A program made the translations under genes and the position numbers. Shown piece after piece: positions 1 to 40,281 of a stretch of DNA of 40,281 nt. How positions within the stretch are numbered: the stretch's first letter is position 1; each line of letters starts with the position of its first letter. The notes under the pieces are model-generated. The model worked only from the letters and a program-made list of their open reading frames with translations. It did no database searches and had not been told where the DNA came from. The DNA comes from Patescibacteria group bacterium (GTDB lineage: Bacteria > Patescibacteriota > Patescibacteriia > UBA11705 > JABHMO01), in contig JAHIRY010000017.1 of the NCBI GenBank assembly GCA_018818405.1, positions 71,563-111,843 of the forward strand, in the 5' to 3' direction.

Positions 1-1125
1 CCGCACCGCCAATTCGGTTTTATCACCATTCTCTTTTTTTTCCTTTTCTTCTGGCTGTTCAATAATTCGGTAAATGAAAAATTATTTGCCAATTTTCTCA
101 AAATAAATCTGTTCACCGCTTTTATAATCGGTTCATACGCGATTCTCCAACATTTTGGTATTGATTTCTGGCCGGCCGGATATGTTGAAACAATCAAAGG
201 AACTCACATAATTCGTTCAATTTCAACGATCGGAAATCCGAATTATCTCGGCGCTTTTATTGCAATGACCTTGCCGTTCACCTACTTGTCGATAATAATC
301 GCTCGAGGAAAGCAGAAAATTTTACCGATTGTCATATTTCTGATTCAAATCACCTCATTGTATTTCACTTACAACAGAGGCGGATGGTTGGCGGCCTGCG
401 GCGGACTTGTCTGCCTTGTCATTCTGCAATTAGTCCGCCAAAACCGTCCGACAGACAAAAACTTCCGGTTCAAAACGATTGCCCAACTAACTTTTATAAT
501 CGCAATTTTCGGAATATTTTTCTTCGCGCCTCCGGATCAGGGAGGACGATTGCGGCAAACTGACATTGGAGTTGGCAATGACGGCGGATCCATGTTCATC
601 CGCTTGCAGGATTATAAATTCGCCTTGGAAAAAATTCCCGAAAAAATACTTTTCGGCTACGGACCTGAAACTTACCAATACTTGGCGGAAACAAGAATTA
701 TTTCCGAGGAAGAAAGCAAAATCGACAACCGGCTGAGCGATCGCGTACACAATTTTTTTCTGGACAATCTGATTTCCATCGGATTTTGCGGTTTGTTGAT
801 AATCATTCTTATTTTCATCTCAGTATTTCGCTCTTCCGCAAAATTATTGCTGAACAATGAGACCGATATTCGCAAAAAACAAATGATCATTGCGGCAAAT
901 TCTTCTCTTATCGCCTATCTCATCGCAATGCAATTGCACTTTGACACAATAACAACTTCATTTATTTTATTTTTCAATTTCGCGCTCATTCATTCCATTG
1001 CAAAGGAGCATAAAAAAACAGCTTTCATTCCCGAAAAAACAAGCAAGCCCATGTTTATCTTCGCGACCGCGATTCTGCTGATCTGTCTGGCATTCAATTT
1101 GTCGCAAATATTTTATAATCTTTAA
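1..1125 (+). CDS. O-antigen ligase-like (Wzy_C/WaaL family) polytopic membrane protein, 5' end truncated by window edge
   Basis: Frame is open from base 1; multiple hydrophobic segments; GNPNYLGAF motif and periplasmic loop typical of the O-antigen ligase family. Confidence 0.75.
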   Translation, partial: PHRQFGFITILFFFLFFWLFNNSVNEKLFANFLKINLFTAFIIGSYAILQHFGIDFWPAGYVETIKGTHIIRSISTIGNPNYLGAFIAMTLPFTYLSIIIARGKQKILPIVIFLIQITSLYFTYNRGGWLAACGGLVCLVILQLVRQNRPTDKNFRFKTIAQLTFIIAIFGIFFFAPPDQGGRLRQTDIGVGNDGGSMFIRLQDYKFALEKIPEKILFGYGPETYQYLAETRIISEEESKIDNRLSDRVHNFFLDNLISIGFCGLLIIILIFISVFRSSAKLLLNNETDIRKKQMIIAANSSLIAYLIAMQLHFDTITTSFILFFNFALIHSIAKEHKKTAFIPEKTSKPMFIFATAILLICLAFNLSQIFYNL

Positions 1126-1150
1126 AGCCGTTTTTGTTAAATAAAAAAGA

Positions 1151-1166
1151 ACGGCTTGCCAGCCGT
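1151..1166. terminator. Bidirectional intrinsic terminator between convergent genes
   Basis: ACGGCT-tgcc-AGCCGT stem flanked by A/T tracts. Confidence 0.75.
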
Positions 1167-1186
1167 TTTTCCGTTTATCCGCGAAT

Positions 1187-1684
1187 TTAAATATAACTCT
1201 TCAACTTTGTCAGCGCTTCGGGAAAAAACGGAACGAAAATCACAACCAATTTCAATAAAACTCCTGAAACAACGGAAATGGATATTTGCAAAGTGAACCA
1301 ATCATTGATCGGATATTTTGCCAGAAAATATAAAAGAACTGACAAAACGAAAATTCCTTCCACCATTCCGAGTACCAATCCCAAAGTTTTGTCCAAGCCG
1401 GATATAAACGGTAAAACAGTGACAACCTGGAAAACCTTTCCCACAATCCAGAAGAGCAAACTCACGAGTTTGATTGTAATTAAAAACAAAAGCACGAACG
1501 CGACCGCCTTGGCGAAATTAGTATCGCTGAACCAATGGGCAATAGGAAGATAAAATCTGCTCGCGACCAATACGGCGATTATCAAGCCGAACAATGAACC
1601 CAAAACGGAAAGAAATCCGCGTCGGAATCCCAAAATCGCAAAGCCGATAATCAATAATAATAAAATATAATCAAGAACTACCAT
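1187..1684 (-). CDS. CvpA-family membrane protein
   Basis: 165 aa; N-terminal LDYILLLLIIGFAILGFRRGFLSVLGSLFG typical of CvpA; four hydrophobic segments. Confidence 0.75.
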   Translation of the reverse strand: MVVLDYILLLLIIGFAILGFRRGFLSVLGSLFGLIIAVLVASRFYLPIAHWFSDTNFAKAVAFVLLFLITIKLVSLLFWIVGKVFQVVTVLPFISGLDKTLGLVLGMVEGIFVLSVLLYFLAKYPINDWFTLQISISVVSGVLLKLVVIFVPFFPEALTKLKSYI

Positions 1685-1744
1685 ATTGAAATATTAGTGC
1701 AATCAAATTATAACAAAAAACAACATTTCCAACAAATAAAAAAT

Positions 1745-1762
1745 CCTGAGGATAAACTCAGG
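1745..1762. terminator. Intrinsic terminator
   Basis: CCTGAG-gataaa-CTCAGG with flanking A and T tracts. Confidence 0.7.
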
Positions 1763-1770
1763 AATTTTTT

Positions 1771-2196
1771 TTACATTTCATTGAACGAAACTTCGCCGTT
1801 TTCATTGAAACTCAACAAAAGTTTCATGACTTCCATTTCCGGATATTTTTCTTTGATGATCGCTTCAGCTGTTTTCATTTCCTCATTGTATTTTTGATTT
1901 TCTTGTTCCAACGAATCAAACGCTTTGCTACCACCGTAAGCGCCGCAATCCTGATGCGCCATCAATATTACTCTTTTCGCATGATGCAGATCATGGGAAA
2001 TTCCCACTTGCTTCATCACTGCGCCGCGAGTATCTTCGTCAACGATCGACTTTTGCGCGCCGGCGAGAGAAATCAAATCATAATTTCCCGCGTAGCCGTT
2101 CTCTTCCAGCCATGAGTAAATATCCTTTCGAAAACGAAAATCCATGCAAGTTAAAACCAGATTGTCGCAAGAATGCTTTGAAATAAATTCATTCAT
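1771..2196 (-). CDS. Compact beta-carbonic-anhydrase-like protein
   Basis: 141 aa; CMDFRF (C-x-D-x-R) and HQDCGAYG (H-x-x-C) zinc-ligand-like motifs. Confidence 0.6.
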   Translation of the reverse strand: MNEFISKHSCDNLVLTCMDFRFRKDIYSWLEENGYAGNYDLISLAGAQKSIVDEDTRGAVMKQVGISHDLHHAKRVILMAHQDCGAYGGSKAFDSLEQENQKYNEEMKTAEAIIKEKYPEMEVMKLLLSFNENGEVSFNEM

Positions 2197-2209
2197 AATT
2201 TTATTTTAA

Positions 2210-2683
2210 TTATTCTTTCTTCTTCATTTTTTCATCCTGATATTTTCCTATTTCCGCTGCCTGTTGTTCGATGGAAGTTCTTCTCCTTCGCCCGACTCTA
2301 ATGCGAGCGAACTCTTTTTCGATCTTTGCCGACAGCATGGCGAATTCTCTCGCGTCAACCATTCTTTTTTCTTTCAATTCCTGCGCTCTTTTTATCGCTT
2401 CTTCCGCTCGGCGAATGTCAATTTCCTCCGATCGTTCGGCCGTGTCAGCGAGAACAACGACTTTGGTGGACAAAACTTCAATAAATCCGCCGGAAACAGC
2501 CATAAACTTTACATTCTTTCCCATTCTCACTTGAATTTCTCCCGGAACCAACACAGCTATCAATGGAATATGATTCGGCAAAATCGTAATCTCGCCTTCC
2601 ATTGTGGGAAGCGTAATTGAATCAGCTTCGTCTCTTAGAACGACTTTTTCCGGAGTGACAATTTTTAGATTTATTTTTTCCAT
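2210..2683 (-). CDS. atpC: F1Fo ATP synthase epsilon subunit
   Basis: 157 aa; N-terminal beta domain and operon position. Confidence 0.93.
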   Translation of the reverse strand: MEKINLKIVTPEKVVLRDEADSITLPTMEGEITILPNHIPLIAVLVPGEIQVRMGKNVKFMAVSGGFIEVLSTKVVVLADTAERSEEIDIRRAEEAIKRAQELKEKRMVDAREFAMLSAKIEKEFARIRVGRRRRTSIEQQAAEIGKYQDEKMKKKE

Positions 2684-2684
2684 A

Positions 2685-4055
<1,371 letters not shown>

Positions 4056-4075
4056 TTAAGTTATGTATATCCTAA

Positions 4076-5032
4076 TTATTTTGAAGAAAGCGATGCTGCG
4101 CCCGAACTGATCTCCGTAATTTCCTGAGTAATGCCCGCTTGCCGCGCTCTGTTGTAGTAAAGAGTCAAATCATCGATCATGTCTCCGGCCGCGTCGCAAG
4201 CTTTTTTCATTGCCACCATTCGCGCGCTGTGCTCTGACGCTTCTGATTCCAGCACTGCCTGGTAGATTTGCATTTCAATCAATCGCGGAAGCATTTCCTC
4301 CAACACCTTGTCCGCTGACGGCTCAAAAGTGTATTCATAAGTGAAATCGCCCCGCGTCAAATATTTTTCTTTTTTTTCTTCAATGAATTCTTTGGTTGTT
4401 TCAATTCCCGCGCTCTTTCCGACAACGCCGATATATTCGTCCGGCTCAGCTGTCATTGGCAATAATTGCCTGACGCGCGGAATCTGGCTCAGGGTTGAAA
4501 CAAAATCAGTGAACGCGATAAAAACCTTGTCATACTTTTTTCCCACAAAATCCTGAAGCACCAAACGAGAAAGCGATGAAACATCAGCTGTATTCAAAGT
4601 GATATCCTGCTTTGGAAAATCAGCCATGATCGAATAGCCGAAATTGTGAATAATGTCTCTCCCCCGTTTTCCGAGAGTTAAAATTTCCGTTTGCTTCACA
4701 GTCAATTCATGCTTTTTTATCGAAGAAATAGCTTTGTTCACCACCTGCATATTAAATCCGCCGCAAAGGCCTCTGTTCGATGTAATCAAAATCAATCCGA
4801 CGCGTTCGACTTTTTCTTTTTTTTGCAGGAGCGGATGCAGATTCGGATCGGTTTTTTCCGACAGATGCAGAATGGTTGTCCATGCAAGATTCGCATAATC
4901 GCGCGTCGCCAAAACAGAAGCGATCGCTTTTCGCATTTTTGACGCAGCCACCATTTGCATTGCCTTGGTGATTTTCTTTGTGTTGCCAATGGCTTTTATT
5001 CTTCGCCGCAAATCTCTTGTTCCGCTTGGCAT
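4076..5032 (-). CDS. atpG: F1Fo ATP synthase gamma subunit
   Basis: 318 aa; RRRIKAIGNTKKITKAMQMVAASK; SNRGLCGGFN. Confidence 0.97.
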   Translation of the reverse strand: MPSGTRDLRRRIKAIGNTKKITKAMQMVAASKMRKAIASVLATRDYANLAWTTILHLSEKTDPNLHPLLQKKEKVERVGLILITSNRGLCGGFNMQVVNKAISSIKKHELTVKQTEILTLGKRGRDIIHNFGYSIMADFPKQDITLNTADVSSLSRLVLQDFVGKKYDKVFIAFTDFVSTLSQIPRVRQLLPMTAEPDEYIGVVGKSAGIETTKEFIEEKKEKYLTRGDFTYEYTFEPSADKVLEEMLPRLIEMQIYQAVLESEASEHSARMVAMKKACDAAGDMIDDLTLYYNRARQAGITQEITEISSGAASLSSK

Positions 5033-5044
5033 ATATTACAAAAA

Positions 5045-6592
5045 TTATTTATTGGTTGCTTCCTTCTTTACCAGCAATTCCTCAACCGAGGATTTATAAT
5101 CTTCCAGCGCTTTTTTCAACGCTTCTTCGGTTTCCGTCGTCAAGTCTCCTTTTGTGAGAATGTCTTTTAAAATATCTTTTGAATTAACCGCCATATACTT
5201 CATCAATCCGGTTTCAAACTCAGCCACCTTTTCCACCAAAACATTGTCCAGGAATCCATTGACAGCCGCGTACAAAATAGCAACTTGATTTTCCACCGGC
5301 ACTGGCGCGTATTGTTCTTGTTTCAAAATTTCTGTGATCCTTTTCCCTCTTTCCAATTGTTTCAAAGTTGATTCTTCCAAATCAGAACCGAATTGGGCGA
5401 ACGCCGCCAACTCGCGGTATTGCGCCACTTCCAGACGCAAACGGCCGGCAACTTTTTTCATTGCTTTGATCTGAGCGCTCGAACCGACGCGCGATACTGA
5501 CAATCCGATATTCACCGCCGGTCTGATGCCCTGATAAAACAAATCCGACTCCAAAAATATTTGTCCGTCCGTAATTGAAATGACATTTGTCGGAATGTAA
5601 GCTGAAATATCGCCGGCCTGCGTTTCAATGATCGGCAAAGCGGTCAATGATCCGCCGCCAAAATCATCATTTAATTTTGCGGCTCTTTCCAACAATCTTG
5701 AATGCAAGTAAAATACATCTCCGGGATAAGCTTCTCTGCCCGGCGGGCGTCTCAGCAAAAGTGAAATTTCTCTATATGCGACCGCGTGTTTTGACAAATC
5801 ATCATAAACCACCAAAACATCTTTTCCCTGATCCATGAAATATTCGCCGATTGAACAGCCGGTAAATGGCGCGAGATAATTGATGGCAGCCGGCATTGAC
5901 GCGCCGGCAACAACCACGATTGTATGTTCCATTGCTCCGTTTTCTTCCAATCTGGCAACCAACTTTGAAATTTTAGATTCTTTCTGTCCTATTGCCACGT
6001 AAATGCAAATAATATCTTTTCCTTTTTGATTGATAATGGTATCAATGGCAATCGCTGTTTTTCCGGTTTGCCTGTCCCCGATAATCAATTCGCGCTGTCC
6101 GCGTCCGATCGGAATTATGGAATCAATCGCCTTTATTCCCGTCTGCACCGGCTGATGCACTGATTTTCTGGTAATAACTCCCGGAGCGATTTTTTCCAAC
6201 GGATAAAATTTATTTGTTTTCACTGCGCCCTTTCCATCAATCGCTTCTCCCAGCGGATTTACCACTCTTCCGATCATGCTCTCGCCAACCGGCACTTCCA
6301 ATATTCTTCCGGTTCCTTTTACGGTCATTCCTTCGCTTACCTTGTTCCAATCACCCAAAATCATTGCGCCTACAAAATCCGTTTCCAAATTCAAAGCAAT
6401 GCCAATGATTCCTTGGCCGAAATCAATCATTTCCGAATACATCACATCCGACAAACCGGAAATTTTCGCGATTCCGTCGCCGACTTCCACCACTCGGCCG
6501 ACAGCTTCCACTGAAACATATTCTTCGAAATCGCTTATCTGCCGTTTTAATGTTTCAACTACATAATTTTTACTATTTTTGGATTCGCTCAT
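5045..6592 (-). CDS. atpA: F1Fo ATP synthase alpha subunit
   Basis: 515 aa; [41 protein letters not shown]. Confidence 0.98.
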
Positions 6593-6619
6593 ACTGAATA
6601 TTTTCTAAGGATTTATGTA

Positions 6620-7159
6620 TTATTCAAATTCTTGTATTTGTCGTTTAAGCCGTTCCAGCTTTCCGCGGATACTGCAATCCAATTCCGTATCGCCAACCGT
6701 CACTTTCAACCCGCCGATCAATCCGGGATTTATTATATTTCTTAAAACAATTTGCTTGTCGATTTTTTCTTTAATGACTTTCACCAATGCTTTTTCCTGA
6801 GTCGGAGTAAGCGCGATCGCTGATTCCACCAGCGCTTCATGAATGCCGTCATGCTCGAAATTTATTTTTTTCGCGTGCGCAATAATTGAATCAAGATGAA
6901 GCAGCTGCTGATCTTTTATCAAAAGAAAAACAAAATTATATGTTCGCTTTCCGATAAAATCGCGAAAAATATCTTTCATTGACTCTTTCTTCTTTGTCAT
7001 TGTGACATGCCGATCGACCAAATATCTTTTCAATTCCAAAGATTCATTCAGCTTCTCCGACACTGTCTTCAAATCAGCCAGCAATTCATCCCAGCAATTA
7101 TTTTCCCGGCAAATTTCCACCAGCGCGCGCGCGTAATGCGTTAATTTTTTTTCTCTCAT
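6620..7159 (-). CDS. atpH: F1Fo ATP synthase delta subunit
   Basis: 179 aa; YARAL N-terminus, conserved C-terminal GGLKVTVGDTELDCSIRGKLERLK; operon position. Confidence 0.93.
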   Translation of the reverse strand: MREKKLTHYARALVEICRENNCWDELLADLKTVSEKLNESLELKRYLVDRHVTMTKKKESMKDIFRDFIGKRTYNFVFLLIKDQQLLHLDSIIAHAKKINFEHDGIHEALVESAIALTPTQEKALVKVIKEKIDKQIVLRNIINPGLIGGLKVTVGDTELDCSIRGKLERLKRQIQEFE

Positions 7160-7183
7160 AAAATTCCGCTCCTTTTCAAACTT

Positions 7184-7696
7184 TTATTTTATTTTTTTCT
7201 TGTTAATTTCCTCGAGCGCTTCATCGATCAATTTCTCATGCGCTTTTTTGCCGATTCCTTCCTTTGATATTTTTCCCAGCGCCAGCAAAACCAAATCTCC
7301 CAATTCCGTTTTCACGGCTTTCACCATTTTCTCCCGTTCGCTGTTGATTTCGCGCCGGGCTTCTGCCACGATTTTCTGAACGCCGAGCCGAGTCTCTTCC
7401 TCTTTTGCTTCTTTCACTTTTTCCGCTTCAGCTGTCGCGTTCTCAATGATAATCTGAGCTTCCCTTCTTCCTTCAACAACTTTTTTCTTTTTTTCCTGTT
7501 CCGCCTCTGCCATTTTTTGTTCAACTTTGTCCGCGTTTTCCAGTCCTTCTGAAATTTTCTTTTCTCTTGTTTTCAAAAGTTTCATGATTGGTTTCATCGC
7601 GAAAAACCAAAGAACCGACAACACAATGCAAAAATTCAATATTTGCGCAATCAATAATTTCCAATCAATGTGAAAAATTTTTATTAATTCTTCCAT
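7184..7696 (-). CDS. atpF: F1Fo ATP synthase b subunit
   Basis: 170 aa; one N-terminal TM then charged coiled coil; operon position. Confidence 0.93.
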   Translation of the reverse strand: MEELIKIFHIDWKLLIAQILNFCIVLSVLWFFAMKPIMKLLKTREKKISEGLENADKVEQKMAEAEQEKKKKVVEGRREAQIIIENATAEAEKVKEAKEEETRLGVQKIVAEARREINSEREKMVKAVKTELGDLVLLALGKISKEGIGKKAHEKLIDEALEEINKKKIK

Positions 7697-7800
7697 ATTT
7701 TATTTTACTTTAATACGAACCTCAAGTCTGATTTTCGTATTCATCTAATAATTAACACGCTTAAATCTGCCGAGAATTTTTCTCAGCAGGAAAAAGAATG

Positions 7801-8085
<285 letters not shown>

Positions 8086-8148
8086 TTATAAGTTCAAAGT
8101 CAAATGTCCAAAGCTTATTGTCGCCTTAGGCTTTTGACTTTGTCCTGA

Positions 8149-9030
8149 TCAATGTTCTTCTTCGGTAATGGCGATCGAAAAATAAACCAATGTTAACATG
8201 GCGAACACCAGCGCCTGAATCACGCCGACCAGCAATTCCAAAAACATAAACGGAATGGGCAATCCGAACGCGAAAATCACCGCCAATGAAGAAAGCAAAA
8301 CTTCGCCGGCAAAAACATTTCCAAAAAGACGAAATGACAATGACGCGACTTTTGCGATTTCACTGACCAATTCGATCAAACCGACAAAAAATTTAATGGG
8401 ATTTACCAGCAGCACGGACGGATCTTTCGCCACTTTAAAAGGAATTTCCGCCAGAGCGCGCAGATTGATGAATTTATTGAAATATTTCCAACCGCCGACA
8501 GCAATAATTCCAAAAATATTTGAAATAAAAACCGCGACCAAAGCCAATCCCAAAGTCGTGTTCATGTCCGCTGTTCCTCCGCGCAAATATGGAATAAAAA
8601 CGGAGTGGCTTCCGGAAATTTCATTGAAGCCTATCGAACCGATTCCCGGCAGGAGTCCCATCCAATTATTTATCAAAATAAAAATAAACAAAGTAAACGC
8701 GATCGGAAAAATTTTCAATGATTTATCTCGCGATCCGGTGACAGAATCGCACAGCTTGATTCCATTCTCCACTATCATTTCAAAAATGTTCTGCAATACT
8801 TTCGGCACTTTCCGTATTTTAGATTTTAAAACAAGAGAAAATATTATTATCAAAAAAACAACCAACCATGTGTTTAACAAAGAGTTGGTGACATTAAAAG
8901 CCCCGATATGAAAAATTGGTTCAGCTGCCAGCGAAACTTCATGCTCGGCTTGAGTTATTTCCGAGTGCGTTTCAGCGATTGCCTCGACAGGAATCACAAT
9001 TTCATTATTTCCCAATGCTTCTTGAGCCAT
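8149..9030 (-). CDS. atpB: F1Fo ATP synthase a subunit
   Basis: 293 aa; SLSFRLFGNVFAGEVLL with conserved Arg; operon position. Confidence 0.96.
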   Translation of the reverse strand: MAQEALGNNEIVIPVEAIAETHSEITQAEHEVSLAAEPIFHIGAFNVTNSLLNTWLVVFLIIIFSLVLKSKIRKVPKVLQNIFEMIVENGIKLCDSVTGSRDKSLKIFPIAFTLFIFILINNWMGLLPGIGSIGFNEISGSHSVFIPYLRGGTADMNTTLGLALVAVFISNIFGIIAVGGWKYFNKFINLRALAEIPFKVAKDPSVLLVNPIKFFVGLIELVSEIAKVASLSFRLFGNVFAGEVLLSSLAVIFAFGLPIPFMFLELLVGVIQALVFAMLTLVYFSIAITEEEH

Positions 9031-9035
9031 AATTA

Positions 9036-9323
9036 TTATTTATCTTCATTTTTATTTTTTTCCAAACCTTCTTTTCCGATTTTATCTATTTTTTTCATCG
9101 CAATCATCGATTGTCTGATCATTCCGACAATGCTAATGACAAAAGCGATGCCAACGCACGCGAGATAAAGCGTTGGCGCGGTATTGAACTTTTTGTCCAG
9201 CCACTGGCCGAGAACAAGAGCAATCAAAATAGGAAACACCAGCCAGCCGGCAATCTGCGCAAACAATTCAAGCGGTTGCTGCCACCAGGAATTCTTTTTT
9301 TGTTGTTCTTTGTCGCTCAGCAT
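9036..9323 (-). CDS. AtpZ/AtpI-like small membrane protein, first gene of the ATP synthase operon
   Basis: 95 aa; two TM segments; immediately upstream of atpB. Confidence 0.7.
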   Translation of the reverse strand: MLSDKEQQKKNSWWQQPLELFAQIAGWLVFPILIALVLGQWLDKKFNTAPTLYLACVGIAFVISIVGMIRQSMIAMKKIDKIGKEGLEKNKNEDK

Positions 9324-9492
9324 AAAAACATCTATATACTAACACGATTATTTTATAATTTCAAGTATTTTCAAACTAAAAATGTTGACAAGTTTCCATG
9401 ACAACAATTTTTTGAACTGACACCGCGAAAAAATACCATCGCAAAATTTATAATCAAAATCTTTTGTCGCAAACGGTTGAAACTGATAACAT

Positions 9493-9521
9493 TGACAAAA
9501 ATATAATAATTTGATATATTT
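9493..9521 (+). promoter_or_regulatory. Sigma70-type promoter (TTGACA-N17-TATATT) for the 73-aa ORF
   Basis: ttgaca-aaaatataataatttga-tatatt directly upstream of an SD-preceded ORF. Confidence 0.7.
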
Positions 9522-9547
9522 GCATGTCTTTATCACGGAGGTAAGGC

Positions 9548-9769
9548 ATGGCGGAAAAAACATTCTTCCTCTCTCGCGGCATCGCGGCGGAACGGCTACA
9601 TCGAGTGGCCGAGTTCACGTCGTGGGGAGGATTTCCGGAGGACATCACTCCGGAAGAAATGGGAGAAGCAGTCTCCCGAGCGCTCATCAACTGCCCAATC
9701 GGAGAAACTCTTGCTGAGAAATTCGACGCGTTCTGCATCGGATTCTGGCGAGGCCGACGCCGAAAGTAG
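9548..9769 (+). CDS. Hypothetical small protein (73 aa)
   Basis: Consensus promoter, GGAGG ribosome-binding site and downstream terminator; no recognised family. Confidence 0.65.
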   Translation: MAEKTFFLSRGIAAERLHRVAEFTSWGGFPEDITPEEMGEAVSRALINCPIGETLAEKFDAFCIGFWRGRRRK

Positions 9770-9790
9770 CAGACTCTCTCACATAAACGC

Positions 9791-9825
9791 GAAACTCCCG
9801 GTCGATCTCATCGACTGGGAGTTTC
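9791..9825 (+). terminator. Intrinsic terminator
   Basis: GAAACTCCC-g-GTCGAT-ctc-ATCGAC-t-GGGAGTTTC followed by tattttat. Confidence 0.8.
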
Positions 9826-9847
9826 TATTTTATCAAAATTTTTCTTT

Positions 9848-10681
9848 TTACAAACCAAACAACCTTTGCGCGTTTTCATCTGTTATTTTTTCAACTTCTT
9901 CCAATTTCAATCCTTTGATCTCCGCTATTTTTCTCGCGATATATTTCACAAAAGCCGGCTCATTCCTCTTTCCGCGTAACGGAACGGGCGTCAAATACGG
10001 ACAATCCGTTTCCAACAGAATTTTTTCATCCGGCGTTTCCCGCAAAATTTTTTCCACTTTTCCTGTTTTATCAAAAGTAATAATTCCGTTGAAACTGATA
10101 TAAAATCCCAAATCGGTAAAAGATTTCACCAGCTCAACCGCTCCGCCGTAGCAGTGCATGATTCCGCGCTTTTTCGGCAGATCGTTTTTCAATTCCGCTA
10201 AAATTTGTTTGTACGCTTCATCGGCATTCTCTTTTGTTCCTCTGCAATGAACAATCAGCGGAAGATTTGATTCATTGGCCAACCGAATTTGATCATGAAA
10301 AACTTTTTTTTGCTTTTCAATCGCCGCTTCCCTGTCAACATTTTCCGGAATATGATAAAAATCCAATCCGGCTTCGCCGATCGCCACCACTTTTTTATTT
10401 TTCGTCAATTCAAAATATTTTTCAAAATCAAATTCTTCTTTGCGCGTGGAAAAAGTCTCGCCTTCTTCCACAATGTCCGTCTCTTCCAAATGAACCGGAT
10501 GAAGTCCGATTGCAGCATAAACATTTTCAAATTGTTCCGCCAGTTCCACCGCACGCCGGCTGGTGGAATATTGCGAACCGACATTAACCATTGAAATGTT
10601 TTTTACTTGCGCTCTTTTTATAACTTCGGAAAAATCATCCTTAAATGCGTTGAAATTAACATGCGCGTGCGTGTCAAACAT
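9848..10681 (-). CDS. TatD-family metal-dependent hydrolase
   Basis: 277 aa; FDTHAHVNF, GEAGLDFYH, LPLIVHCRG, LLETDCPYLTP. Confidence 0.95.
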   Translation of the reverse strand: MFDTHAHVNFNAFKDDFSEVIKRAQVKNISMVNVGSQYSTSRRAVELAEQFENVYAAIGLHPVHLEETDIVEEGETFSTRKEEFDFEKYFELTKNKKVVAIGEAGLDFYHIPENVDREAAIEKQKKVFHDQIRLANESNLPLIVHCRGTKENADEAYKQILAELKNDLPKKRGIMHCYGGAVELVKSFTDLGFYISFNGIITFDKTGKVEKILRETPDEKILLETDCPYLTPVPLRGKRNEPAFVKYIARKIAEIKGLKLEEVEKITDENAQRLFGL

Positions 10682-10695
10682 ATTTGTATGAAATT

Positions 10696-12207
10696 TTATT
10701 TTCGCAAAAACAATGCCTCTCCTTTTTCAATCGTTTGGCCGGATTTCAATCCGCCGACAACTTTCGCTTTTTCATAATCAATATTTTCCTCGCCCAGCCG
10801 CCGCAATATTTCTTTTCCGGTTTCCGGCAAAATCGGCAAAACAAAATACGCCAAATGCCGAACAACTTCCAGCGAATTGTACAAAACTTGTTCCAATTCA
10901 TCTTGCTTATTTTCTTTTGCCAGTGTCCACGGCTTTTTTTCGGCAACATAACCGTCGCACCAAGCTATAACATTCCAAATCTCTTTCAAATTTTCAAAAA
11001 TTTTATAATCAGCATAATTCTTATCCAGAGTTTCCCGAATTTTTTTCAAATCAATCACGGCGTTAAATTCTTTTTCCGGAACTTTTCCCTCGCAATATTT
11101 TTCCACCATCGCCAAAACTCGGCTAACCAAATTTCCCAAGCCGTTCGCCAAATCAGCATTGAATTTCACTTTAAATTCCTCGGCTCTGACATCGCCATCC
11201 TGTCCGAACGCGAATTGAGAAATTATCAAATATCGCGCCGCGTCAACTCCGAATTCATTTACCAAATCATTTGAATCAATCACATTGCCGATCGTTTTGC
11301 TCATCTTCTTTCCGTCAATCGTGAAATATCCGTGCACAAAAAAATCCTTTGGCAATTCGATTCCCGCGGCAATGAGGATTGCCGGCCAGATAATGCAATG
11401 AAATTTTAAAATATCTTTTCCCAGCAATTGAATATTCGCCGGCCAAAATTTCTTGAAATTTTCTCCATCCGGAAAACCAAGCGCTGAAATATAATTTATC
11501 AGAGCGTCGACCCATACATAAATCGTTTGCGTGTCATCAAACGGCAATGTTATTCCCCACTTCACCTGCTCTCGGCTGATCGCGATATTTTCCAATCCTT
11601 GATCAATAAATCCCAGCACTTCCCTCTTTCTCTCGTCAGGCAAAACGCGAATTTCATCATTTTCAATTTTCTCACGAATCATTTCCGCAAAATCGGACAA
11701 ACGAAAATACCAATTTTCTTCCTTAAAATATTCAGGCTCAATATTGTGATCAGGACATTTCCCATCAATCAAATCTTCCGGTTTTTTGTAAGACTCGCAA
11801 CCCACGCAATACAATCCTTCATAAATATCCTTGTAAACAAAATCATTTCCTTTCGGCGTTTTCGAGTCTTTCAACTTCAGTAAAATTTCATTCACAACTT
11901 TTTCATGGCGCGATTCCGTGGTTCTGATAAAATCATTATTCGAAATATTCAAATTTTCCCAAGCGGTTCTGAATTGCGCCGACACTTCATCAACGAATTC
12001 CTGCGGAGTTTTCCCCGCTTTTCCCGCCGCTTGCCCGACTTTTGCTCCATGTTCATCGGTTCCGGTCAGAAAAAAAACATTTTCATTTCCCAATTTCAAA
12101 CGATAATAACGCGCCAAAACATCGGCGACGATTGTGGTGTACGCGTGTCCGATATGCGGCACGCTGTTCACATAATAAATCGGAGTTGTGATGTAAAATT
12201 TATTCAT
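10696..12207 (-). CDS. metG: Methionyl-tRNA synthetase
   Basis: 503 aa; YYVNSVPHIGHAYT (HIGH), DGKKMSKTIGN (KMSKS). Confidence 0.97.
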   Translation of the reverse strand: MNKFYITTPIYYVNSVPHIGHAYTTIVADVLARYYRLKLGNENVFFLTGTDEHGAKVGQAAGKAGKTPQEFVDEVSAQFRTAWENLNISNNDFIRTTESRHEKVVNEILLKLKDSKTPKGNDFVYKDIYEGLYCVGCESYKKPEDLIDGKCPDHNIEPEYFKEENWYFRLSDFAEMIREKIENDEIRVLPDERKREVLGFIDQGLENIAISREQVKWGITLPFDDTQTIYVWVDALINYISALGFPDGENFKKFWPANIQLLGKDILKFHCIIWPAILIAAGIELPKDFFVHGYFTIDGKKMSKTIGNVIDSNDLVNEFGVDAARYLIISQFAFGQDGDVRAEEFKVKFNADLANGLGNLVSRVLAMVEKYCEGKVPEKEFNAVIDLKKIRETLDKNYADYKIFENLKEIWNVIAWCDGYVAEKKPWTLAKENKQDELEQVLYNSLEVVRHLAYFVLPILPETGKEILRRLGEENIDYEKAKVVGGLKSGQTIEKGEALFLRK

Positions 12208-12625
12208 AATTATTTTTTAATGATTCAAATCCTTTTTTAATCATTTCTTTCGCTTTCGGCCAAACGAATGAATAATCATCCAAATCTTCAACGGAAATCC
12301 ATTTATATTGCAAATGTTCAGCGCTTAATTTTATCTCATCATTATCATTGCGGATAAAATTTAAAATCGCGCAGATCGGCGCATGCTTGTTTGCCGTGTA
12401 CCAAATATCATAACCGATGACATTAAACCTTTCAAATTTTTCAAAACCGATCTCTTCTCGCAATTCTCGAGCAAATGCGGCTTCTCCAAGTTCATTTCTG
12501 TCCACTCTGCCTCCGGGCAAAAGCCAGAATCCCGGCTTAGCCGCGTCTTCCAAAATCAAACATTTGTTGTTTCTGATCAGTAATGCAACCTGAGAAATTT
12601 GAAATCTTTCGAAATTATCATTCAT
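12200..12625 (-). CDS. NUDIX hydrolase
   Basis: 141 aa; GGRVDRNELGEAAFARELREEIGF Nudix box. Confidence 0.92.
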   Translation of the reverse strand: MNDNFERFQISQVALLIRNNKCLILEDAAKPGFWLLPGGRVDRNELGEAAFARELREEIGFEKFERFNVIGYDIWYTANKHAPICAILNFIRNDNDEIKLSAEHLQYKWISVEDLDDYSFVWPKAKEMIKKGFESLKNNYE

Positions 12626-12639
12626 ATTTTAATTCAAAA

Positions 12640-13311
12640 TTATTTTTTCTCCACAATAACCACAAATTCTCCTTTTGGTTTTACCTGTTTCAAAATTTCC
12701 TCCACGCTCCCGCGATAAACGGTTTCAAACTTTTTTGTCATTTCTCTCGCGACAACAACTTTTCTCTCAGGCTCCAAATAATTTTTCATTTCTTCCAATG
12801 TTCTCAATATTCTGTGAGGCGATTCGTAAAACGCGACCGTGTATTGCGAATTTTTTATTGCTTCAAAAATTTTACCTTTGCCTTTGTGAGGCATGAAACC
12901 GAGAAATACAAATTTGTCAGTGGGAAATCCGGCGATGCTCAACGCGGAGATGACAGCTGAAGCGCCGGGAATCGGAAAAACATTTTTGCCCAGTTCAATC
13001 GCCTTTGCCACGAGCTTGTTTCCCGGATCGGAAATTCCCGGAGTTCCTGCATCTGAAATGTAAGCGATATTTTTGTATTCATTCAACATTCGCAAAATTT
13101 TTTCATCTGATGAATGCTGATGCAGGCTGATCATTTTTTTTTCAATTTGATAATGATCAAGCAATTTTTTCGACTGCCGGGTATCCTCGCACAGGACAAC
13201 ATCAACGCTTTTCAAAACATTAATCGCCCTAAAAGTAATGTCTTCCAGATTTCCGATCGGCGTGGCTACCAAATATAAATTTTCATTATTCATAAATTTA
13301 TCAATTATCAA
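12640..13311 (-). CDS. rsmI: 16S rRNA (cytidine-2'-O)-methyltransferase RsmI
   Basis: 223 aa; YLVATPIGNLEDITFRA, CEDTRQSKKLL, ISDAGTPGISDPG. Confidence 0.96.
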   Translation of the reverse strand: MIIDKFMNNENLYLVATPIGNLEDITFRAINVLKSVDVVLCEDTRQSKKLLDHYQIEKKMISLHQHSSDEKILRMLNEYKNIAYISDAGTPGISDPGNKLVAKAIELGKNVFPIPGASAVISALSIAGFPTDKFVFLGFMPHKGKGKIFEAIKNSQYTVAFYESPHRILRTLEEMKNYLEPERKVVVAREMTKKFETVYRGSVEEILKQVKPKGEFVVIVEKK

Positions 13312-13350
13312 CTAAAAGTATATCAACAAATCATGATCATTGCCAATGGC

Positions 13351-13379
13351 TTGACAAACGAATTAGTATAGATTATATT
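13351..13379 (+). promoter_or_regulatory. Promoter of mini-unit 1 (TTGACA-N17-TATATT)
   Basis: Exact -35/-10 spacing in an intergenic region. Confidence 0.7.
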
Positions 13380-13385
13380 TTACTT

Positions 13386-13474
13386 ACATCCGTTGGGGGT
13401 CGCATCTCCCCCCGGCAGACTCTCTTCTCTTAGCCCTAGAACGACCACGGTCGGATCTAGGGCACTTTTTTTTG
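13386..13474 (+). ncRNA. Candidate small RNA 1 (~88 nt), unnamed
   Basis: Promoter at 13351; GGGGG-tcgcatct-CCCCC hairpin; terminator hairpin 13433-13463 plus T-tract; no ORF. Confidence 0.55.
13433..13473 (+). terminator. Intrinsic terminator of unit 1
   Basis: GCCCTAGA-acgaccacggtcgga-TCTAGGGC then acTTTTTTTT. Confidence 0.85.
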
Positions 13475-13543
13475 AGGGAAAGGCGCTGTTTGCAATTCAT
13501 TGACTTGTAATTACAAAATAAATCAACACAAACTCACTACTGA

Positions 13544-13572
13544 TTGACAACCTTGTTAATTTACTATATATT
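13544..13572 (+). promoter_or_regulatory. Promoter of mini-unit 2 (TTGACA-N17-TATATT)
   Basis: ttgaca-accttgttaatttacta-tatatt. Confidence 0.7.
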
Positions 13573-13578
13573 TGAATC

Positions 13579-13640
13579 ACGCTTCTCCAGCGGGGTCATC
13601 GCCTCAGAACGACAACTGTCGTATCTGAGGCACTTTTTTT
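13579..13640 (+). ncRNA. Candidate small RNA 2 (~62 nt), terminator homologous to unit 1
   Basis: Promoter at 13544; terminator hairpin GCCTCAGA...TCTGAGGC, then T7; no ORF. Confidence 0.55.
13601..13640 (+). terminator. Intrinsic terminator of unit 2
   Basis: GCCTCAGA-acgacaactgtcgta-TCTGAGGC then acTTTTTTT. Confidence 0.85.
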
Positions 13641-13672
13641 AAAACTATATTTCCTTTGATGAGATCTTGTTA

Positions 13673-13701
13673 TTGACAAATTAAAGAATAAATGATATCA
13701 T
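13673..13701 (+). promoter_or_regulatory. Promoter of mini-unit 3 (TTGACA-N17-TATCAT)
   Basis: ttgaca-aattaaagaataaatga-tatcat. Confidence 0.6.
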
Positions 13702-13751
13702 ATAGTTGAGCCTGCAATTCTCGCGGTAACTGCAGAAAAGGAGGAAAGGTC

Positions 13752-13838
13752 ATGAGACTCATAGCTCCCGGCTCATCAACATCGCGCTGTCCAAAAGGAT
13801 GGCGCGTTTTTTTTATTTTTTTCCAATTTAAAATCTGA
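13752..13838 (+). CDS. Possible 28-aa sORF/leader peptide that runs through a terminator
   Basis: AAAGGAGG SD 6-8 nt before ATG; MRLIAPGSSTSRCPKGWRVFFIFFQFKI; overlaps terminator 13783-13806. Confidence 0.3.
   Translation: MRLIAPGSSTSRCPKGWRVFFIFFQFKI
13783..13814 (+). terminator. Intrinsic terminator of unit 3
   Basis: CGCGCTGTCC-AAAA-GGATGGCGCG followed by T8. Confidence 0.85.
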
Positions 13839-13936
13839 ATATTTTATTAAATTTTGCATCAATTCTTTTGATAGAATGTATTAGCTAAATTTAGACAATT
13901 ATTTCTTAAATTCAACGACACCCCTTGTTATGCTAG

Positions 13937-13965
13937 TTGACAATATTTTAATAATATGCTATAAT
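13937..13965 (+). promoter_or_regulatory. Consensus sigma70 promoter TTGACA-N17-TATAAT with TG extended -10
   Basis: ttgaca-atattttaataatatgc-tataat. Confidence 0.85.
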
Positions 13966-13971
13966 AATCTT

Positions 13972-14588
13972 TCACAAGCATTCACGCCGTCAGCATAAGC
14001 CGGCGGCGAAAGGAGAATGTGATGGCAGAGGAGGGTCAGAGGAAGCGGACAGGCTGACAGTCGCCTGTAGCGTGGATGAAATGAAGACTGTCCGGCGTAT
14101 CATGCGCGAGGATTGAGCTGACCGGGGGTGGGAAAGGGAAACCGAGTACCATGATCTAGTCAGTCAGCGGAGAGATCCGTGAATCGATCCTCCCCTGCGA
14201 GTGGGAACATTCGCAGGACGCCGAAGGCCAACGGCCAAAAAAAGCATGAAAGAACCTGAAGCGCGGACCAGTTGACCGCGCCGGCATTCGCAGGCAGTAC
14301 ACTTGCGAATTGTCGTGCAATCCAGGAAATGCTTGAGCGCTGGCTCTCAACAGGAGTCGCCGTACCTGGATTTCAGTACATTTCAAAAAACCCCAAAAAA
14401 AAAGGAGGGCGAGCATGCGCTTCGCGCCATGCTACAACTTCTACTAAGGTGGGAAACCGGGCGCGGACCGTATTCGGTCTGGGCTAAGGCGACGGACAAG
14501 GGTTCTGACAGGACTGATGCCCGCGCTCGGTTCCATCACCGCCCAACGAGACGCCGATCTGCAGTAGCAGGCTGGCGTCTTTTCTTTT
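13972..14588 (+). ncRNA. Candidate large structured RNA (~620 nt), unknown family
   Basis: Consensus promoter, intrinsic terminator, local GC rise, many perfect hairpins, no long plausible ORF; contains two SD-preceded tiny ORFs (14022-14057, 14415-14447). Confidence 0.6.
14549..14588 (+). terminator. Intrinsic terminator of the large RNA
   Basis: AGACGCC-gat-CTGC-agta-GCAG-gct-GGCGTCT then tttcttttt. Confidence 0.85.
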
Positions 14589-14633
14589 TAAAAAACTTTT
14601 TTATTGCTATAATATGCTTGAATTCGCAACACT

Positions 14634-15491
14634 ATGACTTCAACTCGCAATAAAACGATTTTTGTAGAAAAAAATGATGCAAAGCACTTCCCTATTTTTC
14701 GTTTGCCAGCGATTACAGAAAAACAAAACAATGATTTCTTCAATAAAATTTATTTCGGCGACAGTATCGTTGAAATTAAAAAACTTCCAACTGATTCCGT
14801 TGATTTGATTGTGACTGATCCTCCGTACACGATTCGAAGAAATTTCGGTAGCGGAACAATTTCAACAAACGAAAAAAAATTTGCCGACTGGTGCGAACGC
14901 TGGATTTCGGATTGCGCGAGAATTTTAAAACAAAACGGTTCCATCTACATTTGCATCAATTGGGAAGCTTCTTCAATAATTGAATCAATTCTAAAAAAAC
15001 ATTTCATTATTCAAAATAGAATCACCTGGAAGCGCGACAAAGGACGCGGCGCGAAAAAAAATTGGAAAAACAACTTGGAAGACATCTGGTTCGCGACAAA
15101 GTCGGATGATTACACTTTCAATTTAAATTCAGTGAAAATAAAAAAAACGGTTATTGCTCCGTATGTTGACAAATCGGGAAAACCGAAAGATTGGATTGAA
15201 AAAAACGGCGAAAAATTCCGCTACACCCACCCGTCAAACATTTGGACCGATCTGGTGGTTCCATTCTGGTCAATGCCGGAAAACACGGAACATCCGACGC
15301 AAAAACCGGAAAAACTGATTGAAAGAATAATTCTGGCAAGTTCCAATGAAAACGATTTGGTATTTGATCCGTTCATGGGATCGGGAACAACAGCGGTTGT
15401 CGCGAAAAAACTAAAACGAAATTATCTCGGATTTGAAATCGAAAAAAAATTCTATATTCTGGCGCAAAAACGATTATCATTAACAAAATAA
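14634..15491 (+). CDS. Beta-class DNA (adenine-N6 / cytosine-N4) methyltransferase, solitary
   Basis: 285 aa; VTDPPYTI (motif IV) precedes FDPFMGSGTTAVVAKKLKRNYLGFEIE (motif I); no restriction gene alongside. Confidence 0.88.
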   Translation: MTSTRNKTIFVEKNDAKHFPIFRLPAITEKQNNDFFNKIYFGDSIVEIKKLPTDSVDLIVTDPPYTIRRNFGSGTISTNEKKFADWCERWISDCARILKQNGSIYICINWEASSIIESILKKHFIIQNRITWKRDKGRGAKKNWKNNLEDIWFATKSDDYTFNLNSVKIKKTVIAPYVDKSGKPKDWIEKNGEKFRYTHPSNIWTDLVVPFWSMPENTEHPTQKPEKLIERIILASSNENDLVFDPFMGSGTTAVVAKKLKRNYLGFEIEKKFYILAQKRLSLTK

Positions 15492-15493
15492 TT

Positions 15494-16081
15494 ATGAAAC
15501 TCCTAATCGCAACGCACAATCAAGGAAAAATAAAAGAATTTTCAGAACTTTTGAAACCGTATAATACTGAATGCGTAAATTTGTCGGACTTGAATATTCA
15601 CGAAAATGTCGAAGAAACGGGAAATACATTTGCGCAAAACGCGTTGATCAAGGCAAAAACTTATTGCAACCTCGCGAACATGCCAACGCTCGCCGATGAC
15701 GGCGGAATAATGATCGACGCGCTGAACGGCGAACCGGGAGTGAAGAGCCGGCGCTGGAAAGGATATGAAATGAGCGATGAAGAAATGGTTGATTACACTT
15801 TGGAACGCTTAAACGGAATTCCGACTGAAAAACGCACAGCGCACTTGGTTGTAAATCTGGCGTTAATATTTCCCGACGGTCGTGAATATTCCAGCGAAGC
15901 GGCGATTGACGGCGTAATCGCCGACAAACAGCTTATTCCGATAATCAAAGGCTATCCGTTCCGTTCGATTTTCATTGTTTCGGGGATAAACAAAGTTTAC
16001 GGAGAATTAACCGAAGAAGAACATCGTCAATACGCGCAACGAGTCAAAGCGCTAAAAAACTTACTTACCCATTTACAATAA
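15494..16081 (+). CDS. rdgB: Non-canonical purine NTP pyrophosphatase (RdgB/HAM1 family)
   Basis: 195 aa; LLIATHNQGKIKEFSELL, LADDGGIMIDALNGEPGVKSRRW. Confidence 0.92.
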   Translation: MKLLIATHNQGKIKEFSELLKPYNTECVNLSDLNIHENVEETGNTFAQNALIKAKTYCNLANMPTLADDGGIMIDALNGEPGVKSRRWKGYEMSDEEMVDYTLERLNGIPTEKRTAHLVVNLALIFPDGREYSSEAAIDGVIADKQLIPIIKGYPFRSIFIVSGINKVYGELTEEEHRQYAQRVKALKNLLTHLQ

Positions 16082-16086
16082 AAATC

Positions 16087-16110
16087 CGCGCCTTTACGGC
16101 GCGTTTTTTA
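16087..16110. terminator. Intrinsic terminator
   Basis: CGCGCC-tttac-GGCGCG plus T-tract. Confidence 0.75.
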
Positions 16111-16540
16111 TTTTATTCACTTTGTCGTAAACTTCTTTTCCGGTTTCATAAATTTCTTTTGCTTTGTCAATATCGCTCTGAACTTCATTCACGGATTTTT
16201 CCGCTTCATCGTACAAAGTCTGACCCTGCTCCAAACTTTTTTCCAATTCCGCTTTTGCCGGCGGCAAATTTTGTTCAAGCAAATTCTTCTTTTCCAGAAA
16301 ATCATTGTAAACATCATCCTTGATATTTATCACAAAATAATAAATGACCGCAACGGAAAAAATAAATATAAAAAAAACAAACAGACAGCAATAAGTCTGA
16401 GCTTTTGATTTTTGCTTTTCTTTCCTTTCAGATCTCTCGTCAGCTGATGATTCGACTTTCGCGCGCTTTTCCAGCAAATACCGCTCATTCTCAGCCGCGT
16501 ATTCAAACTCATGCTCGCTCTGTCGATTTGTATGTTCCAT
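16094..16540 (-). CDS. Hypothetical single-TM protein with C-terminal coiled coil
   Basis: 148 aa; TM CCLFVFFIFIFSVAVIYYFVI; heptad-like charged C-terminus; start overlaps the rdgB terminator region. Confidence 0.55.
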   Translation of the reverse strand: MEHTNRQSEHEFEYAAENERYLLEKRAKVESSADERSERKEKQKSKAQTYCCLFVFFIFIFSVAVIYYFVINIKDDVYNDFLEKKNLLEQNLPPAKAELEKSLEQGQTLYDEAEKSVNEVQSDIDKAKEIYETGKEVYDKVNKIKNAP

Positions 16541-16587
16541 ATTTTTGCAAATTTAGCTTCTTTTGTAATATTCAAACAAAACGAGCC

Positions 16588-16616
16588 ATTGACAAAAAGC
16601 AAATTTTCATCTATAT
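16588..16616 (+). promoter_or_regulatory. Promoter TTGACA-N17-TATATT
   Basis: ttgaca-aaaagcaaattttcatc-tatatt upstream of an SD-preceded ORF. Confidence 0.7.
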
Positions 16617-16658
16617 TATACCAAACATCAGTTCATTGAATTCACACGGAGGAAGAAA

Positions 16659-17213
16659 ATGGGCAAAAGCGAAAAGCGAAGATATCCCGCGATTTCCGCG
16701 TGCATGCGAGTGCTTAAAAAACATGTCAGCCTTTTCAACATGGAGGCGACAAATTCACCTGCCAAACAACTCAGCTTCGAATGCGTTGCTTCGGCTCTTA
16801 CACTTTTCGCAATGATCCGAGTTGATTCCGCAAATCGAGATGCAGTTAATGATTTCATTGACAACACTTACACTCGAGTACGGCGGTGGGACACTGAAGG
16901 AGTATTGTTGAAAATAATTATGCAAACGAGAGAACCGGAGTTTCTCGGCGAGACGCCGTTCAACGCGTGCATGGATCTGATTAGCGAGTTGACAAACCAT
17001 ATTTCAAGTCATGACGGCAAGAATATTGATGCAAAACTTGCATTCTTATTCCCATTGCAATATTGGCTGACGCTGGCTGAACTTTCCGAAGAAGAAAAAA
17101 GAAAAGGCGCGTTCGCCGTTCGAGTGGCGATCGATACGGCTGAAGCCAAGAATTCCAGCTGGAAAGAATTTTATAACGATCGACAAGAAATCGTCAACAA
17201 CATTATGGGTTGA
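16659..17213 (+). CDS. Hypothetical protein (184 aa)
   Basis: Own promoter, GGAGG SD and terminator; no family recognised. Confidence 0.75.
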   Translation: MGKSEKRRYPAISACMRVLKKHVSLFNMEATNSPAKQLSFECVASALTLFAMIRVDSANRDAVNDFIDNTYTRVRRWDTEGVLLKIIMQTREPEFLGETPFNACMDLISELTNHISSHDGKNIDAKLAFLFPLQYWLTLAELSEEEKRKGAFAVRVAIDTAEAKNSSWKEFYNDRQEIVNNIMG

Positions 17214-17218
17214 CGAAA

Positions 17219-17255
17219 AGGACTCCCAGTCAAGAATGCGGAGTCCTATTTTTTT
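17219..17255. terminator. Intrinsic terminator
   Basis: AGGACTCC...GGAGTCCT then atttttttt. Confidence 0.75.
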
Positions 17256-17832
17256 AGCTGATATTTCTAATGCTGATATCATACAAAATTTCTTCCGCTT
17301 TTCTCAAATTATTTTTCGACTGATCAAACTTTGTGCGCAAATATCCGATGAAATTGTATTGCATCAATTCATGAATGATATTGTGAACCGCCTCATTGGC
17401 TTTTTTCACTTTTTCAATTTCTTTTTTCGTCGTCCAAATAACCATCATTCTGATAATTTCTCCGGTCGTATCCGACAATCCTCCGATATATTCATCAGCT
17501 TCAATATTAAAATCTTTTATCTCATCCAAATCTCTTTCCAAATAAAAATCCAAAAACAATTTCGCTTCGACAAATTCTTCAACCGCGGCTTTCCAAGAGC
17601 CTTCCATTCTCAAACGAAAATTATCGCCATATCGTTCATCCAAACTTTTCAAAACCTTTCGAGCGGATTCCAATTTTTCTTGCGCTTCATTTTCATTTTC
17701 CCTCTGAATCGAAAATATCGCCTGCTTCGACGCCTGAAGCGCGTCGGAACTTTCTTTGATTATCAAAAATCGAGACGCATCAAAATCTTTTTGTTTTTCA
17801 AAAACCGTTTTCCAGAATTCATTGTTCAACAT
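17254..17832 (-). CDS. Translin-family protein
   Basis: 192 aa all-helical; ALQASKQAIFSIQR, QEFVEAKLFL-like segment, EYIGGLSDTTGEIIR match the translin pattern. Confidence 0.7.
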   Translation of the reverse strand: MLNNEFWKTVFEKQKDFDASRFLIIKESSDALQASKQAIFSIQRENENEAQEKLESARKVLKSLDERYGDNFRLRMEGSWKAAVEEFVEAKLFLDFYLERDLDEIKDFNIEADEYIGGLSDTTGEIIRMMVIWTTKKEIEKVKKANEAVHNIIHELMQYNFIGYLRTKFDQSKNNLRKAEEILYDISIRNIS

Positions 17833-17852
17833 AGTTATTTATGATTATTTAA

Positions 17853-18851
17853 TTAGTAATACTTGCGAGCATTCCGCAAATGTTCGTCATAAGTTCGGCT
17901 GAAAATTATTTCATTTTCCGGAGTTGTCAAAAAATACAAATAATCGGTGTCAGCCGGATAAATCACCGCTCGTATCGCTTCAATGCTCGGATTGCAAATC
18001 GGTCCGGGCGGCAAACCGTAATATTTGTAAGTATTGTACGGATTATCTATTTTCGTGTCATCCAGACTCGGACGCGTTGTTCCTTTTTTTGTAATGTAAT
18101 TCACGGTCGCGTCCGATTGCAACGGAATTCCTTTGTCAATTCTGTCCCAAAAAACTTGCGCCACCACCCGCCTGTTTTCATAACCAAACATTTCCTTTTC
18201 CACAATGCTGGCCAAGGTCACCACTTTGAAAATCGATTTTTTTTGCTTTTTAATTTCCGCTCGCATTTCATCAGTCAATTTATTGTCAAAATTGAACAGC
18301 ATTTTCTCGACAATCGCATCGAGCGAAGTCTGCTTGAAAACGCGATAAGTGTCAGGATACAAATATCCTTCCAAACTCGCATCCTTTGCCCGATCGAACA
18401 AAAAATCCCAATCTTCCGAAGAATAATCCTTACCGTATTTCACCAATTCATTTCTTTCAATCAGATTTCCCTCGGCTAAATATTCATCAATATCATCCAC
18501 CGACCAGCCTTCAATAATTTTTATTTCCGTTTCTTTCGTCCGCTGTCCTGTCATGAATTTTTCCAATAATTGTTTCACGCTCAAATCGGTTCGAAGATCA
18601 TACTCGCCATCCACAAATCTTGTTTCATATCCCATTTTCCAAACATACAATTTGAACCAAAAAGGCTGTTCCAAAAAACCTTCGTCAACCAAATTCCGAG
18701 TAATTGTTTCAACGCCCTGTCCCTTTTCGATTATAAAAGTCTTGTCGCCGTATTGATTTGAATTTACCGCATTTATTTCATGAAAATATAAAAACAATCC
18801 GGCAATTCCCGCCAAAATGATTAAAGAAAATAAAATTTTTATTTTTCGCAT
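17853..18851 (-). CDS. mltG: Endolytic murein transglycosylase MltG (YceG-like)
   Basis: 332 aa; EGYLYPDTYRV, TLASIVEKEM, LQSDATVNY, NPYNTYKYYGLPPGPICNPS. Confidence 0.95.
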   Translation of the reverse strand: MRKIKILFSLIILAGIAGLFLYFHEINAVNSNQYGDKTFIIEKGQGVETITRNLVDEGFLEQPFWFKLYVWKMGYETRFVDGEYDLRTDLSVKQLLEKFMTGQRTKETEIKIIEGWSVDDIDEYLAEGNLIERNELVKYGKDYSSEDWDFLFDRAKDASLEGYLYPDTYRVFKQTSLDAIVEKMLFNFDNKLTDEMRAEIKKQKKSIFKVVTLASIVEKEMFGYENRRVVAQVFWDRIDKGIPLQSDATVNYITKKGTTRPSLDDTKIDNPYNTYKYYGLPPGPICNPSIEAIRAVIYPADTDYLYFLTTPENEIIFSRTYDEHLRNARKYY

Positions 18852-19477
18852 AATGATTTATTTTGTAATTTCTTTTTAAATATTTTTGTAAAAATTAACG
18901 GAGAGACAGTCAACATAATCACAAAGACGATGAAAATCGCAAACACGCTCATCATGTTTCTCAAAAGTTCATAGGATTTCCCAAACACAAATCCGATCAA
19001 AAGATAAAACATCGCCCAAATAATAATTCCCAAAATATCGTAAAAAATAAATTTTCTTTCTTTTTCACCGGCAGCTCCCATATAAAACGGAACAAAGGCT
19101 CTGGTCGGTCCGATAAATCTGCCGATTACAATGCTGAGTCCGCCGCGGTTCAGGAGAAAATCTCCGGCTTCCGGCAAATACAAAAATCTGAATAATTTTT
19201 TTTTGCCGATTTTCAAATCCAATCCCTTGTATCTGCCCATATAATAACTCAGAATATCCGCCACGCCCGCGCCCAGAACTGCCATGGCAAAAGAAACAAA
19301 AATATTGAACTGACCGGTATAGCAAAAAAATCCGAACATAACGATTATTACGGTTCCCGGGAAAATCGATCCCACAAAAGCCAACGCTTCCAAAAACGCG
19401 CACAAAAAAATTATAAAGTATCCGAAATTCGGAAAAATTCCAAGCCAATTTTGAATTTTAAATAATATTTCTTCCAT
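18839..19477 (-). CDS. DedA-family membrane protein
   Basis: 212 aa; GRFIGPTRAFVPFYMGAAGEKERKF. Confidence 0.9.
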   Translation of the reverse strand: MEEILFKIQNWLGIFPNFGYFIIFLCAFLEALAFVGSIFPGTVIIVMFGFFCYTGQFNIFVSFAMAVLGAGVADILSYYMGRYKGLDLKIGKKKLFRFLYLPEAGDFLLNRGGLSIVIGRFIGPTRAFVPFYMGAAGEKERKFIFYDILGIIIWAMFYLLIGFVFGKSYELLRNMMSVFAIFIVFVIMLTVSPLIFTKIFKKKLQNKSLCEK

Positions 19478-19482
19478 CTTTA

Positions 19483-20565
19483 TTACAAATAATCGTGTTT
19501 GTTATCGGTTTTCATTTTTTCCAGCAATTTCTTTATTTCCTGCGCTTTTGTTTTCGGACAAATGAGCAGAGCATCGTCGCTGTCCACTATCACCAAGTCA
19601 TCAATTCCAAGCGTGGCGACAATTTTATTTTTCTTGCCGTAAATAATGCAACCCGAAGTGTCTTCTCCCGCCCAATCCGCGAAAATCAAATTTCCGGAAT
19701 TGTCTGTTCTCGCCTTTTGCGCGTCATACAAAACATCAAACGCTCCCAAATCGCTCCAGCCGAAATCTCCTCTGACAATCAGAACTTCTTTCGGATCTAT
19801 TTTTTCCGTAATGGCGTAATCAAATGAAATTTTTTCCATTTGAGAAAAAGCCTTTTCCACGGTTTCCGCGCTTCCGTTCGCCAATGCGCCGGAAATTTTA
19901 TTCAACAATTCATAATGCGCCGGACTGTATTGTCTGAAAGCCTGCAAAATTTTTCGCGGCGTCCACATATAATAACTCGCGTGCCAAAGATAATTTCCAT
20001 TTTCCAAATACGCTTTCGCGGTTTCAAAATCAGGCTTTTCCGTATGGCCGAGAAATTCATAAATAGCGATACTATCAACGGTTTCCAATTTTTTTCCGAT
20101 CCGCGTATAGCCGAGAACCGTGCTGGCGAATGTCGGCCAGATCGCAATGTCCACCATTTTTCCGGTTTGCCGAATCATTTTATCAGCCAGATTGATTATT
20201 TTCAAAAATTTTTCTTTTTCCGCGATAAAATGATCGGACGGAATGTACGCGATCGGTTCATCGGGAAATGAATTGAACAAATATGCAGCCGCAAATCCCA
20301 TTGCCGGAGCAGTGTCTCTTTTTTCCGGCTCGATTATAAAATTATTCTCGGGAATTTCCGGCGCCAGCGCTCTGGCTGTGGCAAGCAAATCTTTATTCAA
20401 AGAAACATAAATATCATTAACCGAAAAATCACGCAAAAATCGATCAACCGTTTGCTCGAACATTGTCCTTTCTCCGATGATGCGGGAAAATTGCTTCGGC
20501 TGTTTTTCCCTGCTCAACGGCCAGAGCCTGCTCCCGCCGCCGCCGGCCAGAATTACTATTTTCAT
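19483..20565 (-). CDS. Mannose-1-phosphate guanylyltransferase
   Basis: 360 aa; ILAGGGGSRLWPLSREKQPKQF, YIPSDHFI, GDFGWSDLGAFD. Confidence 0.92.
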   Translation of the reverse strand: MKIVILAGGGGSRLWPLSREKQPKQFSRIIGERTMFEQTVDRFLRDFSVNDIYVSLNKDLLATARALAPEIPENNFIIEPEKRDTAPAMGFAAAYLFNSFPDEPIAYIPSDHFIAEKEKFLKIINLADKMIRQTGKMVDIAIWPTFASTVLGYTRIGKKLETVDSIAIYEFLGHTEKPDFETAKAYLENGNYLWHASYYMWTPRKILQAFRQYSPAHYELLNKISGALANGSAETVEKAFSQMEKISFDYAITEKIDPKEVLIVRGDFGWSDLGAFDVLYDAQKARTDNSGNLIFADWAGEDTSGCIIYGKKNKIVATLGIDDLVIVDSDDALLICPKTKAQEIKKLLEKMKTDNKHDYL

Positions 20566-20586
20566 AATTTTAATATTTTCAAAACG

Positions 20587-21405
20587 CTATCTTGCTAAAA
20601 ACATTCCGATTGCCAAAAACATCGCCAGACAAATTCGATACCAAGCGAAAATTTTCAACGAATGATTTTGCAAATATTTCAATAAATGTTTTACCACAAA
20701 AAAACCGAGAACAAAAGAGGACGAAAAACCGATCAAGAAAAACGCAATATCCTGCGACGATAAATAATCAAAATTTATTTTTACGATTTTGAACAACGCG
20801 GCTCCGAAAATTATCGGAATTCCCATCAAAAAAGAAAACCGCGCCGCCTCGCTCCTCTTCAATTTCAAACTCATGCCTGCTACAATGGTAATGCCGGATC
20901 GAGACACGCCGGGAATGAGCGCCAGAGCTTGCGCAATTCCGATATAAACAGATTTCCATCCGCTCAGTCCGGAAAAATCGCGAGTCTTTTCGAAAAATTT
21001 CTCGGCAATGAAAAATAAAATCGCGCCCAACAGCAGAGTAATTATTATTATCTCGGTTGAACGCACATACTTTTCTATTATCGATTCAAAAATAACGCCC
21101 GCGCATCCGGCCGGAATCGTAGCGTAAAAAATATTCAGCGCGACTTTCAAATCGCTCTGAACAATGGATTTTCCCGGGATAAAAATTTTAATTACAGCCC
21201 AAAAATATTTTTTCAACTCTTCGCGAAAATAAATCACCAGCGCGCACGCTGTTCCCAGATGAAGAGCCAGATCAAACGCGACATTTTGCTCTAAATTGAA
21301 ATTTAATATATTATGAAGAATAACCAAATGTCCGGAGCTGGAAATCGGCAAAAATTCGGTAATCGCCTGGACAATTCCCAGAATCAACGCGTATATATAA
21401 ACCAT
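20587..21405 (-). CDS. uppP: Undecaprenyl-diphosphatase
   Basis: 272 aa; QAITEFLPISSSGHL, PGVSRSGITI. Confidence 0.96.
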   Translation of the reverse strand: MVYIYALILGIVQAITEFLPISSSGHLVILHNILNFNLEQNVAFDLALHLGTACALVIYFREELKKYFWAVIKIFIPGKSIVQSDLKVALNIFYATIPAGCAGVIFESIIEKYVRSTEIIIITLLLGAILFFIAEKFFEKTRDFSGLSGWKSVYIGIAQALALIPGVSRSGITIVAGMSLKLKRSEAARFSFLMGIPIIFGAALFKIVKINFDYLSSQDIAFFLIGFSSSFVLGFFVVKHLLKYLQNHSLKIFAWYRICLAMFLAIGMFLAR

Positions 21406-21416
21406 AATTTATTTGT

Positions 21417-21854
21417 ATGATTATTGAATATCAATTTATCGTCCTGCCGCTCATCGCGGTTATTTGCGCCCAATTATTAAAACTCGCAATCAATGGAATT
21501 CGCGGAAAATTTTCCTGGAAAGATCTAGTTTCATACGGAGGAATGCCCTCATCCCACACCGCTTTTGTTACCGCTCTCGCCGCCATTGTCGGATATTTTG
21601 AAGGGTGGAATTCTCCAATTTTCGCGATCGCCTTTATTTTCGGCATCATCGTCGTCAGAGATGCCGGCGGATACAGGCGGATGATGGGAAAACAAGCGAA
21701 AACTCTCAACTCAATAATACAGCAAATCCCGGCCGAATTGAGCTGTCAATTTCCGCATCTGGATGAACGGATCGGACACACTCCCAAACAATTATTTTTC
21801 GGCTCGCTCATCGGACTACTAACAATTGTAATATACATTTTAATAATTTCCTAA
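21417..21854 (+). CDS. Divergent PAP2-family (DUF212) membrane protein
   Basis: 145 aa; GGMPSSHTAFVTAL, RDAGGYRRMMGKQA. Confidence 0.88.
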   Translation: MIIEYQFIVLPLIAVICAQLLKLAINGIRGKFSWKDLVSYGGMPSSHTAFVTALAAIVGYFEGWNSPIFAIAFIFGIIVVRDAGGYRRMMGKQAKTLNSIIQQIPAELSCQFPHLDERIGHTPKQLFFGSLIGLLTIVIYILIIS

Positions 21855-21856
21855 AA

Positions 21857-22720
21857 TCATTTCTGGCAGACCGGACAAAAGCAGGAACTGCGTCCGCCAA
21901 GTTTTATTCTTTTTATAATGCTTGTGCATTTTTTGCACTTCATTCCTTCTCTGCCGTAAACTTTCAGCAACTTTTGAAAATTTCCGGTTTGTCCGCCGAC
22001 TCGGACATAAGTATCAACAGAAGTGCCGCCATGGCCAATGGCTGATTTCAGCACTTCTTTTATTTTTTTAAATAACTTTTTTCTTTCAGCAATTGAAATG
22101 TCGCGGATCAATCTGAAAGGAAGAATGCCGGAAGCAAAACAAATTTCATCAGCGTAAATATTTCCAATACCGGAAATCAACTTCTGATTCATCAAAAAAA
22201 TTTTAATTTTATTATTCGGCCGTTTGTCCATAATTGAATTGAAATGCGCGAAATCAAATTCTTTTTCCAGCGGATCCATTCCGTATTTTTCCAATTCTTT
22301 GTCCAATCCCTTCCTGTCCGTTAATTTCATAAATCCGAATTTGCGCAAATCATTGAAATATAAATTCGTTCCATCGCTGAATTTCAAAATCGCGCGCGTA
22401 AATTTGTTCGGAACCTCGGTAGCGCCGACAATTTCATGTCCGCCGGAAACAATCTGTCCTCTCTTCGGTTCAAAAACCAATTGTCCGGTCATTTTCAAAT
22501 GAATCAACAAAAAAAGCTCTTGATCAAAAGTAATAATCAAAAGTTTTGCTTTTCTATCCACTTTTTCAATTGTCAATGCTTTTAATTTTCTTTTTATCGA
22601 AGCTGAAGGAAAAACATTTTTCTTGAATCCCTGATCGAGCCAAACTTCTTTTATTTTCTTTCCGATTATCCGCTCCTTCAAATCGTTTTTCACTGTCTCC
22701 ACTTCCGGTAATTCGGGCAT
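21857..22720 (-). CDS. mutM: Formamidopyrimidine-DNA glycosylase
   Basis: 287 aa; PELPEVETVK N-terminus, C-terminal Cys4 zinc finger. Confidence 0.96.
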   Translation of the reverse strand: MPELPEVETVKNDLKERIIGKKIKEVWLDQGFKKNVFPSASIKRKLKALTIEKVDRKAKLLIITFDQELFLLIHLKMTGQLVFEPKRGQIVSGGHEIVGATEVPNKFTRAILKFSDGTNLYFNDLRKFGFMKLTDRKGLDKELEKYGMDPLEKEFDFAHFNSIMDKRPNNKIKIFLMNQKLISGIGNIYADEICFASGILPFRLIRDISIAERKKLFKKIKEVLKSAIGHGGTSVDTYVRVGGQTGNFQKLLKVYGREGMKCKKCTSIIKRIKLGGRSSCFCPVCQK

Positions 22721-22775
22721 AGTTTTATTTGTTGAATATTATTTTAATTCAATGAAACGTTTGCGCGAATAAACG

Positions 22776-22798
22776 ACCCCGCAGCAAGCTGTCGGGGT
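22776..22798. repeat. IS200/IS605-type end hairpin (tnpA downstream side)
   Basis: ACCCCG-CAGC-aa-GCTG-t-CGGGGT imperfect hairpin. Confidence 0.5.
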
Positions 22799-22799
22799 A

Positions 22800-23249
22800 T
22801 TAACGAAACAACGACATCTGCTCAGTGTATAATTGCTTATAATTTTTCAAACCCTGATTCTTTATATAATTACTTATACTATTCTCATTCCCCCGTTGCC
22901 CTGCCGTATTTACAAAATATCCATCAGACCAAAATTCTCCACCCCACAATTATTTCTTTACCTCAGGACAACTCTTAAATATCTCTCTCGCTGTTATACT
23001 TTTTATTGTTTGTACTATCTTTTTAGCACTATACATCGGCACAGACTGCACGAAAAAATGAACATGATTCTTGTCCGTACCAATTTCCATAAATCTTATC
23101 TCATATCTCTTGCTTATCTCTAAACAGACTTTCTTTAACTCCGCATCCACTTCTTCCAACTCGAAAACTGAACTCCTGTATTTTGCCGGACATACAAAAT
23201 GATATAACAGAACCGACACATTATGAATTTTATGTAGATATTCGCTCAT
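22800..23249 (-). pseudogene. IS200/IS605-family Y1 transposase (TnpA) interrupted by in-frame TAA
   Basis: MSEYLHKIHNVSVLLYHFVCPAKYR...KNHVHFFVQ...PEVKK-stop-LWGGEFWSDGYFVNTAGQRGNENSISNYIKNQ in the same frame. Confidence 0.8.
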
Positions 23250-23277
23250 CCCTCCATTGTACCACTTACGCAGCAAG

Positions 23278-23805
23278 CCGCGGGGAATTTACCCCAAAGC
23301 GATTAAATATGTGCCTAAACTTGTGGAAAATAAGCAATATTACCAATTTACAGCCATTGACTGCGCTACTCGATGGCGATATTTGGAAATCTATGATGAC
23401 CACTCCAACCTTTCATCAATAAAATTTTTAGAGAAAGTAATATCGATAGCTCCCTTTAGAATAAAAGCGATCAAAACAGACAATGGCAGTAATTTTACCA
23501 ATCGCTACACCGGTTATTTGAAAAGTTCTGATCCGATAAATCCTAAATTGCATGAATTGGATATTGTTTGTCAAAAATATAACATTATCCACTACCTCAT
23601 TGATCCGGGCAAACCCGCTCAAAATGGCAAGGTGGAACGTAGCCACAGATCAGATCAAGAGATATTTTACAACCGCGTGATGTTTACTAACTTACTTGAA
23701 CTTAACCGCAAAATTAAAATTTGGAATAAGCAATATAACAACTTAGAGCATTGCGGTCTTAATGGTAAAACACCAAACGAAATGTTAAAATTATTAACAA
23801 ACTAA
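23278..23805 (+). pseudogene. 5'-truncated DDE integrase-core (rve) transposase, IS481-like
   Basis: AIDCATRWRYLEIYDD, IKTDNGSNF, KPAQNGKVERSHRSDQEIFY; no N-terminal HTH region; abuts the IS200 remnant. Confidence 0.75.
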
Positions 23806-23907
23806 AACCGCCAAATGTGTGCGCTTAAAACAAAACCTCAATTGCACCTTTACGGTAATCCGGGTGTATAGGTAATAAGATATCACTAAATTTACAAAAA
23901 TTCACTT

Positions 23908-24126
23908 ATGATAATAAACGTAAAAGTCACGCCCAGAGCTTCGAAAAACGAGGTGGTGAAAGTTTCTGACAACATATATAGAATCAAAGTGACTGTTCCG
24001 CCGGAAAAAGGAATGGCCAATGAAATGGTAATTCAGTTGCTCGCAAAGGAACTGAAAGTACCGCGCTCAAACATTTCTATAAAAGCGGGCGCAGGAGTCC
24101 GAGAAAAATTAATTGAAATAAAATAA
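23908..24126 (+). CDS. YggU/DUF167-family protein
   Basis: 72 aa; VKVTPRASKNEV, PPEKGMANEMVIQLLAKEL. Confidence 0.88.
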   Translation: MIINVKVTPRASKNEVVKVSDNIYRIKVTVPPEKGMANEMVIQLLAKELKVPRSNISIKAGAGVREKLIEIK

Positions 24127-24130
24127 AAAA

Positions 24131-24156
24131 AGCTCTGAATTCACAGAGCTTTTTAT
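24131..24156 (+). terminator. Intrinsic terminator
   Basis: AGCTCTG-aattca-CAGAGCT then TTTTT. Confidence 0.85.
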
Positions 24157-24225
24157 TTCAAAAAATCTTTTTCTCCACTTTGACAATAATTTTATTCATT
24201 TCACAAGTGTCGTAAAACACAACAA

Positions 24226-24247
24226 CATTGTTCCACGTGGAACAATG
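24226..24247. promoter_or_regulatory. parS site 1
   Basis: Perfect 22-bp palindrome CATTGTTCCACGTGGAACAATG containing the parS core TGTTCCACGTGGAACA. Confidence 0.92.
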
Positions 24248-24554
24248 CAACTGCGCACATTCCCCGCGCAATTTTTTTTTGTAAAATTCCGGCGAAATTA
24301 AAACCTTTTCTTTTCCACTAAACGCAATCCAGTCGCCGCTTCATCATTCCCCAACATTACAAAAAAAAATTTAAATCACAAAATCGTTCAACCGCTGACT
24401 TTCACCAAAACAAACACCGAAAAACTTCCTTAACTTGTTTATTACAAAACAATTCAACGATCCGCAAACTTTCTCACACTAACCCAAAACTACAATTATA
24501 TTTCCACAAAGAAAATCTCAATATATTTTAAATAAAAAATCAAAAAAAAATCGA

Positions 24555-24578
24555 ATTGTCTAGACTGGTGTGTACAAA
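24555..24578. repeat. 24-bp imperfect palindrome, copy C
   Basis: ATTGTCTAGACTGGTGTGTACAAA, related to copies at 33355 and 33473. Confidence 0.6.
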
Positions 24579-24607
24579 CGCAGACAAATTACCCACTTTT
24601 CAACAAC

Positions 24608-24647
24608 TTATCCCCAGTTTACCACGCATTTTCCACACTTATTCACA
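24608..24647 (+). promoter_or_regulatory. DnaA-box-like cluster
   Basis: TTATCCCCA (24608), TTTTCCACA (24629), TTATTCACA (24639). Confidence 0.65.
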
Positions 24648-24828
24648 AAATCAACATAAATAAACACAACACAATTCCAAAAAAAATTCACCGCCCACCA
24701 AAAATTTCAATCCGAAAAACAACATCATTGGAACCGAAACAAAAAATATTGAAATCAACAACAATTAATTTTCAACAAAAGGAACTGAATCCTTCTTCTC
24801 AATAAAACAAAAAAAAATCAGCATCCCT

Positions 24829-24850
24829 GCTGTTTCCAAATCATCACTGA
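24829..24850 (-). terminator. Terminator-like hairpin of the tRNA-Arg(CCT) transcript
   Basis: On minus strand CAGCA-ggga-TGCTG followed by a T-tract. Confidence 0.55.
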
Positions 24851-24927
24851 AATTCCGAACCCCCTAAAATCGGTTAATGGCTCGCCAGGAACCAACAAAA
24901 CCTTCGCTTATCCGAATCCAAGTTAAT

Positions 24928-24996
24928 GGCTTGCCATGAACCAACGCAAACTTCGCTTATCGTCCATTCTCAACTTAAAAAGCGTTTGGTTCATGG
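24928..24996 (-). repeat. tRNA-Arg trailer repeat, copy 2 (66/69 identical to 27412-27480)
   Basis: Aligned by eye; contains inverted repeat CCATGAACCAA...TTGGTTCATGG. Confidence 0.9.
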
Positions 24997-25068
24997 TGCT
25001 CTCGGGCGGAATCGAACCACCATCGTATCCTTAGGACGGATCCGCTCTATCCATTGAGCTACGAGAGC
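24994..25068 (-). tRNA. tRNA-Arg (anticodon CCT), CCA encoded
   Basis: Cloverleaf on minus strand GCTCTCG...CGAGAGCACCA, loop GTCCTAA, T-loop TTCGATT. Confidence 0.93.
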
Positions 25069-25091
25069 ATTCACCCCAGACCAACCAGCAA

Positions 25092-25111
25092 AATGTTCCA
25101 CGTGGAACATT
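25092..25111. promoter_or_regulatory. parS site 2
   Basis: Perfect 20-bp palindrome AATGTTCCACGTGGAACATT. Confidence 0.92.
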
Positions 25112-25348
25112 CACGCCCCACAAACTCGACACAAATCAACGTTTTGCGTAAATCTTAAGTAAACTTTGCGTCGTAAAACATTACACTAATTTCAAAATAT
25201 TATCTGTGTGCGCATCTTACAATTTTCCCCGCTTTTTTCCTGTGCTTTTTTGCCGCAACTTTTTGCTTTTTGTTCATACGCTTAATTCTTTTATTTCAAA
25301 ACCGAACAAATTAATCTTATATCAAACCGTCGCTTATAGCAATCACAC

Positions 25349-25858
25349 TTAGCGAACATACAAATACAGGGGACAATAATTTTCTTTTCTATCAATTTTC
25401 GCCGGATTCCATCCGTCAATCGGCCAAACATGAACCAATACCCTGGCTCCCGGCCTTAATTCCGATTCCAATTTTTCCCTTAATTTAGGAAATGCTTTCG
25501 GCAAAAGAAAAATAAAAACAACATCCGCATCTCGCAAATCAGCGCTCCAAAAACTCTTGAACCTGATTTTTACATTGATCTTTTTCCCGGAAAATAATTT
25601 TCTAAACTTCGCTAAAAACAAAGGAATTATTGATATTTCAAATCCCTCGGCAACCGCGCCCAGCTCTGCGGCGGGGAATAGGAGCCGGCCGTCGCCGCAA
25701 CCGAGATCATAAACTTTTTGTCCCTGTTTTATGTCAGCCAATTTCAAAAAACGCGCCACATCAAACTTTTTCGAGGGAACCCATGGCGCGCCGGATATTC
25801 CAGCGTAAGCAAAACTGCAAAGAATAACGAATATTATTAAATAAAAAATAATTTCCAT
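25349..25858 (-). CDS. Membrane-anchored class I SAM-dependent methyltransferase
   Basis: 169 aa; N-terminal TM then VYDLGCGDGRLLFPAAELGAVAEGFEI. Confidence 0.85.
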   Translation of the reverse strand: MEIIFYLIIFVILCSFAYAGISGAPWVPSKKFDVARFLKLADIKQGQKVYDLGCGDGRLLFPAAELGAVAEGFEISIIPLFLAKFRKLFSGKKINVKIRFKSFWSADLRDADVVFIFLLPKAFPKLREKLESELRPGARVLVHVWPIDGWNPAKIDRKENYCPLYLYVR

Positions 25859-25865
25859 GCAGTTT

Positions 25866-26135
25866 TTATTTTTTTTTACTTTTCATCAGCATACCGATGC
25901 TCAAACCCAGTGCAGCCGCGAAAAAAATCGCTCCGCCGAAGCAAGGCGTAAAAAACGGATTAACCGCATTTACCGCGCATCCGACGGAACAATCTTTCGA
26001 TTGAATCCAGCTGATCAACTCCATGACAAATACTGTCCAAGCTAATAATGTTCCGACGATCAAAACAAAAAATTGACTCAAAACTAACTTTTTCATTTTT
26101 GTAATTTTATTTATTTTACCTGAATATTTTAACAT
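25866..26135 (-). CDS. Hypothetical small membrane protein
   Basis: 89 aa; two hydrophobic segments. Confidence 0.55.
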   Translation of the reverse strand: MLKYSGKINKITKMKKLVLSQFFVLIVGTLLAWTVFVMELISWIQSKDCSVGCAVNAVNPFFTPCFGGAIFFAAALGLSIGMLMKSKKK

Positions 26136-26432
26136 TTATTTTTCGGGAAACAAAGTAATTACTCAATAATCAAAACAAAAATATAGCACTTGCATGCTAT
26201 ATTTCGTAATTCAGCTATTCAATGCTTGCAATTTTTTCCGTCCCCGGACAACGCGATACAAACAATGAAAATTGCCGACAACAAACAGATGAATGGCAAC
26301 ATGGAAAATTGGTTACTATTAACAAGCAAGCATAGCATTGCCAGGTGCGATTGTCAATGATTCCAAATTCATTCACATTGTAATACGAATCTTTTGCTAT
26401 TAACTTTCATTGTTATGCTATAATTCAAATAT

Positions 26433-27356
26433 ATGGCAAATATTGAAAAACAAAAACTCATCATCGATACTGATCCGGGGCATGATGACGCACTGGCGAT
26501 AATGCTCTTGGAAAAATCCGGCTTGTTTGATATTCAAGCGATTACAACCGTTGCCGGCAACAGTACAATTCAAAATACCACAAACAATGCACGCTACATT
26601 TTGGATTTGCTGGACAGCAAGATTCCGATTTATTCCGGAGCAAATGCTCCGCTGACGAGAAAGTTGATTTTGGCGGAGGTTCACGGACCGAACGGATTGG
26701 CCGGAGCAAACATTACAAAACAAGAACCGCTTACCGGGACGGCGGTTGAGCGAATTATTGAATTAGTGAAAAACAATCCTCATGAAATTTCTATTCTCGC
26801 CATTGGTCCGCTAACAAACATTGCCGACGCCCTTACCCGAGACAGTTCCATTATTCCCTTGATACGAGAAATCGTAATTATGGGCGGAGCGATAGCAGTG
26901 CCCGGAAACAAGAATCGCGTGGCTGAATTCAACATCTTTGTTGATCCCGATGCCGCTGACATCATATTCCGCGCGCCAATAAAAAAAACGCTTATCCCCT
27001 TGGATGCGTGCAATAATGTATTTCTTTCAATCAATGACTTTGAAGAATTAAAAAATTCTCCGCTTTACCGACCGATCAAAGAAATGATGGCTCATTATAT
27101 ACAAGGAATTCTCAATTTTGAAAAAACAAGCGGCGCGATTATGTATGATCCTCTTGCAGCGTATTTTTTCATTAATCCGGTGGCATTTGAGACGGAAATG
27201 ATGGACATAAAAATTGAAACGCAAAGTGAACTGACCAGAGGAATGACCGTGGCGGAAAGAAGATCCTGGGGAGAAAAGAATCCCAATGTTTTAGTGGCGA
27301 AATCAGCTGACAGAGCCGAGTTCACAAAAAATTTTCTCGAGATATTAAACCGTTAA
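26433..27356 (+). CDS. Inosine/uridine-preferring nucleoside hydrolase family
   Basis: 307 aa; IIDTDPGHDDALAIMLL, ILAIGPLTNIA, EFNIFVDPDAA. Confidence 0.95.
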   Translation: MANIEKQKLIIDTDPGHDDALAIMLLEKSGLFDIQAITTVAGNSTIQNTTNNARYILDLLDSKIPIYSGANAPLTRKLILAEVHGPNGLAGANITKQEPLTGTAVERIIELVKNNPHEISILAIGPLTNIADALTRDSSIIPLIREIVIMGGAIAVPGNKNRVAEFNIFVDPDAADIIFRAPIKKTLIPLDACNNVFLSINDFEELKNSPLYRPIKEMMAHYIQGILNFEKTSGAIMYDPLAAYFFINPVAFETEMMDIKIETQSELTRGMTVAERRSWGEKNPNVLVAKSADRAEFTKNFLEILNR

Positions 27357-27369
27357 ACATAATAAAAAC

Positions 27370-27398
27370 AAAAAAATCAGCACTTCTGCTGTTTTTTT
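27370..27398. terminator. Bidirectional terminator (nucleoside hydrolase / tRNA-Arg)
   Basis: aaaaaaATCAGCA-ctt-CTGCTGtttttt. Confidence 0.7.
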
Positions 27399-27411
27399 AT
27401 TAATTCTTCAC

Positions 27412-27480
27412 GGCTCGCCATGAACCAACGCAAACTTCACTTATCGTCCATTCTCAATTTAAAAAGCGTTTGGTTCATGG
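27412..27480 (-). repeat. tRNA-Arg trailer repeat, copy 3
   Basis: 66/69 identical to 24928-24996. Confidence 0.9.
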
Positions 27481-27552
27481 TGCCCCCGGCAGGAGTCGAA
27501 CCTACGTATCCGGCTTAGAAGGCTGGTGTTCTATCCGTTGAACTACGGGGGC
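27478..27552 (-). tRNA. tRNA-Arg (anticodon TCT), CCA encoded
   Basis: Cloverleaf on minus strand GCCCCCG...CGGGGGCACCA, loop CTTCTAA. Confidence 0.94.
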
Positions 27553-27655
27553 GTAATATAAAAACTAAAATCTCAAATAACAAATTACAAATTACAAATA
27601 AACTTCAAGCAATGTCAGCTATCAATTATCTTCACATCAGGCGAAGCCTTGATTG

Positions 27656-27688
27656 TCACCCCGAGCGCAGCCGCGCGAAGCCGAGGGG
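27656..27688. repeat. Dispersed CHPERS-type intergenic repeat
   Basis: tCACCCCGAGCGCAGCCGCGCGAAGCCGAGGGG; translates as the familiar spurious CHPERSRAKPRG string. Confidence 0.6.
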
Positions 27689-27752
27689 CAAGCTTCGACT
27701 AACGATAACATCACTTATAAAACTACTACATTTCACTCCGCTTGTCAAAAAC

Positions 27753-28697
27753 TCACTTCTTCTTTCCTCTCCTATTATGAAACGCTTTGTGCACATCGCG
27801 CAACTGTTGATCAGTAATATGCGTATAAATCTGCGTTGTTGTGATGGAAGAATGTCCGAGCATTGACTGCACTGAACGCAAATCAGCGCCGTTTATCAAC
27901 AAATCGGTTGCAAAACTGTGGCGCAATGTATGCGGAGTGACAACTTTGTTTATTCCCGCAACCTTTGCGTATTTTTCCACAATTCTCTCCACGCTTCTGG
28001 CTGTCAATCCTTTTGCTTCTTCTTTTTCCCTTTTTTCCAATGCTCTGTCATGCCCGACAAACAAAAACTCATTGTCATCTTTTCTGCTTTTCAAATATTG
28101 CCCGACCCAATATTTCGCCTGATTGGAAATAAAAATGATTCGCACTTTTCCGCCTTTTCCTCTGATGGTAAATTCATCTTTTTTCAGAGAAATGTCAGCT
28201 CTCTTCAAATTCACCAGCTCAGAAACTCGCAAACCCGTGCAAAATAACATTTCCAAAATCGCTTTGTCCCGATATTGAATGAGCTTGTTTTGTCCAACCT
28301 TGTTCGGACTTTCCAATAAATTTTCCAGATCAGCGCCTTCGAGAAAATCAACCATTCTCATCGGCATTTTTGCCAGCTCGATTTTTTCCGGAGCCAATGT
28401 TTGCACATCTATCTTTGATAAATATTTCAAAAAAGCCCTGAGCGCGATCAAATGATAATTCTGCGTATTTTTCTTCAAATTGCACTTTCGCACCGGATCA
28501 ACCAGCCGATTGAGCCACAACCTGTATTTGTCAATCATTTTCAAGGTAATTTTCGTCGGATCAGTTATTTCCCGTTCCTTCAGCCAGCCGGAAAAACGAT
28601 GCAAATAAAAATCATAATTGCGCACGGTTTTTTCCGAACGCCCTTTTGCTATCTCTATATTTTCCAGAAACTCGGTGATCAGTTTGTCGATTGTCAT
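27753..28697 (-). CDS. Tyrosine recombinase, XerC/XerD-like
   Basis: 314 aa; FCTGLRVSELVNL, TPHTLRHSFATDLLINGADLRSVQSMLGHSSITTTQIYTH. Confidence 0.94.
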   Translation of the reverse strand: MTIDKLITEFLENIEIAKGRSEKTVRNYDFYLHRFSGWLKEREITDPTKITLKMIDKYRLWLNRLVDPVRKCNLKKNTQNYHLIALRAFLKYLSKIDVQTLAPEKIELAKMPMRMVDFLEGADLENLLESPNKVGQNKLIQYRDKAILEMLFCTGLRVSELVNLKRADISLKKDEFTIRGKGGKVRIIFISNQAKYWVGQYLKSRKDDNEFLFVGHDRALEKREKEEAKGLTARSVERIVEKYAKVAGINKVVTPHTLRHSFATDLLINGADLRSVQSMLGHSSITTTQIYTHITDQQLRDVHKAFHNRRGKKK

Positions 28698-28914
28698 ATT
28701 TTTATAATAATATTGTACGACGCACTTGGCATTTTAACAAGCCCTTGCAAAATTACATTAATTATGATAGCATAAAACAAGCAATAAATGAAAATTGCTT
28801 CGTTTAACAAATAACGATTCTGTGGGATGCGCCATGATTATTCATAGAATACAAAGCGCTTCTGTGGAATTCCGTGATCTCTGCAATTACCTGCAGTTTT
28901 TCACCAAAAAAATT

Positions 28915-29277
28915 ATGCTTTCTCAAAAGAAGAAACAGCAAATCATCAACAAGTTCAAGACTCACGCGACTGACACCGGTTCATCCGAAGTTCAAATCGC
29001 TATCTTGTCCGAAGAAATTCGAGAATTAACAAAACATCTGCAAATTCACAAGCACGATCATTCATCCAGAAGGGGATTGCTGAAGAAATTGGGCGAACGG
29101 CGCCGATTGCTTCGTTATCTGGAATTGGAAAATCAGGAAAGTTACAAAAAATTGATCGAAAGCCTGAAAATCAAACCGTCCAGAAGATCGCAAAAAGAAG
29201 CGGCAATTCAAAAAATTCTCGACGAAGAAGAACTCGCTGAAAAAGAATTGACAGACGAAAACATTGCGTCATTATAA
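28915..29277 (+). CDS. rpsO: Ribosomal protein uS15 with C-terminal extension (ORF track start is upstream of the real start)
   Basis: MLSQKKKQQIINKFKTHATDTGSSEVQIAILSEEI...RRGLLKKLGERRRLLRYL. Confidence 0.95.
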   Translation: MLSQKKKQQIINKFKTHATDTGSSEVQIAILSEEIRELTKHLQIHKHDHSSRRGLLKKLGERRRLLRYLELENQESYKKLIESLKIKPSRRSQKEAAIQKILDEEELAEKELTDENIASL

Positions 29278-29283
29278 TACACT

Positions 29284-29317
29284 GGCCCGCCCCGCGAAAA
29301 CGGGGCTGGCTTTATTT
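29284..29317 (+). terminator. Intrinsic terminator/attenuator between rpsO and pnp
   Basis: GCCcGCCCCG-cgaaaa-CGGGGCtGGC then tttattt. Confidence 0.65.
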
Positions 29318-29339
29318 ATCAAAATAATTTAAATAACTT

Positions 29340-29393
29340 CTGGTCGCCAGATAAGTAGATTTCACAAAAAGAAATCTAAAATTTGGCGGTCAG
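29340..29393 (+). promoter_or_regulatory. Long pnp leader hairpin
   Basis: CTGGTCGCCAGAT/ATTTGGCGGTCAG (13 pairs incl. GU) + TAGATTTC/GAAATCTA (8 bp), loop acaaaaa. Confidence 0.75.
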
Positions 29394-29402
29394 ACACATT
29401 TT

Positions 29403-31544
29403 ATGAAGAAGAAAAACTTCGAGCTCGAATTTGCCGGCAGAAAATTAACAATCAAAACCGGCGATCTGGCTCCGCAAGCAAACGGCAGCTGTCTCGTCCA
29501 ATATGGCGATACGGTTGTATTGGCCACAGCGGTAATGAGTCCGAAATCACGCGAAGGCACTGACTTTTTTCCGCTAATGGTTGATTATGAAGAAAAAATG
29601 TACGCCGCCGGCAGAATAAAAGGTTCCCGCTTTATCAAAAGAGAAGGACGGCCGACAGATGAAGCTGTTCTCACCGGCAGAATGATTGATCGCGGACTCA
29701 GACCTTTGTTCGATGAATCAATTCGCAGAGACATTCAAGTCATTGTCTCGGTTTTGTCCATTGACGGGGAAAATGATCCGGATATTCCGGCAATCATCGC
29801 CGCGTCAACCGCGATTCACATGTCCGACATTCCTTGGGACGGCCCGCTCGCCGGCATTCGCATCGGAAAAGTCGGTGATGAATGGGTGATCAATCCGACA
29901 TACGCAGCCAGAGAAAAATCATCTTTGGATTTGACTTTGTCGGTTTCAAAAGACAAAGTGCTCATGGTCGAAGCGGGCGCCAATGAAGTGGATGAAAAAA
30001 CCGCTTTCGAAGCATTTAAATTCGCGATGAAACACTCGGGAAAAATCATTAAACTTATTGAGGAAGTCAGAGCTGAAGTCGGAAGAGAAAAAATCGTTCT
30101 GCCGGCTGACGACACTTCACTGGAAGATCTGGATGAAAACCAGAAATTCGGCGCCGAAGAATTGCTTCGCATTCAGGATGAATGCAAAGAATACTTGATT
30201 CCTAAATTGGAAGAATTCTTGTTCAACATTCCCGCAGGTTCGAAAAAAGAAAGAAAAGAAATCTTAAAAAAGATGAAAGATTTACTGGAAGAATATTTGC
30301 TCGAACGGCAAATCGGCAAAGATCGCAGAAAAAAAATCGTCACATTTTTCAATAGTTTCATTGATGAACAAATCACAAATGCAATATTGGAAAAAGACAA
30401 ACGCGTTGACGGCAGAAAATTGGATCAACTGCGGCCGATCAGCTGTAATGTCGGCTTATTGCCCAGAACTCACGGCAGCGCATTGTTCAATCGAGGAGAA
30501 ACTCAAGTTTTGTCAGTAGTCACGCTCGGTTCTCCCGGAGACGAACAAGTTCTCGACGGAATGGAAATTACCGGAAAAAAACGATACATGCATCATTACA
30601 ATTTCCCTCCATACTCAGTGGGAGAAGCAGCTCCGCTCAGAGGAACGGGAAGAAGAGAAATCGGACATGGCGCGCTCGCGGAAAAAGCGATCATCCCGGT
30701 TTTGCCGGACAAAGAAACTTTTCCTTATACAATCCGCGTTGTTTCCGAAGTTCTGAGTTCAAACGGTTCCAGTTCAATGGGATCGACTTGCGGTTCAACC
30801 TTGGCATTGATGGACGCGGGAGTTCCGATCAAAAAACCGGTTGCCGGAATCGCCATCGGCGTTGCTTCAAATGAAAAAGGCGATTTCAAAATATTGACTG
30901 ACATTCAAGATCTGGAAGACGGAAAAGGCGGAATGGATTTCAAAGTAACCGGAACCAGAGACGGCATCACCGCCATTCAAATGGACACAAAAACCGATGG
31001 ATTGACGCTCGACATGATCGAAGGCGCGCTGACTCAAGGGAAAAAAGCGATTCATGAACTTCTGGATATAATCGAACAAACAATTCCGGAACCGAGAAAA
31101 GAAATGTCTCAATATGCGCCGAGAATTGTCACACTAAAAATCAATCCGGACAAAATCAGAGCAGTAATCGGTCCGGGCGGAAAAATTATCAACGCAATCA
31201 TTGACGAAACCGGCGTAAGCATTGATATCGAAGACAGCGGATTGGTGATGATCACTTCAAACCAAGAAGAAGGAATGAAAAAAGCCATTGCCAGAATTGA
31301 AGATATTGTGAGAGAAGCGATTCCCGGCGAAGCATACGACGGTACAGTCACGAGAATAATGGACTTTGGCGCTTTTGTGGAAATATTCCCCGGAACCGAA
31401 GGAATGGTTCACATCTCGGAAATCAGCAACAAAGAACGAGTAATGGATATAAACAAATATCTCAAAGTCGGCCAAAAAGTAAAAGTAAAAGTCATGAGAA
31501 TAGATGAAAAAGGCAGAGTAAATCTGACAATGAAGTCAGCTTAA
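29403..31544 (+). CDS. pnp: Polyribonucleotide nucleotidyltransferase
   Basis: 713 aa; two RNase PH domains, IGPGGKIINAI KH motif, C-terminal S1 domain. Confidence 0.98.
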   Translation: MKKKNFELEFAGRKLTIKTGDLAPQANGSCLVQYGDTVVLATAVMSPKSREGTDFFPLMVDYEEKMYAAGRIKGSRFIKREGRPTDEAVLTGRMIDRGLRPLFDESIRRDIQVIVSVLSIDGENDPDIPAIIAASTAIHMSDIPWDGPLAGIRIGKVGDEWVINPTYAAREKSSLDLTLSVSKDKVLMVEAGANEVDEKTAFEAFKFAMKHSGKIIKLIEEVRAEVGREKIVLPADDTSLEDLDENQKFGAEELLRIQDECKEYLIPKLEEFLFNIPAGSKKERKEILKKMKDLLEEYLLERQIGKDRRKKIVTFFNSFIDEQITNAILEKDKRVDGRKLDQLRPISCNVGLLPRTHGSALFNRGETQVLSVVTLGSPGDEQVLDGMEITGKKRYMHHYNFPPYSVGEAAPLRGTGRREIGHGALAEKAIIPVLPDKETFPYTIRVVSEVLSSNGSSSMGSTCGSTLALMDAGVPIKKPVAGIAIGVASNEKGDFKILTDIQDLEDGKGGMDFKVTGTRDGITAIQMDTKTDGLTLDMIEGALTQGKKAIHELLDIIEQTIPEPRKEMSQYAPRIVTLKINPDKIRAVIGPGGKIINAIIDETGVSIDIEDSGLVMITSNQEEGMKKAIARIEDIVREAIPGEAYDGTVTRIMDFGAFVEIFPGTEGMVHISEISNKERVMDINKYLKVGQKVKVKVMRIDEKGRVNLTMKSA

Positions 31545-31558
31545 CTTCTTCTGAAAAA

Positions 31559-31583
31559 GTCCTGCGCTCGCAGGACTTTTTTA
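31559..31583 (+). terminator. Intrinsic terminator of pnp
   Basis: GTCCTGC-gctc-GCAGGAC then TTTTTT. Confidence 0.85.
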
Positions 31584-31708
31584 TTTGCATTGATTATAAA
31601 TTCAATTTACCAATGACTGCAATATGTATCTGCACATGACCCCCACGTATTGAGCCGGGGATTTTTTTTTGCAATTTTTTTTCCTTTGCTAAATTTATAA
31701 CAAATCCC

Positions 31709-31737
31709 TTGACAATAAAAAATTGAAATGTTATATT
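31709..31737 (+). promoter_or_regulatory. Promoter TTGACA-N17-TATATT
   Basis: ttgaca-ataaaaaattgaaatgt-tatatt. Confidence 0.7.
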
Positions 31738-31771
31738 CACTTGTCATGCGATAGACAAGGAGGCAGAAGAA

Positions 31772-32026
31772 ATGAAAAAAGAAGTTTTCATCAAATACGT
31801 TTTTTTGTTTCAAATCTTAACGGCCATCTTCATGATCGCCAGTAGCAATGTATCCGGAAATGAATTCGCTCTATGGATCGGATTGTGGGGAACACTCAAT
31901 ATCATCAAATTCTATCTGTATGATAAAAAGCAACCGGATTATTCCATAGAAAAACAAATATTTCTTTCAATCTCAGGAACTGCATTCATTCTCATCGCAT
32001 TGGGTCAACTGTTTCTATTCAACTGA
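31772..32026 (+). CDS. Hypothetical small membrane protein (84 aa)
   Basis: AAGGAGG SD, own promoter and terminator; hydrophobic segments. Confidence 0.7.
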   Translation: MKKEVFIKYVFLFQILTAIFMIASSNVSGNEFALWIGLWGTLNIIKFYLYDKKQPDYSIEKQIFLSISGTAFILIALGQLFLFN

Positions 32027-32034
32027 ATCACCGG

Positions 32035-32060
32035 CGTCGGCAACATTGCCGGCGTCTTTT
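32035..32060 (+). terminator. Intrinsic terminator
   Basis: CGTCGGCAA-ca-TTGCCGGCG then tcttttctttt. Confidence 0.7.
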
Positions 32061-32129
32061 CTTTTAAATGAAAAAACTTTGCCTTTTCTCTAATTTACGC
32101 TAAAATGAAATAGTAATGTTGAATAACTT

Positions 32130-33368
32130 ATGAGCAAATTCATTTTCAAACAAATCTATCGGCTGTTTCCTTATGCGCTTTTTTTTATTTGTCTGATTTT
32201 CCTTTTCTGCAATCACCTCGACACGCTCGCATCCGAAATCCCGGCTCAAGCGGAAATCTATTTTCATGCCAATGCAAAGGATATTCAACAAATTCCGCGA
32301 GAACAAAAAGACATTATTCTCAACTGGCTGGAAAAGGGAAGCACTGTTTCGCGCGATTCCTGGCAAGAACTTTTCAATGCTTCAGCCGATGAAATCGGAA
32401 TTTTTACGCTAAACAAACAAATATTCGGAATAACAAAAAATAATCCGGCTGTTATTTCCATATTGCAAAATAGAAATATTGAATTCTCCCTGAATGAAAA
32501 TGCTCTTTATTTTCCTTCATTAAATGTTGCTGACAAGAAAATTTCAACTGAACCATGGTACATGGAAAGCAAAAGAAAAATCAATTTCGCGAAATACAAT
32601 CTTTTCCTCAAAAATTCCTCGGCAATTGCCATTCTCCAATCCTTCTCTGAAATAAATACGACCAAACCGGTCAGCGCGTTTGGAAAATTGGAAAACAATC
32701 ATCTGATTTTCAATATTTATGGCAATGTTGGCCAAGAAAAATTAAAATCAAGCGAACCTCATGTTATTTCTCTCGGAAATACGGCAAATTTCTATTTCAG
32801 AGGAATATTGCCGGAAACAATCGCGCAAAACGCTGATTATTCAGAAGAAAACATCAAATTTTTGTTGATTAAATCGCTCAAAGGTTCAATCGAATATCTG
32901 GACATGAGCGACCGGTTCATTATTTACGCTGACAAACAAAACAATTCCATGGAATCAATCGAAAAAAGCATTCTCACAATATTCGCGTTTCTCGATCCGA
33001 CGGAAAAAATAAAACTGTTGCCCGATGAAACAGAATCAATCCAATTGATCGCTGATCCTAGCCGCTGGCAATTTTCAAATGTTGGCAATACTGAACAACA
33101 AGTCCGAAGACTGGACAACATCAGACCAAACACAACTTTTTCAATTCATGAAAAAGACAACTTCTATATTATTGCAAAAAACATTGATTCCGCTGACATT
33201 TCACTTTTTGAAGTTGGCGCCAATGAACCTGCGAAAATCGGCGGCTGTCACTTAAATACAAAACAGATAAACGCATTCGTCAATGGAAAAATTTGGCAGG
33301 ATTCTTTCTTTCACAACCTCGTTGTATCAAATGAAAGAGCTGACAGACTATCTGTTTGTATAGACTAG
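32130..33368 (+). CDS. Hypothetical exported/membrane-anchored protein (412 aa)
   Basis: N-terminal signal/TM segment; no family confidently recognised. Confidence 0.75.
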   Translation: MSKFIFKQIYRLFPYALFFICLIFLFCNHLDTLASEIPAQAEIYFHANAKDIQQIPREQKDIILNWLEKGSTVSRDSWQELFNASADEIGIFTLNKQIFGITKNNPAVISILQNRNIEFSLNENALYFPSLNVADKKISTEPWYMESKRKINFAKYNLFLKNSSAIAILQSFSEINTTKPVSAFGKLENNHLIFNIYGNVGQEKLKSSEPHVISLGNTANFYFRGILPETIAQNADYSEENIKFLLIKSLKGSIEYLDMSDRFIIYADKQNNSMESIEKSILTIFAFLDPTEKIKLLPDETESIQLIADPSRWQFSNVGNTEQQVRRLDNIRPNTTFSIHEKDNFYIIAKNIDSADISLFEVGANEPAKIGGCHLNTKQINAFVNGKIWQDSFFHNLVVSNERADRLSVCID

Positions 33369-33378
33369 TGTAGACAAA
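33355..33378. repeat. 24-bp imperfect palindrome, copy A (overlaps stop codon of 32130-33368)
   Basis: TTTGTATAGACTAGTGTAGACAAA. Confidence 0.7.
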
Positions 33379-33472
33379 TAAGTGAACAACAATTATTCAT
33401 CTTTGAAAAAGTTGTAAAAATAATTCCATTCGCAAACCGCTGTTTCACATAAAAACTACGCGAAATCCGCGG

Positions 33473-33496
33473 TTTGTATAGACCAGTGTATACAAA
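33473..33496. repeat. 24-bp imperfect palindrome, copy B
   Basis: TTTGTATAGACCAGTGTATACAAA; flank ATANGTGRACAAC shared with copy A. Confidence 0.75.
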
Positions 33497-33498
33497 TA

Positions 33499-33548
33499 TG
33501 TGGACAACTCGCACTAATCCACATACTTATCCACAGTTTTTATCCACC
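33499..33548. promoter_or_regulatory. DnaA-box cluster
   Basis: TTATCCACA (33527, exact), TAATCCACA (33515), TTATCCACC (33540), reverse TTGTCCACA (33499-33507). Confidence 0.65.
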
Positions 33549-33607
33549 ACTTTTCTCACTAAATTCAACGATAGCAACTTAATTTAGATAAAAACTGCGA
33601 TTTTACA

Positions 33608-33636
33608 TTGACGCAACATTTTTATAATGCTATAAT
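33608..33636 (+). promoter_or_regulatory. Promoter TTGACG-N17-TATAAT with TG extended -10
   Basis: ttgacg-caacatttttataatgc-tataat. Confidence 0.75.
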
Positions 33637-33642
33637 ATAAAT

Positions 33643-34018
33643 GTAAGGGGCTGATCCACGCATCAGCACTGCACAAATTAATTGTTCTTTTGCTCTTTCC
33701 ATCCAATTTTTTCAAATTTGGAAAAATTCACTCTTTTTTACTCCACTTTACCGGTCTGCGTCAACCAGACCTTCGAAGTCAAAAAAAACAAAAATAAAAA
33801 CGAACTAAACATGGGGAGCTTCACGGCTAACCCCAAAGAGGGGTAAAAACAGGCTTTGTTGACGGGCACACATTTCCCTAATTTTGTTCTTATAGATACT
33901 CATATTGCGGCAAAATAAAACTTCGCTTCAATACGAGTATCTATCAGAGCTTGCAGGGTTTGGCGCGAACTGGCCACATATTAATTTCAATTGGGCTCAT
34001 GATCGCGCCTTTTTTTTT
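33643..34018 (+). ncRNA. Candidate structured ncRNA (~375 nt), unknown family
   Basis: Promoter at 33608, terminator at 33962-34018, several perfect hairpins, no plausible ORF. Confidence 0.5.
33962..34018 (+). terminator. Terminator with long apical region
   Basis: GGCGCGA...TCGCGCC followed by T9. Confidence 0.65.
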
Positions 34019-34075
34019 GGAAAAAAACAACGCATATTCGTCTCGCAAATTAAAATCAATTTCGGCGGATGCAAC

Positions 34076-34096
34076 GAGGCGGGTGCAACCCGCCTC
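34076..34096. repeat. REP-like palindrome copy 1
   Basis: GAGGCGGGT-gca-ACCCGCCTC followed by tACA. Confidence 0.7.
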
Positions 34097-34120
34097 TACA
34101 CATTTCGTTTATTTAGAACC

Positions 34121-34139
34121 AGGCGCAAGCATTGCGCCT
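34121..34139. repeat. REP-like palindrome copy 2
   Basis: AGGCGCAA-gca-TTGCGCCT followed by ctACA. Confidence 0.7.
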
Positions 34140-34288
34140 CTACATTTCACCGATTGCTCGTCTCGCTCGTCTCGCTTTTAAAGGTTTTGTTGTTTTCAAT
34201 GAAAAATGTTATTATTAAAAAATCCTATACAGACGATATATATTATGCTATGCTTTTCTAAAGCAATCTTACTTTTTACTAAAACACT

Positions 34289-34657
34289 ATGACAAAAGAA
34301 GACATCCAAGCAATTAAAAACAAACTGCTTTCCGACAAAGAAAATCTTGAAATGGAATTGGCAAAAATCGCGACGAAAAATCCGCACAATAATGAAGATT
34401 ACAACGCAAAATTCGATGACTACGGTTCAGATGAATCGGACAGCAGTTCCGAAGTGGTCACCTTTGGACTGAATTTGTCGCTGGAAAAAACGCTGGAAAA
34501 AAGCCTGCAAGACGTGAATAAAGCGTTAAAAAGAATCGCGGATGGAGAATACGGCATTTGCAAATACTGCAAACAAGAAATAGAAGCGAAAAGACTTTTG
34601 GCGCGTCCCACTTCCAGCGCTTGCGTCACCTGTAAAACAAAATTAAAATCATTGTAA
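34289..34657 (+). CDS. DksA/TraR-family zinc-finger protein
   Basis: 122 aa; DGEYGICKYCKQEIEAKRLLARPTSSACVTCK. Confidence 0.9.
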   Translation: MTKEDIQAIKNKLLSDKENLEMELAKIATKNPHNNEDYNAKFDDYGSDESDSSSEVVTFGLNLSLEKTLEKSLQDVNKALKRIADGEYGICKYCKQEIEAKRLLARPTSSACVTCKTKLKSL

Positions 34658-35133
34658 TGAAAGCAAGACTTGCATTGATTGCTCTTTTCTGCGCGATTTC
34701 GGTTGTCATTGTCGATCAGCTGTCAAAATTTATTGTTATATCAAAAATCCCGCAAAACGGGATTTTTATTTTCCACCAAAATTTCCTTACTTTCAAACTG
34801 AATACATCATTCAACGCTGACATTGCCTTCAGCCTGCACATTCCGGCGATTCTTCTGGCATCCCTGCTCCTCGCCATTTTAGTTCTCCTTCTTTGGCTTA
34901 TCGTAAATTCAAACAAAATCAACGACTTATTTTCAACTGTTTTGTTTTCTCTCATTTTCGGCGGTGCGATCTCCAATATCATCGATCGGTTTCTTCACGG
35001 CGCTGTAATTGATTTTATTTCAATATCAATTTATAATTTTAACTGGGCGTTGTTCAATCCGGCTGATTTCTTCATCACGGCCGCCGCCATTATCTTAATA
35101 ATCAAATTGGCGCTAACAAGGAAAACAATATGA
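34657..35133 (+). CDS. lspA: Lipoprotein signal peptidase
   Basis: 158 aa; GGAISNIIDRFLHGAVIDFI and FNPADFFI catalytic motifs. Confidence 0.92.
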   Translation: MKARLALIALFCAISVVIVDQLSKFIVISKIPQNGIFIFHQNFLTFKLNTSFNADIAFSLHIPAILLASLLLAILVLLLWLIVNSNKINDLFSTVLFSLIFGGAISNIIDRFLHGAVIDFISISIYNFNWALFNPADFFITAAAIILIIKLALTRKTI

Positions 35134-35648
35134 AAAAAATACTGGCATTACTATTATTCTCATTTTTCTTTCTTCCGTTTATTCCCGCGCGCGCGGAATC
35201 AAAACCGATCAATGTTTACGTTTTCACGGAACAAGGCTGTTCTCATTGCGCAAATGTAAAATCTTATCTGCAGACATTGACCAGAGATGAATTTCCCGGA
35301 ATAAATGTAATTGAAAAAGATCTGAGAACCGATCCGGACGCTTACCAAGGTTATGTTGATTTTGCGACAGCCTACGGAATCATGAGCGCAACGGTTAGTG
35401 TTCCCATCACTTATGTCGGAGAAAAAGCGATTCAAGGCGATGTGCTGAGGGAAATCCACTCGGCGATCGCGCTCTGCGATTTGAAAGAATGCAAAGACCC
35501 GGCTCAAGTCGTAAAAGAATACTTTGCCAATAATTCCAACGCAAAACCGACGGTCGAGACTTCTTCAAATCAAGAACTTCTCGGCTATGTTATCATCGGA
35601 ATATTAATAATCGGCGGAATCGTCATTTTCCTCAACAAAAAATCATAA
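35130..35648 (+). CDS. Exported thioredoxin/glutaredoxin-fold protein with C-terminal TM
   Basis: 172 aa; signal peptide, VYVFTEQGCSHCANVKSYL (CxxC), cis-Pro region VSVPITYVG. Confidence 0.85.
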   Translation: MKKILALLLFSFFFLPFIPARAESKPINVYVFTEQGCSHCANVKSYLQTLTRDEFPGINVIEKDLRTDPDAYQGYVDFATAYGIMSATVSVPITYVGEKAIQGDVLREIHSAIALCDLKECKDPAQVVKEYFANNSNAKPTVETSSNQELLGYVIIGILIIGGIVIFLNKKS

Positions 35649-35660
35649 ACAAACGAGAAA

Positions 35661-35682
35661 ACCGCCCGACGGCGGTTTTTTA
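35661..35682 (+). terminator. Intrinsic terminator
   Basis: ACCGCC-cgac-GGCGGT then TTTTT. Confidence 0.8.
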
Positions 35683-35718
35683 TTTTCATTCGCTTCTGGT
35701 AAACTGTGGAATAATCCT

Positions 35719-37233
35719 ATGTTTGTAAAAATAAATTCTTGCGCCAATGTCGGACTGGATTGCGCGCTTGTCAATGTTGAAGCTGATATTTCCGAAAGAC
35801 AACAATCGGCTTTTATTATTGTCGGCTTGCCTGACATTGCCATTCAGGAAGCGCGCGAACGCGTTCGGTTCGCCATTGTAAACAGCGGATTTGATTTTCC
35901 TCGAGGAAAAGTGGCGGTAAATCTGGCTCCGGCTGATCTGAAAAAAGAAGGTCCGTCATACGATTTGCCGATCGCCATTTGCATTTTGCGGGCGACAAAT
36001 CAAATTACCGCCGATCTGAGCGATTCCATTTTCATCGGAGAATTGGCGCTGAACGGAGAAGTGCGGCCGATCAACGGAGTTTTGCCGATCGCCATTTTCG
36101 CCAAAGAAAAAGGAATTAAAAATTTATTCATCCCGTCTGAAAACGCGGCTGAGGCGGCGCTGATTTCCGATATAAATATTTTTCCGGTCGTTTCGTTCAA
36201 TCACATGATTCTTCATTTGCAGGGAATTCAAAAAATAACGCCCGAACCGCACAACATTCTCAGCCTCTCGCAACCGCAAACTTTTGAAACTGACATGGCG
36301 CATGTGCAGGGGCAGGAACACGCGAAAAGAGCATTGGAAATAGCGGCCGCCGGCGGACACAACATTCTTTTTTACGGACCGCCCGGTTCGGGAAAAACTC
36401 TGATGGCGAGAACAATGCCGACAATTCTGCCGCCAATGGAAACAGAGGAAATGCTGGAAATAACAAAAATCTATTCCATCGCAAATTTATTGACAAAGGA
36501 AAATCCGGTTATAATGCAAAGACCTTTTCGTTCTCCGCACCACACTTCATCCGGAGCGGCGCTAGTCGGCGGAGGAAAAATTCCCCGGCCCGGAGAAATC
36601 AGTTTAGCTCACCGCGGAGTTCTCTTTCTCGATGAATTTCCCGAATTCCCGCGCGCTGTCATAGAAAATCTGCGCCAACCGCTGGAAGACGGAATTATTT
36701 CCATTTCCCGCGCGCAAGGAACGTTGACTTTTCCGGCGCGATTTACTCTGATCGCCAGCCAAAATCCCTGCCCCTGCGGTTATTACAATGATCCGGAAAA
36801 AAATTGCGTTTGTTCCGCCGGCCAAATATTAAAATATCAGAAAAAAATCTCCGGCCCGATCATTGACCGAATTGATCTGCATGTTGACGTGCCGAGAATA
36901 AATTTTGAAAAAATGCAGGAAAACCGCGACAATGAATCTTCCGCGCAAATCAGACAACGAGTCATTGCCGCAAGGAAAATACAATGCGAACGGTTTTCAG
37001 ATTCAAATATCATTTACAATGGAGAAATGTCTCCGATCCAGATAAAACGATTTTGCGAGCTTGATGCAACTTCCATTGAACTCCTGAAATCAGCGGTAAA
37101 CCGATTGCATTTGTCAGCCAGATCATTTCATCGAATTTTAAAACTCGCCCGAACCATTGCCGATCTGTCCGGAAATGAAAACATCAATTCCAATAATATC
37201 GCCGAAGCGCTGCAATATCGGCCGAAAAATTAG
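35719..37233 (+). CDS. YifB/ComM-family Mg-chelatase-like AAA+ ATPase
   Basis: 504 aa; GPPGSGKTLMARTMPTILP, FRSPHHTSS, GEISLAHRGVLFLDEFPEF. Confidence 0.96.
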   Translation: MFVKINSCANVGLDCALVNVEADISERQQSAFIIVGLPDIAIQEARERVRFAIVNSGFDFPRGKVAVNLAPADLKKEGPSYDLPIAICILRATNQITADLSDSIFIGELALNGEVRPINGVLPIAIFAKEKGIKNLFIPSENAAEAALISDINIFPVVSFNHMILHLQGIQKITPEPHNILSLSQPQTFETDMAHVQGQEHAKRALEIAAAGGHNILFYGPPGSGKTLMARTMPTILPPMETEEMLEITKIYSIANLLTKENPVIMQRPFRSPHHTSSGAALVGGGKIPRPGEISLAHRGVLFLDEFPEFPRAVIENLRQPLEDGIISISRAQGTLTFPARFTLIASQNPCPCGYYNDPEKNCVCSAGQILKYQKKISGPIIDRIDLHVDVPRINFEKMQENRDNESSAQIRQRVIAARKIQCERFSDSNIIYNGEMSPIQIKRFCELDATSIELLKSAVNRLHLSARSFHRILKLARTIADLSGNENINSNNIAEALQYRPKN

Positions 37234-37240
37234 CAAAAAA

Positions 37241-37266
37241 AATTTCCGGAAACGGAAATTTTTTTA
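37241..37266. terminator. Intrinsic terminator
   Basis: AATTTCCG-gaaa-CGGAAATT with T-tract. Confidence 0.8.
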
Positions 37267-37273
37267 TTCTTTT

Positions 37274-38647
37274 TTATCTTATATAGGAAAGAGGATTCCT
37301 CAAAACTCCATTTTGAATAACTTCAAAATGCAAATGATTTCCGGTTGAGCGGCCGGTTGTTCCCATTGCCATGATTGTCTGACCCTTTACAACTGTCGCT
37401 CCTTTGCTGACATACAATTTGCTGGCATGCGCGTAGCGCGTTTTTATTCCATTTCCATGATTTATCAAAATATTATAACCATAACCCGAATTGCTCCAGC
37501 CGGAAAATTCAACTACGCCGTCATCTGAAGCGTAAACCGCTGTTCCCGACGGACCGGCAATATCCAATCCTCTGTGCGTAATTTTATAATATTGCGAAAT
37601 ATATCTCACTGCCGCCGGCCAATACATTTCTCCGCTAACAACATCCGCCGCCGGAGGAATAAATAATTTTGTGATGGAAGAAACCGCCGGCACAGTCGCA
37701 CCGCTTCTCGTCGCAACATAGGTCACTTGCTTTTTTCCGCCCGGAATCAAAAGAACTTGGCTGATCTGAATATCACTCGCATCCAAAAGATTGTTCGCCT
37801 TAATGATATCATTCGCGTCAACGCCGTATTTTTTTGAAATACCGCCAACCGTTTCACCGCGGACGATCTTGTGGGAAACACCGGAAACAGGTAATATTTC
37901 CAGAGAATCTCCCGGCCGGATCAAACTTCGCGAAGTCAGATTATTCTGCCACAATATCGTTTCAACGGAAACACCGAACTTTTGCGCGATAGCGGAAATC
38001 GTTTCTCCCGGAAGAACTTTATATTGAACAACTGAAATTCTTCTCTGCGATGCAACTTCCGGCATTTCATCAATGGAAATCGGCTGAAGAATATTCGGCT
38101 TCATAATCGCGGTTCCTCCCTGAGTGATACCGGACAATTGCGATAACAACTGTTCATCCGCCTCGGTATTTTCCGTTTCAAGCATTTTCTGAGTTTCAAC
38201 ATTGCCGGTTTTATCCAGATAACTGAAAATTTGATCCTGCCCGAGAACAACCTGCGTTTCTTCGCTTAATTCTTCGTATTCTTCTTTTGAAACAATCGCA
38301 TAAATTCCTGTTTTCTCACCGAAATTTTCATCTCTGATTTCCTGCGCGTTAATATTTCCGGAAAAAACAATCAATCCAATGATAACCAAGAATACATGAA
38401 CGAGATAGCTTTTATTCAATAAATAAAAAAGCTTGCTTCTGGCAGGCGCATAAACATTCAACACTTTATATTTTATTACGTAAAATAACTTATAAACCGG
38501 AAAAAAAACAAAACGAAAACCTCCGCTTCCCAGCTTTTGAAGAGGCTTGGCGGCAAACTTTGTCAGTCGCCAAAAAAAATCTCCACATTTTACGCCAAAT
38601 CTAATGAAAATGGCTAACGCCTTGATTAGATTTCTCTTTAAATTCAT
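37274..38647 (-). CDS. LysM-domain M23-family peptidase
   Basis: 457 aa; two LysM repeats (YKVLPGETISAIAQKFGV, HKIVRGETVGGISKKYGV) and M23 HRGLDIAGPSGTAVYASDDGVV...HLHFEVI. Confidence 0.95.
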   Translation of the reverse strand: MNLKRNLIKALAIFIRFGVKCGDFFWRLTKFAAKPLQKLGSGGFRFVFFPVYKLFYVIKYKVLNVYAPARSKLFYLLNKSYLVHVFLVIIGLIVFSGNINAQEIRDENFGEKTGIYAIVSKEEYEELSEETQVVLGQDQIFSYLDKTGNVETQKMLETENTEADEQLLSQLSGITQGGTAIMKPNILQPISIDEMPEVASQRRISVVQYKVLPGETISAIAQKFGVSVETILWQNNLTSRSLIRPGDSLEILPVSGVSHKIVRGETVGGISKKYGVDANDIIKANNLLDASDIQISQVLLIPGGKKQVTYVATRSGATVPAVSSITKLFIPPAADVVSGEMYWPAAVRYISQYYKITHRGLDIAGPSGTAVYASDDGVVEFSGWSNSGYGYNILINHGNGIKTRYAHASKLYVSKGATVVKGQTIMAMGTTGRSTGNHLHFEVIQNGVLRNPLSYIR

Positions 38648-38845
38648 ATTATAATGCTATCACAGCATAGCAAATTCGACATGATTCGTCAAAGGAAAAA
38701 CATGCTTTTCCCGTAAAATAAAACGAATTTGTCCATCAAGCCCATTTGTTGCATTTTCCAGAAAAATAAGCTAGAATTAATTGGATAAACTAATTATTTT
38801 TGTTCTTTTACCGGCCTGTCCGGGAAAAAAAGATCCTTTAAATTT

Positions 38846-39325
38846 ATGTCAAACAGACATCTGGCGCGAACAATATCACTTCAAACACTTTTTGAATGGG
38901 ATGTGAAAGGCAATGATCCACAGAAAATCGATGACATTATCAATTACAATTTCAAAGCCTTCGCTCCTGAATTCGATGATCATTCATTCACGGAAAAATT
39001 GGTAAAAGGAGTAATAAAAAATCTCGAGGAAATTGATACTTACATCAAAAAATTCGCGCCCGAATGGCCGATCGAGCAAATTACCACTGTGGATCGAAAC
39101 ATTCTCAGAATCGGAATTTTCGAATTGATCTTCGATCAAAATATTCCGGCAAAAGTCGCAATCAATGAAGCGATTGAAATCGGAAAAACCTTTGGCGGAG
39201 AATCATCCGGCAAATTTATCAATGGCGTGCTCGGTTCCATTTTCAAATCTTTCGGTCCGTTAAAAAAGACAGAAGACAAAGAAATGGGCAAACCGGAAGA
39301 AAAAAAACCGGACGAAGAAAAATAA
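38846..39325 (+). CDS. nusB: Transcription antitermination factor NusB
   Basis: 159 aa; [52 protein letters not shown]. Confidence 0.95.
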
Positions 39326-39395
39326 CCACGCAAAAAGCGGAGATTAGTAAACAATTCACCTGCTTGCTAATTTCTGTTTTCTGTTTTATCTTAAT

Positions 39396-40091
39396 ATGGA
39401 CAAAGATTTTAACGAGCTTGAAAAAAAGCTGAATATAAAATTCAATGACATTGAATTGTTGCGCCAAGCTTTCGTGCATCGGTCTTATCTGAATGAACAT
39501 CCGACATTTGAATTGCCGCACAACGAAAGATTGGAATTTTTGGGAGATGCTGTTTTGGAATTGGTTGTGACGGAAAACTTATACTTGAACTTTCCCAATC
39601 CGGAAGGCGATCTAACAAACTGGCGAGCCAGTCTGGTAAACAGTAAAATTCTTTCAAAAATCGCCGAAGATATCGGAATGGATGATTATCTGTTTCTGAG
39701 CAAGGGAGAATCAAAGGACACGGGAAAAGCAAGACAATACATTCTGGCAAATGCGATCGAAGCGCTGATCGGAGCGATTTATCTCGACAGCGGTTGGGAA
39801 TCCGCAAAATCTTTTATCAATCAATTCATCTTGTGCGAATTGGAACATATTCTGGAAAATAAATTATATATTGATCCGAAAAGTTCATTCCAGGAAGCGG
39901 CGCAAGAAAAAGAGGGCGCTACTCCGACATACAAAGTAATAAAAGAATTCGGACCTGATCATGCAAAAAGTTTTGTGGTTGGCGTTTATCTGAAAAATAA
40001 ATTGGTTGCCGAGGGCGAAGGATCCAGCAAACAAGAAGCGCAAGAAGATGCGGCAAGAAAAGGATTGGAATCGCACGATTGGGAATCATAA
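39396..40091 (+). CDS. rnc: Ribonuclease III
   Basis: 231 aa; HNERLEFLGDAVLELV, C-terminal dsRBD. Confidence 0.97.
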   Translation: MDKDFNELEKKLNIKFNDIELLRQAFVHRSYLNEHPTFELPHNERLEFLGDAVLELVVTENLYLNFPNPEGDLTNWRASLVNSKILSKIAEDIGMDDYLFLSKGESKDTGKARQYILANAIEALIGAIYLDSGWESAKSFINQFILCELEHILENKLYIDPKSSFQEAAQEKEGATPTYKVIKEFGPDHAKSFVVGVYLKNKLVAEGEGSSKQEAQEDAARKGLESHDWES

Positions 40092-40107
40092 TAAAAGAAA
40101 AATTCAT

Positions 40108-40183
40108 GCAGCCGTGGCTTAATGGATAGAGCATCTGGCTTCGGACCAGAGGGTTGGGGGTTCGAGTCCCTCCGGCTGCACCA
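40108..40183 (+). tRNA. tRNA-Arg (anticodon TCG), CCA encoded
   Basis: Cloverleaf GCAGCCG...CGGCTGCACCA, loop CTTCGGA, T-loop TTCGAGT. Confidence 0.95.
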
Positions 40184-40196
40184 AAACGAAGATCTA
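40165..40196 (+). repeat. 32-bp direct repeat, copy 1 (3' end of tRNA-Arg plus flank)
   Basis: AGTCCCTCCGGCTGCACCAAAACGAAGATCTA. Confidence 0.95.
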
Positions 40197-40249
40197 AACT
40201 AAAGAGAGGGATGAGAAGCCTGTCCCGAACGAATCGCATGAGAGAGGGA

Positions 40250-40281
40250 AGTCCCTCCGGCTGCACCAAAACGAAGATCTA
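40250..40281 (+). repeat. 32-bp direct repeat, copy 2, ending at the window edge
   Basis: Identical to 40165-40196. Confidence 0.95.

Follow-up and report, generated by a model that had tools for sequence, protein, structure and literature searches.

A parS centromere locus with DnaA-box-like sites and a candidate operator for a small HTH protein in a Patescibacteria genome

In chromosomal ParABS systems, parS is bound by ParB/Spo0J and the sites are clustered close to the origin (PMC7333895), and the ParB residues that separate parS-type from Noc-type recognition have been described (PMC7383237). The parS locus of Caulobacter crescentus carries DnaA boxes, and DnaA acts there (Mera et al. 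2014, as described in PMC6399470), and in Vibrio cholerae the rctA/parS2 centromere is also bound by RctB, the initiator of the secondary chromosome (PMC6399470). The datA and DARS2 loci of Escherichia coli are IHF/Fis-dependent clusters of DnaA boxes in which the distance to the IHF site is important (PMC4585315). The timing of replication and segregation in the ultra-small, mostly uncultured CPR bacteria appears, by comparison, almost undescribed, and among 5.4 million open-access papers we found, on parS, ParB or DnaA boxes in CPR lineages, only a passing description of an origin.

The DNA analysed in the present study (the window; 40,281 nucleotides) is the right end of contig C40 (positions 71563–111843 of 111843) of a Patescibacteria genome (G000), a draft of 48 contigs and 1,059,643 bases (1.06 Mb) that is 100% complete. 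By protein comparison of the PNPase of the window, the closest named relative found was a Candidatus Falkowbacteria genome (71% identity), and further relatives belonged to the Buchananbacteria, Magasanikbacteria and Komeilibacteria, which places the genome in the Patescibacteria/CPR, in a class that is probably ABY1 of GTDB. The comparison set comprised 240 genomes of the class, including genomes of the window's family (f1; among them G000–G003), members of the same order (G003 and G009) and a further genome of the same class (G085). As several of these genomes share ancestry, the counts of sites given below are not counts of independent events.

The parS pair, its interval and ParB

The original prediction, made from the window alone, placed two perfect canonical parS palindromes approximately 865 bp apart. 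Both are exact copies of TGTTCCACGTGGAACA, at 24229–24244 (parS1, inside a 22-bp perfect palindrome, CATTGTTCCACGTGGAACAATG) and 25094–25109 (parS2, inside a 20-bp perfect palindrome), with a start-to-start distance of 865 bp, and no other exact copy occurs anywhere in the 1.06-Mb genome, for which base composition predicts 0.0002. The genome also encodes a single protein with a ParB_N domain (C2:3217–4098; E 5.8e-33), adjoining a gene for a ParA-like ATPase (C2:2401–3162) on a contig apart from both parS and dnaA. This ParB matches solved chromosomal ParB/Spo0J structures with E values down to 4e-50, retains GERR as well as the GISR arginine and the EGHA glycine, and has a CTP-binding motif together with recognition residues of the parS type, not the Noc type (positions mapped by eye against PMC7383237). 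Exact 16-mers that are not dispersed, in a genome with one ParB, agree with the assignment as chromosomal parS. The absence of dnaA, dnaN and parAB from the window was likewise read correctly, all of them being located on other contigs of G000; in G003, G009 and G085, the stretches of contig examined that carry dnaA and parS yielded no relative of parA or parB.

Across the class, the exact 16-mer was found in 60 of the 240 genomes, in one to eight copies each, and the form TGTTNCACGTGNAACA in 107. Where parS is multi-copy, the sites form clusters of approximately 0.1–2.1 kb among the genomes listed, with the exception of G117, in which they are split over contigs, and the distance between dnaA and parS, in genomes with both on one contig, is approximately 5 to 130 kb. 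Three of the four other family members (G001, G002 and G003) have exactly two sites, 0.6–1.0 kb apart, adjoining genes for a XerC/D-like recombinase, rpsO and pnp. In the window, the XerC/XerD-like tyrosine recombinase (27753–28697, − strand; Pfam/NCBIfam) is such a conserved neighbour, and the same gene and parS neighbourhood was seen in G001–G003 and G009.

The interval had been taken as intergenic, and the parS pair does lie between genes, but the region is not gene-free, as a tRNA-Arg (CCT) gene is located inside it (24994–25068, − strand; ARAGORN and Rfam), approximately 25 bp from parS2, with tRNA-like sequence at the corresponding place in G001, G002 and G003. tRNAs were the only Rfam matches over the window. 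From the other side, the gene for a YggU/DUF167 protein (23908–24126, + strand; Pfam PF02594, E 1.7e-22) points towards the interval, convergent with the tRNA gene. Two smaller reading frames were also noted: an integrase-core (rve) ORF of 182 residues (23257–23805, + strand) that adjoins the interval and is possibly a transposase remnant, and a short basic ORF, MNKKQKVAAKKHRKKAGKIVRCAHR, beside parS2 (25200–25277, − strand), with similar short basic ORFs likewise placed in G002 and G003.

Between the parS sites there are, as predicted, an AT-rich stretch (24510–24560, by direct reading) and three DnaA-box-like 9-mers on the + strand, TTATCCCCA (24608–24616), TTTTCCACA (24629–24637) and TTATTCACA (24639–24647), each one mismatch from TTATCCACA. 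The parS-pair intervals of the four family genomes together contain ten such sites, against 1.2 expected from dinucleotide shuffles and a maximum of six in 300 shuffles, and these sites are therefore not there by chance. DnaA-box-like sites were also found within the parS loci of G009, G008, G085, G239, G230 and G064. When 31 parS loci of the class were pooled, the count of DnaA boxes was not significant (17 boxes; permuted motifs gave a mean of 9 with an sd of 8), and the signal is found in the window's family and in loci that bear the candidate operator described below.

Position of the replication origin

The DnaA-box-like sites and the AT-rich stretch had been interpreted as an oriC lying between the parS sites, separate from dnaA, and the retention of the DnaA-box-like sites in the four family genomes would fit such a reading. 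However, the GC skew of the + strand of the window is negative on both sides of 24–25 kb, with no switch. We fitted skew change points, with gene strand as a covariate, in the relatives G003, G009 and G085 (G042, G050 and G020 were left out on account of mixed skew, a contig end or insufficient length). The change point of G003 was at 170.5 kb, with dnaA at 166–167, dnaN at 168, a second cluster of DnaA boxes at 196 and parS at 204 kb; that of G009, in reversed coordinates, was at 84.5 kb, with dnaA at 84, the second cluster at 104 and parS at 113 kb; and that of G085 was at 41.5 kb, with the dnaA–dnaN gap at 41, the second cluster at 52 and parS at 10 kb. The distance from parS to dnaA is 36, 28 and 31 kb respectively, and in G085 parS lies on the opposite side of dnaA. 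Placing the switch at parS instead lowered the log-likelihood by 129, 30 and 50 units in G003, G009 and G085 respectively. In addition, the boxes of the interval are off consensus, whereas the dnaA–dnaN gap of G000 (contig C17) contains seven DnaA boxes, one of them exact, with three more upstream of dnaA. An oriC at parS is thus highly improbable, and the proposed uncoupling of the origin from dnaA is not supported, the strand-corrected change being at dnaA/dnaN in all three relatives.

We gave slightly more weight, while still regarding it as very unlikely, to the idea that the second cluster (33356–33548 in the window) serves the order as functional origin in place of the dnaA region, or as an additional one. 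It contains an exact DnaA box in the window and, in G001, G002 and G003, an inverted pair of exact boxes, and the dnaA–dnaN gaps of G003 and G009 have fewer or weaker boxes. Against this, the change points are at dnaA, and a switch placed at the cluster was worse by 110 (G003), 29 (G009) and 15 (G085) log-likelihood units. A second origin in G003, suggested by weak raw skew across a zone of approximately 90 kb beside dnaA, was rejected, as the strand-corrected skew switches at dnaA and the zone is largely an effect of gene orientation. On contig C40 of G000 the skew also changes sign left of approximately 50 kb (C40, approximately 1–50 kb), which may reflect a past inversion or the joining of contigs.

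The genes at the right ends of C17, which carries dnaA and dnaN, and C40 are adjacent in G003, as are the flanking genes in G002. From these contig ends and relatives, not from a single contig, we infer that the dnaA–dnaN gap of G000 lies approximately 25–27 kb from parS, in line with the fallback reading of the original prediction that the region is only origin-proximal. The origin of G000 is of the ordinary dnaA-linked type, its position being given by synteny, and the parS locus is an origin-proximal centromere and not the origin, because the skew flips at dnaA in the relatives and because of this syntenic distance.

A candidate operator and a small HTH protein

When the four family parS intervals were aligned by eye, a conserved near-palindrome, TTGTATAGACTGGTGTGTACAA, could be seen ahead of the DnaA-box-like sites. 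Its general form, TTGTATASACNNGTSTATACAA, with at most two mismatches, has four copies in G000, and the reversed pattern, used as a control, has none. The first copy, O1 (TTGTCTAGACTGGTGTGTACAA; 24556–24577, + strand), is a 22-bp near-palindrome between the parS sites, beside the AT-rich stretch and between the convergent YggU and tRNA-Arg genes, where no evident promoter or conserved ORF was found in the surrounding interval; counterparts occupy the corresponding place in G001–G003 and G009. Two further copies, O2 (TTGTATAGACTAGTGTAGACAA; 33356–33377, + strand) and O3 (TTGTATAGACCAGTGTATACAA; 33474–33495, + strand), belong to the second cluster. O2 overlaps the end of an ORF of 412 residues (32130–33368, + strand), which has no Pfam or NCBIfam match and is only 24–31% identical to its syntenic counterparts. 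The fourth copy (C35:590–611) ends 21 bp before an ORF of 102 residues (C35:633–941) that encodes a small HTH protein with a predicted MerR/excisionase fold.

This protein matches HTH_17 (PF12728; 34.7 bits against a cut-off of 27) and TIGR01764 (29.4 against 28.8). The predicted fold is a winged helix of the order E-HH-EE-H, nearest to the DNA-binding domains of Xis, BldC and RacA, with low confidence in the C-terminal half; a PDB sequence search found no relative, and the score against the BldC family (NF033787) was far below the cut-off. The gene is present in 126 of the 240 class genomes, in single copy in all but one, and the proteins of distant families are 51–70% identical to that on C35. 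In a phylum-wide sample it was found in 13 of 22 genomes of the same class and in none of 265 from other classes. A phage excisionase with a partner integrase, attachment site and mobile context was considered and rejected on the basis of the conserved, nearly always single-copy gene and the recurring operator loci.

With at most one mismatch, the palindrome occurs in 18 of the 240 class genomes, and the gene for the HTH protein is present in all 18; in 17 it was detected by search, and in G216 its start lies immediately after the palindromes and an assembly gap interrupts it. The co-occurrence is significant (17/18 against 126/240 overall; Fisher p ~1e-4). The palindrome also precedes the gene in G001, G006, G007, G008, G023, G120, G172 and G239. 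In an independent test on 13 genomes that have the protein but do not belong to the canonical operator set, eight have a diverged TTGT-N14-ACAA palindrome upstream of the gene, compared with 0.3% of random 220-bp stretches, which supports the HTH protein and the 22-bp palindrome as a putative regulator/operator pair. As the candidate operator stands behind a promoter and before the protein's own gene, the protein looks to be autoregulated. The conserved recombinase next to parS might instead point to the palindrome as a recombination site of the Xer type for that enzyme, an explanation we find scarcely credible: four scattered copies would delete or invert segments of the chromosome, the palindrome tracks the HTH gene and lies in its promoter in many families, and in our own reading it does not have the two-arm layout of dif.

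In genomes with both a canonical operator and canonical parS, the two are 30–546 bp apart in eight of nine cases, and operators were also found near parS variants in G008 and G230. No operator was present within 1.5 kb of parS in the protein-bearing genomes G171, G153, G051, G205 and G105, or in G023, which rules out an operator near every parS.

The second operator/DnaA-box unit (33356–33548) is located 9 kb from the parS interval, upstream of a dksA/traR-like gene at 34289. Its DnaA boxes (33499–33548) start at 33499 (−), 33515 (+), 33527 (+) and 33540 (+), that at 33527 being an exact TTATCCACA. Operators with DnaA boxes near dksA-like or yifB genes were found in families f1 (that of the window), f4, f58, f64 and f72. 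Measured from the start of the palindrome, the DnaA boxes peak at +25 on the − strand (n=7) and at +52/+53 on the + strand (n=12), where approximately 0.5 per bin would be expected. Copies at parS have a box at +52 (f1 and f4; in the window, TTATCCCCA relative to O1) or +54 (f58), and copies at the second cluster have a box at +53 together with that at +25 (f1, f4 and f72). The window shows the latter geometry at O3, with boxes at +25 (−) and +53 (+), in common with G001, G003, G008, G009 and G172. The DnaA-box-like sites of the parS interval are, judged by this conserved spacing, part of a separate conserved element that consists of the candidate operator and predicted DnaA boxes.

A sigma-70-like promoter that matches the consensus (TTGACG-17-TATAAT; 33608–33636, + strand) stands downstream of the second DnaA-box cluster and before the dksA/traR-like gene. 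With a good promoter downstream, the cluster may simply serve to control transcription. Between this promoter and the dksA-like gene is a partly conserved non-coding stretch, also seen in G002 and G003, that could be a leader RNA, promoter and stretch together covering approximately 33605–34000; Rfam gave no credible match for this putative leader.

This promoter, the likely autoregulation and the several families without an operator near parS would also be compatible with the HTH protein being an ordinary local transcription regulator, with its nearness to parS a matter of inherited synteny and with no role in replication or segregation. We consider this unlikely, though a serious alternative, as the copy at parS lies between convergent genes without an evident promoter or conserved ORF, there are only approximately four sites per genome, of which one is near parS in eight of the nine canonical genomes, parS-near operators occur next to differing genes in three or more families, and the spacing to the DnaA boxes is conserved.

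Proposed function and comparison with known systems

Taken together, we favour, with a probability of about 0.7, a chromosomal ParB–parS centromere that would also be bound by DnaA and the small HTH protein, with the origin at dnaA–dnaN, and that would thereby couple initiation to segregation. ParB, produced from parAB elsewhere on the chromosome, would load at the two parS sites, and ParA, possibly with SMC, would segregate the origin region, with replication starting at dnaA–dnaN and not at parS. The HTH protein would bind its own candidate operator beside DnaA both at parS and at the second cluster, so that the centromere would engage DnaA, the second cluster would titrate or remodel it, and joint occupancy by the two proteins would tie initiation to the first segregation step. 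A centromere with predicted DnaA boxes and a candidate site for the HTH protein suggests one protein that links the copying of the chromosome to its separation. The wider proposal, of a class-specific protein with approximately four sites per genome, beside DnaA at parS, a DnaA-box cluster and its own promoter, which would act as a cell-cycle regulator without a described counterpart by coupling initiation to segregation, we put forward tentatively, at somewhat less than even odds. For the lineage, the dnaA-linked result corrects the idea of a dnaA-uncoupled origin, and a complete set of cis-acting sites (origin, centromere and DnaA-box cluster) with a candidate trans-acting factor and its 22-bp site can now be named across many genomes.

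In its identical 16-bp parS, its single ParB/ParA pair and its origin-near sites, the system resembles chromosomal ParABS elsewhere; it differs in having parAB on a separate contig and in a centromere that also contains the candidate operator of a lineage-specific protein. As in C. crescentus, the centromere locus contains DnaA boxes away from the origin, although here DnaA binding is predicted and the boxes are at a near-fixed distance from the candidate operator of a second protein. The second cluster combines predicted DnaA boxes and a candidate operator at near-fixed spacing away from dnaA; datA and DARS2 of E. coli are likewise non-origin DnaA-box clusters in which a small protein has its DNA site at constrained spacing; however, the protein in question here has a predicted MerR/excisionase fold and is not IHF or Fis, and one copy of the arrangement is located at parS. 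The V. cholerae rctA/parS2 locus likewise has a centromere with sites for a replication initiator, but there the initiator is RctB, of the secondary chromosome, whereas the present genome has a single chromosome and DnaA. In Bacillus, RacA anchors the origin region, and RacA and BldC are, besides Xis, the best matches to the predicted fold of the HTH protein, which differs from them in having no RacA coiled coil, no BldC family match, a different C-terminal half and approximately four discrete sites per genome.
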